Below are positions 1 to 64,000 of a stretch of DNA of 64,000 nucleotides, piece by piece. Both the position numbers and the translations under genes were made by a program. The notes beneath the pieces are model-generated. The model made no database searches and was not told the DNA's origin. It saw nothing but the letters and a program-made list of their open reading frames with translations. The stretch comes from Oceaniferula flava (GTDB taxonomy: Bacteria > Verrucomicrobiota > Verrucomicrobiia > Verrucomicrobiales > Akkermansiaceae): assembly GCF_016811075.1 (NCBI RefSeq), contig NZ_JAFBGL010000009.1, forward strand, positions 1-64,000, written 5' to 3'. Positions within the stretch are counted from its first letter, which is position 1. Every line of letters starts with the position of its first letter.

Positions 1-106
1 AGGGGGATTTGTTTGTTCCTCCGGAGCTTGCGCCCTCTAAAAAAAGTAACTGTTAGGCTATAGTGAAAATGAATTTTCAACTTTGCTTTTGACATGCCTT
101 CTCATG

Positions 107-124
107 GAAGGGTTTGCACCCTTC
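107..124. other. hairpin in the gap downstream of mqo
   Basis: A perfect 7-bp stem (GAAGGGT/ACCCTTC) with a 4-nt loop lies about 80 bases beyond the mqo stop. No U-run follows it on either strand, so it is at best a weak or factor-dependent end of the mqo transcript. The rest of bases 1-205 holds no convincing gene; the short open frame there has no family resemblance and no good start. Confidence 0.3.
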
Positions 125-205
125 GTTTGTTAGAGGTTTGGTCAGCCGTGAGCGCACGAGGGCTGCAAAGCCTTCGTTATGAAGATCCGCTATATGGGCA
201 GGGCA

Positions 206-1726
206 TTAGATGCCTAAGACGTCATTGGCCTGCTTGCGGATCTCGCGGTAGGCTTCGATGTCTTGTTTCATGTCCTTGCTGAAGCCGGGAACCATGGTGG
301 TGAGTTTGTCAGCCCATTGGTCGAGCTTGTCCGGGAAGCATTGTTTCAGGACGTCGAGCATGACGGCTACCGAACAGGAAGCTCCGGGGCTGGCTCCTAA
401 CAGGGCAGCGATCGAGCCGTCTTCTGCGGCCACGATTTCGGTGCCGAACTGCAGCACACCACCTTTTTTCTCGTCCTTCTTGATGATCTGGACCCGCTGA
501 CCGGCGGTCTCGAGGTGCCAGTGTTCGAGCTCGGCTTCGGGGAAGAACTCGCGCAGGGTATCGATCCGGTCCTCATCGGTGAGCATGCACTGCTCGATGA
601 GGTATTTGGTGAGGTCGAGGTTGTCTTTGCCGACAGCCAGCATCGGGATGAGGTTGGAAATTTTGACCGAGCTAGGCAGATCCAGCAGGGATCCGCTTTT
701 CAGGAACTTGGGTGAGAAACCGGCGAAGGGCCCAAACAGCAGAGTCTTCTTGCCATCGATAACGCGGGTATCGAGGTGGGGAACGGACATTGGCGGCGCG
801 CCGACCGCGGCTTTGCCGTAGACCTTGGCCTCATGTTTGGCGACGATTTCAGGGTTGTCGCAGACTAGGAACTGACCGCTGACCGGGAACCCGCCAAAGC
901 CTTTGCCCTCGGGGATGTCGGATTTCTGCAGCAGCGGAAGGCTCGCGCCGCCGGCGCCGACGAAGACGAAGGGCGCTTTGATCTTGCGATTGATGCCGCG
1001 CTCCATGTTGCGGACCTTGATCTGCCAGCCGCCGTCTTTGGTGCGCTTGAGGTCTTTGACGATGTGATTGGTGGCCAGCTTGATGCTGTCCTGCGCTTCC
1101 AGATAGCTCACCAGCTGCTCGGTCAGTGCGCCGAAGTTGATGTCGGTGCCGCTGTTCACGCGGGTGGCCGCGATCGCTTCATGGGCGGGGCGACCCTGGG
1201 TGAGGAGGGGAGTCCACTCGCTGACGGTCTCGGCATCATCGGTGAATTCCATGTCTTGGAAAAAGTGGTGCGCTTGCATCTTCTCGAAGCGCTTTCTCAG
1301 GTAGCCGACGTTTTTCTTGCCGCGGACAAAGCTCATGTGCGGCACGGCATTGATGAACTCCTTGGGATCGCCAAGGATGCCCTGCTCGGTGAGGTAGGCC
1401 CAGAATTGCTTGGACACTTGGAATGCCTCGTTGATCTCCAGCGCCTTGGTGATATCGACGTCACCGTTCTCGAGCTCCTTGGTGTAGTTCAGCTCACAGA
1501 GTGCGGCGTGGCCGGTGCCGGCGTTGTTCCATGGATTCGAGCTTTCGCGTGCGACGTCGGCCAGGGCTTCGACGATTTGGATGTTCAGGGTGGGGTCCAG
1601 CTGGTGCAGCAGCACACCCAAGGTGGCACTCATCACACCGCCGCCAATGAGAAGCACATCGGCCTCCTCCATGGTTTCCCGACGCGCATCAACATCATTA
1701 TTTTTCAAAGCCTGATCGTGAGACAT
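206..1726 (-). CDS. mqo: malate:quinone oxidoreductase
   Basis: Membrane-associated FAD enzyme that oxidises malate to oxaloacetate and passes electrons to the quinone pool, replacing or backing up soluble malate dehydrogenase in the TCA cycle. The N-terminus carries the FAD-binding fold (VLLIGGGVMSATLG), followed by the family stretch NPWNNAGTGHAALCELNYT; the C-terminus has the conserved GASPGASCSVAVMLDVL region. About 506 residues, the usual length for the family. The frame stays open to 1762, but the ATG at 1726 (MSHDQAL) gives a normal N-terminus; neither start has a clear Shine-Dalgarno sequence. It is the first of two genes read leftward. The family assignment is secure. Confidence 0.95.
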   Translation of the reverse strand: MSHDQALKNNDVDARRETMEEADVLLIGGGVMSATLGVLLHQLDPTLNIQIVEALADVARESSNPWNNAGTGHAALCELNYTKELENGDVDITKALEINEAFQVSKQFWAYLTEQGILGDPKEFINAVPHMSFVRGKKNVGYLRKRFEKMQAHHFFQDMEFTDDAETVSEWTPLLTQGRPAHEAIAATRVNSGTDINFGALTEQLVSYLEAQDSIKLATNHIVKDLKRTKDGGWQIKVRNMERGINRKIKAPFVFVGAGGASLPLLQKSDIPEGKGFGGFPVSGQFLVCDNPEIVAKHEAKVYGKAAVGAPPMSVPHLDTRVIDGKKTLLFGPFAGFSPKFLKSGSLLDLPSSVKISNLIPMLAVGKDNLDLTKYLIEQCMLTDEDRIDTLREFFPEAELEHWHLETAGQRVQIIKKDEKKGGVLQFGTEIVAAEDGSIAALLGASPGASCSVAVMLDVLKQCFPDKLDQWADKLTTMVPGFSKDMKQDIEAYREIRKQANDVLGI

Positions 1727-1800
1727 GGTCGTGCATTTGCCATCCACCTGACTCGCTGTCAAGACTATCGCCTTACGGAAATGGTCACTTTCAGCGGTGG

Positions 1801-2607
1801 CTACTCGCTTTTTGGCTCCTCAGTCGCCTTGGGCGCGGTGGCGGTGACGGGGAGGACCGGAAAGAGCGGGAATGCGGCGTCCAGCTTGATCTCGGCAGGA
1901 GGTACCAGATCGAAGGGGCCTTCATGTGGCGGGCGCAGCTTGGAGGCGAGGCTGACGGCGGTGACCACCACGATGGTGTCGTCGTCTTTTACCGCCACTT
2001 TTCCTAGGTGCAGCAGGGAGGCAAAATGCGGCGTGATGCCCAGCTCAATCATGTCGCCCTGATGAAACCCCTTGTAGGAATCGGCATAGGGAGTGGGAAA
2101 AATGATCTCGGCGACCACCGGGTAGGGGGAGAGCTGGGTGTATTCATCCGGCTGCATGTAGGCACGCAGTTGGACGGCAAAGCCCTCGCTGATGATGTCG
2201 TCCTTCGTCAGTTTGCGAGCCCCGATCACGCGGTAGTTGCCTTCCAGATAGGTGCAGAAGGTGTTCTCGCGGAAATTCGTCAGGTAGCTGTGCAACAGGC
2301 TGGTGTTCACCTTCTCGAGCTCGCCGTCGGAGAACTCGAGGTAGCTCTTGCGCAGCACCGGTGCCGATCCGGCAGGCAGGCCAGGGGCGGTCTGGGAGGT
2401 ATAGGCCTTGTGCTCTGGCAGTCGTCCCAGCTTACGCAGGATCTCGTAGTTGCGCGGCACCTCCGGATGGTTGAAAATGCTGAAGCAGAGTGACCAGGTG
2501 AGCACTGTGAAGCAGGAGGAAAGAATCAGGATAAGCATCCACCAAAACCACGGGGGACGGCTGTTCGCCATACGCTCCATAAATGTTGGTTGTGGGTCTC
2601 TCGGCAC
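1801..2607 (-). CDS. single-pass membrane protein of unknown function
   Basis: I do not recognise the family. The 268-residue product has one strongly hydrophobic segment at about residues 18-42 (rich in W, L, I and F), followed by a long soluble part, so it is probably anchored in the inner membrane with the C-terminal domain outside. The C-terminus is rich in Pro, Ala and Lys. The start shown is a GTG at 2607; an ATG nine codons on, at 2580 (MERMANS), is equally plausible. It lies 75 bases upstream of mqo on the same strand and may be co-transcribed with it, but nothing in the sequence links it to malate oxidation. Confidence 0.6.
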   Translation of the reverse strand: MPRDPQPTFMERMANSRPPWFWWMLILILSSCFTVLTWSLCFSIFNHPEVPRNYEILRKLGRLPEHKAYTSQTAPGLPAGSAPVLRKSYLEFSDGELEKVNTSLLHSYLTNFRENTFCTYLEGNYRVIGARKLTKDDIISEGFAVQLRAYMQPDEYTQLSPYPVVAEIIFPTPYADSYKGFHQGDMIELGITPHFASLLHLGKVAVKDDDTIVVVTAVSLASKLRPPHEGPFDLVPPAEIKLDAAFPLFPVLPVTATAPKATEEPKSE

Positions 2608-2765
2608 GGTGGGTTAATGGATAGTGGATAATGGGTAATGGACAATTAAAAAATCCGCGGATGGGAAAACTACTATTGGCTTCGAGGCGTCGCTACGCAT
2701 AGTCTGGGGCAGATGCCAGCCCGCTCTGGTGGCATCCTTTCCAATCTCAACTTTTCATTCGCCGC
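2608..2765. promoter_or_regulatory. divergent intergenic region before mutL, with A+T-rich short repeats
   Basis: These 158 bases separate a leftward gene from mutL and must hold promoters for both. Near 2615-2648 the sequence repeats short units resembling ATGGATA/AATGGGTAATGGA in tandem and is clearly richer in A+T than its surroundings. I cannot assign exact -35 and -10 boxes. Confidence 0.3.
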
Positions 2766-4604
2766 GTGCCCAAAATTCAAATTCTCGACGACACCCTAGC
2801 CAGCCAGGTCGCAGCCGGGGAGGTGGTGGAACGACCGTCCTCGGTGGTCAAGGAACTGGTGGAGAATAGCCTGGATGCGGGGGCGAAACACGTCACCGTG
2901 GAAATCCAGCGCGGCGGCACGGCGATGATCCGGGTGACCGATGACGCCTGCGGCATGAACCGCGAGGACGCACTGCTCTCGCTGGAACGCCACGCCACCA
3001 GCAAGCTGAAGAATAGCGAGCAGCTGGAATCGATCCTGACCCTCGGGTTTCGCGGCGAGGCGGTGCCGAGTATTGCCAGTGTGGCGCGGTTCAGGATGAC
3101 CACGCGGGAAAAAGGCAGCGTCGCAGGCACCGAAATTCAAGTCGACGGAGGCACGCTGCGCGACGTCCGCGATGCTGGGGTTCCGGAGGGCACGTCTATC
3201 GAGGTGAAACAAATTTTCTTCAACGTGCCGGCTCGGCGCAAGTTCCTGCGGGCGGAGAGCACCGAGTTCGCCCATGTCGAGCATCAGGTGCGCCTGCATG
3301 CCTTGGCAGCTCCAGAGGTGCGCTTCACCCTGATCAAAGATGGTCGACCCGTCTTCGATCTGCCGGCGGCCAGCGATTGGCGGGTGCGCATTTCGAGTCT
3401 GGCCGGGAGTGAGGCGGCGGGGAAATTGATCGAGGTGAAACGCAGTGCCGGCCCAGGCATGGTGCTGCGCGGATATCTGCTGCCTGCGGACTATGCGCGG
3501 AAGGGGAGACGACAGCAGTTTGTCTTCCTCAACGGACGCCCCATCGAGGACTCCGCGATCTCCCGAGCTCTACGCGATGGTTATAAAGGGGCGGTCAGCG
3601 ATGGCGTGCACCCGGCGGCTTGGCTGTGGATCGATATGGATCCCTCACTGGTGGATGTGAATGTGCACCCGGCCAAAAAAGAGGTGCGATTCCGCCGTCC
3701 CTTCGATGTGCGCAATTTGATTGCCGAAGCGGTGGAGCGATCGCTGGCTGGCGATCTCGAGGAGCCGCCACCAGCTACTGATTTCCCCGCGACACCAGAG
3801 CGTGCGGAGACCACCGAGCAGCCAGTGGGCTCGCCGGTGGCGCCGACAGGTAAGAAACCTTCTGTCTCCGCTGTGGGGGCATCCTCGCAGCGGGTGCCTG
3901 TTTCGCCCCCTGCAGCACCGTCGCAGCCCAGCTCGCCGAGTCGGGAAACCTCGACATCTCAGCCGGTTTTTCCCCATCAGGTGGAGCAGCAGGAAGAGTT
4001 GACTGCTCCCTCGGGGAAACCCGTGGTGGAGCAGCCGGACTTCCGACTGATCGGGCCGTTGCACGATCGTTATGTCGTGTTAGAAGGTGACGAGGGAGTG
4101 GTGCTGCTGGACCCGGTCGCCGCGCGCGAACGAATCGTCTACGAAGATTTGTTAGCGGCGGGCAGTGGCGCGGCGATCGAATCCCAAGGCTTGTTAGTGC
4201 CAGAGCTGTTGGAACTGGATGCCGTGGATTACGACATCGTGCTGCGCCACGCGGGCCACTTTGCCGAGGCGGGCATGCAGGTGGATTCCTTTGGTGGCAC
4301 CACGGTTCAGGTCAGCAGCATGCCGGCCTTCATCAAGGTGTCCGACGTCCGCGGCTTCTTGCTGGAGCTGGTGGACGAGCTGCACGAGACCGTGGGGTCG
4401 CGTCGTGGCAAAGCGATGGCGTTCGAGGCTTTTGCCACCGGTCTGGCCAAGCGGGTAGGGCGGCGGGAGCCATGCCGGATCGATCATGCGGAGTCCTTGC
4501 TGACCGCGATGTTTGCCTGTGACCTGCCCTATTGCACACCGGATGGTCGGCCCACCCTGATCCATATTTCCCTCAATGAACTCGACCGCAAGTTCGGTAA
4601 ATAA
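2766..4604 (+). CDS. mutL: DNA mismatch repair protein MutL
   Basis: MutL couples mismatch recognition by MutS to strand incision. The N-terminal GHKL ATPase is clear, with the motifs ENSLDAGA, DDACGM and GFRGEA within the first ~110 residues. A Pro/Ser/Gln-rich linker spans about residues 335-420 and the C-terminal dimerisation domain fills 425-612. Translation starts at GTG; the protein then reads PKIQILDDTLASQVAAGEVV, which is the normal family N-terminus. Notably, the C-terminal domain lacks the DQHA endonuclease signature: the equivalent stretch reads DPVAARERIVYE, and the usual CPHGRP is TPDGRP. The enzyme therefore looks nicking-deficient. The next gene begins 9 bases after the stop, suggesting co-transcription. 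Confidence 0.95.
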   Translation: MPKIQILDDTLASQVAAGEVVERPSSVVKELVENSLDAGAKHVTVEIQRGGTAMIRVTDDACGMNREDALLSLERHATSKLKNSEQLESILTLGFRGEAVPSIASVARFRMTTREKGSVAGTEIQVDGGTLRDVRDAGVPEGTSIEVKQIFFNVPARRKFLRAESTEFAHVEHQVRLHALAAPEVRFTLIKDGRPVFDLPAASDWRVRISSLAGSEAAGKLIEVKRSAGPGMVLRGYLLPADYARKGRRQQFVFLNGRPIEDSAISRALRDGYKGAVSDGVHPAAWLWIDMDPSLVDVNVHPAKKEVRFRRPFDVRNLIAEAVERSLAGDLEEPPPATDFPATPERAETTEQPVGSPVAPTGKKPSVSAVGASSQRVPVSPPAAPSQPSSPSRETSTSQPVFPHQVEQQEELTAPSGKPVVEQPDFRLIGPLHDRYVVLEGDEGVVLLDPVAARERIVYEDLLAAGSGAAIESQGLLVPELLELDAVDYDIVLRHAGHFAEAGMQVDSFGGTTVQVSSMPAFIKVSDVRGFLLELVDELHETVGSRRGKAMAFEAFATGLAKRVGRREPCRIDHAESLLTAMFACDLPYCTPDGRPTLIHISLNELDRKFGK

Positions 4605-4613
4605 GCTTCCGCC

Positions 4614-6470
4614 ATGCTCCTGATCATTCGCAAACATAACGAAGCCGCTGCGATGACTCGCTGGGGTGTGCGCATTGCCCGCGCCCTCGACAGTCCGCTC
4701 AATATTCTCTGGCTGGAACAAGGCGGTAGCGATCAATCGGCGACCGATCTCAGCTGGAAGCCATGGGGGGTGGATCTTTTGGACGAGGAGGCGCAGTGGA
4801 GCCATCTGGCCGATGCCCTCATCGACTGCGGCACCATGGAAATCAAGCTTTGCCGAGTGAATTGCTTGAGCCGACACGAAACCGCGCTTTCCGTGGAGCG
4901 ATCGCTCACCCCGGATCTGATCGTGGTGGGGCGGCATGATTCGGCGCGCGATGGATCGATGACAGGAAAGCTGGCGCGTGAAATCCTCGACGACGCGCAC
5001 TGCCCGGTGCTGGTTCTGCGGCTCGGCAGTTTCAATATCGAAGAAAACACCGCCCCCTCGATTCTCGTGCCTTGCGCCGGAGGAAGTCACTCGCGATTGG
5101 GGCTCAGGTTGGCGGCGAAGATGGCCGGCAGCGAGGCCACTGCATTTTACATTGAATCGGATACCGATGAGCTCTCTGCGGATGTGGGGCGCGAGCACCT
5201 GCGGCGTGCGGTGCAGCGAGCTGGCGTTTCCGAAGAGGAGATCAGCTCCAAGGTGGTGCTTTCCGATAGCATTTCCACAGCTCTCAAGGCAGAGGTGAAA
5301 AGTGGCCAGTATGGGCTGTTGCTGATTGGCGCTACAGGCGGTGGCACGCTGCGGCGGAAGCTCTTCGGCACGGTGCCGGAGCGGCTGATGAAAGGTGACG
5401 AGGGGATGAGCGTGGGCGTGATCCGCGCGGCCCGACCCATGGGGCATCGCTTGCGCGAGAAAATGGGGCAGCTGCTCAGTCTGAACGTGCCGCAGCTCGA
5501 GCGAGACGAGCGGATTCTTCTGTTCACCGAGATCGAGGGCAAGGCGCGCTGGAGCTTTGATTTTGCAGTGTTGATGATTTTGGCCACGGCCATTGCTGGT
5601 CTGGGGCTGTTAGCTGACAGCGCGGCGGTGGTGATCGGTGCGATGCTGGTCGCTCCGCTGATGACCCCTTTGTTAGGTGGTGGTCTGGCGGTGGTGCAGG
5701 GGAACTGGCCGCTGTGGAGGCAGTGTCAGAAGGCCGTCCTCTTGGGCTTTTTCTCGGCTTTACTGATCGGCATTGGCCTCGGCTTTGGTGCGCGTAGCAT
5801 CGGTATGGGGATCACCGGTGAACTTCTCGCGCGGGGCGAGCCGACCCTGCTGGATTTGGGTGTCGCGTTTATCTCGGGCATTGCGGCATCGTATTGCTTG
5901 GCCCGACCGAAACTCAGCAGCGCGCTTGCCGGTGTGGCGATTGCCGCCGCTCTGGTGCCACCGATCGCGACCACTGGCATCTGCCTCGCCTTGAACGAGC
6001 AGGACACAGCCAAGGGGGCGGGCCTGTTGTTTGGCACCAATGTGGTCGCCATCGTCCTGGGATCGGCGATGAACTTTCTCATTGCCGGAGTGCGTGGGAA
6101 AAAAGACGCCGCCCAGCTGTGGGCGCAACGTTTGGCGATTGTTCTGGCTCTCGTCTGTGCCGGCTTGACGGTTCCGCTGGCATCTGTGCTGGTCAGTAAG
6201 GCGGCGAAAACCAACCCCATCGAACGCAGCATCGCCGAGGTGCTCGTGGCGTCCGATCTTCCCGCAGCGCAGGATTACCGACTGCTGAGCACTCAATTTC
6301 ATCGCAAAAAGAACCAGTCGGGAGTCATGGAGATCCACCTGGAAGGTCCCGGATTTCCTCCCCCCGAGCTCGCACAGAGCATTCAGCGGGCTGTTGAAAA
6401 GAGTCGTGGAAAAGGAGTGAAAACACGCATTCGGATGTCCCTGATCCGCGATGTGTCGTCCATCAATTGA
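4614..6470 (+). CDS. tandem UspA domains fused to a DUF389 membrane domain
   Basis: A 618-residue fusion. Residues ~1-145 and ~150-275 form two universal-stress-protein domains; the second keeps the nucleotide-binding pattern GATGGGTLRRKLFGTVPERL. From about residue 300 follows a DUF389 membrane domain with several hydrophobic segments and the conserved runs ADSAAVVIGAMLVAPLMTP and ALAGVAIAAALVPPIA. DUF389 proteins are inner-membrane proteins of unsettled function. The Usp domains suggest that ATP or another nucleotide is sensed in the cytoplasm and controls the membrane part; that is inference. The ATG lies 9 bases after the mutL stop, so the two are probably one transcript although their functions seem unrelated. 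Confidence 0.85.
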   Translation: MLLIIRKHNEAAAMTRWGVRIARALDSPLNILWLEQGGSDQSATDLSWKPWGVDLLDEEAQWSHLADALIDCGTMEIKLCRVNCLSRHETALSVERSLTPDLIVVGRHDSARDGSMTGKLAREILDDAHCPVLVLRLGSFNIEENTAPSILVPCAGGSHSRLGLRLAAKMAGSEATAFYIESDTDELSADVGREHLRRAVQRAGVSEEEISSKVVLSDSISTALKAEVKSGQYGLLLIGATGGGTLRRKLFGTVPERLMKGDEGMSVGVIRAARPMGHRLREKMGQLLSLNVPQLERDERILLFTEIEGKARWSFDFAVLMILATAIAGLGLLADSAAVVIGAMLVAPLMTPLLGGGLAVVQGNWPLWRQCQKAVLLGFFSALLIGIGLGFGARSIGMGITGELLARGEPTLLDLGVAFISGIAASYCLARPKLSSALAGVAIAAALVPPIATTGICLALNEQDTAKGAGLLFGTNVVAIVLGSAMNFLIAGVRGKKDAAQLWAQRLAIVLALVCAGLTVPLASVLVSKAAKTNPIERSIAEVLVASDLPAAQDYRLLSTQFHRKKNQSGVMEIHLEGPGFPPPELAQSIQRAVEKSRGKGVKTRIRMSLIRDVSSIN

Positions 6471-6714
6471 GCGGGTTTTGCGTAACTTGCTGAAAAAGAT
6501 GTATTTATGGGTTTTTCGCGGGTGGCTGAAATCCATCTATTCTTCTTGCCAAACCGGTTGATTTTAGTAAGTTCCGCCCTCTGATTTTCTTTCGTCCTGC
6601 GGATTGGCGCCCCGTATCTGTAGGACATCATGGGGCAACGCTGCTGAGTAAGATCAGCGGTAAACGGAAAGAAATTAACCAAGGAACCTAACCTTAACCA
6701 CAAAACCAAAACTA
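6471..6714 (+). promoter_or_regulatory. promoter and leader region of rpsA
   Basis: A 244-base gap precedes rpsA. It becomes A+T-rich around 6480-6600, where a promoter is expected, and the last ~120 bases can fold: a CCCC/GGGG pairing near 6610-6635 is followed by CGCTG/CAGCG at 6639-6659. The run just before the start codon is pyrimidine-poor and unstructured, with no strong Shine-Dalgarno. Autoregulation of S1 through its leader is known in gammaproteobacteria; for this leader it is only a possibility. Confidence 0.35.
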
Positions 6715-8415
6715 ATGACTGCTACTGCAGAACTGGAATCTTTGATCGACTCAAAGTTCCGCTCATTCGAAGAAGGATCCGTTGTCAACGGAACCATCAT
6801 TGCCATCAAACCTCAAGTTGTCCTCGTGGACATCGGCTACAAATCCGAAGGCGCTATCCCAGCGGCTGAATTTGAAGACGAGGAAATCGAAGTAGGCGAT
6901 GAGTGCGAAGTCCTTCTGATGAAACTCGAAAACGATGAAGGCATGGTCGTGCTCTCCAAAGAGAAAGCCGCCCACCGCAAGAACTGGGAAAAAATCGTCG
7001 GTGTTTACCACGACGGTGGACTCGTCAAAGGCAAGATCAAGAGCGCCGTCAAAGGTGGTCTCATGGTCAACGTCGGTGTCGAAGCCTTCCTTCCCGGCTC
7101 ACAAGTCGACATCATCCCACCCAAAGACCTCAACGAATACGTTGGTAAGGTTTACGAATTTAAGATCGTCAAGGTCAACGACGAGCGCAAGAACATCGTT
7201 CTTTCCCGCCGCGAAGTGATCGAAAGCGAGCGCGCCGAGCAACGCCAGCAGTTCCTCCAGTCCGTCAAAGTTGGCGACAAGGTGGAAGGTCAGGTCAAGA
7301 ACATCACCGACTTCGGTGCATTCGTCGACCTGCAAGGCATGGACGGCCTGCTTCACGTCACCGACATGAGCTGGGGTCGTATTTCCCACCCATCCGCTCT
7401 GGTCCACATCGGCCAGACACTGGAAGTGCTCATTCTCGACGTCGATCGTGAAAAAGAGCGTGTTTCTCTGGGCCTCAAGCAAATGGAGGACAACCCATGG
7501 GAAGACATCGAAGCTCGTTACCCAATCGGCACCGAAGTTACCGGAAAAGTCACCAAGCTTCTTCCTTACGGTGCGTTCATCGAGATGGAGAGCGGCGTCG
7601 AAGGCCTCGTTCACGTTTCCGAACTCTCTTGGGTCAAGCGTATCAACCGTCCAAGCGATGTGCTTGAGATCGACCAGGAAATCAAAGCTGTCGTCCTCGG
7701 TATCAGCATCGAGGAGCAGAAGATCTCCCTCGGCGTCCGTCAGATGGAAGAAAACCCATGGGACATCCTTGAGACCAAGTACCCAATCGGCACCCAAGTC
7801 AAAGGCGAGGTGCGCAACCTCACTCCTTACGGTGCATTCCTCGGAATGGAGGAAGGTATCGACGGTATGATCCACGTGTCCGATCTCTCTTGGACTCGCA
7901 AGATCAACCACCCAAGCGAAGTCCTCAAGAAGGGCGACGAAGTGGAAGCCGTGGTGCTCAGCATCGACAAGGACAACCAGCGTGTTTCCCTTGGCGTCAA
8001 GCAGCTTGACGGTGATCCATGGGCCGAAATCGAAAACGACTTCAAGGTCGGTGACCTCGTTAAAGGTTCCGTTGCCAAGATCGCTAGCTTCGGCGCATTC
8101 GTTAACCTCGAGAATGACATCGATGGCCTCATCCACATCTCCCAGCTTGCTGAGGGACACGTCGAGAAGGTCAAGGACGTCATCAAAGTGGGCGACGAAA
8201 TCGAAGCCCGTGTCATCAAGGTGGACAAAGTGGAGCGCCGCATCGGTCTCTCCATCAAAGCCGTCAACTACGACCCAGAGCAACTCGAGAAAGAGTCCGC
8301 CAGCTTCGAGACCCTGCGTCCGTCTGGTGACCTCGTCGGCCTCGAGCAGGCATTCAACCTCGCTTCCTCCGGAAGTTCCGAGGAGTGGAGCCCAAGCTCT
8401 GACGACAAGGAGTAA
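6715..8415 (+). CDS. rpsA: 30S ribosomal protein S1
   Basis: S1 binds mRNA on the small ribosomal subunit and promotes translation initiation, especially on structured or weak-SD messages. The 566-residue product contains six S1 RNA-binding repeats, starting at about residues 20, 100, 187, 272, 359 and 446. Repeats 3-6 share the pattern G-x-V-x-G-x-V ... GAF(V/I/L) ... G(L/M)(L/V/I)H(V/I)S. The tail is acidic and Ser-rich (ends SSDDKE). Codon use is visibly biased toward C-ending codons, as expected for a highly expressed gene. A strong terminator follows. Several genes in this window lack recognisable Shine-Dalgarno sequences, which fits a significant role for S1. Confidence 0.97.
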   Translation: MTATAELESLIDSKFRSFEEGSVVNGTIIAIKPQVVLVDIGYKSEGAIPAAEFEDEEIEVGDECEVLLMKLENDEGMVVLSKEKAAHRKNWEKIVGVYHDGGLVKGKIKSAVKGGLMVNVGVEAFLPGSQVDIIPPKDLNEYVGKVYEFKIVKVNDERKNIVLSRREVIESERAEQRQQFLQSVKVGDKVEGQVKNITDFGAFVDLQGMDGLLHVTDMSWGRISHPSALVHIGQTLEVLILDVDREKERVSLGLKQMEDNPWEDIEARYPIGTEVTGKVTKLLPYGAFIEMESGVEGLVHVSELSWVKRINRPSDVLEIDQEIKAVVLGISIEEQKISLGVRQMEENPWDILETKYPIGTQVKGEVRNLTPYGAFLGMEEGIDGMIHVSDLSWTRKINHPSEVLKKGDEVEAVVLSIDKDNQRVSLGVKQLDGDPWAEIENDFKVGDLVKGSVAKIASFGAFVNLENDIDGLIHISQLAEGHVEKVKDVIKVGDEIEARVIKVDKVERRIGLSIKAVNYDPEQLEKESASFETLRPSGDLVGLEQAFNLASSGSSEEWSPSSDDKE

Positions 8416-8451
8416 TCTCCGAGTCGCTTAAACGACCCAACAACAATCATC

Positions 8452-8488
8452 ACGCCGCCGAGGGGAAACCTTCGGCGGCGTTTTTTTT
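8452..8488 (+). terminator. rho-independent terminator of rpsA
   Basis: A near-perfect G+C-rich stem (CGCCGCCGA paired with TCGGCGGCG) with a short loop is followed at once by eight T residues. It stands 36 bases after the rpsA stop. The T-run ends exactly where the left end of the RAYT-associated repeat begins. Confidence 0.93.
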
Positions 8489-8800
8489 GAGTGTGGTAGC
8501 TCGACACCGCTTTGTATTCTATGAATTTGGACAGCATTCATGTTGGAACCCTCGCCGAGAGCCTCCAATGCACCACTTTGGGGCAGGGTTGCCTGGAGGG
8601 GACATGGGGGCAAATCGCAAGAGTCAACCGCACCCTCCACTCACCACTTTGGGCGCAATGACGCCAGCAAGCTCGAATGGTGCGGCCCTTGCCTCCGAAG
8701 TGGCTTTCGAAGGAGATGGTATGGAGATTTTTGGCGAGGGCTCGGAGCTGAGTGACGCTCCACCCGTGAGATCGCAAAGCGGTGTCGAGCCACCGCACTC
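8489..8800. repeat. RAYT-associated repeat, copy 1, with inverted terminal repeats
   Basis: A 312-base unit whose ends are inverted repeats: the left end, 8489-8514, pairs with the right end, 8775-8800, with two mismatches over 26 bases. A second copy of the same unit lies at 9394-9673 in the same orientation, on the other side of the transposase gene. Compared with that copy, this one carries about 30 extra bases near 8718-8750. Open frames inside it have no resemblance to proteins. It sits directly after the rpsA terminator, a typical harmless landing place for REP-type elements. Confidence 0.85.
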
Positions 8801-8846
8801 AAGATTACTCTCGCTTCGATCCATCGATTCAAGTTAGGTTCGACCA

Positions 8847-9395
8847 ATGGCTCATCGTGATTCCATACCTTGGCCTCATGCGCCCCCGCATTTCAATAAA
8901 GCATCAGGGGTGTATATGGTGACTGCCGGAACCTACCGCAAACAGCACTTTTTTAAGAGTCGCTTAAGATTGAAGTTTCTTCATGAACAGCTGATGACTT
9001 TATCAGATCGCTACGGGTGGCAGCTCCAGGCTTGGGCATTATTTTCCAATCACTATCACATGATTGCCACCTCACCGAAGGAGGGTGGAGGCAATCTATC
9101 GAATATGCTTAGCCATCTCCATACGGTGAGTGCTCGTTACGTGAATAGCTTGGATGAAACTCCGGCACGCAAGGTGTGGCATAACTACAGGGACACGCCA
9201 CTGACTTATGAGGCGTCCTACTTCGCGAGACTGCATTATGTAATAGAAAACCCAGTTAAACATGGATTGGTAGCTGTCGCGGATCAATACCCATGGTGCT
9301 CGGCTTCATGGTTTGCCCAGAAAGCCTCACCAGCTTTCCAAAATACGGTGCGGTCTTTTAAATACGATAGAATCAAGATCGAGGATGATTTCTGA
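8847..9395 (+). CDS. REP-associated tyrosine transposase (RAYT, Y1_Tnp family)
   Basis: A 182-residue relative of the IS200/IS605 single-strand transposases that is normally vertically inherited and linked to short palindromic genomic repeats. The HUH motif is present as NHYHMIA (around residue 69), and the conserved C-terminal block with the candidate catalytic tyrosine reads SYFARLHYVIENPVKHGLVA, followed by YPWCSASWF. Length is usual for the family. The gene lies between two copies of a ~300-base repeat, and its TGA stop overlaps the first two bases of the second copy, so gene and repeats form one unit. It is probably the enzyme that mobilised those repeats. No frameshift is seen, so it may be active. 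Confidence 0.88.
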   Translation: MAHRDSIPWPHAPPHFNKASGVYMVTAGTYRKQHFFKSRLRLKFLHEQLMTLSDRYGWQLQAWALFSNHYHMIATSPKEGGGNLSNMLSHLHTVSARYVNSLDETPARKVWHNYRDTPLTYEASYFARLHYVIENPVKHGLVAVADQYPWCSASWFAQKASPAFQNTVRSFKYDRIKIEDDF

Positions 9396-9673
9396 GTGCG
9401 GTGGCTCGACACCGCTTTGTATTCTATGAATTTGGACAGCATTCATGTTGGAACCCTCGCCGAGAGCCTCCAATGCAACACTTTGGGTCAAGGCTGCCTG
9501 GAGGGGGCATGGGGAGGCAAATCGCAAGAGTCAACCGCACCCTCCACCCACCACTTTGGGCGCAATGACGCCAGCAAGCATAAATGGTGCAGCCCTTGCC
9601 TCTGAAGTGGCTTGCGAAGGAGCTGAGTGGCGCTCCACCCGTGAGATCGAAAGTGGTGTCGAGCCACCGCACT
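9394..9673. repeat. RAYT-associated repeat, copy 2
   Basis: A second copy of the 8489-8800 unit in direct orientation. Its left end (9394-9419) is the exact reverse complement of the right end of copy 1 (8775-8800), so the transposase gene lies between perfect 26-base inverted repeats. Its own right end (9648-9673) has three mismatches to that consensus. Internally it follows copy 1 closely with scattered substitutions and a deletion of about 30 bases. Confidence 0.85.
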
Positions 9674-9686
9674 TATAGTAGAGCAT

Positions 9687-9968
9687 CTACTGCGCATCCA
9701 TTTTACTGAGGCCTCGTTTGGTGAGCCGCACGGTGAGGTCTTCACCTGTTTCTTCCGGGTTCCAGCCCATGGCGCGCCCTTCTTCGATGATGGTTTCCAC
9801 CATGTCCGGTCTGAAAATGCGGGGACATTGGGCGATGATCATCTGACCGTCGGGGAACTCGTTGAGCTCGATGCGGACTTCGGTGAATCGATCGGTGCTG
9901 CGCTTTGCCCAGCGGTATTGGAGATCGTAGAAGCAGATGACTTCGCTGCGTTTGAGGGGAAGGGCCAT
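9687..9968 (-). CDS. small hypothetical protein
   Basis: A 93-residue product I do not recognise. It starts with a good ATG (MALPLKRSEVICFYDLQY) and is predicted to be soluble and mixed alpha/beta, with no signal peptide or membrane segment. The only Cys residues are in VICFYD and AQCPR. It ends 13 bases from the right edge of the second RAYT repeat and is divergent from the next gene. The regular amino-acid composition and clean start argue that it is real. Confidence 0.6.
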   Translation of the reverse strand: MALPLKRSEVICFYDLQYRWAKRSTDRFTEVRIELNEFPDGQMIIAQCPRIFRPDMVETIIEEGRAMGWNPEETGEDLTVRLTKRGLSKMDAQ

Positions 9969-10064
9969 GCAGGAATTCTAAGCACTAAGTGGTAAATTCT
10001 AAATGCCAAATAGTGGAAATAAATCAGTGCCAAAGATGATGGCTTCAGGGATGATGGGCGCGCG
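9969..10064. promoter_or_regulatory. divergent A+T-rich intergenic region
   Basis: Ninety-six bases between two divergent genes. It holds an imperfect direct repeat (AATTCTAAGCAC.. / AATTCTAAATGC..) near 9973-10013. Promoters for both genes must lie here, but none can be placed exactly. Confidence 0.3.
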
Positions 10065-10745
10065 ATGGCATTGACGGCTTACCAACAAACAGCAGAGGTT
10101 TTACGCGAGCTGGTGCGCGAGGCGGTGCTGGATCACGAGGCCTTCGAGCAGAAGGTGCGCGCCTGCGAGCTGGATCGGTGTCGGGCGACTTGTTGTCACG
10201 ATGGCGTCTACCTTTCACAAGAAGAGGCTGAGGGCCTTCAGCGACTGATCGTAGATCATGCGGACACCTTTAAGGACTATGGTTTAAGTTTGCCAGTAGA
10301 GCCGATCGTTTCTGTCCGCGGAGGAAGATCATTGAAAACGGCGACCCGTGAGGCTGACGACGGGGAGCTGGCGGATGATTACCCGGCGCATTTTCCCAAG
10401 ACCCGCTGCGTGTTTCTCGACCGGCAAGGTCGCTGCGGCATCCAACGCTTGGCGATGGAGCAGGGAGGGGAGCCATGGTTTGACAAACCGCTGACCTGCT
10501 GGATTCATCCGATTGTGGTCCAGCCGTCGAACCGAGAGAGGTCTCGGCCTGTGGTGAGTCTGGTATCGCCAGAAAATGATCCTCAGAAAAGCGGAGGCTA
10601 TCCGGGCTTTGCCTCCTGCACTCACTGCGGCAGGCCGGATGAGGGTGGAAAAAAAGCCCGGCAGGTGTTAGCTGCCGAGCTTGAAATGTTAGGGGCGATT
10701 GCAGGTCGCGATTTATTGGGCGAACTGAATGCCGAGAATGTTTGA
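10065..10745 (+). CDS. cysteine-cluster protein (DUF3109/YkgJ-like, putative metal binding)
   Basis: A 226-residue cytoplasmic protein with spaced cysteines: CELDRCRATCCHDGVYL near residue 37, then KTRCVFLD, GRCGIQR, LTCWIHP and SCTHCG. This layout, with a paired CC near the N-terminus and later single Cys plus a Cys-x-His segment, resembles the DUF3109/YkgJ-type putative zinc- or iron-binding families. The family assignment is tentative and no reaction is known. It starts at ATG 10065 and is convergent with the sugar operon that ends at 10805. Confidence 0.65.
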   Translation: MALTAYQQTAEVLRELVREAVLDHEAFEQKVRACELDRCRATCCHDGVYLSQEEAEGLQRLIVDHADTFKDYGLSLPVEPIVSVRGGRSLKTATREADDGELADDYPAHFPKTRCVFLDRQGRCGIQRLAMEQGGEPWFDKPLTCWIHPIVVQPSNRERSRPVVSLVSPENDPQKSGGYPGFASCTHCGRPDEGGKKARQVLAAELEMLGAIAGRDLLGELNAENV

Positions 10746-10763
10746 TTGGAAACCTTAGAATGG

Positions 10764-10781
10764 CTCATGCAAGGGCATGAG
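10764..10781. other. hairpin between convergent genes
   Basis: A 7-bp perfect stem (CTCATGC/GCATGAG) with a 4-base loop lies in the 59-base gap between two convergent genes. No T-run follows on either strand. It may act as a weak bidirectional end signal. Confidence 0.35.
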
Positions 10782-10804
10782 GAACGTTCAGGGTCCGAAT
10801 ATCG

Positions 10805-11968
10805 TTAGACATCCAAGCTCGTCCACGCTGCATTCTTGGCGCTGGATCCGACCACGGCTTCAATGAAGGCCATGCCGCGAATGCCGTCGTCAATGCCTGG
10901 GTAATCGGTGGCGATCTCTGACGGTGTCTCACCAGCTTCTACCGCGCGAATGTGGTTGGAGAAATTCAGGTAAAGGTTGGCAAAGGCTTCCAGGTAGCCC
11001 TCTGGGTGGGCTGGGGGAGTGCGGGTGCCCGCTTTGGCGGCTTCGCAAAGGTAGTCGTGACCGGTGCGGTAGACTTCGGCTGGGCGGTCGTTGTATTTCA
11101 CCAAGAGCGTATTCGGCTCGTTCTGATGCCATTCGAGCCCCGCCTTGGTTCCCCAGACGCGGATGCTGAGATTGTTCTCTTCACCAACGGCAATCTGCGA
11201 GGCATGTAAGACGCCCTTGGCACCGCCTTCGAAGCGGAGTAGCACGTTGCCATCGTCGTCGAGGCGACGACCGGGAACAAAGGCGGTGAGGTCCGCGGCG
11301 AGTTCGGAAATGTGCAGGCCGGAGATGACCTCGGCGAGGTTCTCAGCGTGGGTTCCGATGTCGCCCATGCAGCCGGCAGCGCCGGATTTTTTCGGGTCGG
11401 TGCGCCATGCTGCTTGTTTTTGGTCGTCCGACTCAATGGCATCGGCAAGCCAGCCCTGCGGGTATTCCACCACCACCTTGCGGATTTCACCAAGATGTCC
11501 TTCCGCCACGAGGTGGCGTGCTTGTTTCACCATCGGGTAGCCGGTGTAAGTGTGGGTCAGACCGAAGAGTTTGCCTGATTTTTCAATGATCGGCTTGAGC
11601 TGTTTGGCCTCGGCCAGGTCAAGAGTGGCGGGTTTATCACAGAGCACGTGGAAACCGGCTTCCAAGGCAGCCTTGGCGGCAGGGAAGTGGACGTGGTTAG
11701 GTGTGACGATGGCGACAAATTGCATGCGCTCATTTTCAGGCAGCGCACTTTCTTTTTCCATCATCTCCTCGTAAGTGCCGTAACAACGGTCGGCGGGGAG
11801 GAACAGGTCAGCGCCGGAATCTTTCGAGCGCTGTGGGTCAGATGAGAAGGCACCACAGACGAGCTCGATCTGTTGATCAATGGCAGCTGCGATGCGGTGC
11901 ACTGCACCAATAAAGGCACCACGGCCACCGCCGATCATGCCCATGCGGACTTTTTGAGTAGGAATCAT
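10805..11968 (-). CDS. Gfo/Idh/MocA family NAD(P)-dependent oxidoreductase
   Basis: A 387-residue sugar or inositol dehydrogenase-type enzyme. The N-terminal Rossmann fold shows MGMIGGGRGAFIGAVHR, and the family EKP-type motif appears as CDKPATLDL; the C-terminal alpha/beta domain contains MGDIGTHAENLA with the conserved histidine. No signal peptide is present, so it is cytoplasmic. It is the last gene of the xylose operon, 47 bases after the TIM-barrel isomerase. A Gfo/Idh/MocA plus isomerase pair next to xylA suggests oxidation or epimerisation of another sugar or sugar acid, but the substrate cannot be read from the sequence. Confidence 0.88.
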   Translation of the reverse strand: MIPTQKVRMGMIGGGRGAFIGAVHRIAAAIDQQIELVCGAFSSDPQRSKDSGADLFLPADRCYGTYEEMMEKESALPENERMQFVAIVTPNHVHFPAAKAALEAGFHVLCDKPATLDLAEAKQLKPIIEKSGKLFGLTHTYTGYPMVKQARHLVAEGHLGEIRKVVVEYPQGWLADAIESDDQKQAAWRTDPKKSGAAGCMGDIGTHAENLAEVISGLHISELAADLTAFVPGRRLDDDGNVLLRFEGGAKGVLHASQIAVGEENNLSIRVWGTKAGLEWHQNEPNTLLVKYNDRPAEVYRTGHDYLCEAAKAGTRTPPAHPEGYLEAFANLYLNFSNHIRAVEAGETPSEIATDYPGIDDGIRGMAFIEAVVGSSAKNAAWTSLDV

Positions 11969-12015
11969 AATGAGTGTGTTTTGTTAGGTCGCTAGGGTCC
12001 GTTTGTTAGGCGGGT

Positions 12016-13056
12016 TTACTGATTGTCGTTATCAAAAGCAGAGTCAAACAGCCCACCGGTATTACGCGGGAAGTCGAGGTTTTTGACGTAAGCGCACGAC
12101 TCGGTGGCGCCGTGGAAGCGGTCCATGCGGGCATCTTCCCATTCGACGGAGAGAGGACCCTCGTAGCCGGTGTCACTGAGAGCGACGATGATTTCTTCGA
12201 AATTAATATCGCCACGACCCACGGAACGGAAGTCCCAGAAGCGGCGGGCATCAGCGAACTCGGTATGACCCCCAAAGACCCCTACGGTGCCGTCACCGTG
12301 CCCCCACCAGGCGTCCTTCATGTGGACGTGGTAAATGCGATCCGAGAAGGTGCGGATGAATTTGACGTAGTCGACGCCTTGGTAGCCGAGGTGTGAAGGA
12401 TCGTAGTTGAAGCCGAAACGCTTGTGCCCCTTGACGGCCTCGATGGCGCGTTCGGTGGAGGCGATATCGAATGCGATTTCCGTGGGGTGCACTTCGAGGG
12501 CGAAGTTGACATCGACTTCTTCGAAGACATCGAGGATGGGGATGAAGCGCTTGGCGAAATCGTCGAAGCCGGCTTGCAGGTATTCCTGAGATGTCGGTGG
12601 GAAGGAGTAGAGCGCGTGCCAGATTGAGGATCCGGTGAAACCGTTGACCGCTGGAGTGATGGGGTGTTTTCCGCCGGGGCGGGCATCCATGAACTTGCGG
12701 CAGGCACGGGCGGCATTTGCCATGTGCTCGGCGGCGCGCTGGCGCACACCTTCCGGGTCGCCATCGCCCCAAATGTCCTCACTGAGGATCGCTTTGTGGC
12801 GCTCATCGATGTTATCGCAGATCGCTTGGCCGACGAGGTGGTTGGAGATGGCGTAGCAGTCGAGGCCGTTGTCGTTGAGCAGCTGCCATTTCTCGGCGAT
12901 GTAAGCATCATCGGAGAGTGCGGCATCGACATCAAAGTGATCGCCCCAGCAGGCGAGTTCAACACCATCGTAGCCCATTTCCTTAACCTTGGGCAGGAGA
13001 TCGGCAAGCGAGAGATCGGCCCACTGGCCGGTGAAAAGAGTAACTGGTCGTGACAT
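12016..13056 (-). CDS. sugar phosphate isomerase/epimerase-like TIM-barrel protein
   Basis: A 346-residue member of the xylose isomerase-like TIM-barrel superfamily (AP endonuclease 2 fold). Metal-site candidates are visible in order: the Glu in FALEVHPTE, the Asp and His in [14 protein letters not shown], the His in IYHVHMKDA and the Glu in [11 protein letters not shown]. The N-terminus ([20 protein letters not shown]) and the [11 protein letters not shown] strand match the family. It lies 12 bases after xylB and is surely in the same operon. These enzymes often pair with a Gfo/Idh/MocA dehydrogenase, as here. It could isomerise a keto-sugar, but the substrate is unknown. Confidence 0.85.
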
Positions 13057-13068
13057 AATTGGATTCGG

Positions 13069-14592
13069 TTAGGTTGGTGTAGAGAGGTGTTGTTTCAAGG
13101 TGGCATCAAAGCGTGGTGCCATCCTCTGGTATATAGCTACAGCATTAGCATCGGGTGTGACAAGCGAGTCTTGCATTGGCTGCGTGAATGATGCTTCCAG
13201 AGCTTCCAGCGAGTAGCCGGGGGCATGACCCGCACGCATCGCCGCGCCCAGTGCGGCGGAGGCGTTGGTTTCCATGCGTTGCACATTGGCATTGAAAATG
13301 TTAGCGATGGTCTGGCAGACGCCGTGGCTCTGAGAAGTGCCACCGGTGACGTAAATGCTGTTGGGCACCGTGCCCATCCACTGGCTACGAGCCAACATGT
13401 TAAGAAATTGTCCGTCGAGCAGGCTGCGGATGGTGGTGGCGTCTTGCGGTGCCGCCGGAGCGAGCGGGGTGATTTCTGCTTCGAAAAACGGCAGGCTCGG
13501 CTGACTGTCGGCGGTCGGTGGCACCGAGGCGTGCTGGTCGAACTCCTCCCAGCTCAGACCGAGTGAGTTTTTCAGGCGTTCCGAGCAGAGTGCTCCATTG
13601 TGGAAGCAGATCAGACTCATGAAATTGCCGCAGGGGTTGCCGAATACGTGACCGTAGCCATCCGGATCGGTCCGTGGCTGGTCCATGGCGGCGAAGAGGG
13701 TGTAGCTGGTGCCCAGGCTGATCACCATTTTGCCCGGTGAAGCGGCACCCATACCAACCAGGCTACAGGGGTTGTCGCCCGACCAGAGAATGACTTTGGC
13801 CTTGGGGCTGAAGTGGTATTTTTCCACGAAGTAGTTAGCCAGCGTGCCGGCTACGGTGGACGATGCTGCTAGCGGGGGAAGCTTTTCAGCCAGACCGGGT
13901 GCGGTCGCAGCCAGCGCGGTCTCGTCCCACTCGCCGCTGCGGAGGTTCATCAGGTTCATACCGGCGCCGTCACCATGGTCGATGGCCACGGACTTGCCTG
14001 CCAGCACGGAAGCAAGAAACGAGCTGGTGAGGTGGATGCGATCGGTCGCCGCCCAGGCGTCGGGCGATTGCTTGAAAAAGCGGCGGATTTGCGGGCCGGA
14101 AAAGCGTTGGGTGGTGGTGGAGCCAGTGCGGCGCCCCATTTCCTCGTCGCCACCCATGGCGGCTGCGATTTCGGCGCATTCCTCAGAAGTCGAGCTGTCC
14201 ATCCAGATGGGGGAGAGCGATCGGCTGAGGCAGGGAGCGAGCTGGGAGGAAAGGTCGCTTTGAGGATCCAAAGCGGCCAGTGTGTCAGAAAAAGTGGAGT
14301 TCAGGTAGACCGTGGCATGCTGCTGCCCGGAGCCTGAAATGGCGGTGATTTGAGAAAGATCCATGCCCTCGTCAACCAGACGGGAGAGAAGCAGATCCAG
14401 GGCGTCCAACCACATTAGGGGGCTGGAAAAAACCTCGCCATCATGGTCGCCGCGGACAAAGCCGGAGGTGGTTTGATGCTGCGGCAGATTGGCTTCGAAG
14501 TTCACCGATGACTGCGTGACAATCGTGCCAGCCTGAGTGTCGAGGATCAGGGCCGAGAGACTTTGGGTGGAGCAGTCTAAACCAAGGAGCAT
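13069..14592 (-). CDS. xylB: xylulokinase (FGGY family), eukaryote-like type
   Basis: Phosphorylates D-xylulose to xylulose 5-phosphate for the pentose phosphate pathway. The 507-residue product has the FGGY N-terminal ATPase start LGLDCSTQSLSALILD, the substrate region SGSGQQHATVYL, and the phosphate motif VISLGTSYTLFA. Several stretches (IWMDSSTSEEC, DGAGMNLMNL, WSGDNPCSLVGMG) look closer to animal and fungal xylulokinases than to the Escherichia coli enzyme, going by my memory of those sequences. It lies between the MFS transporter and the TIM-barrel isomerase in the xylose operon. A large intercistronic hairpin stands just upstream of the start. Confidence 0.93.
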   Translation of the reverse strand: MLLGLDCSTQSLSALILDTQAGTIVTQSSVNFEANLPQHQTTSGFVRGDHDGEVFSSPLMWLDALDLLLSRLVDEGMDLSQITAISGSGQQHATVYLNSTFSDTLAALDPQSDLSSQLAPCLSRSLSPIWMDSSTSEECAEIAAAMGGDEEMGRRTGSTTTQRFSGPQIRRFFKQSPDAWAATDRIHLTSSFLASVLAGKSVAIDHGDGAGMNLMNLRSGEWDETALAATAPGLAEKLPPLAASSTVAGTLANYFVEKYHFSPKAKVILWSGDNPCSLVGMGAASPGKMVISLGTSYTLFAAMDQPRTDPDGYGHVFGNPCGNFMSLICFHNGALCSERLKNSLGLSWEEFDQHASVPPTADSQPSLPFFEAEITPLAPAAPQDATTIRSLLDGQFLNMLARSQWMGTVPNSIYVTGGTSQSHGVCQTIANIFNANVQRMETNASAALGAAMRAGHAPGYSLEALEASFTQPMQDSLVTPDANAVAIYQRMAPRFDATLKQHLSTPT

Positions 14593-14654
14593 GGTGGGAA
14601 GGCTGAATAGTGGTGTGAAAGGGGGCGACTTGTCACCAGCAAGTGAAAGGGAAG

Positions 14655-14685
14655 ACGCCTTCTCCGCTGGAGACGGAGAAGGCGT
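14655..14685 (-). other. strong intercistronic RNA hairpin between the transporter and xylB
   Basis: A perfect 12-bp stem (ACGCCTTCTCCG/CGGAGAAGGCGT) with a 7-base loop lies in the 111-base gap between the transporter stop and the xylB start. On the minus transcript no T-run follows, so it is not a standard terminator. Such hairpins often protect the upstream message from 3' exonucleases and set different expression levels within an operon; that role is inferred. Confidence 0.7.
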
Positions 14686-14703
14686 GATAAGAGACAGGTA
14701 GGT

Positions 14704-16284
14704 TTAGTCGTCAATCTTGACTGGCTTGTAACCACCGATGGCTTTGAAGTAGAGCATCAGCAAGAGGTAGATCACAGCCATGGCAGCGGGGATAAAGGAA
14801 TCCACTTTCAAGGTGCGACGGTTACCTTCGATGTCTGCAGCGACCACAGTTTTCTGGGCCTCTGTGCGCTCATCGACGGCTGTTTTCTTAGCTTCTTCCA
14901 GACGTTTGCCCTCGATTGGAGTGACGGTATCGAACTGGAGGAACTGGCTCTTCTGCTCAGGTGCTTGCCAATCTGCGTAGAGTTCGGTGTCGGCTTTCTT
15001 GAGCTCTTCAGCGGCGTAGCGGTCTTTGAAATATCCGAGACCAGGGGTGCCGATGAGACCGGCGGACATCATGCCGATACCACCCATCAAGCTCATGGCG
15101 ATAGCGCCAGTGGCAGGGAAGCGATCGCCAACGACGGCGAGCATGGTAGGCCAGAAGAAGGTCTTACCGAGAGCGTAAACGAGCAGGGCTCCGAGTGCTG
15201 GACCGAAGGAGGTGACAGCGGAGACCAGGTTCAGGCCAAGGCAACCGAGCAGGGCACAAACAAACAGCAGGCTGATAGGTTTGAGACCTGCTTTTTCCTC
15301 GATGAAGTGAGCGCAGAAACGCAGCAGGAACATCATGGCGGAGGTGAAGACAAAGAGGATCTTTCCTTCTTTCTCACTCAAGATGGCACCGGTGATATTC
15401 TGGATCCAACCGTCGGTGCCCAGCTCAACCGCGCCGACGAGGGCGTGGGTGATGAAGAGAACAAACAGCAGCCAGTGGCCGATGGCGAACTTGGTGATGG
15501 CTCCAATAGAGACCAAGGTGATGATGGCGATGAACAGCGAAATCAATTTTGGAGCGTTGGAGTCAGCTTCGAAGAATGGTGCGATCGTGCCCTGGAAGAA
15601 CAGGTAGAGCATGAAGGAAACAACCAGTCCGCCGAGGATGCCGACGTCCTTGAGCATTTCACCAAACTTGAGGCCCTTCGCAGTAGCTTCCGACTGAGGA
15701 AACTTCTGGCCGAAGAACATCACACCGTAAACGATGGTAGGAACGAGGTAGAGTGCCAGCTGAGCTTTCCAGCCCCAGCCGCCTTCGCCACCGAGGAACC
15801 AACCGACCATGCCGCCGAGGATCATACCGAGTGGCCATGATGCGTGGAGGATGTTGAGGTAGTGGTTACGGTTCTCAGGGAAGAGGGTTGCCACCAGAGG
15901 GTTGGCCACCGCTTCGAGCGTTCCGTTAGCAAGCGCGAACACGAACATGCCCCAGAACAGGAACTGGTAGGCCGTGGCACTGTCCTGACCTTGCATCGCA
16001 CCAAAGGTGATAAAGGCAGAGAGGATGTGGAAGAGGAAGGCGGCGATGACCAGCTTGCCGTAGCCGATTTTATCGACCACCACACCACCGATCATGATAC
16101 CGAAGCAGAAACCAGTGAATCCAGCACCACCGATGGCACCTAACTGGGCTCCGCTAAAGCCAAAATCAGCGGCCCAGTTGGCAAAGATGCCGCCTCGGAC
16201 ACCGAAACCAACACCGGCTGCTAGAATCGCTACAAAGCCAGCCCATAAGAGCCGTTTTGCATTAATATTGTTATCGTTACTCAT
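14704..16284 (-). CDS. MFS sugar transporter
   Basis: A 526-residue major facilitator protein with about twelve hydrophobic segments. The first reads [18 protein letters not shown], and the loop 2-3 region DKIGYGKL fits the MFS signature area. Before the last membrane segment there is an unusual ~90-residue charged insertion (residues ~410-495, rich in E, K, A and D) that probably forms an extramembrane domain. The closest recognisable relatives are sugar:cation symporters. Its place between xylA and xylB points to xylose uptake. The gap to xylA is 68 bases and includes a small AATCGC/GCGATT hairpin. Confidence 0.85.
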
Positions 16285-16352
16285 AGGGTAATATTAGTTT
16301 TATTTGTCAAATCGCTGAATGCGATTCACGTCTTCTATGCAAAGAAAAACGA

Positions 16353-17666
16353 TTAGACCAGATAATCATTGATAATGTTTTCCAACATTTCTTGGCGTCC
16401 GCTAGAGAGTTGTGGTGGGTCAATTGACTGAGCGTGAGCGTCCAAGCTGTCGAGAGAGGTGGAGCCGGATTCGATCTCGGCACCAATGCCACTGTCATAA
16501 CTCGAGTAACGTTCTGTGATGAAAGCATCCATCCGACCGTCTTCGATAATCTTGTGCGCGATCTTCAATCCGCGGGCGAAAACATCCATGCCACCGATGT
16601 GGGCGTGGAAGAGATCTTCCGGCTCGTGAGATTCACGACGACGCTTGGCATCGAAGTTCAAACCACCGGTGGTGAAGCCGCCCATTTTCAGAACGCGGAT
16701 CATGACCTGGGTGGTGTCGTAAACATTGGTCGGGAACTGGTCGGTGTCCCAGCCGATGAGTTCGTCGCCACGGTTGGCATCGATGCTGCCGAGTGCGTTG
16801 GCACCGATGGCGACGTCGAGTTCGTGCTCCATGGTGTGGCCGGCGAGGGTGGCGTGGTTGGTCTCGATGTTGAGCTTGAAGTGGTCTAACAAATCATACT
16901 CACGGAGGAAATTGAGACAGGCAGCGGAATCGGAATCGTATTGGTGGGTGGACGGTTCGCGCGGTTTTGGCTCGATGTAGAACTGACCTTGGTAGCCGAT
17001 CTTCTTGGCGTGATCCACGGCGAGGTGGAGCATGGCGGCGAGGTGATCGAGCTCACGTTTCATGTCGGTATTGAGCAGGGTGGCGTAACCTTCACGGCCT
17101 CCCCAGAAGACGTAGCCTTCACCGCCGAGACGGTGGGTGGCTTCAAGTGCGTGTTTCACCTGGCTGGCGCCGTAGGCAAAGACATCGGCATTCGGCGAGG
17201 TGGCTGCGCCGTGGGCGTAGCGCGGGTGACCGAACAGGCAGGCTGTTCCCCAGAGAAGTTTCTTGCCGGTTTCGCCTTGGAATTTTTCCAGCTCATCGAC
17301 CACGCGATCGAGATTCTTGTGAGTTTCCGCGAGGGTGGCTCCTTCAGGGGAGATGTCGCGATCGTGGAAGCAGTAGTAATCGATCTGGGATTTGTTGAGG
17401 AACTCGAAGAAGACAGGCACCCGGTTCAGGGCGTTCTGCAGGGTTTCAGAGCCGTCGTCCCAGGGCATCAGTGCGGTGCCGGCACCAAAGGGGTCGCCCA
17501 GCTCGTTGCGCATGACGTGCCAGTATGCCGCGCCAAATCGCAGGTGCTCACGCATGGTTTTATCGCCAATTTTCTCGTCCGGATTGTAGTGACGGAAGGC
17601 GAATGGATTGGTCGATGACGTTCCTTCATACTGAAATTGAGGAACGTTAGGGAAGTATTCTGACAT
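16353..17666 (-). CDS. xylA: xylose isomerase
   Basis: Interconverts D-xylose and D-xylulose with two divalent metals. The 437-residue length and N-terminus ([13 protein letters not shown]...[13 protein letters not shown]) mark the longer class II type. Catalytic and metal residues are visible in [12 protein letters not shown] (base His), [15 protein letters not shown] (Lys and metal-binding Glu), [12 protein letters not shown] and [20 protein letters not shown]. Nothing essential is missing. It is preceded by the PVC-type dehydrogenase, only 50 bases away on the same strand, and followed by the transporter and xylB, giving a complete xylose module. Confidence 0.97.
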
Positions 17667-17716
17667 GTTTTTTTTATGTTGGGTTGATGTTGGTTGGTGA
17701 GGGTTATTGGGTTTTC

Positions 17717-20296
17717 CTAACGACCGAAAAGCTGGAGTTCATGGATGGACCAATAATATTTTGGACTCTTTCCTTGCTGATTGATGCGGATGAATCGAGC
17801 TTTGGTAGGCGTCGTGAAGAAGCTTGTTGTGGAGGCTGAACCTTGCTGGTTGCTGGTGGTTTTCCAGCTTTTTCCGTCCATGGAGAAACTGACGGTGTAG
17901 GTGGCTGGGAAGTCATTGGGCGACTGGGAACTGTCCATGGTGATGCGTTCGATCTCGACGGCGCTTGGCAGCTCGATCTGGATCCACATTCCTGGTTCCA
18001 TTCTATGTTTCGAGCTGTAGCGGGTCTTGGCATTGCGATCGATGGCATACTTCAGGTCGTTTTCTCTGTGGCTGGCGGTGAGTTTCCACGATTGATGGTT
18101 GTTTAGCTCCTTGGGGGCTAAAGCATCCAGCTCTTTCTGTGTCCACATTTCCTTGCGACCGGAATCGACCTTGCGGATTCCTTTCACCATGGAAGGCGTG
18201 ATCATCGAGGCTTTGTTGCCGAAGCTGTTACGCACGTAGGTGGCGACATCGGAAATCCATTGGTCGCTGTTGCTTCCTTGTGGTGGCATGATTCCGGCAG
18301 GGTAGTTCTTGCCATCCAAGGGACCTTGCAGACCGTGCAACAAGGTGCGCACCAGGGTCTCTCCGGAGCCGGTGACTCGCCCGGAGCTCAGCGCCGGAGC
18401 GAGAGTGACGCCTTCCTGACCTGCCATCGGCGACCCTTGACCCTTGTCGCCGTGACACTCGATGCAGAGCTGGGTGTAGATTTTCTGACCACGGGTCATG
18501 GCGCGATCCATGGGCGTGCTGGCTTTGCCCCGGCGAGGGTTGGCCAATTGTTCGCGGACCTTGATGTTGGCCACGACGGCAGGGAGATCTCCATGATCGG
18601 ACATCAGCTGATCGCGCGTGCTGGCGAGGCTGGCCGGGTTACCGCAGTATTGCAGGGAGTTCAGCAGCTGGATGGCAATTTCGGGGTTTTCGGTGTCGGC
18701 GAGCTTGTTGATGGCAGCGAGCACAGTGGCATCGTTTTTCTTGATCCAGGCTTCACTAACGCGGATGGCATTGCAGACGATGCGTTGGTCGGAGTCGGTA
18801 AGGAGCTTGCCCAACAATTCCGGCTGAGCGGCTGACATGCCTTCGAGCGTCCACAGCGCGGTGATGCGCGTTTGTGTTTTGACCTTCGGGTTCAGCGTGG
18901 CTTTTTGCAGCTGCGGAGCGACGGATTCGCGGTCGTCACGGAGGATGATCAGGCGCTTCGCGGTGTCGCGCCACCAGCCGTTGGCGTGGTCGAGGTATTT
19001 AAGCAGTTCCACGGTTTTCAGTCCATTGAGTTTGGGTTTGGGCCCCGGTTTATGGTCCTTGTGCACCAGACGGTAGATGCGTCCTTTGCCGATGTTTTTG
19101 TTGAGCCCCCAGTTGTCGATGATGCCGCGCAGGTAGCTGCCGGGTTTGGTCCAGTTTCCTTGCTGGATGATGCCGCGGTGCATATCGACGATGTAAAGGC
19201 AGCCGTCCGGACCGGTGGATGTTTGCACCGGGCGGAAGTTGATGTCCCTGGTGCGAATGAATTCCGTGCCAGGCTCGGTGGCGCTGCCGATGACGGTTTT
19301 ACCATTCGAGCGTTCGACTTTGGCGCGGCGGATCAGACGACCGACCGGTTCCGGGACGAAGAGGTCGCCGTAGACATCGGACGGTAAGGCATCGCCTCGG
19401 AAAATTTCCTGACCAGCGCAGCCGGTGAAGTAGTTCAGGCCTCCAGTGGGTCCCACGCGGCGTTCGCCACCTTGCACATCCGGCACGGGGGCCATCGGGT
19501 AGACTTTGTAGAAGGTTCCTTTGAATTCGTTCGGCACACTGATCATGCCGTATTGGGCAGGCTGCTGGAAACCTTCGGCCGGACGCTCGCGGCCGGCACG
19601 GGTGTAATACATCCGACCGTCGTCGTCCTGGGTCAATCCCCACTGGCCGTTGCCGCTTGGGATTTTTTCCACTTCCAATTTACCATCGGTGAAGCGGTAG
19701 CGAACGTTTTCGTAGGTGAGATAGATCCAGTTATCCAATGCCCAGATCAGACCGCTCGGCTGGTGCTCCATATTACCTCCCCGGTGACCACCTTCGTGAA
19801 TTTTGACTTTCTCATCAGCCACTCCGTCGCCATCGGTATCGCGGTAGTTCCATAGGTCAAGGGTGTGGGAGACACCCACCATCAAGCGATCGTCGAGTGG
19901 AAGAATCATGCGAGGCAGCACCATCTTGTCGATGTAGACACTGTGCTTATCATACACGCCGTCGCCATCGGTGTCCTCGTGACGGGAGATTCTGGAAACC
20001 GGTTCGTTCTCGCCGGAGGCATCGGCATCCTGCATGTAGCTGCGCATTTCCACCACATACATCACGCCATTGCCATCCCACGCGACGGCGACAGGTTCGT
20101 GAATAATCGGGTCGCTGAGGACCAGTTGAAGCTCGTAGCCTTCCGTAACTTGAAGCGACTCCAGGGCGCCCTTTTTGCTGAGGAAGCCGCGTTGGTAGAT
20201 TTCTTGATCCTGGTCCTGATCCTGAGCGGAAAGCGGAGAGAGGGTGGCGAAGCCGACAAGAGCGGCGGTGATGCTGTAATTACGAAATAATTTCAT
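17717..20296 (-). CDS. PVC-type membrane-bound dehydrogenase with cytochrome c and F5/8 C domains
   Basis: An 859-residue exported protein. A signal peptide ([20 protein letters not shown], cleaved near LSAQDQ) is followed by a beta-propeller dehydrogenase domain of the type common in planctomycetes and verrucomicrobia (residues ~45-400, with [11 protein letters not shown]-type calcium repeats). Next come a helical repeat region (~430-590) and a cytochrome c domain with the haem motif [11 protein letters not shown] and a Met ligand in GIMPPQ. A discoidin-like F5/8 type C carbohydrate-binding domain occupies ~740-859. It probably oxidises a sugar outside the cytoplasm and passes electrons to a c-type cytochrome chain. 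As first gene of the xylose operon it may act on xylose-containing material; that link is inferred. Confidence 0.85.
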
Positions 20297-20405
20297 GCGA
20301 AGAATGATTGTTTCACCTAATACGGAAGCTGTCTATTGTTTCACACGTCAAGAGGTTATCATTTTTCGTCATTGAATCGGCAGGGGATTTAGCCAGTGTA
20401 GGCCC
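20297..20405. promoter_or_regulatory. divergent promoter region with a direct repeat ATTGTTTCAC
   Basis: The 109 bases between the sugar operon and its divergent AraC-type regulator contain two copies of ATTGTTTCAC, at 20306-20315 and 20334-20343, in the same orientation and 28 bases apart. The region is A+T-rich. AraC-family proteins bind direct repeats, so these are good operator candidates for the adjacent regulator. The 28-base spacing is longer than the roughly two helical turns usual for a dimer. Confidence 0.55.
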
Positions 20406-21164
20406 ATGGATGAGCACCCGGAACTCGATGCCAAAGGCTTCACCGCGACGCTGATGCCGGGCCAAATCGCGCCGGCACTTTTTCAGGCGCTACCGGATGT
20501 GATTTTTTGGATCAAGGATGCTGAGGGCCGCTTTGTCTATGTCAACCAGGCCTTCTGCCACGAGGTGGCGAAAATGAGTGAGGACGAGGTGTTGGGTCTG
20601 AAGGACGGAGATATCTTCCCGCCCACTCTGGCGAAGGTCTTTCTGCGCGGCGACCAGCGGGTGCTCAAGTCGCGAAAACCGAAACTCAACAAGCCGGAGC
20701 TGCTGCCCAATCGCATGGGAGGGGTCGAGTGGCGATCGACGAGTAAAATCCCGCTGCAAGATCTCGAGGGCAACTGGGTGGGCACGGCCGGGATTTCCAG
20801 AAAAACTGGATACAGCGAGCAGCTCCCCACCTCGGGCGGCCAGCGGAAGCTTTCTGTGATCGTCGCGGCGATTCACGATAACTTGCAGCACCAGGTGAGT
20901 ATTACCAGTCTGGCTCAAGCGGCCTCGATCTCGGTGAGCACGCTGGAACGTTTGTTCCGTGAGCATATGGATACCACACCGCGGCAGTTCATTCTGCAGG
21001 TGAAGATGTCGGCAGCCTGCGATTGGTTGATGAATACGGAGATGCAGGTGAGGGAAGTGGCCAATGCGCTGGGTTATGAAGAACACGCCAATTTCACCCG
21101 CGCCTTCACCAAGCTGATGGGGATGTCTCCGCGTGCGTATCAAGAATTTTACAAAAAGAGTTAG
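20406..21164 (+). CDS. PAS domain-containing AraC family regulator
   Basis: A 252-residue transcription factor. Residues ~22-130 form a PAS sensor (LFQALPDVIFWIKDAEGRFV ... GTAGISRKTGYS). Residues ~148-250 form the double helix-turn-helix of AraC proteins, with VSITSLAQAASISVSTLERL as the first and VREVANALGYEEHANFTRAF as the second, ending with the family tail MSPRAYQEF. The usual sugar-binding cupin is replaced by PAS, so the ligand may be a small aromatic, haem or metabolite. It is divergent from the xylose operon and 109 bases away, which makes it the likely local regulator. The stop of this gene is 3 bases from hrpB. Confidence 0.9.
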   Translation: MDEHPELDAKGFTATLMPGQIAPALFQALPDVIFWIKDAEGRFVYVNQAFCHEVAKMSEDEVLGLKDGDIFPPTLAKVFLRGDQRVLKSRKPKLNKPELLPNRMGGVEWRSTSKIPLQDLEGNWVGTAGISRKTGYSEQLPTSGGQRKLSVIVAAIHDNLQHQVSITSLAQAASISVSTLERLFREHMDTTPRQFILQVKMSAACDWLMNTEMQVREVANALGYEEHANFTRAFTKLMGMSPRAYQEFYKKS

Positions 21165-21167
21165 AAA

Positions 21168-23699
21168 ATGGAATTACCGATTCATGCCTTACGTGACGAG
21201 ATTGGCGAAGCTGTGCAGCAGAGCGGGCGTTTGCTGCTGCGCGCCCCCACGGGATCAGGGAAATCGACCTGTGTTCCGTCGATGTTGTTAGAAAGTGGGG
21301 TCGAGGGACTGATTGTGGTGGTGCAGCCTCGCCGGATTGCTGCCCGACTGCTGGCCAGACACGTCGCGGCACTGCGTGGTGTGAAACCCGGTGGCGAGGT
21401 CGGTCACGTGGTGCGCTTTGAAAACTGCATGAGCGAGCAGACTCGCATCGTTTACGTAACCGACGGTGTGCTGCAGCGCTGGCTGCAAGAAGATGCCGAT
21501 CTTCCGGGCGTGGGTGCGGTGGTCTTTGATGAATTTCACGAACGCCGCATCGCCAGTGATGTGGCTTTGGCACGGTGCCTCGATTTGCAGGAATCTTCAC
21601 GGGAGGATCTCAAGTTGGTGGTGATGTCCGCGACGCTGGAAACTGGCGGCCTGCGCGAGTATCTTCAGCCCTGCGAGGTGCTGGAGGCAGATGGGCGTGT
21701 TTTTCCTGTGGATATCAAGTATCAGGCGATCAGTCAGGGGGCGCAACGCGGCGCTCAGGGGCCACGTGCAGGACTGTGGGATCACGTGGCGGCAGCGATC
21801 AAACAGGAGGTCGGCCGCGAGGATGCGGGGCATATTCTGGTCTTTCTTCCCGGTGTGCATGAAATCCGGCGGACGGTGGAGCTGGTGGAGCGCGCGGCGT
21901 GGTCGCGTGGCTGGAAAGTCTGTCCGCTATACAGTGGTCTGTCGCCCAAGCTGCAAGATGAAGCGGTGGCTCCTCACGGAAGTCCGCGTATCATTGTCTC
22001 CACCAATGTGGCGGAGACCTCACTGACCATCGATGGCGTTTGCACGGTGATCGATGCCGGATTGGCGCGTGTCGCTCGCTACGATCCCGTGCGAGGGATC
22101 GATACCTTGATGATCGAAAAAATCTCGCGCGCTTCAGCGGATCAACGTGCCGGTCGGGCAGGACGGACGGCGCCGGGGAAATGTCTGCGTCTGTGGAGTG
22201 AGAACGATCATGGTCGGAGGGTGGCCTTTGAGCTGCCCGAGATCAAACGGGTCGACCTCGCAGAGGTGCTGCTCGCACTCAAGGCGGCGGGCATCGACGA
22301 TGTGGCGAAGTTCCGCTGGTTGGAAGCACCCGATGCCCATGCTCTGGAGGTGGCGACCCAGCTGCTGCATCAGCTCGGCGCGCTGGATGTTCTCGAAGAA
22401 ATCACGGAGCAGGGTAGGGCGATGGCCCGCTTTCCTCTGCATCCACGTTATGCCCGACTTCTGTTAGCGGGGCAACAGCACAACTGTGTGGCCGAGGCTG
22501 GTTTCATTGCCGCGGCCGTGCAGAGCGAGGGTGTTTTTCTACGGGGGAAAGGGGGGCAGAAAGCATTTAGTGACGACAGTGATCTCACCGATTTCGCCGC
22601 CGAGTGGCGTGCCTTCAATGTGGCACGCGATATGCGCTACGATCCCCGACGCTGTGGCGATTATGGCATCATGGCGCGTGGTGCACGCGAGCTGGAGAAG
22701 GCACTGAAGCAGTTGGAGCAAATCGCTCGAAGGTCAGGGCTCAATTGGCGCCCTCCGCGCGATGCTGAATTCGATCAAGAGGCGGTGCGCCATGCGGTGT
22801 TGGCAGCCTTGAGTGATCGCTTGGCAGCCCAGCTGGGTGAGGCCACCTTGTCGTGTCGGGTGGTCGGAAACCGGAAAGGGAAAATCGATGCCGAGAGTGT
22901 GGCTAAGGGCGCCGATGCCTTTGTGGCTGCCGAGATGACCGAGGTCGAGGGCCGGGAGGTCTCGGTGTACTTGAACCGCTGCACCAGGATCTCGCTCGAG
23001 TCGCTGCAGGCGCAATTCCCGGAGGACTTTTCCGATCACGATGGGGCTGTTTATGACGAGTCGGCACGGCGTGTTGTGAGGCGACGCGAAACCCGCTTCC
23101 GTGACCTCGTGCTTGCCTCCAAAGAAGGTGGAGAGCCACCGCTCGATCAAGCCGCTCATCTGCTTGCTCAACGGGTGGTTTCCGGAGAGCTGAAACTCAA
23201 TAAGTGGGACCGCGCCGTCGAGCAATGGATCGCACGCTTGGTGAACCTCAGCCAGTGGATGCCGGAGATGGAGCTGCCCGGATTCAGCGAGGACGATCAT
23301 CAAATGGTGATTGAAGAAGTTTGTCAGGGAGCGAAATCCTACAAAGATATCAAAAACCGCGACGTCCTCCCGGTGCTTTCCAAATGGCTGTCCGGACCGC
23401 AAAAGGCGGTGCTCGATGCCTATGCGCCGACCGAAGTGAAGCTCTCGAATGGGAAGTCCGCCAAGGTGAAATACAAGCGTGATGCCGAACCCTGGATTGC
23501 GATGAAAATGCAGCACCTTTACGATGTCACCGAGCTTCCGAAAATCGCCGATGGCAAGGTGAAGTTGTTAGTCCACTTGTTGGCACCCAATCAACGTCCG
23601 TGGCAGGTGACAGGTGATCTCGAAGGGTTTTGGGAACGCGGCTATCCCCAGATGAAAAAAGACCTCGCAGGAAGATACCCCAAACACGAATGGCGATGA
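21168..23699 (+). CDS. hrpB: ATP-dependent RNA helicase HrpB
   Basis: An 843-residue DEAH-type helicase. Motif I is APTGSGKST (near residue 26), motif II DEFHER, motif III SATLE, and motif VI DQRAGRAGRTAPG. The C-terminus carries the HrpB-specific block LLAPNQRPWQVTGDLEGFW followed by RYPKHEW. The exact cellular role of HrpB is poorly known. Only 3 bases separate it from the PAS-AraC gene, so the two are probably co-transcribed, although there is no obvious functional link. The length is normal. Confidence 0.95.
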   Translation: MELPIHALRDEIGEAVQQSGRLLLRAPTGSGKSTCVPSMLLESGVEGLIVVVQPRRIAARLLARHVAALRGVKPGGEVGHVVRFENCMSEQTRIVYVTDGVLQRWLQEDADLPGVGAVVFDEFHERRIASDVALARCLDLQESSREDLKLVVMSATLETGGLREYLQPCEVLEADGRVFPVDIKYQAISQGAQRGAQGPRAGLWDHVAAAIKQEVGREDAGHILVFLPGVHEIRRTVELVERAAWSRGWKVCPLYSGLSPKLQDEAVAPHGSPRIIVSTNVAETSLTIDGVCTVIDAGLARVARYDPVRGIDTLMIEKISRASADQRAGRAGRTAPGKCLRLWSENDHGRRVAFELPEIKRVDLAEVLLALKAAGIDDVAKFRWLEAPDAHALEVATQLLHQLGALDVLEEITEQGRAMARFPLHPRYARLLLAGQQHNCVAEAGFIAAAVQSEGVFLRGKGGQKAFSDDSDLTDFAAEWRAFNVARDMRYDPRRCGDYGIMARGARELEKALKQLEQIARRSGLNWRPPRDAEFDQEAVRHAVLAALSDRLAAQLGEATLSCRVVGNRKGKIDAESVAKGADAFVAAEMTEVEGREVSVYLNRCTRISLESLQAQFPEDFSDHDGAVYDESARRVVRRRETRFRDLVLASKEGGEPPLDQAAHLLAQRVVSGELKLNKWDRAVEQWIARLVNLSQWMPEMELPGFSEDDHQMVIEEVCQGAKSYKDIKNRDVLPVLSKWLSGPQKAVLDAYAPTEVKLSNGKSAKVKYKRDAEPWIAMKMQHLYDVTELPKIADGKVKLLVHLLAPNQRPWQVTGDLEGFWERGYPQMKKDLAGRYPKHEWR

Positions 23700-23751
23700 T
23701 GATGGAAAGATTCGATTGAGTTGAACATTATCTATCGAACTCCCCCTGACT

Positions 23752-25485
23752 ATGCACGATCGATCGAACCAACTTCCCACCCGGCGCCAAGCCTTGCTTT
23801 TCTCTGCCAAGGTGAAGCTACTGCAGGGGCGGCGCATGCTGATGAATCTTGCAGACGGGGTGAGTCGACATCCTCGATCGGACGCTCTTAGCGAGGCACC
23901 AGTCATCGCCAGCTCGTCCACTCCGCTCTGGACCGAAGAGCACGCAGCCGAACGCGACCTAACAGCAGGCAAGGTCCAGAACCTTCGCATGGCCTGCCGG
24001 GCGCTGCACGGCACGGTGATTCCGGCTGGCGAGGTGTTTAGTTTTTGGAAGCAAATGGGGCGAACCACCCGAGGCAAGGGATACGTCGTAGGTAGAGAGT
24101 TGAGGGAGGGTTGCATGATTCCCAACCTTGGTGGTGGGCTGTGTCAGCTTTCCAACGGACTTTACAATGCCGCGCTCAAGGCAGGGTGCCGCATCGTTGA
24201 GCGCCATGCGCACTCGCAGGTGGTTGCCGGTTCTCTTGCGGCGGTGGGTAGGGATGCGACGGTATTTTGGAACTATGTTGATCTACGGTTCAGCTACCAT
24301 GCCGCTCTGCGCCTGGAAGCCTCCTTGAGTAAAAACCATCTTCACATCCGCTTCCTCAGTGAGCAAAGCGGAGATGCGATGGCACCTGATTCAGGTTCTT
24401 CTCCGCAGCCGATTGAAGAGGTGGGAAATTGTTTCAGCTGTAATGTCGGTGGCTGTTTTCGGAACGCTCCTCAGGATGCAACAAAGCAGGACTTGGGTCG
24501 CACGGCGGTGTTGTTAGATTCGTATGTGCCCGAGTTCCAGCAGTGGTTAAACACCCACCTGCAGGCTGACGACCGGGTGCTGTGTCCTATCAACGCCCGT
24601 CGATACCGAGCTCCGGCGTATCGGTGGAAAAACCCGACGGCGACCCCTTTCCGCTACGCCACTGCTCTGACGCTTCTGAGATCGCTTCGGCTCCGTTTTC
24701 TGTCCCAGAACGGCGGAGCGTTGCAACGGACCTTGATGGAGTTCGATCAAAAACTGGCTGCTACCTACGCCCGTAGGATCGATTTCCGCGTCACTCACCT
24801 GATCGTTAGCCAGAACCTTCTGCCGCACCTCTGGCGGCTCGGAGTGATGGGTGGACGAACCTTCGATGTTCTTGCTACGCGCTATCCTCTGGGGGAAATA
24901 CAAAGCCGATTGAACTCTGCTCATATCAAACACGCTCGGAGCTCGACCCTGAATGATTTTCGCGTGGATGCATCTTTGTGCGAGATCGAGCAGGAAGCTT
25001 TATCGCATGCTCAGCGGATCTTCACCGCCCACCACGGAGTGGCGGATGCCATGCCCGGCAAGGTGACTCGCTTGCCCTGGGTGGTTCCTCAAGTTGAAGT
25101 TCGGTCGCACACGCCGCACTCACCTCTGATGATCGGGTTTCCCGCTTCACCTCTTGGAAAAAAGGGCGTGTATGAGCTGCAAGAAGCGCTGCAGGGGATG
25201 GATGTCACCGTGCTGGTCTTAGGAAACGCCGATGAAGGTGTAGACTTGCCGAATAGTCGTCAGGCTAGCCTGTCTGAGATCATGCAGTGTGACCTTGTCG
25301 TCTTGCCAGCTCACATCGAGCACTCACCGCGACCTCTGCTTCGGGCACTTGCGATGGGCGTGCCGGTGATTGCAACCAAAGCTTGTGGGTTGCCTGCTCA
25401 AGAGGGACTCACCTTGTTAGAGGAACCTGATGTGACGGCTCTCAGGAAGCTCATTCAGACTTTCGCCCAGAGCGTGCGGCCTTGA
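23752..25485 (+). CDS. VanW-like protein fused to a glycosyltransferase-like domain
   Basis: A 577-residue protein with no signal peptide. Residues ~75-205 match the VanW family: VFSFWKQMGRTTRGKGYVVG, then GGGLCQLSNGLYNAAL and IVERHAHSQ. VanW has been found near vancomycin-resistance genes, but its reaction is unknown. A cysteine cluster (CFSCNVGGCFRNAP) follows near residue 225. The remaining ~340 residues look like a degenerate two-domain glycosyltransferase; the end reads ASLSEIMQCDLVVLPA and PLLRALAMGVPVIATKACGL, a pattern like the donor-binding domain of GT4 enzymes. The fusion is unusual in my experience. It stands alone between hrpB and a convergent permease. Confidence 0.75.
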   Translation: MHDRSNQLPTRRQALLFSAKVKLLQGRRMLMNLADGVSRHPRSDALSEAPVIASSSTPLWTEEHAAERDLTAGKVQNLRMACRALHGTVIPAGEVFSFWKQMGRTTRGKGYVVGRELREGCMIPNLGGGLCQLSNGLYNAALKAGCRIVERHAHSQVVAGSLAAVGRDATVFWNYVDLRFSYHAALRLEASLSKNHLHIRFLSEQSGDAMAPDSGSSPQPIEEVGNCFSCNVGGCFRNAPQDATKQDLGRTAVLLDSYVPEFQQWLNTHLQADDRVLCPINARRYRAPAYRWKNPTATPFRYATALTLLRSLRLRFLSQNGGALQRTLMEFDQKLAATYARRIDFRVTHLIVSQNLLPHLWRLGVMGGRTFDVLATRYPLGEIQSRLNSAHIKHARSSTLNDFRVDASLCEIEQEALSHAQRIFTAHHGVADAMPGKVTRLPWVVPQVEVRSHTPHSPLMIGFPASPLGKKGVYELQEALQGMDVTVLVLGNADEGVDLPNSRQASLSEIMQCDLVVLPAHIEHSPRPLLRALAMGVPVIATKACGLPAQEGLTLLEEPDVTALRKLIQTFAQSVRP

Positions 25486-25510
25486 GGTCGTCCATGGACG
25501 ACCGCTGCGA

Positions 25511-27361
25511 TTACACGGCGTCAAATGGCCAAAGCAGTGGGATCAGGCAGCTGGCCATGAGCCAGAGGATCACGGCGAGCGGGAAACCGGCGCGGAAAAA
25601 ATCGCCGAATTTATAACCACCGGCACCATAGACAAAGGTGTTGGTCTGATAGCCGATGGGGGTCGAGAAGCTGGCGGAGGAGCCAAACATCACGGCAATG
25701 ACAAAGGGGATGGGGCTCACCGGTTCGCCAATGGTGAGACTCAGGGTATTGGCCACAACGATGGCGAGCGGGGTGAGCAGCACGGCGACAGCATTGTTGG
25801 AAATGATCTCGGTCATCACCGCCGATAGCAAATACATCAGCGCCAGCATGAGGTAGGGGTTTTCAATGCCCAAACCGTTGGTCATACCGTTGGCAATCAG
25901 TTGGGCGAGGCCGGATCGCTCGATCGCCATCCCCAGCCCTAACATTCCAAAAATCAAAAAGACCACCTTCCACTCAATCGCGCGGTAGGCTTCCTGGGGC
26001 TGCACGCAGCGGGTCACTAGGACGAGTAGCGCTCCGGTAATCGCCAGCTGCACAATCGGGATCCGGGGGATGCCAAAGTTGCCACCGATAGCGCCAACAA
26101 TCATGAACAAGAGCAGCGCACAGATGGCAATAGGGGCTTTGCTTCTGCGGAAGGTGGTGTGATTGGGTTCGCTGAGGTTGATGAAGTCGCGCTGACGGAA
26201 AAGGGTGCGCATTTTTTCCGTCGGACCCTGCACGAGCAAGGTGTCACCAAAGGCGAGCTTTTCGTCTTCAAAGCGTTCGCGCAGGTTGCGTCCGCGGCGG
26301 TGCACCGCTAGGATCAGGACGCCGAAGCGTTGACGGAAGTTCAGCTCCTTCAGGCTTTTTCCGGTCATCGTCGATTCCGGTCCGATGATGCCCTCCATCA
26401 GCAGCGCACTCTCGGTGCGGATGCCTTCGAGACCTGCCGATTCCTTACCGCGGACATCGATGCCCTCGGTTTGAGAGACATCCATGACACCTTCCAACAC
26501 CCCTTTGAAGACGATTTCATCGCCCGCTTGGAAGATGATTTCGTTGAGTGGACGGCGCAGTCGTCTGCCGTCGCGCAGCACTTCCAGCACCCGGGCTTTT
26601 TTCATTTTCGCCAGATCAGTTTCTGGAAATGCCTTGCCATCGAGGTCACTCTCTTTGCGCACATAGGCATGGGTGATGAACTCTCTGGAGTTTTCGTTAT
26701 CGAGCAGAGTGGCCAGGGTGACGCGTGTGGGCAGCAGCTTCTTCCCGATCGTCAGCATGTAAATAAATGCCGTGGCCACAAAGACGAGACCGAGTGGAGT
26801 GATGGAAAACATGGTGAAGCCCTCCAGTCCCTTTTTCTCGGCGATGCCGGTGGCAATGAGATTGGTGGAGGTGCCGATGATGGTCATGGTGCCGCCGACG
26901 ATGGCTGCGTAGGAAAGGGGGATGAGATACTTGGAGGCGGTGTATTCGCGGCGACGGCAAATGCCTAACACGATGGGCATGAACACCACCACCACCGGCG
27001 TGTTATTGACGAAGCCAGAGAGGAAGGCCACGAGTGACATCATCACCACGAGCATCTTGACCGGGGAGCTGCCGGCCAGTTTTTCAAACCAATTACCCAG
27101 CGCTTCGATCACCCCGGTTCGCTCCAGTGCGGCACTGAGCACAAACATGCAAGCCACGGTGATCGGGGCGGGGTGGGAGAAAACTTTCAGCGCATTGTAG
27201 GGGTCTTCAACATCGACGCTGAGAATGCCGGTCATCACGCAGGCAAGCAATGCCGACAGAGCCACCAGTTCGGCTGAGATCCACTCTTTGACAAAACAGA
27301 TAAAGACCAGCACCACCAGCGCGGCGAGGAATCCCTGTTGCCATGTTTCGAAGATGAGCAT
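25511..27361 (-). CDS. SLC13/DASS family permease with two TrkA-C domains
   Basis: An inner-membrane carrier of about 616 residues for anions such as sulfate or dicarboxylates. Hydrophobic segments surround two central cytoplasmic TrkA-C (RCK_C) domains at about residues 205-290 and 305-390, which include LNEIIFQAGDEIVFKG and LAFGDTLLVQGP. Conserved membrane motifs include FVNNTPVVVVFMPIV and ISNNAVAVLLTPLAI. The ATG at 27361 (MLIFETWQQGF) is preferred over an upstream one at 27391. The substrate cannot be decided; sulfate is attractive given the cys genes at 58-62 kb, but they are distant. It converges with the VanW gene. Confidence 0.88.
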   Translation of the reverse strand: MLIFETWQQGFLAALVVLVFICFVKEWISAELVALSALLACVMTGILSVDVEDPYNALKVFSHPAPITVACMFVLSAALERTGVIEALGNWFEKLAGSSPVKMLVVMMSLVAFLSGFVNNTPVVVVFMPIVLGICRRREYTASKYLIPLSYAAIVGGTMTIIGTSTNLIATGIAEKKGLEGFTMFSITPLGLVFVATAFIYMLTIGKKLLPTRVTLATLLDNENSREFITHAYVRKESDLDGKAFPETDLAKMKKARVLEVLRDGRRLRRPLNEIIFQAGDEIVFKGVLEGVMDVSQTEGIDVRGKESAGLEGIRTESALLMEGIIGPESTMTGKSLKELNFRQRFGVLILAVHRRGRNLRERFEDEKLAFGDTLLVQGPTEKMRTLFRQRDFINLSEPNHTTFRRSKAPIAICALLLFMIVGAIGGNFGIPRIPIVQLAITGALLVLVTRCVQPQEAYRAIEWKVVFLIFGMLGLGMAIERSGLAQLIANGMTNGLGIENPYLMLALMYLLSAVMTEIISNNAVAVLLTPLAIVVANTLSLTIGEPVSPIPFVIAVMFGSSASFSTPIGYQTNTFVYGAGGYKFGDFFRAGFPLAVILWLMASCLIPLLWPFDAV

Positions 27362-27443
27362 TGCGGTGTGAAGTCTATGACATGTGTGCACAACTTGGCC
27401 AGAATCGATTGATCCCAGGGCGCAGCAAAAATGGGGGAAGCGA

Positions 27444-27797
27444 CTACTGCGAAGTCAACTGCTCGGCCCACACCGCTTCTTTGAAGCCGGTGAGTGCGGT
27501 GGTTTCGCCAACCAGAAATGGGCGTTTCACCAAGTTTCCGCATTCGTGCAGTGTCTGCAGTGCTTCTTGCTCGGACATGGCAGGGAGCTTGTCCTTCATG
27601 CCCAGCTTGCGGTAATCCATGCCAGAGGTATTGAACAAGGCCTTGAGGCCTAATACCTCCTTAGCCTGTTGCAATTCGTCAAGCGACGGCGGTTGCTCGC
27701 GCACAGGGATCTCTTCGAATGAAATATCATTCGCTTGCAACCACTTGCGTGCCTTCCGACAGCCATCGCATCCCTTGTAAGCGTAAAAACGCAGCAT
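27444..27797 (-). CDS. ArsC/Spx family thioredoxin-fold protein
   Basis: A 117-residue cytoplasmic protein of the arsenate reductase-related family that includes YffB and Spx. The N-terminal CxxC is CDGC in YAYKGCDGCRKARKWL (residues 10-13). The family segments FNTSGMDYRKLGM and LVKRPFLVGETTALTGFKE are clear. The second Cys of the CxxC is more typical of Spx/YffB members than of true arsenate reductases, so redox sensing or a thiol role is more likely than arsenic detoxification. It lies between the permease and infA, with no further functional context. Confidence 0.85.
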   Translation of the reverse strand: MLRFYAYKGCDGCRKARKWLQANDISFEEIPVREQPPSLDELQQAKEVLGLKALFNTSGMDYRKLGMKDKLPAMSEQEALQTLHECGNLVKRPFLVGETTALTGFKEAVWAEQLTSQ

Positions 27798-27886
27798 GGT
27801 GAAAAAGGAGGAGGGGTTTGGTAGGGGGGGGGGATTTGGGTGAGTCCGATCGCGTGATCAGACTGAAAAATCATCCCCGCAAGAAT

Positions 27887-28189
27887 TTAGCCCACACGGA
27901 AAACGATCCGGGCTTTGCTGGTGTCATAGGGAGACATCTCCATTTTCACCTTGTCACCCACCACCAAGCGGATGAAACGTTTACGCATTTTCCCAGAGAT
28001 GTGTGCGAGGACTTCGTGTCCACTAGGCAATTCCACCTTGAACATGGTTCCAGCGAGGACGGAGGAAATCGTTCCTTCTACCTCGACAGCTTTATCTTCA
28101 CGGCCGTCGTCTTTTCTCTTACGGGGGCCATAATTGTGTCGGTTCCGGCGTCGTCCGCCGCCTCCTGGCCTTTTGGGTCTTCCTGCGAT
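27887..28189 (-). CDS. infA: translation initiation factor IF-1, possibly starting at AUC
   Basis: IF-1 binds the ribosomal A site during initiation. The OB-fold is clear: [20 protein letters not shown], then [20 protein letters not shown] and [19 protein letters not shown]. Before it lies a basic N-terminal extension ([20 protein letters not shown]). The start is the puzzle. No ATG exists in frame; GTGs occur at 28267 and 28219 without a Shine-Dalgarno, whereas a strong AAAGGAG sits 6 bases before an in-frame ATC at 28189. I therefore give the ATC start (100 residues); the GTG starts would add 10 or 26 residues. Non-AUG starts in initiation factor genes are known, as in infC. Confidence 0.88.
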
Positions 28190-28201
28190 AGTGTGCTCCT
28201 T
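28190..28201 (-). promoter_or_regulatory. strong Shine-Dalgarno before a putative AUC start of infA
   Basis: On the minus strand AAAGGAG is followed by CACACT and then ATC. No other site in the upstream frame has comparable complementarity to the 16S rRNA tail, so it probably decides the start. Confidence 0.5.
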
Positions 28202-28267
28202 TGTTGATTCATTATCCACAGTGATCAGAATGAACGCCGTGGCGATCACATCATCATAGATTATCAC

Positions 28268-28615
28268 GAATTCGCAACTCTAAATTCTTAAAATGTCAAT
28301 GAGTCACGGACATCAGAGGCTGGAAGAATGATGTTTTTTTCCGCCCGGGCACTTGTATGGCCGATGTACAGGGTGTCCAGTCTGCGGAGAGGATGTGGCT
28401 GTTCCGCTATCGATTCATCAAGCGCCTGAATGCCTGATTTTTCAGTGATTTTCGGCTATTTTTCCTCAAGTTCTGATTGAGTTCCGAAAGAAAGGCACTA
28501 AATTTATCCCAGTGGACGCTTCATTCGTTGTTGCCCTGAGGCAGCAAAGCTTTAGTCTGGCTGAAGCTGAAAGAAATTCACACACCGTCCTTCCTTCCAA
28601 TATTAATCCAAATCT
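28268..28615. promoter_or_regulatory. 348-base divergent region between infA and the VWA gene
   Basis: This gap holds promoters for infA (leftward) and the VWA gene (rightward). It is A+T-rich around 28430-28520. An imperfect stem (AGCTTTAG/CTGAAGCT) lies near 28549-28569, within the leader of the VWA gene. I see no tRNA, small-RNA signature or credible reading frame. Confidence 0.35.
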
Positions 28616-29677
28616 ATGAGTCTTCACGCAACACTGAGCCCAGAAGCACAAGCACGTCTTGATGCGCAAAAGAGAAACAGCACCATCAGCAGTATCATTA
28701 TTTCCCTGCTGGTTGTGTTATTGGTAGGCATCGCTCTGATGTTCTTCCTACTGCCGAGCGTGGATAACTTCACTCCGGAGATTGTTTCTTATCAAGGACC
28801 TCAGGAGGAAAAGGAAAAAGTCACCAAACGCGAGATCTCTCGGAAAGTGCAGCCGAAGCCTTCCTCTCCTTCGTCTTCCATGGCTAAGGTGATTGCGGCC
28901 AATGTCACTTCGAACATTGCCATCCCCGTTCCTGAAACCAACGCTGAGATTTCCCTCGAAATGGGCAACGGCGATGACTTTGGTGACGGCTGGGGCGACG
29001 GAGACGGCTGGGGCGACGGTGGCGGTGGAGCTACCTTCTTCGGTCAGAAAGTGCAGGCCACCCGCGTTTGCTACGTAATCGATTACTCTGCTTCCATGCG
29101 CGGTAAGCGGATTGAGTTGCTGAAAAAAGAGCTGACCAAATCTGTCAAAGGTCTCAGCCCAGGGGTGCAGTATCAGCTGATCTTCTTCGCTGGACCGGCA
29201 TGGCTGGCTGGTGACGAGGTGGAAATGGCGAAAGACCGTTCCGGTGCCATCGTGAAAAGCGGCAAGAACGAATTCAAATGGTCGTCACCCAAGAAGAGTG
29301 CCAGCAGCTGGAAAACGACTGGCAAAAAGCAGCCGGTCTCATGGCTCGAAGCTTCTCCTCAACAGATTTTCAAAAGCCTGAAGGCAGTGAAAAATACACC
29401 TCTCGTCTGGGGCACCGCATGGGAAGATCCACTTAAAATGGCTTTGAATATGGATCCTGCACCTCAGGTGATCTTCTTCATGACCGATGGTCTTGCCGGA
29501 GGTAGCTCCGATCAGGTTGCACGCAACGTCGCAGCACGAGCCAAGACCAAGGGGATTCAAATCAACACCATCGCCATGATGGAGCCGAAGGCTGAGAAAG
29601 CGATGAAAGTCCTCTCCAAGAACCACGATGGCACCTTCACCCTGATTCAGGAAGACGGTAAGGCGGTCAAGAAGTAA
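28616..29677 (+). CDS. membrane-anchored von Willebrand A domain protein
   Basis: A 353-residue protein with a short cytoplasmic N-terminus and one membrane segment at about residues 23-48. A Lys/Pro/Ser-rich spacer follows, then a low-complexity Gly/Asp/Trp stretch (residues ~117-139, repeating GDGWGDGDGWGDG), and a VWA domain from ~148 to the end. The metal-binding MIDAS start is present as VIDYSASMRGKR, with FFMTDGLAGGSSD later. The domain probably faces the periplasm. In verrucomicrobia such proteins often accompany ExbB/ExbD-like genes, but none is adjacent here. Function unknown. A terminator follows. Confidence 0.8.
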   Translation: MSLHATLSPEAQARLDAQKRNSTISSIIISLLVVLLVGIALMFFLLPSVDNFTPEIVSYQGPQEEKEKVTKREISRKVQPKPSSPSSSMAKVIAANVTSNIAIPVPETNAEISLEMGNGDDFGDGWGDGDGWGDGGGGATFFGQKVQATRVCYVIDYSASMRGKRIELLKKELTKSVKGLSPGVQYQLIFFAGPAWLAGDEVEMAKDRSGAIVKSGKNEFKWSSPKKSASSWKTTGKKQPVSWLEASPQQIFKSLKAVKNTPLVWGTAWEDPLKMALNMDPAPQVIFFMTDGLAGGSSDQVARNVAARAKTKGIQINTIAMMEPKAEKAMKVLSKNHDGTFTLIQEDGKAVKK

Positions 29678-29718
29678 GGTTGAATGGCCGAAAGGCAGTT
29701 GAACCTACAAATAGCAGT

Positions 29719-29747
29719 TCATTCGTGGTGACTCAAATCACGAATGA
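29719..29747. other. 9-bp stem hairpin after the VWA gene
   Basis: TCATTCGTG (29719-29727) pairs perfectly with CACGAATGA (29739-29747) across an 11-base loop. No T-run follows; it may add to the terminator further on or bind a protein. Confidence 0.45.
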
Positions 29748-29789
29748 GCTAACAGCCTCAAGGTTGGGGTAATCGAGTTCCCCAAACAG

Positions 29790-29824
29790 AGCCAGTGATG
29801 AGCCCTTCATACACTGGCTTTTTT
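29790..29824 (+). terminator. rho-independent terminator of the VWA gene
   Basis: A stem AGCCAGTG/CACTGGCT with a ~14-base loop is followed by six T residues. It lies about 110 bases after the VWA stop and faces the convergent ptsI gene. Confidence 0.85.
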
Positions 29825-29930
29825 GTGCCTTTGGGGGGCGAGCAAGCGGCACCTAAATTGACCTGATGGAATATCGCCTCAATAGCGGGCCGCGGTGAAC
29901 GTGGTCGTCCGAGACCATCGCAGAAGAGGT

Positions 29931-31745
29931 CTAATCAATCAGTTCCGGATAATGGCGGTAGGCCATGTTCTTGGAAATCTCGGCGATGTCGGGGCTGGTG
30001 CGCATTTTGAGCACCTGCTGCATCATCTCGGCGCATTCTGCCTGGGACAGTGAGCGCACCGCTTTTTTAATGCTGGGCACCATGTGAGGGCCCACCGAGA
30101 GTTCATCCACTCCCAAGCCGACCAAGAGCGGAGTGAGTAGCAGTTGGGCTGCCATTTCACCGCAGACTCCGGTCCAGATGCCGTTGTCTTTGGCGGCGCG
30201 CACCGTCATGTCCATCAGACGGAAAACCGCCGGGTGGGTGGGTTTGTAGAGATTGGCGACGTAGGGGTTCACGCGATCGACGGCGACTGTGTACTGGATC
30301 AGATCGTTGGTTCCGATGGAGAGGAAATCCACTTCCTTGGCAATTTCATCAGCCATCACAGCGGCAGAGGGGATTTCGATCATCACGCCCACTTGAATGT
30401 TTTCATCGAAGGGAACTCCCTCACGGTGCAGCTCGTCCATCGATTCCTTGAGCAGCTCTTTCGCCGCCAATACTTCGGCAATGCCGGAGATCATGGGGAA
30501 CATGACGCCCAGTTTGCCCGCGGTGCTGGCACGCAAGACGCCACGCAGCTGTTCTTTGAACAGAGCGGTTCGAGTCAGCGAAACCCGAACGCCACGCCAG
30601 CCCAGAAAGGGGTTGGGCTCGGGACTGGACAGGGGTTCGGCGGAGATTTTGTCGCCGCCGGCGTCGAGAGTCCGGACGATGGTGAGGTGCGGGTTCATCG
30701 CCTTGGCGACCTCAGTGTAAACTTTTTCCTGCTGGTGCTCGTCTGGCATCTCACCGCCGTTGAGTAGATAGAACTCGGTGCGGAACAGGCCTACCCCTTC
30801 GGCTCCCGACTGCGCCACCTGGGGGAGTTCGTTGGTGAACTCGATGTTGGCGGAAAGCGTAATGCGGTGACCGTCCGAAGTGGCGGTGTCTTTTTCCCGC
30901 AGTGTCTCCAGCTCTTTTTGCGCCTGCTTCTTGCGCAGCGACTTTTCCTGATACTTTTTGATCGTCTCAACCGAGGGGTTGAGGATCAGGGTGCCGTTGT
31001 AACCATCGAGGATGCCTCCTGAGAGGGTGGTGATGTCGATCACTGCGCCTTCCAGTCCCACAATGGCGGGAATGCCAAGTGATCGGGCTAGAATGGCGGT
31101 GTGCGAGTTCACGCTTCCTTGCTCAGTGGCGAAGCCTAACACGTGATTGCGATCGATCGATGCAGTGTCACTGGGGCTCAGGTCGTAGGCCACCAGGATG
31201 TGCTGGTGGTCAGGGCGATCGGAGGCGGGAGAAGTGGCATCTTGGGTGAAATTACGCAGCACTCGCTGACAGACGTCATCGATGTCGGCTGCCCGTTCGC
31301 GCAGGTAGGAGTCGTTGACCCGACGCATCGCCTCCAGGAAGGTTTGCATCACCGCGTAGAAGGCATACTCGGCATTTTGCCGGCGCTCGCTAATGGCGTG
31401 GCTGACCCGCTTGAGCAAGGTCTTGTCCTCTAACACCATCAAGTGGGCATCGAAAATTTTGCCTTCCTCTTCGCCGGACAGGTTTTCGATGTGGACACGC
31501 AGCTGGTCGAGCTGCTCCTTGGTGATCTCCAAGGCTTTTTCAAATCGTTCCTGCTCGCGCTCCACCTGATCGTCTCTGATCTCATAGACATCAGGAGCGG
31601 AAAAACCACGCGCCATCACATGCACGGGTCCAAAGGAAATCCCAGGCGAACCAGGAGAGCCTTGAATAATGATTTCCTCAGTGTTGACGTGCATCCCGGT
31701 TAGTTTGTACGGAACTGGGGCAGTGGTCAAAGCTGAATCTTGCAT
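29931..31745 (-). CDS. ptsI: phosphoenolpyruvate-protein phosphotransferase (enzyme I)
   Basis: Enzyme I takes the phosphate from phosphoenolpyruvate and passes it to HPr. The 604-residue product is full length: the phosphorylated His lies in GSVNSHTAILARSLGIPAIV (around residue 214), the PEP-binding region includes RTLDAGGDK and PNPFLGWRGVR, and the active-site Cys lies in GVCGEMA near residue 550. The start at 31745 has a plausible AGAGG upstream; a second ATG occurs 17 codons on. The gene is 52 bases from HPr, and hprK lies upstream of HPr, forming a regulatory phosphotransferase cluster. No sugar-specific EII is present in the window. Confidence 0.95.
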   Translation of the reverse strand: MQDSALTTAPVPYKLTGMHVNTEEIIIQGSPGSPGISFGPVHVMARGFSAPDVYEIRDDQVEREQERFEKALEITKEQLDQLRVHIENLSGEEEGKIFDAHLMVLEDKTLLKRVSHAISERRQNAEYAFYAVMQTFLEAMRRVNDSYLRERAADIDDVCQRVLRNFTQDATSPASDRPDHQHILVAYDLSPSDTASIDRNHVLGFATEQGSVNSHTAILARSLGIPAIVGLEGAVIDITTLSGGILDGYNGTLILNPSVETIKKYQEKSLRKKQAQKELETLREKDTATSDGHRITLSANIEFTNELPQVAQSGAEGVGLFRTEFYLLNGGEMPDEHQQEKVYTEVAKAMNPHLTIVRTLDAGGDKISAEPLSSPEPNPFLGWRGVRVSLTRTALFKEQLRGVLRASTAGKLGVMFPMISGIAEVLAAKELLKESMDELHREGVPFDENIQVGVMIEIPSAAVMADEIAKEVDFLSIGTNDLIQYTVAVDRVNPYVANLYKPTHPAVFRLMDMTVRAAKDNGIWTGVCGEMAAQLLLTPLLVGLGVDELSVGPHMVPSIKKAVRSLSQAECAEMMQQVLKMRTSPDIAEISKNMAYRHYPELID

Positions 31746-31797
31746 GCTGGCAAGATGCCTCTAGCAGGCGAGGGCAGCCGTTGTCTCTGGCAACTGC

Positions 31798-32061
31798 CTA
31801 TTCTTCAAAGTTTTTTTCGATCAACTCACCCAGTGCATCCAGGGCGGAATCTGCATCTTCACCGTCGGCTGAGATGGTTAGAACGGAGCCGTGGCCGGCT
31901 GCGAGCATCATCAGTCCCATGATCGATTTGCCGTCGGCTTGCTCGTCATCTTTTTCCACCTGAATATCACAAGAGAAGCGGCTGGCGGTCTTAACGAATT
32001 GAGCAGCGGGACGGGCGTGGATTCCCAATTTGTTGGTTACAGTGAATTCGCGGGTAGGCAT
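31798..32061 (-). CDS. ptsH: phosphocarrier protein HPr
   Basis: An 87-residue HPr. His15 in NKLGIHARPAA is the site phosphorylated by enzyme I, and Ser46 in GKSIMGLMML is the site phosphorylated by HPr kinase, encoded just upstream. Both sites are intact, so the protein can report both PEP status and the HprK signal. It sits between hprK and ptsI. Without an EII nearby a purely regulatory role is plausible. Confidence 0.96.
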   Translation of the reverse strand: MPTREFTVTNKLGIHARPAAQFVKTASRFSCDIQVEKDDEQADGKSIMGLMMLAAGHGSVLTISADGEDADSALDALGELIEKNFEE

Positions 32062-32142
32062 GTTGAGCGATAGGTTGGATCGTCAGGGGGCTTGTCTGCT
32101 GCGGACTCTAGCTATCAGCCCGCTGCGGGGGAAGGGATTTTT

Positions 32143-32166
32143 TTCCAAAATGCGAAAATTTTGGAA
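32143..32166. other. A+T-rich 9-bp inverted repeat upstream of ptsH
   Basis: TTCCAAAAT at 32143-32151 is exactly repeated in inverse as ATTTTGGAA at 32158-32166. It lies in the 147-base gap between hprK and HPr. On the transcribed strand no T-run follows, so it is more likely an operator or RNA structure than a terminator. Confidence 0.5.
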
Positions 32167-32208
32167 GTTTTGTGACGCAATGCGTTGATTGTAAGGCTTA
32201 CTAGGCGG

Positions 32209-33183
32209 CTAAAGTCCTGGTCCAAATTGGCTGGAGTTCATCTTATCGATCAAACGCTGGTTGAACTCGGCTGCCATGTCGTAACCCATGATCCGCAATT
32301 GGTGCTCGAGACAGGTGACCGCCACCAGGCGGGTGGTATCGCGTCCCGGAGCGACAGGAATCTCCACATGGGTGACGCCGTGGCCGAGGATACGGTAGGA
32401 TTTTCGGTTCACTCCCAGACGGTCCACATTGTTGAGGTCCGCCTGGGGTTTCAGGGTCACGACCAGATCGAGTCGCTTGCTGGGACGAATACTGCCGAGA
32501 CCGAAGATATTGCCAACATTGATGATCCCCACGCCGCGCATCTCGATGAATCCACGGGAGAATTCCTTGGTGCTGGCGACCAGTTCACCGCCGATCTTGT
32601 GAATGATCACCATGTCATCGGCCACCAGAGCGCCACCGCGTTCTAGCAGACCGATGGCGACCTCGCTCTTGCCCGCTCCGCTATCGCCCATGATGAGCAC
32701 ACCGACACCGCGAAAATCGACCATGCAGCCATGGCGGGTGGTCGACTCGGCGAAGTCTTTTTCCAGATTCAGCGTGGCGGCGTTGACAAATTTCATGGTC
32801 ACCATGGGAGTGCCAAAGACGGCGATGCCGTGTTCGTTGGCCACCTTGAGCAGGTCGGGGGTGAGTGCTTTGCCGCGTGAGGTGACGATGCAGGGGATAT
32901 CGCGCTGACAAATGATGCTGAAACGTTCGATCCGCTCGGCTTCATCCAGCTTGTTGAGATACGATTGCTCGGAGTTGCCCAGCACTTGCACACGTTTGTA
33001 GGCAAAGTAGGAAAGGAAGCCCGCGAGAGCGAGGCCGGGGTGGTTGATGGTGGGCTCGAGGATTTTGCGTTCGTAACCCACTTCATCGCCGAGCAGCTCC
33101 AGCTTGAGAGATTCGCCGTGGCGTTTAAAGAAATCTCCCACGCTGAGATGGGAGATACGCTTTCGTTTGTGTTTCTTCGGCAT
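32209..33183 (-). CDS. hprK: HPr kinase/phosphorylase
   Basis: Bifunctional enzyme that phosphorylates HPr on Ser46 and also removes that phosphate. The 324-residue product has the N-terminal domain and, at about residue 169, the Walker A motif MGDSGAGKSEVAIGLLERGG. The HprK signature follows as FIEMRGVGIINVGNIFG. Key residues look intact. It is encoded upstream of HPr and enzyme I on the same strand. In proteobacteria and other Gram-negatives such sets regulate carbon or nitrogen metabolism instead of driving sugar uptake; the same is inferred here. It is divergent from rimB. Confidence 0.95.
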   Translation of the reverse strand: MPKKHKRKRISHLSVGDFFKRHGESLKLELLGDEVGYERKILEPTINHPGLALAGFLSYFAYKRVQVLGNSEQSYLNKLDEAERIERFSIICQRDIPCIVTSRGKALTPDLLKVANEHGIAVFGTPMVTMKFVNAATLNLEKDFAESTTRHGCMVDFRGVGVLIMGDSGAGKSEVAIGLLERGGALVADDMVIIHKIGGELVASTKEFSRGFIEMRGVGIINVGNIFGLGSIRPSKRLDLVVTLKPQADLNNVDRLGVNRKSYRILGHGVTHVEIPVAPGRDTTRLVAVTCLEHQLRIMGYDMAAEFNQRLIDKMNSSQFGPGL

Positions 33184-33302
33184 GTTGAGGATGTTCTAAC
33201 GCAACATGCGGTTGATTGCACGTCTGCTGATGAGTTTTTTGTCACAGCAGAGAGAGGTAGTCGGTGCTTGAGTGACTCCTCGTTCTTCTCCATGACTAAG
33301 GC

Positions 33303-33854
33303 ATGCCCAAGACCTACATAAGCCAAGCCACGCGCCGGACGCAAAGTTCCCGCGCCGTGGCCGAGGAGCTGCAGATCCCGGTAAGCTCCCGAACCGATGC
33401 AAAAATGCTGATCGGCCGCAGGGAATGGTTTTCACTTCCCGATCTGGGGGTGGATATTGTGACCGCGAAAGTGGACACCGGTGCCTATACCTCCAGTCTT
33501 CATGCCCACGATATTGAGTCGTTTGAGAAGGGCGGCGAGGAGTGGGTTCGCTTTGTCTCCTACAGTCACCACGGCGAGGCAGTGCATTGTGAGGCTCCCT
33601 TGGTGCAGCGGAAAAAAATTAAAAGCTCCACCGGCCAGGGGCGCGAACGCATGATTATCAAGACTGTGGTTCGTCTGGTCGGAGGATTCGAGTGGGATGT
33701 GCTTTTCAGCCTTGCAGATCGATCCGTAATGAAGTGTCCTCTGCTTATCGGGCGGCGCGCTTTATCTGGTTACTTCGTCGTCGATACTCAGGCTTCCCAT
33801 TTGTTTGGAAATATCTCGAGCCTGACTGGTCACTCCCACCACAAACGAAAATGA
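33303..33854 (+). CDS. rimB: ATP-dependent zinc protease family protein (RimB-like)
   Basis: A 183-residue member of the putative ATP-dependent zinc protease family (PF05618). The aspartic-protease-like segment [16 protein letters not shown] and the later [18 protein letters not shown] are family hallmarks. RimB-like proteins are encoded next to RimK and have been implicated in control of glutamate addition to ribosomal protein S6. Here the stop overlaps the start of rimK as ATGA, so translation is probably coupled. The start at 33303 is an ATG; a shorter start at MLIGRREW is possible. Confidence 0.85.
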
Positions 33855-34756
33855 AAATAGCTATTCTCTCTCGAAATCCGCGCCTGTATTCTACGAACAG
33901 CCTGAAAGTGGCTGCTGAAAAAGCAGGCCATGAGGTGGATGTGATCGATTATCTTAAGTGCCACATGAACATCGCCTCCAGCGGTCCGAGTATCTTCCTC
34001 GGTGACAAGGAGCTGAACGACTACGATGCCATTATCCCTCGCATTGGCGCATCGCGCACATTCTTTGGAACCGCCGTGGTGCGCCAGTTTGAAATCATGG
34101 GCGTTTACTCGATCAATGAGTCCGTGGCGATCTCTCGTTCGCGTGATAAATTGCGATCTCTGCAGCTGCTGGCACGCAAAGGCATCGGCCTGCCGGTGAC
34201 CACCTTTGCGCACGATACCCGGGCCACTGGGCACATGATTAAATTGTGCGGCGGCGCTCCGATTGTGATCAAGTTGTTAGAAGGCACGCAGGGGGTGGGT
34301 GTGGTATTGGCTGAAACGGCCAAAGCTGCCGAATCCGTGATCGAGGCTTTCCGCGGCCTGGATGCTAACATCCTTGCCCAAGAGTTCATCAAGGAGGCTG
34401 GTGGCGCCGATATCCGCTGCCTGGTGGTTGGCGGTAAAGTCGTGGCTGCGATGAAACGCCAAGGTAAGGAGGGCGAGTTCCGCTCGAACCTTCATCGCGG
34501 TGGCAATGCTGCGGTGGTGAAAATAACTCCTCAAGAAAGAGCCACAGCCGTTAGGGCCGCCAAGATCATGGGACTGAGCCTGGCTGGGGTCGATTTGCTT
34601 AGGTCCAACCACGGTCCGGTGGTGATGGAGGTGAACTCTTCACCGGGGCTGGAAGGGATTGAAACAGCCACGGGCAAAGACGTCGCCGGACAGATCATCA
34701 GCTTCATTGAGAAAAGCGCCAAGGTCACCAGCACCCGCACTCGTGGGAAAGGTTAG
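33851..34756 (+). CDS. rimK: RimK family alpha-L-glutamate ligase
   Basis: A 301-residue ATP-grasp enzyme that adds glutamate residues to the C-terminus of ribosomal protein S6 in the model system. It starts [18 protein letters not shown], as RimK does; the frame remains open upstream but that part overlaps rimB. ATP-grasp motifs are [34 protein letters not shown] and [15 protein letters not shown]. It shares the ATGA overlap with rimB and is followed by a terminator. Linked to translation tuning together with rimB. Confidence 0.94.
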
Positions 34757-34775
34757 GCTCTGAAAAATTCAAAGC

Positions 34776-34814
34776 TTCCTCCGTCGGACGTCGTTCCGGT
34801 GGAGGAATTTTTTT
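34776..34814 (+). terminator. rho-independent terminator of rimB-rimK
   Basis: TTCCTCC pairs with GGAGGAA around an inner imperfect stem, and seven T residues follow. It lies about 20 bases after the rimK stop. Confidence 0.85.
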
Positions 34815-34872
34815 GTCCGAGTGGCGCTGCGACTTGGCCGGTCCACATCGCGCCCTCCTTGCTCCTCTTGGC

Positions 34873-35970
34873 TTAAGTCGCGGGAGTGATCTTTTGCAGC
34901 AGTAGTGCGAGTCCGAAGAGCGCCAGGCAGATCAGCGGCACGGTCACCGAGTAGCTGGCGGCGAAGCTGGCGTCTAACAAGCTAAAGCCAGCCAGTGCGC
35001 GCGAGACGAAGGCCGGTTTGTCGTTAGGGAGCGCACGGAAGGCGAATAGCATCCAGCTGCAGTAAATAATCAGGACGGTGTAAAATAGGGGCCGACTGGT
35101 CTCTGCCGTCAAACTGCTGTTGCCCCACGGATAGGAGTCCTGTTTGGGCTCAAAACCAAGCGACAACATCAAGGCGATGGCCAGCAGGGGGAGCAAGAAC
35201 ATCGCGGCTTTCAGGAAAAGCGAATACTTGATCTTCTCCTGATTCGATTCCGTCGCGGCAACGCTGGCAAGCAGCAGTGTGTAAATCCCCACAGCGGCTC
35301 CGGTGATCAGCACGGGGGCGATGATCCATTGCCCGTGGAAGGTGGGAGTCGTGCTACTGGTGGAAAAAAAAGCTGGTAGAGCGGCGGCCGCAGCAAAGAT
35401 CACCAGCTGAGTCCGACACAGGGCCATGTTCACCAAGGCCAGAGGTCGGGACCTTTTGTGGAAGAGGGCGTAGACGACGATGAGAGCGACCAGCACTCCG
35501 AGCAATGCCAGCTGATCCGTCTGCACCAGGGATTGCAGATCATTTCCACTGGCGCTCTTCAAGGCATCCCATGGCACCTTGAAACCGTAGATGATCGCGA
35601 CAGGAAAAGAGGCCGCTCCAACGACGAGACCAAGCCCTAACAGCGTGATGGCGGAGATGGCGACGAAGCTGGGTGAGAGCACTCCCGATGGAATCGGGCG
35701 TCCTGGGCGGTGTTCCGTATCAAAGGGGATGTCGCGGTAGTCGCCTAGCATGCAGCCACCGACATAAAGCAGCGAACCGGCAAGCATGATCAGCCCTAAC
35801 ATCCAAAGCTGGAAGGTTTCGACGCCGTTGAAGTAGTAGCTGTGGCCTGAATTTTGAAGTGTCTCGGCCATCAGGTAGGCCATGAGCACATTGCTCCAGA
35901 CGGTGGGCAAATTCGCCACCCGACCCGTTGCCAGCACGGCACGGAATTTTTCACCGAAAGAGGCGTTCAT
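34873..35970 (-). CDS. UbiA family prenyltransferase-like membrane protein
   Basis: A 365-residue polytopic membrane protein. The N-terminus RVANLPTVWSNVLMAYLMAE and the Asp-rich motif GDYRDIPFDTEHRPGRPIPS match the first prenyl-diphosphate-binding region of UbiA enzymes, which attach isoprenoid chains to aromatic rings or related acceptors. The second Asp motif expected later is not obvious, and a long stretch of poorly conserved sequence lies in the C-terminal half. The substrate is therefore unknown; a quinone, haem or lipid pathway is possible. The ATG at 35970 is preferred to the TTG three codons upstream. Confidence 0.8.
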   Translation of the reverse strand: MNASFGEKFRAVLATGRVANLPTVWSNVLMAYLMAETLQNSGHSYYFNGVETFQLWMLGLIMLAGSLLYVGGCMLGDYRDIPFDTEHRPGRPIPSGVLSPSFVAISAITLLGLGLVVGAASFPVAIIYGFKVPWDALKSASGNDLQSLVQTDQLALLGVLVALIVVYALFHKRSRPLALVNMALCRTQLVIFAAAAALPAFFSTSSTTPTFHGQWIIAPVLITGAAVGIYTLLLASVAATESNQEKIKYSLFLKAAMFLLPLLAIALMLSLGFEPKQDSYPWGNSSLTAETSRPLFYTVLIIYCSWMLFAFRALPNDKPAFVSRALAGFSLLDASFAASYSVTVPLICLALFGLALLLQKITPAT

Positions 35971-36003
35971 AAAATGCAAAGCGGATGCCGTCCGCTGTTA
36001 CGG

Positions 36004-36726
36004 TTAGAAGCGAACGACAAACCACAGACCGCCGAAGACGCTGTCGTCGTTGATCACGCCAGGCACGGTGCTTTCATCGTCGATCAAGAAGGAGGCACCG
36101 ACGAATGGTGTGACGGAGACAGCCTCGGAAACATGGTAGGTCAGGGAAAGACGGGTGTAGGCATCGTTGAAGCCATCACGACCATAGTAGTCGCTGACGT
36201 AGCTGATTCCGGTTTTCAGCGAGATGTAGGATTTGTCCGAGAGTGTCTTGGACCAGTTGCTCTCCACATGGCCATACCAGGCATCGGCACCTGTGTCGTA
36301 GTAAGCTCCAGTGGTGATGCCGAAGTCATCGCAGAACTGATAGGTTCCGAAAATGCCGAGATCGACACCGTCTTCGAAGACATCGCTGCTGAAGCTGCGG
36401 TAGGTGGCGCTCAGCCCCACGGTCAGTTTGTCCGATTTCAGGAAGCGTAACTTGGCGAAGGCGGCGGACTCATCGTAGTCGCCTTGGCCGGTTTCCGTGG
36501 CATACCATCCACCGACGTTGAGCAGGGTGTAATCGTTCAGGGCGATTTCCGTTTCGATTTGGAAATCCATCACGCTGTCCTCCGCGAGGGTGAATCCCCG
36601 ATAAACATATTCGCTGCGGATACCGGTGACGGCCTCGATGCCGAGCGGGATCTCATTTTCCACATCGGCGGAAAGGGAAGCGGGCAGGGAGCTGAGAACT
36701 AGAGCGAGAGGGAGAATACGTTTCAT
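36004..36726 (-). CDS. putative outer-membrane beta-barrel protein
   Basis: A 240-residue protein with a cleavable signal peptide (MKRILPLALVLSSLPASLSA). The mature part alternates polar and hydrophobic residues in strands of about ten (for example KLTVGLSATYRSF and KSYISLKTGISYVSDYY), and the last residue is Phe, as in outer-membrane barrels. It resembles small verrucomicrobial porin-like proteins (TIGR02001-like), but I cannot name the family firmly. It lies 31 bases downstream of a PLP lyase gene and may share its transcript. Confidence 0.75.
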   Translation of the reverse strand: MKRILPLALVLSSLPASLSADVENEIPLGIEAVTGIRSEYVYRGFTLAEDSVMDFQIETEIALNDYTLLNVGGWYATETGQGDYDESAAFAKLRFLKSDKLTVGLSATYRSFSSDVFEDGVDLGIFGTYQFCDDFGITTGAYYDTGADAWYGHVESNWSKTLSDKSYISLKTGISYVSDYYGRDGFNDAYTRLSLTYHVSEAVSVTPFVGASFLIDDESTVPGVINDDSVFGGLWFVVRF

Positions 36727-36757
36727 GGTTGGAAGTCAGATTATGATGATTTGGAGC

Positions 36758-37897
36758 TTAGGCAATGACATTAGCCATTTTCTCGAGGCCTTCAAGCACA
36801 CGGCTGTTCGGACAACCGTAGTTGAAGCGGACGTGGCCGGGTGCGCCAAAGTAAACGCCGTCGGAGAGGTAAAGTGTCGCTTCTTTTTCAAAGAAATTCG
36901 CAGGGTTGTCTTTTCCGAGCGCCCGGCAGTCGATCCAGGCGAGGTAGGTGGCTTCAATGTCGGGGATCACACAGCCTGGCAGACGGGTGCGGACGAAGTC
37001 GGTGACGGTGTCGCGGTTCTTGGCCAGATAGGCGAGCAGCTGCTGACGCCATGGCTCGCCGTGACGGTAGGCGGCCTCGGCGGTGTAGTAGGAAAGGCAG
37101 CCGATCTCTGGCTGGCTGTGCCCCTTGGCCTGGGTGAATTTCCGACGCAGTGCCGCATCGCGGATCACCGCAAAGGCGTATCCCATGCCGGCGATGTTGT
37201 AGGTCTTGCTCGGTGCTAACAGGGTGATGATGCGCTTCTGCAGCTCCTCCGGCAGGCCGGCGGCGCAGACGTGTGGGGTCTGTGTTTCATCGAGAATGAG
37301 ATCGCAGTGGATCTCATCGGATACCAGCACGATGTCATGCCGATCGCAGAAGGCGGCGAGCTGCTCCACTTCTTCGCGGGTGAACACGCGGCCCAGTGGG
37401 TTCTGCGGGTTGCTGAGGAGGAAAATGGCGGTGTCCTCGGTGACGGCGGCTTCCATGGCCTCCCAGTCGAAGACCCAGCGACCATCCACCTGGATGTGGG
37501 GCACGGTGAGGCACTCTTTGTCCGCATCGTGGTGCACGCTGAGGAATGGTGGGTAGATCGGTGTGCAGGTCATGATCTGGCCGCCGGGTTTACCGATGGC
37601 GCGGGCGATCATGGAAAGCGCGCAGACCAGGCCTCCGAGGTGGACAATTTCTTCTTCCTGAATGCTGAGCTGGTGACGCTTCTGCATGTATTCCTGCAGC
37701 GCATCCATCAATCCTTGGTGGGGGACGGCGTAGCCTAACACTCCGTGCGCCACACGCTCTTGTAGAGCCTCCAGCACTTCAGGCGGCGAGGTGAAATCCA
37801 TGTCCGCCACCCAGAACGGGTCGAGCTCAGGGAACTTGTCCCATTTCAAAGAACCGGTGCCACGGCGCGGAATAATGCGGTCGAAATCAAAAGCCAT
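36758..37897 (-). CDS. MalY/PatB-type PLP-dependent C-S lyase or aminotransferase
   Basis: A 379-residue fold-type I PLP enzyme. The PLP Lys lies in LLAPSKTYNIAGMGYAF (near residue 230) and the preceding Asp in VLVSDEIHCDLI; Asn and Arg ligands lie in LLSNPQNPLGRVF and HVRFNYGCPN. The N-terminus (FDFDRIIPRRGTGSLKWDKF) is characteristic of the MalY/PatB group, which cleaves cystathionine or cysteine and can have regulatory side roles. ATG 37897 is used; another ATG is two codons upstream. The real substrate is unknown, but cystathionine or a cysteine conjugate is likely. Confidence 0.9.
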   Translation of the reverse strand: MAFDFDRIIPRRGTGSLKWDKFPELDPFWVADMDFTSPPEVLEALQERVAHGVLGYAVPHQGLMDALQEYMQKRHQLSIQEEEIVHLGGLVCALSMIARAIGKPGGQIMTCTPIYPPFLSVHHDADKECLTVPHIQVDGRWVFDWEAMEAAVTEDTAIFLLSNPQNPLGRVFTREEVEQLAAFCDRHDIVLVSDEIHCDLILDETQTPHVCAAGLPEELQKRIITLLAPSKTYNIAGMGYAFAVIRDAALRRKFTQAKGHSQPEIGCLSYYTAEAAYRHGEPWRQQLLAYLAKNRDTVTDFVRTRLPGCVIPDIEATYLAWIDCRALGKDNPANFFEKEATLYLSDGVYFGAPGHVRFNYGCPNSRVLEGLEKMANVIA

Positions 37898-38049
37898 GCC
37901 CATGTGCTAGCGAACGCACTGGTGATGGCAACGATAAAGACGGAATTCTGTTGGTAGTGCTCTTATTGGCTGCCGCGTTGGCACCAGCACCTATCGCTTT
38001 GCCCCACTTGGTCAGTTGACATCCGAGCGAACGTAGTTAGTTGGTGAGT

Positions 38050-38958
38050 ATGACCACCAGCTCCTCTGCCGTTATCCGATCAGCCTTTCTGGCCGATGCT
38101 CTGAACCTCGGCCCCCACTGGGTTTACAATCAATCGGCCATTGCTCGGTTGTTTCCCGATGGGGTATACAATGTGCATGATCCGATCAGCCAATACCACC
38201 CGGGTAAATCGGCCGGTGACTTGACTCATTATGGCGATCAGATGATGTGCCAGTTGAACGCCTTTGCTGCTGCGGGTCATTGGGATCAAGAGGTCTATCA
38301 ACAAAAGTGGCAGGCGATGTGGCGTGACTCCGAGAGCTACATGGACGGCGCCACCAAGGAGACCTTGGCCCGTTTGGAGGACCCGTCGTCGCCTGCCTCG
38401 ATGTCAAGCGATATGGCAGGGGCATCGCGCGCCTTGTTAGTCGCTGCGATGATCGATGAAGCCTCGCTGGACGAGCAAATCTCTGCCGCCCGGACACTGA
38501 CCCAATTTACCCACGGTGACCCCGAGGTGGTTGATGCGGCTGAGCTGTTAGTTAGGATGAACTACTTGCTGGTTTCAGGAACCAACCTGCCGGACGCGGT
38601 GCAGGAGGCCTGTCAGCACCCATACCCGGAGCTCAATGCCAAACAATATTTCGAAATGGCAAGTTCCAGGCTGGAGGCCGATCCGTTGCAGGCGGCGGAG
38701 GATTTGGGGTTAACTTGCCATACTTCCGAAGCCCTACCTGTGCTGCTCTTTTTCCTGCTTCGCTATCCCGACGACATCGCGAGTGCGCTTTCTACCAATG
38801 CGCTGGCCGGCGGGGACAACTCCGCGCGTGCGATTCCTCTCGCCATGTTATTGACCCAAGCCAATGGGTGGGGGAGCTATCAGGAAAAGGTCTACGCAGA
38901 GGTGAATCAGCGTCGCCACATCGATGATATCCTGGTTCAATGCGAGTCTGAAAATTAA
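38050..38958 (+). CDS. ADP-ribosylglycohydrolase-like protein
   Basis: A 302-residue soluble protein that appears to belong to the ADP-ribosylglycohydrolase (DraG/ARH) superfamily. The N-terminal helix (VIRSAFLADALNLGPHWVYN) occupies the place of the usual GAxxGDxxG motif, and the C-terminal metal motif is recognisable as ALAGGDNSARA. The metal-binding Asp/Thr pattern differs from the canonical GGDTDT, so catalytic activity is uncertain. The ATG at 38050 is used; the frame opens nine bases earlier with TTG. It is divergent from the MalY-like gene and stands alone. Confidence 0.7.
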   Translation: MTTSSSAVIRSAFLADALNLGPHWVYNQSAIARLFPDGVYNVHDPISQYHPGKSAGDLTHYGDQMMCQLNAFAAAGHWDQEVYQQKWQAMWRDSESYMDGATKETLARLEDPSSPASMSSDMAGASRALLVAAMIDEASLDEQISAARTLTQFTHGDPEVVDAAELLVRMNYLLVSGTNLPDAVQEACQHPYPELNAKQYFEMASSRLEADPLQAAEDLGLTCHTSEALPVLLFFLLRYPDDIASALSTNALAGGDNSARAIPLAMLLTQANGWGSYQEKVYAEVNQRRHIDDILVQCESEN

Positions 38959-39015
38959 CGGTTCTCACAGCCTTTTAATATGCCCCGTTTAAGCATGGGG
39001 TCGACAGGTGGAAAA

Positions 39016-42000
39016 TTACGGAAGATAGAGTGCCTCAAAGCGATAGAAGGCTTTCGGTGCCGGAGGGTCGAGGTCTTCGATTTCGAACTTGGTGTTGATG
39101 TTGACGTCGAGATTGCCATTCGTCTCGGAGCTGGTGTGATCCGCGCGATAAATCTCCTCAAAATCATTGTTCAGAGTGGTCGAGCGAGTGAGCCTCCAGA
39201 TTGTTCCTACGGGCGCGTCATAGTTAAAGCCAAATTCGAGTTTGGGGTGACCGTTGCTAAGCTGAGTGATGCGAAGATTGCGAGGATCTCCCGCATCGGC
39301 GAGATCGGGGTCCGTGCCGAGTGCGACCTCTACTCCATAGAGGTTGCCATCGCCATCATCATCGGTGAACCAAAGGCGGGCGACATCGGTGACCACCCCC
39401 TCATAGGCTCCTATGTCGATGGTGCCCACCTTGCGAGGATCTCCCGCGAGGTCGGTGGAGAATGGGTTGGCCGAATTGTCGCCCACATCAAGAACGGGAG
39501 AACTAGCCCTCAGTCCCGCGTCCCCATGATCAAGCGATGGAGCATCATTCTTGTTTAAGGGAATTAGAAAGCGAGGGTCGAGGCTTAAGTCCGTTCCGTC
39601 ACGGTTGTTGGGGCTGCCGAGATCGGTGGTATTCCAATATTGAATCAGACTATAGGTGACGGAGATGCCCGAGTTATAGGGGAGAGAAGCGTATTGGTGA
39701 TTCTGATTATTGAATCCAGCATTGCCCCAAACGAGGCAGTTCTGCAATGAAGACACTCCAGACTGAATCACATTTGAGTGCTCCGCCTGATTCCCTTGCC
39801 AAGTGCAATTGACAAATTCTGCTTGGCCAGTGTAACCCGAGATCGTGCCCGCTCCGTGGTTTGAAAGAAATAGGCAGTTGAAGAACCGAGAGCTCGAGAA
39901 GGCGTTGTAGTATGCTGAACCTGTTTCCGGCACACTGTTACCTTGGAACTGACAATTCAGAATCAACGACGAGCCATACCTTTCAAAAAACGCACCGCCC
40001 CACCTCGCCGTATTCCCCAAGATGCGACTGCCTTCGAGGTAGATATCCGATCGGCTCACCGCGATGGCCCCACCAAAGCTGCCTGAGTGATTCCCTTGCA
40101 GCACGCAATCGGTGAGCGAGAGGGTGTTGTCACCAACGAGAAAAACGCCCCCTCCATCGCGCCCTGAACTGGCGTCATCGACCGCGATAAGAGCGCTGTA
40201 GAGCACAGCAGCGGAACCGATGTAGTTTTCATCCCCCTCCTCGTCATCCTCATTGGCATGTCCGCCCTCGATGACCACACCATCCAGGTGGTCTAAGGGG
40301 AGGGAATCCGGCGCGACAATCACGTGATAGGCATTGCCGGAGTTGTCGCCGCTAGAGTGATCATTTTGGTCGATATCGCCTGAGAGCACAGTGCGGTAAA
40401 TCTTGGGATTCCGCTCGGCCAAAGTGGGGTTCCCCTCGGCGGGAAATCCTCCACGGATGAGGAGTTGCCCTTGGAGCGCGAAGCTGGCAGTGCGTAGATC
40501 ACTGTCGGTGGAGCTGGTCTCGTCGGGGTAATAAGTTCCCTCCGCGACGTAGATTCGGTGTCCTTCAGGCGTCTGACTGAGAGCATCCTGAAGCTTTGAG
40601 TAAGCATTCGCCCAACTGCTGCCGTCTCCAGTGCCTCCAACCACGGCGGCGTTGACATAGACAGGACCTTGAAACTCAAAGGCACCGAGGTCGACCGTTG
40701 TCACGATGCGCGCATTCCCCATGACATCATCAGCACTCAGAGCCTCACTCGACAAGCCTGCATCAATCATCGGTGAGTTCGCCGCGAGTCGGAGGTCGCC
40801 ACCGATCTTCAAAGGCGCGATCAAAGGTGTCAGCGGAGTGATGAAGAGGGGATCGTTCGCCGGCAGTGTGCCGTCGAGATTGCCAAGCCCTCCCAAATTT
40901 CCAGCCGACCAGTTCTCGACGAGGCTTTGGGTAAAGGCCGGAGACCCGGTCCCTGATTTTTCAAATGACGCCGACATCGTGGTCGGGTTTTCTAACGCTG
41001 CGTTTTGCCAGATGAGGCAATTAAAAAGCTCGGGGGCCGAATCCTCGGAGAAAAATGCGCCACCATTTTGCGAAGCATGATTTCCCTGAAATGTGCAGTT
41101 GCGCAGCTTCGGCGAGGAGTTTTCCAGGTAGAGCGCGCCCCCCTTGGAGAACGATCGGTTGCTGAGAAAGAAGCAACTATCGAAAGTGCCACCTGTGGCT
41201 TTCAACGAAACGGCTCCTCCTTCGTTAAATACCTGAGCCCCTTGGAAGGAACTGCTCGTGAGGTTCAAGGTTCCGGATTCCGCACGGATAGCGCCACCAA
41301 AGTCCTGCGCGGAATCTCCCCGGAAGATCGATCCGATCACCTGAGTCGACGTTAAGTTGGTAAAAATGCTACCCCCGGTGGCGGCCTCATTGTCTTTGAA
41401 ACGACAGTCCGTGTAGGTTTCACTCGAACGGTCGCTGCCGATTGCGCCGCCTGAAATGGAAGCGACGTTTTTGGAAAAGCTACACCCCGCGAATTCCATA
41501 TTGAACGCCTCGTCATTGTAGACCGCGCCCCCACGCGCGGATGTGTTGCCCTCGAAGACTGAGTCGAGGAAATCCGTAGAGGAAAGCGAGTTGTAAACCG
41601 CGCCGCCATTGAGCGTTGCATTGTTTTCGGAGAACCGGCAGGAGGTAAACTTCCCTCCAGAGTAATAGCTGTAAACCGCCCCGCCACGAGGGGCTGAGTT
41701 ATCGATAAAACTGCAGTTTTCGTATTCGGGTGATGATGAACTTTGGTAGACCGCCCCGCCTTTGTCAGTGTCCGTCCCTTCGGTAAATACGATCCCTCGA
41801 AAGACCGTATCCGAATTGTTAAGATTGAAGATTCTAGAGGTGTTGTTGCCTGTGATGGTAACGACTGAGCCAGAAGTAGTTCCGTCGATGATGAGGTTCT
41901 TGCCCGTGATGGCAATCTCTCCAGTGTGAAGGGACACGGTGGGGGCATTGGAACCTGTGTATGTTGCGAAATCGAACGTGATCGTCTCTCCATCCACCGC

Positions 42001-42111
42001 ATTGGCAACTGCCTCGCGCAAAGTGCCCGAGCCAGCATCATTTATGGATGTGACCACAGCAGCAGGTAACAGAGTGGGGAGGCTGATCAGGACGAAAAGT
42101 AAGGTTTTCAT
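39016..42111 (-). CDS. large secreted right-handed beta-helix protein
   Basis: A 1031-residue exported protein with signal peptide MKTLLFVLISLPTLLPA. It is built from two similar halves of parallel beta-helix repeats. Rungs of ~22-25 residues carry the recurring GGA(V/I/F) and an upstream FxxN-like element, as in polymorphic membrane protein and pectate lyase-like families. Each half ends with a matching stretch: VDLGAFEF (near residue 480) and IDIGAYEG (near 935). The C-terminus has a calcium-binding repeat, WFTDDDGDGNLYGVEVALG, and a short beta-rich end without PEP-CTERM or LPXTG-type sorting signal. Probably a surface or secreted adhesin- or polysaccharide-binding protein; no catalytic residues can be assigned. 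Confidence 0.8.
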   Translation of the reverse strand: MKTLLFVLISLPTLLPAAVVTSINDAGSGTLREAVANAVDGETITFDFATYTGSNAPTVSLHTGEIAITGKNLIIDGTTSGSVVTITGNNTSRIFNLNNSDTVFRGIVFTEGTDTDKGGAVYQSSSSPEYENCSFIDNSAPRGGAVYSYYSGGKFTSCRFSENNATLNGGAVYNSLSSTDFLDSVFEGNTSARGGAVYNDEAFNMEFAGCSFSKNVASISGGAIGSDRSSETYTDCRFKDNEAATGGSIFTNLTSTQVIGSIFRGDSAQDFGGAIRAESGTLNLTSSSFQGAQVFNEGGAVSLKATGGTFDSCFFLSNRSFSKGGALYLENSSPKLRNCTFQGNHASQNGGAFFSEDSAPELFNCLIWQNAALENPTTMSASFEKSGTGSPAFTQSLVENWSAGNLGGLGNLDGTLPANDPLFITPLTPLIAPLKIGGDLRLAANSPMIDAGLSSEALSADDVMGNARIVTTVDLGAFEFQGPVYVNAAVVGGTGDGSSWANAYSKLQDALSQTPEGHRIYVAEGTYYPDETSSTDSDLRTASFALQGQLLIRGGFPAEGNPTLAERNPKIYRTVLSGDIDQNDHSSGDNSGNAYHVIVAPDSLPLDHLDGVVIEGGHANEDDEEGDENYIGSAAVLYSALIAVDDASSGRDGGGVFLVGDNTLSLTDCVLQGNHSGSFGGAIAVSRSDIYLEGSRILGNTARWGGAFFERYGSSLILNCQFQGNSVPETGSAYYNAFSSSRFFNCLFLSNHGAGTISGYTGQAEFVNCTWQGNQAEHSNVIQSGVSSLQNCLVWGNAGFNNQNHQYASLPYNSGISVTYSLIQYWNTTDLGSPNNRDGTDLSLDPRFLIPLNKNDAPSLDHGDAGLRASSPVLDVGDNSANPFSTDLAGDPRKVGTIDIGAYEGVVTDVARLWFTDDDGDGNLYGVEVALGTDPDLADAGDPRNLRITQLSNGHPKLEFGFNYDAPVGTIWRLTRSTTLNNDFEEIYRADHTSSETNGNLDVNINTKFEIEDLDPPAPKAFYRFEALYLP

Positions 42112-42584
42112 AGAATAAGGGTGCTGAAAATTTGATGCTGAGGCCTGTCGTTCGCTTTATGGTCCGAGGTCGACCTGTAGCAGATGGCTAGCAGAGTAGT
42201 CTAGGCGAGGAGATGGTTGCTAGGATTTGCTTTTCAGGAGGGTGTTAGAGGGAACCATCATGGAGGCGTTGGCGGGAGTAGCTAAAGGCACAGGATCTAT
42301 TCTTGCGAAGACTCAAGTGTTGATGGTTATGAAAAACCCCGAAGCAAATGCCCTGAGTGTTGGTGTAGATGTGTTTATGGGGCGAACTGATACTCACACT
42401 TGCCTATTCTAACTTGCTCACTCGCCATGCCAAGGTGAATTCTGCCAGGCCTGTATTTTTAAAAGACAATGGCCAATGAGGGGATCAACGCGACGTGGAA
42501 CGGGTCAAGTATTGGGAACAATGTCTTTTGTGCGGAACGTGTTTTCTCGGTTGCGATCTCATTTTTACCACGTATTAAAAATCC
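42112..42584. other. 473-base gap with no recognisable gene
   Basis: This divergent region lies between the beta-helix gene and the DUF6288 gene and is A+T-rich relative to its neighbours. It contains a 61-codon open frame at 42227-42412 with no good start context and no family resemblance. Promoters for both genes must lie here. I see no RNA gene or long repeat. Confidence 0.5.
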
Positions 42585-44045
42585 ATGCTCGAGCGACCAT
42601 TCGTCACCACTGTATTTTTTCTTAGCCTCATCGTCACATCTCTCCATGCCATTGAGAAAGATAACCGGGGGCGCTGGGAGCAGCCGTCGAAACATGGGCC
42701 GGATACAGAAGTCCCCGGGTTTCTGATCAATCTGGGGCCTACCGGAGCAAGGGCCACGATGGAGGCCCAGTCGTTTACCGTGAAATACATCTTCGCTGAC
42801 TCTCCAGCCGCAGGGAAACTTGCTCTGGATGATGTGATCACGGGTGTCAATGGACGCCCTTTTGACGTGCCCCACACGTTCGGGCACCACATGACACGAA
42901 TGAAAGAATTTCCCACCGTCGGATACGAAGGCCCGATGATGGACTTTGGCAATGCCATCGAGGAGGCTGAAGGCGGTGATGGTAAACTCATCCTCTCGGT
43001 CACCCGTGCAGGGCAGCCCATCAAGGTGACCATTCCTCTGAAAGCCATTGGTAAGTTCTCTGACACCTTTCCCTTGAATTGCCCCAAATCAGCCCTTCTG
43101 GCGAAGCAGGCGTCTAACTACCTCAGCGGCCCTGGTTATGACTACATCCAAAAAGAAAAGGTCCACGCCAAGGGAATGAGCGCGCTGGCATTACTCGCAG
43201 CCGGGAAGAGTGCTCAAGCCAAAGAGCTTGCCCACGCATGGAATGAAAAACCTCACAAAGGCATCTGGGTCTGGCCTACCGGCTATCAATGTATTTTCCT
43301 CTGTGAATATTACCTTCTCACCAAAGACGAAGCAGTTCTCCCCACCATCCAAGCACTCGCTGCGAAATTGGAATACGCCCAAGTGGATGACATGGCGAAC
43401 TACAAAGACCGCACCCACGGGAAGATGGGCAACGTTGGACACAAGTTCCGCACTGGCGGCATGGGGCACAATACCGAAGTTGGCGGATATGGAACCATGA
43501 ACATTACCACCACCTTATCACTCGCTGCATGGGAACTCGCGAAACAGTGCGGAGTCGCTGTTGATCAGAAAAAAGTCGACCTTGCCTTCGACTATTTACG
43601 GTCGAGCACGGACAAGGATGGCTACATCGGCTATCACACCAAAGCAGGAGCATACGCCGCGGGTGGACGTCAGGGCCTGTCCATTGTCGCCCATCATCTC
43701 GCAGGTGAATCACAGAATAATCCGGAGTATCTCAAACGCGTCACTCATGGGCTCAAGAATTCCAAAAAATACCTGCCGGATGCTCACGCTGATGGCATGT
43801 TAGCTGTCTGCTGGGGCCTGCTCGGCACCCGCCTCTGCGGCGATGTTGAAACCCAGCGTGCCATCATGGATTACAACAAAGCCTGGTTCAACATGGCCCG
43901 TTGTCACGATGGCTCCTTTGTCGCCCTGCCTGGTCGCGATATGTATGATTCCTGCTACTACCTCTCTTCCCGACATCAGCTCACCGCAACGATGGCCCTC
44001 GTCCTCGCCAATGGTGAACCCGTGCTCAAAATCCAAGGTAAGTAA
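42585..44045 (+). CDS. secreted PDZ-DUF6288 protein
   Basis: A 486-residue exported protein of the DUF6288 type found in planctomycetes and verrucomicrobia. After a signal peptide (residues 1-22, ending SLHA) comes a PDZ-like domain at about 50-155, containing SPAAGKLALDDVITGVNG. The rest (~165-486) is a helical domain resembling alpha/alpha toroids, with motifs KGIWVWPTGYQCIFLCEY, GHNTEVGGYGTMN and GRDMYDSCYYLSSRHQL. Conserved His, Asp and Tyr residues suggest an enzyme or binding protein acting on polysaccharide or peptide, but no activity is established. It stands alone and is followed by a convergent DUF2147 gene. Confidence 0.8.
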   Translation: MLERPFVTTVFFLSLIVTSLHAIEKDNRGRWEQPSKHGPDTEVPGFLINLGPTGARATMEAQSFTVKYIFADSPAAGKLALDDVITGVNGRPFDVPHTFGHHMTRMKEFPTVGYEGPMMDFGNAIEEAEGGDGKLILSVTRAGQPIKVTIPLKAIGKFSDTFPLNCPKSALLAKQASNYLSGPGYDYIQKEKVHAKGMSALALLAAGKSAQAKELAHAWNEKPHKGIWVWPTGYQCIFLCEYYLLTKDEAVLPTIQALAAKLEYAQVDDMANYKDRTHGKMGNVGHKFRTGGMGHNTEVGGYGTMNITTTLSLAAWELAKQCGVAVDQKKVDLAFDYLRSSTDKDGYIGYHTKAGAYAAGGRQGLSIVAHHLAGESQNNPEYLKRVTHGLKNSKKYLPDAHADGMLAVCWGLLGTRLCGDVETQRAIMDYNKAWFNMARCHDGSFVALPGRDMYDSCYYLSSRHQLTATMALVLANGEPVLKIQGK

Positions 44046-44117
44046 ACGCCGCCTACGATCAACCGGTTAGAGGCCTGGTTTCGATCGGCGTCTTCTTGGC
44101 ATTCCAAAGTGATGATT

Positions 44118-44135
44118 GCCCCGAGAGCTCGGGGC
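44118..44135. terminator. possible bidirectional hairpin terminator
   Basis: GCCCCGAG pairs with CTCGGGGC across a 2-base loop in the short gap between the convergent DUF6288 and DUF2147 genes. No long T-run follows on either strand, so its strength is uncertain. Confidence 0.4.
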
Positions 44136-44140
44136 TGGAG

Positions 44141-44554
44141 TTACTTGTGTCTGGTCCAGCTGCTTGTGCGCCCGATCAATGAGACTCCGATGTAGCCGCG
44201 CATGATCAATTTTCCTTGGTCCAACCAGATCTTTCCTTGGTAGGTTTTTCCGCTTGAGCTGTCGTAGACGGTGCCGCCTTGCCACATCTTCCCCTTCTTG
44301 GTGAAGCCGCGGATGATGACGAGTCCGAGCAGTGGGCGCTTGCGTTTCGAGACGTCCGGATTGTTGCTGTCGTGCCTGCGTTTTGGATCGCGGACGTAAG
44401 AAAGCGCTCCGGTAAGTTGACCCTTGTCGTTCACCTTGATTTTGATCCGCGCCGAGCCATCGCCCTTTAGCCACTCGCCCTCGATAGGATCGGCCGCCCA
44501 GCTCTGGGAACTACAGAGCAGCAGCACAGTGAGGAACATTAATGGTAGGCGCAT
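44141..44554 (-). CDS. DUF2147 secreted protein
   Basis: A 137-residue exported protein with a signal peptide (MRLPLMFLTVLLLCSSQSWA). The mature part matches DUF2147 (PF09917): DPIEGEWLKGDGSARIKI, then YVRDPKRR, GLVIIRGFTKKGKMWQGGTV and SSGKTYQGKIWL with KLIMRGYIGVSLIGRTSSW at the end. The family is a small beta-barrel of unknown function, sometimes called a lipocalin-like periplasmic protein. It is downstream of the DUF1592/DUF1552 pair but 54 bases separate it, so it may be part of the same transcript. Confidence 0.85.
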   Translation of the reverse strand: MRLPLMFLTVLLLCSSQSWAADPIEGEWLKGDGSARIKIKVNDKGQLTGALSYVRDPKRRHDSNNPDVSKRKRPLLGLVIIRGFTKKGKMWQGGTVYDSSSGKTYQGKIWLDQGKLIMRGYIGVSLIGRTSSWTRHK

Positions 44555-44608
44555 TGGGGATGGGGGAATGGTTCGAGGGGACGATGAGACTGGGTGCGGC
44601 CGTGGACG

Positions 44609-45910
44609 CTAAATTCCCTGCAGCACCCCACTGGAGTCCCCGACCCGACGTGCATTCACGTTCATCCGCTCTAACATAGCGAGGTAGAGGTTGGTCATCG
44701 GTGTGCCTTCCTTGACCCGGTGGTAGCGGCCTGGGTTCAAGCTGCCGCCGCCACCTCCTGCGAGGATCAGCGGGAGATCGTTGTGGTTGTGGCGATTGCC
44801 ATCGCCGATGCCGGAGCCGTAGACGATCATGGTGTTGTCTAACATAGTTCCGTTGCCTTCTTGCATCGATTTCAGACCGGCGATGAAGCGGGCGTATTCT
44901 TCGAGGTAGAATTGATCGATTTGGGCAATCTGCTCCAGGTTCTCCTCGTTGCCTTTGTGGTGGGAAATCGAGTGGTGTCCCCCGGAGATGCCAATCTCGT
45001 TGAACGAGCGGTTTGATCCGTCGTGGGCGAGCAGGAAGGTGCTGATGCGGGTGGAATCGGTGCGGAAGGCGAGCGTCATCAGCTGATACATCAGGCGGAT
45101 ATGTTCGCGGTAGCTGGCGGGGATGCCGCTGGGGCTCTGGAAGTCCGTGGTGGGCACTTCGAAGTTTTCGTGGCGACTGATACGCTGCTCGACATCGCGC
45201 ACCGCGGTCATGTATTCCTCGAGTTTGTCCCGATCCTCAAAGCCGGCTTTTTTGCGCATGCGCTTGGCGTCCTCGAGCACGAAATCCAGCACGCTCTGCT
45301 GACGGGCGCGCCGTTTGGCATCGGCCACGGCGTTGCCGGTGCCGAAGAGTTTTTCGAACACAGCACGCGGATTCCGCTCGGCTGGCATCGGGGTGCTGGC
45401 GCTGCGCCAGGAGAGGTTGTACTGGTAGGCGCAGGAGTATCCGGAGTCACAGCGACCCGATTTCCGCGGTGGATCCGTGCTCAGCTCGAGCGACGGCAGG
45501 CGGGTTTGATGGCCGATCTGTTGGGCTGCGATTTGATCGACGGAGGTGCCCACGTGGATGTCGTCTCCGGCTGTCTTTCTGGCCTGGCAGCCGGTCAGGT
45601 AAGTGGCATTGGCCCGGGCGTGATCGCCTGCGCCGTCACCGTTGGACTTGGCCTTGTCGTGATCGAGTCCGCCGATGATCTGGAAGCTGTCGCGCAGCTT
45701 TTCCATGGGTTTCATCGACTCTGCCATCTGGTAGCCGGATCCGACACCGGACGGCATCCATTTTTTCAAATTCACGCCGTTGGGCGCGTAGACGAAAGCC
45801 ATGCGGAGTGGCGCGGCGGGAGCGCTGGCGGCCTGGGCTGCGTGGAGCGATTCCAGCTGAGGAATGGCCAGGGTGGCTCCCAGGCCTTTGAGAAATGTTC
45901 TGCGTTGCAT
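44609..45910 (-). CDS. DUF1552 protein with Tat signal
   Basis: A 433-residue exported protein of the DUF1552 family, which is abundant in planctomycetes and verrucomicrobia and is related in fold to sulfatase-like or DUF1501 proteins. The N-terminus carries a twin-arginine signal (MQRRTFLKGLGATLAIP). Conserved stretches are MAFVYAPNGVNLKKWMP, GGLDHDKAKSNGDGAGDHAR and NTMIVYGSGIGDGNRHNH. Function unknown. It follows the DUF1592 gene by 20 bases, the usual pairing for these families, which suggests that the two products work together. Confidence 0.9.
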   Translation of the reverse strand: MQRRTFLKGLGATLAIPQLESLHAAQAASAPAAPLRMAFVYAPNGVNLKKWMPSGVGSGYQMAESMKPMEKLRDSFQIIGGLDHDKAKSNGDGAGDHARANATYLTGCQARKTAGDDIHVGTSVDQIAAQQIGHQTRLPSLELSTDPPRKSGRCDSGYSCAYQYNLSWRSASTPMPAERNPRAVFEKLFGTGNAVADAKRRARQQSVLDFVLEDAKRMRKKAGFEDRDKLEEYMTAVRDVEQRISRHENFEVPTTDFQSPSGIPASYREHIRLMYQLMTLAFRTDSTRISTFLLAHDGSNRSFNEIGISGGHHSISHHKGNEENLEQIAQIDQFYLEEYARFIAGLKSMQEGNGTMLDNTMIVYGSGIGDGNRHNHNDLPLILAGGGGGSLNPGRYHRVKEGTPMTNLYLAMLERMNVNARRVGDSSGVLQGI

Positions 45911-45930
45911 GGTGTTAGGAAGTGGTGGGT

Positions 45931-48345
45931 TTATCGACGTTGTTGTTGGAATGGAACACTGTGAATGATTCCACGGATTAAACTATGGGCAGTATAATCG
46001 TCTTTCTGGAGCTGCGACAGCACTTTATCGATATGCAGTCGATCGAGCCTGCCGATGCCCCGACCGGTGGCGTAGGTCATCATCTTAATGGTCAGGCAGC
46101 GGAGGAATTCATCGCGCTTACCATGGAGGATGACCTGGCGCAGCGACTCGGCATTTTCTAACTTCTCACCGGTGACCAGCTGGCCGGTGGTGTCGATGGC
46201 TTCGCCTTTCACGGACTCGCGATAGATGCCGATGGCGTTGTAATTTTCAAAGGCGAAACCGATGGGGTCCATCAGATTGTGGCAGCCGGCGCAGGCGGTC
46301 TTGCTGCGGTGTAGTTCCAGTTGTTCACGCACGCTCATTTTTTTGCCCTTGTGGCGGGCGTCTTCCAGCTGCGGAAGCTCCGGTGGTGGCGGCGGCGGGG
46401 TGATATCGAGAATGTTTTCGAGGATGAACTTGCCGCGCAGCACCGGCGAGGTCCGGTTCGGCTGTGAAGTCACGGTGAGAATGGAGGCATGGCCGAGAAT
46501 GCCACGGCGCGGAGTGCCAGCCATGCTGACGCGGCGGAAGTGATCGCCCGAGACGCCGGGGATGTCATAGATCTCAGCGAGGCGCTCGTTGATGAAGCTG
46601 TAATCGGCATCCAGAAATTCCAGCAGGTTGCGGTCGCCCCGCAGAATATGGTCCGCGAGCATCTCGGTCTCGCGGCGCATGGCATCGGCGAGGCTGGGGG
46701 TGTATTCGCGGAAGCGTTTTCGGTTTGGCGTGATGGCGGCAAGGCTGCGGAGCTCCAGCCACTGACCGGCGAAGTTCTCGACCATCTGTTTCGACCTCGG
46801 GTCCTGCAGCATGCGGGTGATCTGTGCATCGAGCTGCTGGCGAAGTTGTTGGCGATCAGCCAAGGCTAACAATTCTTCGTCTGGCATGGTGCTCCATAGG
46901 AAATACGACAGTCGGGAGGCGAGGGCGTGCTCGCTGATGGGGGCCGGTTTCTGACTGGATTTTGCGGCAGCCGTATCCGGAGCAATGAAGAGGAAGGACG
47001 GGGAGACTAACATCGCCTGCAGGGTCGATTTGATCCCGGAGCTGATGGAGTTTTCAGTCTGGGCAATTTTCTCCGTGAGCACCAGATAGTGATCGATTTC
47101 CTCCCGGTTAGGGGGACGGCGGAAGGCGCGGCGTGCGAAATTTTTCAGGACGGCGCGGGCGTAGGCTCGGTCGTCTTGGCCCGGGGCGTGGGGGATGAAG
47201 ATCTGGCGATGGGCGAGGGGTTTCTGGCGTTTAATTCCTAGGGGGCCTTCAAGGCGGACGCGGTGAATCATCAGATTGCGGTCGCGGCGTTTCGGATCCT
47301 CGTGCTTGGGGTCATAAAAATCTCTGGGGAAATCGAGGGTGATCTCGGTGCTGCCGGCGGGGAGATCCAGCTCGACCGAAAACTCTTTTTCCGCATGCAG
47401 TTCGTTTTTTACTTCGAAATTGGCCACCTGTTCCTTGTCCACGATGATGTCCAGCGGGGTTGCTTCCGGGCCGGCTTGGCTGGCGGAGGCGGTGACCACC
47501 AGCCGGTAGCTGCCCGCTTGCCTCAGCTTGGGCGTCACATGCGCGCTGCTGCGGATGTAGAGGAAGGTGCCGTCGCCAATGCGTTTGCCGCCACCTGTGA
47601 TGTCGCGCGCTTTGAAGTGGATGACCTTGGGTGGCATCGGACCTAACACGATCGCTTCGTCCAGTGCCTTTTCTGCGGCGCGGAGATATTTATCGATGTG
47701 TGCCGGCGAGATGCTGAGTGCGCTGCCGTTGTTGTCGAAACCGTGGCTGGAGTCGTCCGGCGGCAGCAGTTCCCGCACGGGAATGGTTATGCCGAGCAGA
47801 TCCTTGATGGTGTTCTGGTATTCGATTCTGTTCATCCGCCGCATGACGCTGTGGCCAGGGTCGGTGGTGGAAGCGGGGAAGATGGCTTTGTTGATCCAGT
47901 TGACCAGCTGGTGCCGTTCCTTGGCCTCCGGCTGCTCTTCCTCGGGCGGCGGCATCAGGTGGTAATCGGTGCGGGTGAGAATGTGTTCCCAGACTTTCGG
48001 GTCCTTGCGCATGCTGGCCAGGTCCGGATATTCATCGAGGTCCAGAGAGCCCTTGCTCATGCCGTCGCCATGGCAATCGTAGCAGTAGTATTCCAACATC
48101 GGTTTGATGTCTTTGTTCCACTCGTCCATCAGCGGTTGGTCGCCGTGCACCTGTGCTGGCGCTGGGGTGGTCACGCTTTCCTCCGTTTCGACCTCTGTTT
48201 CGACCGCCATCACCGGTTCGGGTAAGCTCGGTAGCAGGAACCAGCCCGCGACTGCCGCGAGGGAAATCGAGACAAGACTGAGCCAGGTGCTGCTTTTCGC
48301 CAAAAACATCTTGCTGGGTGCATACGCAGGTTCGGGCGTATGCAT
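45931..48345 (-). CDS. DUF1592-type multidomain protein with cytochrome c-like motifs
   Basis: An 804-residue exported protein. After an N-terminal membrane anchor or signal (residues ~12-36) comes a planctomycete cytochrome c-like segment with the haem-binding motif CYDCHGDGMSKG. Next are DUF1587 (~165-230), a beta-rich middle, then DUF1595, DUF1592, DUF1588 and DUF1585 in order to the C-terminus. A second CxxCH, CAGCHNLMDPIGFAFENY, lies in the DUF1588 part. Two potential haem sites suggest electron transfer outside the cytoplasm. ATG 48345 is used; ATG 48309 is possible. It is paired with the DUF1552 gene, 20 bases downstream. The substrate is unknown. Confidence 0.9.
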   Translation of the reverse strand: MHTPEPAYAPSKMFLAKSSTWLSLVSISLAAVAGWFLLPSLPEPVMAVETEVETEESVTTPAPAQVHGDQPLMDEWNKDIKPMLEYYCYDCHGDGMSKGSLDLDEYPDLASMRKDPKVWEHILTRTDYHLMPPPEEEQPEAKERHQLVNWINKAIFPASTTDPGHSVMRRMNRIEYQNTIKDLLGITIPVRELLPPDDSSHGFDNNGSALSISPAHIDKYLRAAEKALDEAIVLGPMPPKVIHFKARDITGGGKRIGDGTFLYIRSSAHVTPKLRQAGSYRLVVTASASQAGPEATPLDIIVDKEQVANFEVKNELHAEKEFSVELDLPAGSTEITLDFPRDFYDPKHEDPKRRDRNLMIHRVRLEGPLGIKRQKPLAHRQIFIPHAPGQDDRAYARAVLKNFARRAFRRPPNREEIDHYLVLTEKIAQTENSISSGIKSTLQAMLVSPSFLFIAPDTAAAKSSQKPAPISEHALASRLSYFLWSTMPDEELLALADRQQLRQQLDAQITRMLQDPRSKQMVENFAGQWLELRSLAAITPNRKRFREYTPSLADAMRRETEMLADHILRGDRNLLEFLDADYSFINERLAEIYDIPGVSGDHFRRVSMAGTPRRGILGHASILTVTSQPNRTSPVLRGKFILENILDITPPPPPPELPQLEDARHKGKKMSVREQLELHRSKTACAGCHNLMDPIGFAFENYNAIGIYRESVKGEAIDTTGQLVTGEKLENAESLRQVILHGKRDEFLRCLTIKMMTYATGRGIGRLDRLHIDKVLSQLQKDDYTAHSLIRGIIHSVPFQQQRR

Positions 48346-48402
48346 TACAAAGAATACGGAGAAATCCAGTCCGCTGGCGTGGAGCGGTGCAAGCGGACGG
48401 GC

Positions 48403-49248
48403 TTACAGGTATTCCATGGGCTCAATATAACCCAGATCGCTGACAAAGGCATCCATGGAATTGAGCACGATTTCGAAGTGCTTGGCGCTGACGTTGAAGT
48501 TGAAAAAGCTGTGGTTCGCGGCTTCAAAATCGATCAGTTCACAGGCGTTCTTTTTTCGCTTCATCACCTTGGTGAATTTCTGCACCTGCTCGAAGGGCAC
48601 AATGGTGTCGGATTTTCCATGGAGAAAGAGGCTGGGGACCAGGCGTCGGCGAATGTGGCTTGAGGGGCTGAGCTTGGTCGCCGTTTTCAGATCCGGGAAG
48701 CGACCGCTCTCGATGCCTTTGCGCGTGGTGTTGACCAGTGCGCTGAGTGCGATCACCGCTTGGGGGCGTGGGTTGTATCCTTCGACCTCCAAGACCTCCG
48801 GTTGCATGGCGAGGGAGAGAGCCATGTGCGCACCCGATGCGGCGCCTACAGCGACGATACGTTCCGGGTCGATGCCCAGGCTGGCGTGGTTGTGGCGCAT
48901 CCACAGCATGGCCATCTGAGCGTCTTCGAAGGCGTCGACCGGACTGGCGTTGTGCTTCGGCCCAATGCGATACTCCACCGTGATGGCCACCATGCCTCGG
49001 CTGGCGAAGTGCATGCAGTGCGGCGCAAACTGAGTGGGCATGCTGACGTCCCAAAGGCCGCCGTGGAAAAAGATGATCGCCGGTTTCGGCTCGTCCACCG
49101 AATGATTGGGCGGGTTGAAGCAGTAGGCGTTCAGCTGACAGCCGTTTTCAACTTGGTAAACATGAGTCTGAGCGTCTTTGAGAAGTTCACGTTCGCGTTG
49201 TTCTAACAGTGGCTCGGTAGGCGCGCTGTTCTGAGAAAGGGTATCCAT
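48403..49248 (-). CDS. alpha/beta-hydrolase (esterase/lipase-like), nucleophile position altered
   Basis: A 281-residue soluble alpha/beta-hydrolase related to the BD-FAE and acetyl-esterase group. The oxyanion motif is FFHGGLWDV, the Asp is in HGKSDTIVPFEQ and the His in EAANHSFFNF. The nucleophile elbow, usually GGSAGGH, reads VGAASGAHMAL: the Ser is displaced by one residue and Ala stands in the normal place. Activity is therefore doubtful unless the loop is shifted. The ATG at 49248 is preferred; an upstream TTG would add 18 residues. It lies 57 bases upstream of the DUF1592 gene on the same strand. Confidence 0.8.
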   Translation of the reverse strand: MDTLSQNSAPTEPLLEQRERELLKDAQTHVYQVENGCQLNAYCFNPPNHSVDEPKPAIIFFHGGLWDVSMPTQFAPHCMHFASRGMVAITVEYRIGPKHNASPVDAFEDAQMAMLWMRHNHASLGIDPERIVAVGAASGAHMALSLAMQPEVLEVEGYNPRPQAVIALSALVNTTRKGIESGRFPDLKTATKLSPSSHIRRRLVPSLFLHGKSDTIVPFEQVQKFTKVMKRKKNACELIDFEAANHSFFNFNVSAKHFEIVLNSMDAFVSDLGYIEPMEYL

Positions 49249-49343
49249 GTCGATCGAGTATTTCCGCCACTTCTCGCCGCAATGGGGGGCTTTGGAGAGC
49301 AAGTGCTAAGAAATGGTTTGCCCTTGTCTGGATTTATTGTCCA

Positions 49344-50273
49344 ATGGAAAGCGTGAAACGGATGCAATTAATTCTCTTGACCTCGGTCGCCCTTCTTTCG
49401 CTTGGCATGGGTTCCAAGCTTTCCGCCCAGGCCGCCAGCGGTCAGCCATCGGCTGCCTTGGCGCAAAACCTCCAGAACGTCTATCAATACTGGCGCAATG
49501 CCATGGTGGGTAAGAACTACAATGCCTGGAAACAATCCACCGCCGAGCACCGGAAACTCGCCATTCAGAATCGCATCCTCTCGGAAAAAGGCCGTTTCCC
49601 CACTGATATCTTCAAAACACCAACCCCTCCGCCATCGATCAACGGGCTGAAGTTGCTGCGCGCTAACAGTCAGGGGGTGACCGCGAAGCTCATCTACTTC
49701 GGTAAGGTGGACTTCGGTATCGGCGGGCAACCGACGGATAACATACTGGTGCTCAACTTTGTGTATCAAAATCGTGGCTGGAAATACGACAATGCGGAGT
49801 TCGTCAATCTGAGTGTCTTGAAGGATGTGCGGAAACAGATTCAGTCTGGAAACCTCAGCTACCTCGATGATGCCGCGTTTAAGCCGAACGGTAAAATTCC
49901 GCAGAACCCCATCGTGGTTCGTGCGGCAAAATACATCACCAAGGTATACGCCTTCTGCCCGGGCCGCGAGGTCAAGGTCTCGATCAATAGCCTGAGCAAG
50001 CACCGCTTCCAGGACACCCAGCAGGCGGAAGTGGTGATCGGTGGCGGTCGCGATGGCGTTAATTCCATCTGGTATTCCATCAAGGATCTGCCCGGCTACA
50101 AGGGCGACGATCCTTTGACCCTGCGGGTCTATGTTTTCTCCCAAATCAATGGGGTGAAACCGGTGAAGGTGTTTCAGTATCAGGTGGAAAAGGGTAAGAA
50201 ACCCAAGGCCACCGGCAGTGAGCGTTTCACCATCGATGCCGCCACCGCAGCCAAGGTGCTGGGGCGCCGATAG
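49344..50273 (+). CDS. hypothetical secreted protein
   Basis: A 309-residue protein with a signal peptide (hydrophobic stretch LILLTSVALLSLGMG, cleaved near KLSAQA). No family is recognised. It begins with a helical segment (LAQNLQNVYQYWRNAMVGKN) and then becomes beta-rich, with several repeated-looking strands but no clear repeat unit. Two residues of Cys are absent except one at YAFCPGREV. It stands before the haem genes, 78 bases away, but nothing indicates a haem role. Confidence 0.6.
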   Translation: MESVKRMQLILLTSVALLSLGMGSKLSAQAASGQPSAALAQNLQNVYQYWRNAMVGKNYNAWKQSTAEHRKLAIQNRILSEKGRFPTDIFKTPTPPPSINGLKLLRANSQGVTAKLIYFGKVDFGIGGQPTDNILVLNFVYQNRGWKYDNAEFVNLSVLKDVRKQIQSGNLSYLDDAAFKPNGKIPQNPIVVRAAKYITKVYAFCPGREVKVSINSLSKHRFQDTQQAEVVIGGGRDGVNSIWYSIKDLPGYKGDDPLTLRVYVFSQINGVKPVKVFQYQVEKGKKPKATGSERFTIDAATAAKVLGRR

Positions 50274-50351
50274 ACCCCTGCGGACTCCGCAGATTCTGTC
50301 AATGTCACCGCAATCTCGGATATCGGCTTGAATAAATGCCGGTGGAGGTGC

Positions 50352-51134
50352 ATGGAGTCTCCCGCCATGGATATCTGGATGCTCATCATCGCCACCATAC
50401 TCGCAGCGGCTGCCGCTGTGCAGGGCGCGAGCTATGTGCACCGTGGTGTGCGCTCGCGCTGGACCATGGTCTGGATGTTACTCAGTTTCATGGCGCAGCT
50501 GGTTTTACTGGGGATGCGTGGCGAGATGCGTGGTGCCTGCCCGCTGGGCGATACCGGCGAGGCCATGATCTTCTCCGCCTGGTCGCTGACCCTGCTCTAC
50601 CTGATGGTCGGTTCTGTCTTCCGTCTGTCGCTGCTGGGTGTGTTCACCGCGCCCTTGGTCGCCTTTTTATTAGCCGTGGCGCTGATTCCCGGCATGCTGG
50701 ATCCGAATCCACCACACGTCGATCACATCGACCCCTGGGGCGAGAGCCACGCGGCATTTTCCGTGCTGGCCTACGGCGCACTCGGCTTGGCCGCCGTCGC
50801 TGGGATGATGTTCCTCGCCTTGAACCGTCGCTTGAAGGATGCCGACATGCAGAACGGCTTGTTCAAAAATCTGCCACCCGTCCGTGAGCTGAACCGCGTG
50901 GTCATGCGGCTCCTCGTGCTCGGCTTTTCCATTCTGACCTTGGGGATCATTTGCGGCTTGATGATGGAGCGCGCGGAGACCCTGAGCACCCACTTAATCG
51001 TCGCCGTCTTCCAGTGGCTGGCTTATGCCGTGTTATTGTTCATCGAGTGGCGACGGGGGATGCCACCCAGGAAGTTGTCCCTGGCGGCGGTGATCTTGTT
51101 TATCCTTTCATTATTGATTTTCCCGCTGCTCTAA
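50352..51134 (+). CDS. hemX: CcsA/HemX-like membrane protein
   Basis: A 260-residue integral membrane protein with about eight hydrophobic segments, of the cytochrome c assembly/HemX family. In many bacteria hemX lies directly before hemA and affects the amount of glutamyl-tRNA reductase. The segment ending SHAAFSVLAYGALGLAAVAG carries the conserved His, but the Trp-rich WWD motif of true CcsA haem handlers is not seen, favouring HemX. ATG 50352 has the Shine-Dalgarno GGAGG five bases upstream, so the TTG at 50328 is not used. hemA starts 14 bases after the stop. Confidence 0.82.
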   Translation: MESPAMDIWMLIIATILAAAAAVQGASYVHRGVRSRWTMVWMLLSFMAQLVLLGMRGEMRGACPLGDTGEAMIFSAWSLTLLYLMVGSVFRLSLLGVFTAPLVAFLLAVALIPGMLDPNPPHVDHIDPWGESHAAFSVLAYGALGLAAVAGMMFLALNRRLKDADMQNGLFKNLPPVRELNRVVMRLLVLGFSILTLGIICGLMMERAETLSTHLIVAVFQWLAYAVLLFIEWRRGMPPRKLSLAAVILFILSLLIFPLL

Positions 51135-51148
51135 GCGGATTTTGTTAG

Positions 51149-52135
51149 ATGGAACTTGTTTGTCTTGGATTGAATCATGAAACCGCACCTGTCGAGGTGA
51201 GGGAGCACTTTGCCGTGGCCGCTGATGCCCTGGGGGAAAAAGCCCGCGAAATCATCGAGCTGAGCACCATCGCCGAGAGTGTGGTGCTATCCACCTGCAA
51301 CCGGATGGAAATATACGTCGCCGCCGAACACGCCGATTACGGAGCGAAAATCCTCAACGAACATCTCGCCAGCAGCCACAGCGAGGTGGCCATGGAGCAC
51401 CTCTATCAGAAAACTGGCGATGAGGCGAAGCTCCACCTGTTCCGACTCGTCTGCGGTCTCGATTCCATGGTCTTGGGCGAGACCGAGATCTTTGGTCAGG
51501 TGAAACAGGCTTACCAGCAAGCGCTCGCCTCCGGTGCCACCAAGGGGGTGCTGAACAAACTTTTCCAAAAGTCGTTTTCCGTGGGGAAACGCATCCGAAC
51601 GCACACTAGCATCCAAAAAGGGCAGACATCCGTCGGCAGCGTCGCCGTGGATCTGGCCGCGAAGATTTTTGGCAATCTCAAGGGTAGCCATGTGATGGTC
51701 ATTGGGGCGGGGGAAATGAGCCGTCAGGTCGCCCGCAGCATGCTCTCACGCGGTGCCACCGATCTCACCGTGACGAACCGGACCAATCAACGCGCGGTCG
51801 AGCTGGCCGAGGAGTTGGGGGGCGAGGCAGTGCCATTCGACTGCTGGGAAGGCACGCTGGCTACCGCAGATGTCATCGTATCGTCCACCGGTGCGTCCGA
51901 GCCGGTGCTGACCGCCAGCCAGATCGAGGCGGTGCGTCGCAAGCGGAAATACCGGCCGCTTTTCCTGATTGATATCGCCGTGCCGCGTGACATCGAGGCT
52001 GCGGTGGGTGAAATCGATGAAGTCTATCTTTACGACATCGATAAATTACAGCAACTTGCTTCCGAGGCCAGAGAGTCTCGCGCTCAGCAAGTCCGAATTT
52101 GCGAAGAGATGATCCAAGAGGAAATCAAACCATGA
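51149..52135 (+). CDS. hemA: glutamyl-tRNA reductase, short form
   Basis: First enzyme of the C5 haem pathway: reduces glutamyl-tRNA to glutamate-1-semialdehyde. The catalytic Cys lies in STCNRMEIYVA (near residue 50), and the NADPH domain shows VMVIGAGEMSRQVARSML and TVTNRTNQRA. The protein has only 328 residues against about 420 in most bacteria. It ends in the linker after VYLYDIDKLQQL, so the C-terminal dimerisation domain is missing. Chlamydial enzymes are similarly short. The stop overlaps the hemC start as ATGA, so the end is genuine and not a frameshift remnant. Confidence 0.93.
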   Translation: MELVCLGLNHETAPVEVREHFAVAADALGEKAREIIELSTIAESVVLSTCNRMEIYVAAEHADYGAKILNEHLASSHSEVAMEHLYQKTGDEAKLHLFRLVCGLDSMVLGETEIFGQVKQAYQQALASGATKGVLNKLFQKSFSVGKRIRTHTSIQKGQTSVGSVAVDLAAKIFGNLKGSHVMVIGAGEMSRQVARSMLSRGATDLTVTNRTNQRAVELAEELGGEAVPFDCWEGTLATADVIVSSTGASEPVLTASQIEAVRRKRKYRPLFLIDIAVPRDIEAAVGEIDEVYLYDIDKLQQLASEARESRAQQVRICEEMIQEEIKP

Positions 52136-53055
52136 AACCATTAATCATAGGCACCCGCGGCAGCGCCCTGGCGCTCGCTCAGGCGGAAATGACTGAGGCC
52201 GCCCTGCGTGCCCAATTTCCAGACCGCGAAATCGTTCGTCAGGTGATCACCACCACTGGCGATCGCCGCACCGATGTGCCGCTTTCCGAGGTGGCCAAAT
52301 CCGAGGGTGTTATTGATAAGGGAGTGTTCATCAAGGAGCTGGAAGTGGCTCTGGAAAATGGCGAGATCGATATCGCCGTGCACAGCATGAAGGATGTGCC
52401 TACCGTGCTGGCGGACCATTTTGCCATCGTCGGGGCGCTCGAGCGTGCTCCGGTGAACGACGTCATCGTGTCCCAAGCCCCCGGCGGCTTACTCGCTCTT
52501 CCTGAAGGATCCACTGTGGCCACCAGCAGCGTGCGCCGTCAACGACAGCTCAAGTGGATGCGGCCTGACCTCAAAGTGGTCGATATCCGCGGCAACGTTC
52601 CCACTCGGATGCAGAAGCTGCGCGACCAGGATGACATCGATGCCATCATGCTGGCCGAGGCCGGTTTGGTGCGCTTGGGTTATAACCTGGGTGAGGAAAT
52701 CGACGGCCTGCACGCGGTTCCGCTGGACACACTTCGTTTTTACCCCGCCGCAGGGCAGGGGATTGTCGGGTTTGAAATCCGTAAGGACGACGACGACGCC
52801 CGCGCCTGCGCCGAGGCGATCACTCACCAGCCCTCGATGACTCTCTGCCGCGCCGAGCGCGAGTTCCTTCGTCTGCTCGATGCCGGCTGTCACACCCCGG
52901 TCGGTGTGCGCTCGCACATTCAAGGTGCTCGTTTGCAGATGTTAGGTCGGGTGTTCGATGAGCACAGCGATGCCAATCCCACCGAGGCCAGCGTCTCCGG
53001 ACCATCCAATGTGCCGGAGCAGGTGGCTCTCGAACTTTTCAATAACCTCGCATGA
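52132..53055 (+). CDS. hemC: porphobilinogen deaminase (hydroxymethylbilane synthase)
   Basis: Condenses four porphobilinogen units to hydroxymethylbilane. The 307-residue product starts MKPLIIGTRGSALALAQAEM. Substrate residues are visible in KSEGVIDKGVFIKELEVAL and VHSMKDVPT, and the cofactor-bearing Cys in RLLDAGCHTPVGV near residue 247. The start at 52132 overlaps the hemA stop by ATGA, and the stop overlaps the following gene by ATGA, so all three are translationally coupled. Confidence 0.97.
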   Translation: MKPLIIGTRGSALALAQAEMTEAALRAQFPDREIVRQVITTTGDRRTDVPLSEVAKSEGVIDKGVFIKELEVALENGEIDIAVHSMKDVPTVLADHFAIVGALERAPVNDVIVSQAPGGLLALPEGSTVATSSVRRQRQLKWMRPDLKVVDIRGNVPTRMQKLRDQDDIDAIMLAEAGLVRLGYNLGEEIDGLHAVPLDTLRFYPAAGQGIVGFEIRKDDDDARACAEAITHQPSMTLCRAEREFLRLLDAGCHTPVGVRSHIQGARLQMLGRVFDEHSDANPTEASVSGPSNVPEQVALELFNNLA

Positions 53056-54554
53056 AGGGAATCTGCTACCTGACCGGTGCTGGACCGGGAAATATCGGCC
53101 TGGTGACCTTAAAGGCGCAGCAGTGCATCGCTGAAGCCGATGTGCTGGTTTACGATGCCCTGAGCAGTGCTGAACTGCTGACTTGGACGAAAAGCGACTG
53201 CGAACAAATCGACGTCGGCAAGCGCGCTAAGTGCCACAAAATGCGCCAGGAGGAAATCAATCAGCTGCTCGTGGACAAGGTGCGCGAGGGCAAGGTGGTG
53301 GTCCGACTGAAAGGCGGCGACCCGATGATCTTTGGTCGTGGGGGCGAAGAGGCAGCAGCGCTGGCGGAAGCCGGTCTGAAGTTTGAAATCATCCCCGGTA
53401 TCTCATCGGCATTTGCCGGTCCCACCTACGCGGGTATCCCTCTGACGCACCGCGAATATGGGGCGCAGTTGACCTTGTTCTCCGGCCACGAAGCTGAGGG
53501 GAAAACCGAGGGAGGCGTCGATTACGAAGCCCTGGCCAAAACCCCGGGCACCAAGGTCTTTCTCATGGGCGTGGCCCGCATCCGCGATATTTGCGCGAAT
53601 CTGATGCAGCATGGCGCCACTCCCGAAACCCCCATCGCCCTGACACGCTGGGCGAGCACGGGCCGACAAAAAACCCTCACCGGAACGCTGGCAACGATCG
53701 CGGACCTCGTGGAGGAACACAATTTCAAGGCTCCCGCTGTGGGAGTCATTGGCAACATCATCAAAGAAATGGAAAAAATCACATGGCATGAAGATCGTCC
53801 GCTGCACGGAAAACGTATCGTCGTTACCCGCAGCCAGGAGCAAGCTAGCGGACTGGTCAACGAACTCACCGCGCTCGGAGCCGATGTGCTCGAGCTCCCC
53901 GTGCTACGCATCGTCGATCCCGAGGACAAACGTGATTTCGCCGAGCTGGTCGCCAGCGCCCACACCTACGATTGGTTGGTGTTCAGCAGCACCAATGGCG
54001 TGCGTCGCTTCTTCGATGGCTTTTTCTCTATCTATAAAGACGCCCGCAGCATCGGTGGCGTGAAGATTGCTGTGGTCGGCCCCGGCACCCAGCAGGCCGT
54101 GGAGGAATACCGCTTTGCCGCCGATCTGGTGCCCGAAAAACACATCGCCGAAGGGCTGGTGGATGCCTTCAAGGACGAACACGATATCGAGAACCAGACC
54201 ATCCTCTGGGTCCGACCCAAAAACGCCCGCTCCGTCATCACCGATGGTTTGAACGAGCAGCGCGCCATCGTCGATGAATGCGTCGCCTACAGCATCGAAG
54301 CCGAAACCTCCGATCCCACGGGCGCTGCCGAGCGCTTCCGGAGTGAGGGCGCCGATCTGGTGACCTTCACCAGCTCCTCAACGGCACGCTTTTTCCACGA
54401 TCTCGATCTGCCATGGCCAGACGGCTGCAAGGCCGCGAGCATTGGCCCGATCACCAGCGCCAAGCTCAATGAACTCGGCAAAACCGACATCGTCGAAGCC
54501 GAGGACCACAACATTGAAGGCTTGGTCAAAACCATCGTGGAAACCCTGAGCTAG
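53052..54554 (+). CDS. cobA-hemD: uroporphyrinogen-III methyltransferase/synthase fusion (CobA-HemD)
   Basis: A 500-residue two-domain enzyme. The N-terminal half (residues ~1-245) is S-adenosylmethionine uroporphyrinogen-III C-methyltransferase, with TGAGPGNIGLVTLKA, VRLKGGDPMIFGRGGEE and GISSAFAGPTYAGIPLTHR. The C-terminal half (~250-500) is uroporphyrinogen-III synthase, with VVTRSQEQASGLVNEL and TFTSSSTARFF. The fusion channels hydroxymethylbilane from HemC to uroporphyrinogen III and on to precorrin-2, the branch to sirohaem and cobalamin. Sirohaem is needed by the CysI gene 6 kb downstream. The start overlaps the hemC stop. Confidence 0.95.
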   Translation: MKGICYLTGAGPGNIGLVTLKAQQCIAEADVLVYDALSSAELLTWTKSDCEQIDVGKRAKCHKMRQEEINQLLVDKVREGKVVVRLKGGDPMIFGRGGEEAAALAEAGLKFEIIPGISSAFAGPTYAGIPLTHREYGAQLTLFSGHEAEGKTEGGVDYEALAKTPGTKVFLMGVARIRDICANLMQHGATPETPIALTRWASTGRQKTLTGTLATIADLVEEHNFKAPAVGVIGNIIKEMEKITWHEDRPLHGKRIVVTRSQEQASGLVNELTALGADVLELPVLRIVDPEDKRDFAELVASAHTYDWLVFSSTNGVRRFFDGFFSIYKDARSIGGVKIAVVGPGTQQAVEEYRFAADLVPEKHIAEGLVDAFKDEHDIENQTILWVRPKNARSVITDGLNEQRAIVDECVAYSIEAETSDPTGAAERFRSEGADLVTFTSSSTARFFHDLDLPWPDGCKAASIGPITSAKLNELGKTDIVEAEDHNIEGLVKTIVETLS

Positions 54555-54719
54555 TGGCTTGGGATTAAGTTTCTGACATGGTCATAGAGAGGGATGATCC
54601 CTCCCGAAATTAGCAGTCGTTGCGAGCGAGTCGGGGTTACATTTAGTGAGGCTAAGTAATGAACAAATGTTTACTTTTCCTCTTTGATCCATCGCTCTCG
54701 CTGTGTAACTTTTGCTCCA

Positions 54720-55301
54720 ATGATCATGCGTTGGCAAAAACCTCTTACCATCGGCTTCCTGTCGATGGCGATCATGTCGGGTAGCTCCTTGGCTGCCCAG
54801 ACAGTGATTGACGGGGTTTTGACCGATGATTTGACGGACCTGTCCTATTTCACCGCTCCGCTCAATATGTCGCTGGAGCTCGTCGCTTCCGGCGTGGCCA
54901 TGACATCGGATGTGCCGAGCGTGGATCGATTGGTTGATTGGAAAATCGATGGCACCACGCGGTTGAATCTTTCCAGCTTCGGCTCCATTCAGGTGACTCC
55001 TGAGCAACAAATCGTCGATGGCGAATGGCAGCTCTGGGTGCTCTATTACACCGATACCGGCAGCTTCTTGAGTGAGGTCAATCTGCAGCCGTTCACCACC
55101 TCTACGGATACCTTCAGTGCCGATTTAAGCAGCACGGCTCCCGTGGATGCCGATGAGTTTTTTCTTCGCTTCCGAATCAAAGAGGCCGTGGGTGACGGCT
55201 TCACCTTTTCAGAGATTCAAGCCGCCCCAGTGCCCGAGCCCAGCACCGCGTTGTTAGGACTCGCCAGCCTCGCTCTGATCTTCCGCCGCTCACGCGCCTA
55301 A
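54720..55301 (+). CDS. PEP-CTERM sorted protein
   Basis: A 193-residue exported protein. The signal peptide has a hydrophobic core (TIGFLSMAIMSGSSLAAQ). The beta-rich middle has no family resemblance. The C-terminus shows the full exosortase signal: VPEPSTALLGLASLALIF followed by RRSRA, i.e. the PEP motif, a membrane helix and a basic tail. Such proteins are processed by exosortase and tied to exopolysaccharide. No exosortase gene is in the window. The ATG at 54720 (MIMRWQKP) is preferred over an upstream TTG; another ATG follows two codons later. Confidence 0.8.
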   Translation: MIMRWQKPLTIGFLSMAIMSGSSLAAQTVIDGVLTDDLTDLSYFTAPLNMSLELVASGVAMTSDVPSVDRLVDWKIDGTTRLNLSSFGSIQVTPEQQIVDGEWQLWVLYYTDTGSFLSEVNLQPFTTSTDTFSADLSSTAPVDADEFFLRFRIKEAVGDGFTFSEIQAAPVPEPSTALLGLASLALIFRRSRA

Positions 55302-55503
55302 ACCCCTCGTGCCGATCAACGGCGGAGTTTTACCTCATGGCCATCAAGTTCGGAGAAGTCCCGCAGAATTTCGCATGTTTAGCGTCTTTTGCGATCAAAG
55401 AGTGGCACGTAGAAGCACCGTAACATTCAGGACCTTTTGCCGTGTCCGTGCTTTCCTCCGCCTGAATTAGCTCGGCACGTTATTGCAACTCGGATGGAAG
55501 CAA

Positions 55504-56265
55504 CTACCAAGGCACTTCCGAGCCGTTGATATACCAGAATTTGCCCGATTGATCCGGCTTCAGCCCGGTGATCAGCTTGAGCATTTGGGGCACGCTGTCC
55601 TTCGGATCCAGCGGTGCACCGGCACCACCCATGTCGGTTTTGTTGTGTCCCGGGTTCAGGGAAATCACGATGAACCCATCACCGGCCAGCTGACCGTGCA
55701 GTTGTCGGGTCGCCATGTTCAGCGCCGCCTTGCTCATCGAGTAAGCGGCGTAGCTGCCACGCGTGCGGGCAATGCTGCCAAGACCCGATGAAATGTTGAC
55801 GATCTTCGGGTGCTTGGAGAGCTTCAGGTTCGGTTGGAGCGCTTTGGCGAGCAGTAGGGGACCAGTGGCATTGATATTGAAACAACGCTGCAGCGCCTCG
55901 CGATTGAGCCCCCGATTCATGTAGCCCGCGTTGTTGATCAACACGTCGATTTTTTGTCCCTTCAGCTCCTTGGCGAGATTGGCGATGTCGTCATCGCTGG
56001 TGATATCGAGTTGCAGCACCTGGGCGCCGGTGGCTTTCAGCTCCTTGGCCTCGGCCGGCTTGCGCGCAGTGCCAATCACCTTGTGCCCCGCCGCCGTCCA
56101 CTGCTTGGCATGCTCTAACCCCAGCCCCCGATTCGCCCCCGTGACCAACACCGTCAAAGGTTCATCTTCCGCCTGCGTGCAGTTGGGTAAACAAACGAGG
56201 AATGCGAGAGCGAGAAACAAACGACTCAAGGTCGTCAGCACAGTGGTCTTGGTGGTGTTCGGCAT
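55504..56265 (-). CDS. short-chain dehydrogenase/reductase with an exported-looking N-terminus
   Basis: A 253-residue SDR. The cofactor motif is TGANRGLG near residue 44, the structural NNAG is present, the catalytic Ser lies in IVNISSGLGS and the Tyr/Lys in YAAYSMSKAALN. All catalytic residues are intact. The unusual part is the N-terminus: a basic stretch and then LFLALAFLVCLPNCTQAEDE, a typical Sec signal or membrane anchor with a cleavage-like site, just before the SDR domain. SDRs need NAD(P)H and are normally cytoplasmic. The start at 56265 is an ATG; a GTG start 13 codons earlier does not remove the signal. It stands alone. Confidence 0.85.
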   Translation of the reverse strand: MPNTTKTTVLTTLSRLFLALAFLVCLPNCTQAEDEPLTVLVTGANRGLGLEHAKQWTAAGHKVIGTARKPAEAKELKATGAQVLQLDITSDDDIANLAKELKGQKIDVLINNAGYMNRGLNREALQRCFNINATGPLLLAKALQPNLKLSKHPKIVNISSGLGSIARTRGSYAAYSMSKAALNMATRQLHGQLAGDGFIVISLNPGHNKTDMGGAGAPLDPKDSVPQMLKLITGLKPDQSGKFWYINGSEVPW

Positions 56266-56416
56266 GGGATTGGAAATGGGTTGGGTATTAGATAGCACAT
56301 GCACTGCGTCGCGTCATCTTTTCCCTGAAAATGAGGGGCGTAGGTTTGTTAATAGAATGAGGCAATAAGGGGCAGGGGTATACGCAATGGGCGGAACTAC
56401 CGAGAAATGAAATGCA

Positions 56417-57949
56417 TTAGATATTGATGAGGTCGGGATTGAATCGGCCTTGTTGGATGAGGAATCCTAAGGGAAAGCTGCCGCGGCTTTTCTGATCACC
56501 TTTTTTCTCCCAAGAATCGGCAAGGTTTTTAAGTTCTTCTGCTGTGACGAGTGTGATGATCGTCTGTTTTTCAACGAAGAAACTCATCGCTGTGACAGCA
56601 CTTTCGGGAGTAAAGGACGGTCCGATAACAAGGAAGGCGCTAACGCGTTTTTCGGATGCGGAGATGTAACGGGCGAACTGTTTGATGTGGTCGGGAAGAT
56701 GCACGGGCAATTCCTTGGATTTGTTATCCCAGAGAATCAGTCCGTCGCCATGAGACAACGCACCATCGGCGTGTTCCGTTCCGACTTGTTTGAGTGGACG
56801 GTGGCCTAATTTAAATTCGAACAAATACTTGGTGGCATCTTCGAATTTTCGCTCAATCTCGATATCTTTTTCTATGAGCTGTTGGGCGCGAAGGTAAGCA
56901 TGGTCGCGAGCCGCAAACTTGAGGTATTCTGCAAACCAGTAGGTGCGTGCGTCTTCGACCTCATCGTCACGTTGCTTGAGGTGATCGTAAAAGCCGATGA
57001 TCCGAGCCATGACTTCGGCTTTTGTGCCAGATACCTGCAGATTTAAATCGCGACACCAGTCGACAATCGCATCATGTGCGAGACCATCCCTTGGCGTTGT
57101 TCCTCCTAGTAAAATCGAGGGTTTTACTCGATGGATGATAAGATCCCGAAGCTCTTCCAGAGTTTCGGATCCTTTAGGGTGACAATCAACTTTTTTTAAG
57201 GTCTCGATGTAGTAGCTCTTCTTTCTCACTGCCTTGTATTTCAGGAGTTCTTGATAACCATGTTGGCGTATTTCAATACCGAGAATTTGTCGTAAACATG
57301 CTGCGATTTCTTCCGGTATAATATCGTAATCCTGACCGTCATCATCACGCACCATCGTGATAAATCCTGCCGTTTGAAGGTGTCTACGTGCGGAATCGAC
57401 GTGGCTGCGGAGGTGGACTTCATTACCGGGTTGTGGAAACTTTCCTAAGCTTGCTTCAATGACCCGATACTCGAATTCAGTAATATTGAGCCGTCTCCGC
57501 AGGTTTGAAATCAGGTTTTGCTCGTCGGGTGTGATGTCATTATCTTGATCCCAGGCCGTCTCTAAAACAAAGCGGAAGAGATCGAGGTTTTTGGCACTCG
57601 TGCCATTAGTGGGTTGTGGATTCTCATTGGCAGCATCGATGACAAGCCTTTCCCACTCAATGACTTCTTTATCCGTCTCTGCCACGGCTAACATGAAGTC
57701 GTCTTTGTTGAGCAGCACGTGGGTCAGCATAATCCATGCGATGAGGCGAATGTCTTGTTCCTTATGGAGACGGCATTCACGCCAAGCTTGTTCTACGTTC
57801 TCCGGATAAAAGTATTGAGGGGCCGTTTTCTCCAAAGCGGGAATGATTTCATCCTCCTGAAGGTTTCGATGATCGACGACATAGGCACTGCAAAAGCGCT
57901 TTAAATCGTTCTTCGTGGAAATGCTGCGGATAACTTTGTTGAATTTCAT
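56417..57949 (-). CDS. SAP domain and PD-(D/E)XK nuclease-like protein (candidate defence gene)
   Basis: A 510-residue soluble protein. Residues ~115-170 (DITPDEQNLISNLRRRL) resemble TerB-like helical sensor domains. Residues ~300-335 match a SAP DNA-binding motif (AIVDWCRDLNLQVSGTKAEV). The segment at ~380-450 has the nuclease pattern: YLFEFKLGHR, then HGDGLILWDNKSKE, where an Asp before a beta-strand and the final D-N-K fit PD-(D/E)XK restriction-type folds, followed by AFLVIGPSF. The gene is richer in A+T than its neighbours and stands alone, unlike a restriction-modification pair. It may be a single-gene defence nuclease. Domain calls are by pattern and need profile support. Confidence 0.6.
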   Translation of the reverse strand: MKFNKVIRSISTKNDLKRFCSAYVVDHRNLQEDEIIPALEKTAPQYFYPENVEQAWRECRLHKEQDIRLIAWIMLTHVLLNKDDFMLAVAETDKEVIEWERLVIDAANENPQPTNGTSAKNLDLFRFVLETAWDQDNDITPDEQNLISNLRRRLNITEFEYRVIEASLGKFPQPGNEVHLRSHVDSARRHLQTAGFITMVRDDDGQDYDIIPEEIAACLRQILGIEIRQHGYQELLKYKAVRKKSYYIETLKKVDCHPKGSETLEELRDLIIHRVKPSILLGGTTPRDGLAHDAIVDWCRDLNLQVSGTKAEVMARIIGFYDHLKQRDDEVEDARTYWFAEYLKFAARDHAYLRAQQLIEKDIEIERKFEDATKYLFEFKLGHRPLKQVGTEHADGALSHGDGLILWDNKSKELPVHLPDHIKQFARYISASEKRVSAFLVIGPSFTPESAVTAMSFFVEKQTIITLVTAEELKNLADSWEKKGDQKSRGSFPLGFLIQQGRFNPDLINI

Positions 57950-58236
57950 GGAGGAGATAGATTATTGTTAGAATAATCGTTCGTGCAGCCTCGTCACTCT
58001 AAAAATTAATGAATCTCTGTTAGTTCTGCTGGGGGAGGGGGCGATTAGGAGGAGTTCTCGTGTTTTTCTTAAACACATGAGCCAAGAATTTTGAAAGGGG
58101 CGTATTTCTTGGTGACCGAGCACCAGGGCGGAGGCTCGGTTTTGAAATGTCAGCTTTTATTCACAATTCGTCTTGCATGTCGGCCGACCTGAGGCATTCT
58201 TTTCTGTGAACACGAAGTAAGTTGATCAACAAGCTA
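57950..58236 (+). promoter_or_regulatory. cysJ leader region with a stem and short U-run
   Basis: A 287-base A+T-rich divergent region between the nuclease-like gene and cysJ. Near 58116-58141 ACCGAGC pairs with GCTCGGT across a 12-base loop and four T residues follow, giving a terminator-like structure about 90 bases before cysJ. Its placement allows transcription attenuation of the sulfite reductase operon. I looked for a SAM-type riboswitch pattern and did not find one. Confidence 0.4.
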
Positions 58237-60009
58237 ATGATTAAGTTTCCAGCCCACTCTCCATTTTCTCCCGAACAGCAGCAGCAACTCTCGGGAATGT
58301 TGTCGTCCTTGAACCCGCCACAGGTCGCGTGGCTGGGTGGTTTTCTGTCCGGTGTGCAATCGGATGCCGCAGCGACCGCTCAACCGGTCGCAGCGAAAAA
58401 GCTGACGGTGCTTTACGGCACGGAATCCGGGAACTCGGAGGAGTTGGCGGAGCAGGTTTTCAAGACGGCGAAGAAAAAAGGCTTCAAGGCCCAGATCGTC
58501 AATATGTCCGAGACCACCGCGTCCGCGCTGAAAGAGGCCGGCAGCTTGCTGGTGGTGGTCAGCACCTGGGGCGACGGCGATCCGCCGGAGGCTGCGGAAG
58601 AATTTTACAAGGACCTGATGTCCGCCGATGTCTCGCTGGACGGGGTGGAATTCTCAGTCTGTGCGCTGGGCGACACCGGCTACGATCAATTTTGCGAAAC
58701 CGGCAAACAAATCGACGCCCGACTGGAAAAGCTCGGTGCCAAGCGCGTGGCGGATCGGGTCGACTGTGATGTCGACTACGAAGAATCCTTCCAGCAGTGG
58801 AGTGATTCCGTCTGGAAAGTGCTCGGTGATGCCGCAGCGGCCGCTGCACCGGCGGTGGCTGATTTCGCTGCCCCAGTGGCCCAAGTTTACGACAAAAAGA
58901 ACCCGTTCCCAGCGGAAGTCATCGATAACCAGCTGCTCAGCGGCGACCACTCGGCGAAGGAAACCATCCACCTGGAATTCTCGCTCGAGGGATCCGGTTT
59001 CGATTATGAGCCTGGCGATGTGCTCGCGGTGATTCCGCGCAATGCCAAGGACGTGGTGGATGCCGTGCTCAAGGCCAGTGGACTGGATGCTGATGCCACC
59101 GTGGATGTCAAAGGTGTGGGCAACAAGAAGCTTTCCGCCGCCCTCACCGAGGATCTCGATATCACCGGGCTGTCGCGCAAAATCGTCAGTGCCTGGCAGC
59201 AGATTTCCGGCTCGGAGGAGCTGGCCAAACTGCTCGACGATGCCGCCAAGGGGGAGTTCAAGGACTGGAGCTACGGTCGGGAGATCATCGATCTGCTGGA
59301 AGAGCACCCGGCAAAATCGGTCACCGCACAGCAGTTTGTAGACATCTTGCGCAAGCTGCCGCCGCGCCTGTATTCCATCGCTTCCAGCCCCAAGGCCCAC
59401 CCGGGCGAAGTGCATCTCACCGTGGCCGCCGTGCGCTACGAGAGTCATGGTAAGTCCCGCAAGGGCGTGGCCTCCACCTACCTGGCAGACGACGCCAAGA
59501 AGGGGACCCCGGTTTCTGTCTACGTGCACAAGAACAAGAACTTCCGCCTGCCGGAAAATGGCGACACCCCGATCATCATGGTCGGCCCCGGCACCGGCAT
59601 CGCGCCCTTCCGCGCCTTCGTCGAAGAGCGCGCGGAAACGCAAGCCAAGGGGGATAGCTGGTTGTTCTTTGGCGATCAGAAATACAACGAGGACTTCCTC
59701 TATCAGCTGGAACTGCAAGACCACCTCAAGAACGGCAGCCTCTCGCGTCTCGATGTCGCCTTCTCGCGGGATCAGCCGGAGAAAGTCTACGTGCAGCACA
59801 AGATGTTGGAGAATGCCAAGGAGCTTTGGCAGTGGCTGGAAAAGGGTGCGCATTTCTACGTCTGTGGCGATGCCTCCCGCATGGCCAAGGATGTCCACGA
59901 TGCGCTGCTGGAAATCATCGCCACGGAAGGTGGCAAGTCGCCCGAAGAAGCCGACGCCTACCTGGCCGCACTGAAGAAGGACAAGCGCTACCAGCGCGAT
60001 GTGTATTAA
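58237..60009 (+). CDS. cysJ: sulfite reductase flavoprotein subunit
   Basis: Passes electrons from NADPH through FAD and FMN to the haemoprotein. In order: a ~50-residue leader helix region, a flavodoxin FMN domain (~55-200, LYGTESGNSEELAE), an FAD domain (~225-430, RLYSIASSP) and an NADPH domain with GPGTGIAPFRAF. The C-terminal sequence YQRDVY is the standard CysJ end. About 590 residues, normal. The ATG at 58237 is used; a TTG lies five codons upstream. cysI starts 69 bases after the stop, so the two subunits are co-transcribed. Confidence 0.95.
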   Translation: MIKFPAHSPFSPEQQQQLSGMLSSLNPPQVAWLGGFLSGVQSDAAATAQPVAAKKLTVLYGTESGNSEELAEQVFKTAKKKGFKAQIVNMSETTASALKEAGSLLVVVSTWGDGDPPEAAEEFYKDLMSADVSLDGVEFSVCALGDTGYDQFCETGKQIDARLEKLGAKRVADRVDCDVDYEESFQQWSDSVWKVLGDAAAAAAPAVADFAAPVAQVYDKKNPFPAEVIDNQLLSGDHSAKETIHLEFSLEGSGFDYEPGDVLAVIPRNAKDVVDAVLKASGLDADATVDVKGVGNKKLSAALTEDLDITGLSRKIVSAWQQISGSEELAKLLDDAAKGEFKDWSYGREIIDLLEEHPAKSVTAQQFVDILRKLPPRLYSIASSPKAHPGEVHLTVAAVRYESHGKSRKGVASTYLADDAKKGTPVSVYVHKNKNFRLPENGDTPIIMVGPGTGIAPFRAFVEERAETQAKGDSWLFFGDQKYNEDFLYQLELQDHLKNGSLSRLDVAFSRDQPEKVYVQHKMLENAKELWQWLEKGAHFYVCGDASRMAKDVHDALLEIIATEGGKSPEEADAYLAALKKDKRYQRDVY

Positions 60010-60078
60010 TCTGGGGAAATAGAAAAAGGAACAAGCAAACCACTTGGCTCTGGCGAGCCGAGAACAATTTTTAAGACA

Positions 60079-61797
60079 ATGAGTGAAGAGAAAAAACTTT
60101 CGGCCAACGAGCCACTGAAACTGAACAGCGACTACCTGCGTGGCACACTGGCAGAGGAAATTGCGGACACCAGCAACGGTGCCATTTCCGCCGACAGCCA
60201 ACAGCTGAGCAAGTTCCACGGCATGTATCTGCAGGACGATCGCGATGTGCGTGCTGGTCGTCGTAAGAAGAAGTTGGACAAGGCCTACAGCTTTCTGATC
60301 CGGGTGCGTCTGCCCGGTGGGGTGGCCACGCCCGAGCAGTGGCTGGCGATGGATCGGATCGCCGATCAATACGCCAACGGCACCCTGAAAATCACCACCC
60401 GCCAGACCTGGCAGCTGCACGGGGTGATCAAGAACAACCTCAAGGCTTCCATCCAAGAAATGGACAAGGTGGCTGTGGACACTATCGCCGCCTGTGGCGA
60501 TGTTAACCGCAACGTCATCTGCAACGCCAACCCACACCTCAGCGAGGTGCACTCGGAAGCCGTGCAGCTGGCCAACGACATCAGCTCCCACCTGATGCCA
60601 CGCACCCGTGCCTACCACGAGATTTTCCTCGATGAAGAAAAGGTCATCAGCAGCGAAGAATTCGAAGAACCGCTCTACGGCAAAACTTACCTGCCGCGGA
60701 AATTCAAGATCAACATCGCCATCCCACCGCATAACGATACAGACATCTATGCGCAGTGCCTTTCCTTCATTGCCATCGTCGAAGAGGGGGAAATCGTCGG
60801 CTACAACGTCACCGTCGGTGGCGGCATGGGCATGACCCACGGGGTGGAAGAAACCTTCCCACGCACTGCCGATCTGATTGGCTTCTGCACGCCGGAGCAG
60901 GCGGTGAATGTGGCCGAGAAGGTGATGCTGGTGCAGCGCGACTTCGGACGCCGCGACGACCGCAAATGGGCCCGTCTCAAATACACCGTCGAGCGTATGA
61001 CCGCCGATGGCTTTCTCGCCAAGCTCAATGAGTATCTGGGCTATGAACTGGAACCCGCCCGCGACTTCAAATTTGAATCCAATGGCGACCAGTTTGGCTG
61101 GGTCACCGATGACAAGGGTAATCACCACCTGACGCTCTTCGTGCCTGGTGGTCGGGTGCTCGATACCCCGTCCTGCCCGATGAAAACCGGCATCGCCGAG
61201 ATCGCCAAGGTGCTCCAGGGCGAGTTCCGCATGACCGCGAACCAGAACTTGGTTATCTCTAACATCACCGACGAGCAAAAGCCCGAGATTGAGGCCTTGT
61301 TGGAAAAATACAAGATCCTCAAGACTCACGAACGGACCGCGCTCAGACTGAACTCGATCGCCTGTGTGGCCCTGCCAACCTGTGGTCTGGCGCTGGCCGA
61401 GGCCGAACGCTACCTGCCCACCGTCATCACCAACTTGGAAGAGGTGGTGGAAGAGTGCGGACTGCGTCACGATGCCATCACCATCCGCATGACCGGCTGC
61501 CCGAACGGCTGTGGCCGGCCTTACCTCGCGGAGATCGGATTTGTCGGCAAGGGGCCTAACAAATACAACGTCTACCTCGGTGCCGGCTTCCATGGGCAGC
61601 GCCTGAACAAGCTCTATCGTGAATCCGTTTCCGGCGACGATATCAAAGCTCTGCTGTCGCCCATCATCCGTGACTATGCCAAGAACCGTCAAGAGGGTGA
61701 ACGCTTCGGCGATTTCACCATCCGCGCCGGATACGTGGCCGAGACCACAGCTGGAAACAATTTCCACAAAAATATCGCGGCAGAAGCTGCGGTCTAA
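60079..61797 (+). CDS. cysI: sulfite reductase haemoprotein subunit
   Basis: Reduces sulfite to sulfide using sirohaem and a [4Fe-4S] cluster. The 572-residue product shows the cluster and sirohaem ligands as CVALPTCGLALAEAER and the conserved TGCPNGCGRPYLAEIG. The N-terminal part begins with LKLNSDYLRGTLAEEI, as in other assimilatory enzymes, and the substrate-binding Arg and Lys lie in TRQTWQLHGV and similar stretches. The stop (TAA) overlaps a TGTTAG/CTAACA motif. cysH follows 16 bases later. Confidence 0.96.
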   Translation: MSEEKKLSANEPLKLNSDYLRGTLAEEIADTSNGAISADSQQLSKFHGMYLQDDRDVRAGRRKKKLDKAYSFLIRVRLPGGVATPEQWLAMDRIADQYANGTLKITTRQTWQLHGVIKNNLKASIQEMDKVAVDTIAACGDVNRNVICNANPHLSEVHSEAVQLANDISSHLMPRTRAYHEIFLDEEKVISSEEFEEPLYGKTYLPRKFKINIAIPPHNDTDIYAQCLSFIAIVEEGEIVGYNVTVGGGMGMTHGVEETFPRTADLIGFCTPEQAVNVAEKVMLVQRDFGRRDDRKWARLKYTVERMTADGFLAKLNEYLGYELEPARDFKFESNGDQFGWVTDDKGNHHLTLFVPGGRVLDTPSCPMKTGIAEIAKVLQGEFRMTANQNLVISNITDEQKPEIEALLEKYKILKTHERTALRLNSIACVALPTCGLALAEAERYLPTVITNLEEVVEECGLRHDAITIRMTGCPNGCGRPYLAEIGFVGKGPNKYNVYLGAGFHGQRLNKLYRESVSGDDIKALLSPIIRDYAKNRQEGERFGDFTIRAGYVAETTAGNNFHKNIAAEAAV

Positions 61798-61813
61798 CAT
61801 TCACCATCTCCCA

Positions 61814-62551
61814 ATGAACGCCATGGCAAAACCGATCCTCAAAGAAAGCGAAGTTGATAAAGTCAATGCAGCCTTCAAGCAAATGTCAGCACCTGCCCGC
61901 ATCAAGTGGCTGCACGCTGAGTTCGGCTCGCGTCTGGTGCTCAGCAGCAGTTTCGGTCTGCAGGCGGCGATCATGCTGCATCTGGTGAGCGAAAACGCCC
62001 CTGAGGTCCCGGTGGTGTGGCTGGATACCGGCTATCTTTTCCCGGAAACCTATCAGTATGCCGAGCAGCTGATCGAGACGCTGAACATCGATGTCAAAGT
62101 CTATCAGCCAAAGCTAACAGCAGCTCGCCAAGAGGCACTCTACGGCAAGCTCTGGGAGCAGGGGGAGGAGGGGAACAATCGCTACGGCCTGATCAACAAG
62201 GTCGAGCCGATGAACCGCGCCTTGCAAGAGCTCGGCACTGACATCTGGATCAGCGGCTTACGCCGATCGCAATCCAGCACCCGGGCTGACCGCCAGTTTG
62301 CCGAGCAGCAGAAGCAGACGCTCAAGGTATATCCCATCCTTGATTGGTCGGATCCGCAAGTCTCCGCCTATTTCTACGATCAGAAGCTTCCCAAGCACCC
62401 GCTGGAGTCCGAAGGTTACGCCACGATGGGCGATTGGCATTCCACCCAACCTGTAGGCGAAGGCGAATCGGCCGAGAGCTCAAGGTTCGGAGGCACTAAA
62501 TACGAATGCGGTCTGCACCTCGATTCCGGCGCCCAGGATTTCCAGATTTAA
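61814..62551 (+). CDS. cysH: phosphoadenylyl-sulfate reductase
   Basis: Reduces activated sulfate to sulfite for the enzyme encoded just upstream. The PP-loop region reads LVLSSSFGLQAAIMLHLV, WLDTGYLFPETYQY follows, and the catalytic Cys is in the C-terminal KYECGLH. The extra CC/CxxC pairs of iron-sulfur APS reductases are absent, so this is the PAPS type. A 245-residue product; the frame continues upstream within cysI but the ATG at 61814 gives the family start. The genes that make PAPS are not in the window. Confidence 0.93.
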   Translation: MNAMAKPILKESEVDKVNAAFKQMSAPARIKWLHAEFGSRLVLSSSFGLQAAIMLHLVSENAPEVPVVWLDTGYLFPETYQYAEQLIETLNIDVKVYQPKLTAARQEALYGKLWEQGEEGNNRYGLINKVEPMNRALQELGTDIWISGLRRSQSSTRADRQFAEQQKQTLKVYPILDWSDPQVSAYFYDQKLPKHPLESEGYATMGDWHSTQPVGEGESAESSRFGGTKYECGLHLDSGAQDFQI

Positions 62552-62588
62552 GCGCTCCGAAAGGGAGGGTTTGTGAGGTGAAGTGCAC

Positions 62589-62626
62589 AAAAAAACCTCG
62601 CCGACGTAGCAACGTAGCGGCGAGGT
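62589..62626 (-). terminator. terminator of the C2-like lipoprotein gene, possibly bidirectional
   Basis: ACCTCGCCG (62595-62603) pairs perfectly with CGGCGAGGT (62618-62626). An A-run precedes it on the plus strand, i.e. a T-run follows it on the minus strand, so it terminates the leftward lipoprotein gene well. It also stands about 40 bases beyond cysH. Confidence 0.85.
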
Positions 62627-62658
62627 AGGGAAGGATGTTCGTTGATCAGTCCCGTCAT

Positions 62659-63237
62659 TTATCTCAGCACCCAGGTGTAGGAGAAATCCACGACGTAATA
62701 GAGATCTCCGTTGGAGTTTCTGTATTTAACCGTTTTTTTCGCTCTGGTTTGGCGGCTGGCAGGTGTCGGCACGGTGATGTTGTAACCACCGATTTCGTCG
62801 CTGTTCGATCTGTCGCGGTCGAACAGTCCGACGTGCACTCGGCGGTGACGATCAAAGTTCATGGAAGAGCTGTTGACTGTTAGGTAGGTGCTGTTGCGCG
62901 GGCTGTGATCATGTCGGGTCACTGAGGTGCCGATGGTGCGTCCGTTGGATTTCAGCACAGCAAAGACATCGGGGTTACGCGTGTTTCCCAAGCTGGGGTC
63001 CCATGGGATACTGCCTGATTTTCTTTTGGGCAATTGATAGATACGGATGCCGGTGATGCGGTAGCTATCGATCTCGTATTTTTTGGGAGTGGGGACAATT
63101 CCTCCACCAGGAGGTGTGATTCCTCCGCCGGGAGGTGTGCCGCCACCGGGTGGATAGTACGCGCCCGGAGGCATGTAGCAGCTGGAAAGGGTGAAGGATA
63201 GTGACGCGGCTCCGAGGAGTGGGGTGTATTTTTTCAT
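62659..63237 (-). CDS. C2-like lipoprotein
   Basis: A 192-residue exported protein. The signal peptide ends in a lipobox-like FTLSSCYM, with the lipid-bearing Cys at about residue 20. A short Pro/Gly repeat (PPGGG, four times) follows and then a C2-like beta-sandwich. There, PDVFAVLKSNG, VTRHDHSPRN, VGLFDRDRSNSDEIGGY and DLYYVVDFSYTWVL fit the loops of calcium-binding C2 domains. Bacterial C2 domains are uncommon, so this call needs checking. The ATG at 63237 is used; the longer open frame upstream (to 63390) has no good start. It converges with cysH. Confidence 0.7.
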   Translation of the reverse strand: MKKYTPLLGAASLSFTLSSCYMPPGAYYPPGGGTPPGGGITPPGGGIVPTPKKYEIDSYRITGIRIYQLPKRKSGSIPWDPSLGNTRNPDVFAVLKSNGRTIGTSVTRHDHSPRNSTYLTVNSSSMNFDRHRRVHVGLFDRDRSNSDEIGGYNITVPTPASRQTRAKKTVKYRNSNGDLYYVVDFSYTWVLR

Positions 63238-63437
63238 AGCGTTGTGTAGGGTTTGTTTTTTGTGCAGGTAGTAGGGGGTGTGAATGCGATGCCTCGCTCG
63301 TTCATTGTTCGAGCAAATGGTCATCTGGACGATATGACGCGAGATAAAGAATTCACATTCGATTAGATTGAAAAAAAAGCGTTTAGACAATCTTGAAATG
63401 CCTTTTCTTAGTTCATAACTGATTTAGCCTTGGTCTC

Positions 63438-64000
63438 ATGAACGAGGAGCAAGACACGGCATTACTGGTTCTCGGTCATGGATCGAGCAAGCATCCGGAC
63501 TCGTCGCAATCGGTTCGAATGCATGCTGAGACGCTCGGTTCCAGTGGTCGATACAAGCAAGTTCAGTGTGCCTTTCTCAAGGAGGAACCGTTCATCGATG
63601 CCGAACTCTTGGCGGGCTTGAATGCGGAGACGGTTTGCATTGTTCCGGATTTTCTCGCGGAGGGGTATTTCACCCGGCAGGTGATCCCGGTAAAACTGAA
63701 GCTGGCGGAGCAGGGAGGGCAGGTGCGCTACTGTCCACCGGTAGGAACGCATCCTCTGATGGTGGAGCTCATGCAAGCGGCGGCGGAGGATGTGTTAGGC
63801 GATTGGTCACCGCAGCAGACGAGCCTGTTAGTGATCGGTCACGGTTCCACCAAAAACACCTGCTCTAAACAGACGCTAAAATCCCACCTCGCCGAACTGC
63901 GGGCTCAGAGTGCGTGGAGTCAGGTGGCTGACCTGTGGCTGGAGGAGCCTCCGAAGGTGGACGAGTGGGCCTCCGTGGCGAGCTGCCGGCAGGTGGTAAT
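63438..64000 (+). CDS. sirohydrochlorin chelatase-like protein (CbiX/SirB), partial
   Basis: The gene runs off the right edge; 187 codons are visible. Two HGS-type segments, ALLVLGHGSSKHP near the start and LLVIGHGSTKN about 125 residues later, are the repeated metal-binding halves of class II chelatases (CbiX/SirB), with a conserved Glu in LKEEPFIDAELL. The product would insert iron or cobalt into sirohydrochlorin; with CobA-HemD (53-54.5 kb) and CysI (60 kb) it would complete sirohaem synthesis apart from the precorrin-2 dehydrogenase, which is not seen here. ATG 63438. Confidence 0.85.
   Translation, partial: MNEEQDTALLVLGHGSSKHPDSSQSVRMHAETLGSSGRYKQVQCAFLKEEPFIDAELLAGLNAETVCIVPDFLAEGYFTRQVIPVKLKLAEQGGQVRYCPPVGTHPLMVELMQAAAEDVLGDWSPQQTSLLVIGHGSTKNTCSKQTLKSHLAELRAQSAWSQVADLWLEEPPKVDEWASVASCRQVV

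Follow-up and report, generated by a model that had tools for sequence, protein, structure and literature searches.

Type IIS restriction enzymes are usually accompanied by one or two methyltransferases, and in FokI the cleavage domain is restrained by the DNA-binding part of the protein and double-strand cutting requires dimerisation (PMC4081073). The protein described here, encoded in a 64-kb window (the whole stretch of DNA that was analysed), shares with FokI (1FOK, 2FOK) a predicted C-terminal FokI-type PD-(D/E)XK cleavage domain, an N-terminal winged-helix DNA-binding part and a similar size. Unlike FokI, it carries a SAP domain, its winged helix contains a helical insert, its catalytic segment reads DG...WDNK, it lacks a methyltransferase partner and its recognition region is not diversified. 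The likeness to Nt.BspD6I/R.BspD6I lies in a nuclease domain that can be aligned over 177 residues; however, the nuclease domain alone is aligned, and the window gene has neither an adjoining small-subunit gene nor a methyltransferase.

Mrr-type and other Type IV enzymes are likewise solitary, without a methyltransferase, and combine a DNA-binding domain with a PD-(D/E)XK blade, so that a Type IV mode of action would fit the window nuclease if it were to read a modified base; its cleavage domain, however, matches FokI and not Mrr_cat. A further comparison is by analogy only: RexAB and gp30-gp31 of Sbash, in which a temperate virus supplies a cytosolic protein (DNA-sensing in the case of RexA) and an ion channel, are a precedent for a DNA-linked sensor working with a channel (PMC6426596). 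In the family described below the partners would be a nuclease and a six-helix K+ channel, and the likeness is one of description, no sequence relation having been seen.

The gene and its features

The gene is an intact ORF with an ATG start and a product of 510 aa. It and its parts, together with the insertion that holds it, are as follows:

56417..57949, minus strand: solitary nuclease gene (ORF call; full-length relatives 39-51% identical in other bacterial genomes)
57686..57808, minus strand: first part of a predicted split winged helix, residues ~48-88 (AlphaFold models; VIA alignments, MarR/ArsR/TubR-like)
57440..57685, minus strand: helical insertion, residues ~89-170, weakly TerB-like (predicted helices; PF05099 in 2 of 42 relatives)
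57275..57439, minus strand: second part of the predicted winged helix, residues ~171-225 (AlphaFold models, VIA)
56972..57064, minus strand: SAP DNA-binding domain, residues 296-326 (Pfam PF18953, PF02037)
56498..56875, minus strand: predicted FokI-type PD-(D/E)XK nuclease domain, residues ~359-484 (AlphaFold core, Foldseek, VIA)
56840..56842, minus strand: conserved Glu 370 (71 of 71 sequences with the column filled)
56765..56767, minus strand: predicted catalytic Asp 395, the Asp of PD (73 of 73 sequences)
56720..56728, minus strand: predicted catalytic D408-N409-K410, D-x-K (73 of 73 sequences)
about 54555..58150 (58221 at widest), unstranded: ~3.6-kb insertion between cobA-hemD and cysJ, holding the nuclease gene (comparison with four same-genus genomes)

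No model in Pfam, NCBIfam, PADLOC or PHROGs covers the whole protein or gives its family a name, and no match to a housekeeping family, which the sequence-only reading had named as a finding that would speak against it, was found. The defence models of PADLOC-DB 2.0.0 left the window protein unmatched at E values up to 10 and gave only scattered weak matches to its relatives. PDB sequence searches with the protein returned no real match, and a literature search on nucleases combining FokI with SAP, or TerB with SAP, found nothing relevant.

A predicted FokI-type nuclease domain

The AlphaFold model of the window protein, built on a 42-sequence alignment, has a mean pLDDT of 90.9 and contains a restriction core formed by a helix (363-380) and the strands 396-400, 403-409, 436-443 and 464-469. 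Foldseek against the PDB ranked FokI first (E 1.2e-6 to 3e-5) and Nt.BspD6I second, and against viral models it gave weak restriction-endonuclease matches only. In VIA, the model aligned with FokI at Z 14.9 over 228 residues (55..505 of the model on 152..579 of FokI) with an overall rmsd of 13 A, which is high because the domains are differently placed, and with Nt.BspD6I at Z 13.3 over 177 residues (within 331-510) with an rmsd of 3.6 A. The Pfam model FokI_cleav_dom (PF09254) matched 9 of the 42 relatives (best E 7.5e-5) and not the window protein itself. The C-terminus is thus, as modelled, a PD-(D/E)XK nuclease of the FokI/Nt.BspD6I type, and the restriction core proposed from the letters of the DNA is borne out by AlphaFold, Foldseek, VIA and the Pfam matches of the relatives.

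The same reading had noticed an Asp-x-Asn-Lys pattern. The catalytic motif is there, but it reads W407-D408-N409-K410 (D-x-K), with D395 as the partner Asp and E370 as the Glu. In all sequences that have the column concerned, up to 73, E370, D395, D408, N409 and K410 are unchanged. WDNK was part of the search pattern for 44 of the loci (L013-L056), so its invariance in the rows picked by that pattern follows in part from the selection; the copies found without it, which comprise those of haloarchaea and most of those of Verrucomicrobiota, keep WDNK too.

The DNA-binding part

The SAP-type stretch claimed at the outset was recovered by Pfam: PF18953 matches residues 296-326 of the window protein with E 3.6e-6 and 26.9 bits, over the cut-off of 26.3, PF02037 matches with E 1.7e-4, and PF02037 was detected in 28 of the 42 relatives. 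The N-terminal 288 residues, folded separately, gave an AlphaFold pLDDT of 90.9, and this domain alone had no significant match in Foldseek. VIA aligned the N-terminal winged helix to MarR/ArsR/TubR-like folds (7wze: Z 8.3, 75 residues, 1.5 A), with residues ~89-170 interrupting the winged-helix segments; the Z of about 8 being modest, the assignment draws on the topology in addition to the score. In the N-terminal model the insert is made up of the helices 89-109, 119-134, 141-153 and 158-167, and it is followed by a putative recognition helix (181-193) and wing strands (198-201 and 207-210).

This region had been read as TerB-like. A helical insert is indeed predicted, and the TerB family PF05099 matches 2 of the 42 relatives, weakly (best E 0.0017), but the window protein itself is unmatched; the TerB reading is weakly supported, and a split winged helix is the better description of the N-terminus in the models.

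The conservation of the DNA-binding region is close to that of the blade: 45-55% against 63% for the nuclease in Verrucomicrobiota, and 65-76% against 72% in haloarchaea. A Type IIS set of differing specificity is expected to diverge in its recognition part. With conservation so close to that of the blade, the DNA-binding region probably has a fixed target rather than one of many diversified sequences.

Relatives and their distribution

Protein searches of two sets of nearly 400 genomes each, from the phylum and the class of the host, found full-length relatives with 44-50% identity in six other genomes, besides partial and more distant copies. Homologues are also carried by a Natrinema plasmid and by the halovirus Humcor1, an induced provirus of siphovirus type from Halorubrum coriense (PMC7911831), in which the structural genes are on the other strand from the nuclease homologue. 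A search for related loci with the single protein found nothing, and an alignment was required as the query; it gave 44 loci in Verrucomicrobiota, Lentisphaerota, Bacillota, Mycoplasmatota, Chloroflexota, Armatimonadota, Gemmatimonadota, Aminicenantes and haloarchaea, among which individual taxon assignments may be wrong since many are metagenome bins. Since these 44 loci were selected by a WDNK-containing pattern, the family may extend wider than seen. In haloarchaea, 23 of 341 genomes matched, about 18 of them at full length. Presence is patchy, at about 2% of the sampled Verrucomicrobiota and 7% of the sampled haloarchaea, and the Bacillota part of the nuclease tree tracks the phylum well. 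These proteins form a real, unnamed family of FokI-type nucleases, broadly spread over about eight phyla and both prokaryotic domains.

Insertion site and horizontal acquisition

In four genomes of the same genus, about 80-225 nt lie between cobA-hemD and the cysJ-cysI that comes after it. In the window, ~3.6 kb separates cobA-hemD from cysJ and holds the genes for a PEP-CTERM protein, a short-chain dehydrogenase and the nuclease; the same-genus comparison shows the cysJ leader to be conserved from ~58150 onward. The start of cysJ is probably the ATG near 58237, where the relatives share a MIKFP start and the leader, and not the mechanically called TTG at 58222.

The nuclease gene has the lowest GC among the 39 long ORFs of the window (0.472; mean 0.567) and the second lowest GC3 (0.503; mean 0.671), as its description as an A+T-rich gene of differing composition had implied. 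Next in A+T content among the long ORFs of the window comes an IS200-like (Y1) transposase (8847-9395). In other Verrucomicrobiota hosts, too, the GC of the gene is well under that of its flanks (e.g., 0.52 against ~0.65 and 0.45 against ~0.57). The sampled same-genus genomes have no match to the gene, and the sole other copy in the same family of organisms (L010) stands on a distant branch of the nuclease tree. The low GC, the insertion into an otherwise intact gene row, the patchy presence and the distant copy show that the nuclease gene was horizontally acquired, as the sequence-only reading had proposed.

This bears on a second explanation, in which the protein would be a chromosomal repair or recombination nuclease guided by the SAP domain and the winged helix to damaged or branched DNA, which it would trim or cut. 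Repair proteins often contain SAP and winged-helix domains, the Bacillota copies cluster by phylum, and one copy (L037) lies 131 nt after sbcD-sbcC-like genes, as read by eye. Against this, few genomes carry the nuclease and the sampled same-genus genomes lack it, the GC of the gene is clearly under that of the flanks in the listed Verrucomicrobiota hosts, one copy is borne by a virus, and no repair neighbour is constant. We consider a repair function unlikely.

Gene neighbourhoods

The window copy is a solitary gene, as first described, and no constant partner gene or operon partner was found across the nuclease loci. Ordinary metabolic genes dominate around the homologues. The expected clustering with phage-defence genes was seen in part: neighbour tallies give known defence or restriction genes in about five of ~69 loci only, and most loci have metabolic neighbours. 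In L017/L078 there are Gabija-like ATPase/helicase genes and AbiEi (by Pfam); one among 134 neighbours matched GajA (E 3.6e-235), most likely the Gabija-like gene of this locus. Pfam also places Mrr beside the nuclease in L117, and an adjoining D12 adenine methyltransferase plus Mrr in L122, and an N-6 DNA methylase and a helicase lie ~5 kb from the Natrinema plasmid copy (the methylase is listed for L008/L114).

Some neighbours are observations in their own right. In an Aminicenantes bacterium (L050:6328-11505) a relative of the nuclease lies between AbiE-like genes (by eye) and a GmrSD-type gene (Pfam), which is followed, two genes from the nuclease, by a two-helix K+ channel with a regulatory domain, differing from the six-helix type described below. 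A YdjM-type membrane hydrolase gene recurs beside haloarchaeal copies (L117, L119, L125 and L007; by Pfam in L117, by annotation in Humcor1 and by eye in the others). In five Clostridia (L033, L034, L042, L052, L054) a small four-helix 23S_rRNA_IVP-type gene adjoins the nuclease; as a constant partner it was rejected, being probably lineage-bound.

The absence of a methyltransferase partner, also claimed beforehand, holds: no methyltransferase motif was found in the ORFs of at least 200 aa of the window, and among the ~69 loci a methyltransferase stands directly beside the nuclease in one (L122), with otherwise a few distant ones within 10 kb. The protein could instead be an orphan Type IIS enzyme that recognises one ordinary short site and is tolerated because a methyltransferase elsewhere in the genome protects its sites. 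The whole-protein likeness to FokI and Nt.BspD6I and the adjoining D12 adenine methyltransferase in L122 would agree with this; yet methyltransferases are usual with Type IIS enzymes (PMC4081073) and adjoin the nuclease directly at that one locus only, and the recognition region is not diversified, which makes such an orphan quite unlikely.

Association with a potassium channel

In seven of the ~69 nuclease loci (L007, L015, L016, L055, L079, L121 and L126, four of them with Pfam support) a voltage-gated-type K+ channel of six helices (PF00520, TVGYGD filter) lies within two genes of the nuclease. In Humcor1 the channel is convergent with the nuclease, with one gene between; in Opitutales (L015) it is 7 nt downstream, in Pelagicoccus (L016) 20 nt upstream and in L079 upstream, and in Saliphagus (L055) it is partial, at a contig end. 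About 0.09 chance cases would be expected in 69 loci, an expectation that takes about one full-length channel per genome and is rough because it assumes independence and uniform gene order. The adjacent channels are not one clade, and the well-supported branches of the channel tree force at least five changes between adjacent and non-adjacent labels. This suggests, at the level of gene order and trees, a repeated pairing of nuclease and channel, which may be functional or may reflect a niche for accessory genes that both share. Co-transfer of the two as one unit was rejected, the adjacent channels being scattered over the channel tree. Non-adjacent channels showed no conserved nuclease neighbours, and no channel lies near the window copy.

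The Opitutales channel (L015:11544-12341) clusters with channels of haloarchaea (support 98/99), which may point to an inter-domain transfer. Elsewhere, at L165:3917-8130 in the haloarchaeal genome G910, apparent cas2 and cas4 genes (by eye) adjoin a near-copy of the K+ channel that is found next to the nuclease, a context which hints that K+ channels of this type are more widely associated with defence.

Where the channel is present, the two proteins might form an abortive system, with the nuclease as the sensor of invader DNA and the channel as the means of depolarising the membrane; the window copy would then be the form without a channel. The seven loci against about 0.09 expected, the label changes on the channel tree and the precedent of RexAB and Sbash 30/31 (PMC6426596) speak for it, but 62 of the 69 loci, including the window, have no channel, orientation and spacing vary, and the channels are also found alone. 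We regard such a two-part system as very unlikely.

Proposed role

The reading that we favour, with moderate confidence, is that of a stand-alone FokI-like DNA endonuclease, most likely restricting incoming phage, plasmid or provirus DNA. The split winged helix and the SAP domain would bind DNA, and the C-terminal FokI-type domain, with its intact catalytic set, would cut. Given the same layout as in FokI, the same control of cleavage may apply: the cleavage domain would become active only once the DNA-binding part has bound its target and two copies have come together, leading to a double-strand break. The target would probably be a fixed DNA feature, for instance a modification, a DNA end or a junction, or a conserved motif that is missing or masked in the host; in the simplest account, the host either has no such fixed target or masks it, which would make a methyltransferase unnecessary.

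Patchiness, mobility and the viral copy make defence against incoming DNA the most likely role, and an immune function is plausible. The gene would then be a horizontally spread single-gene defence, of which an archaeal virus carries a copy presumably against competitors. Against a defence role stand the metabolic neighbours of most loci and the absence of a PADLOC match, and the Bacillota tree tracking its phylum would also fit a long-kept cellular function. It would be quite a long shot that this nuclease is the founding member of an as yet undescribed antiviral family of bacteria, archaea and an archaeal virus, acting alone or, in some lineages, with a repeatedly recruited K+ channel, in which the nuclease would recognise and cut invader DNA and the channel would collapse the membrane potential if cutting fails.

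A FokI-type blade joined to a fixed recognition module without a methyltransferase would represent a new family of modification- or structure-dependent restriction enzymes, or a new immune sensor, and such a blade with a new targeting module would be of interest for genome engineering. With a K+ channel recurring as a neighbour, a link of DNA cleavage to membrane depolarisation can be tested, and a nuclease-channel defence pair, if real, would be an undescribed one.
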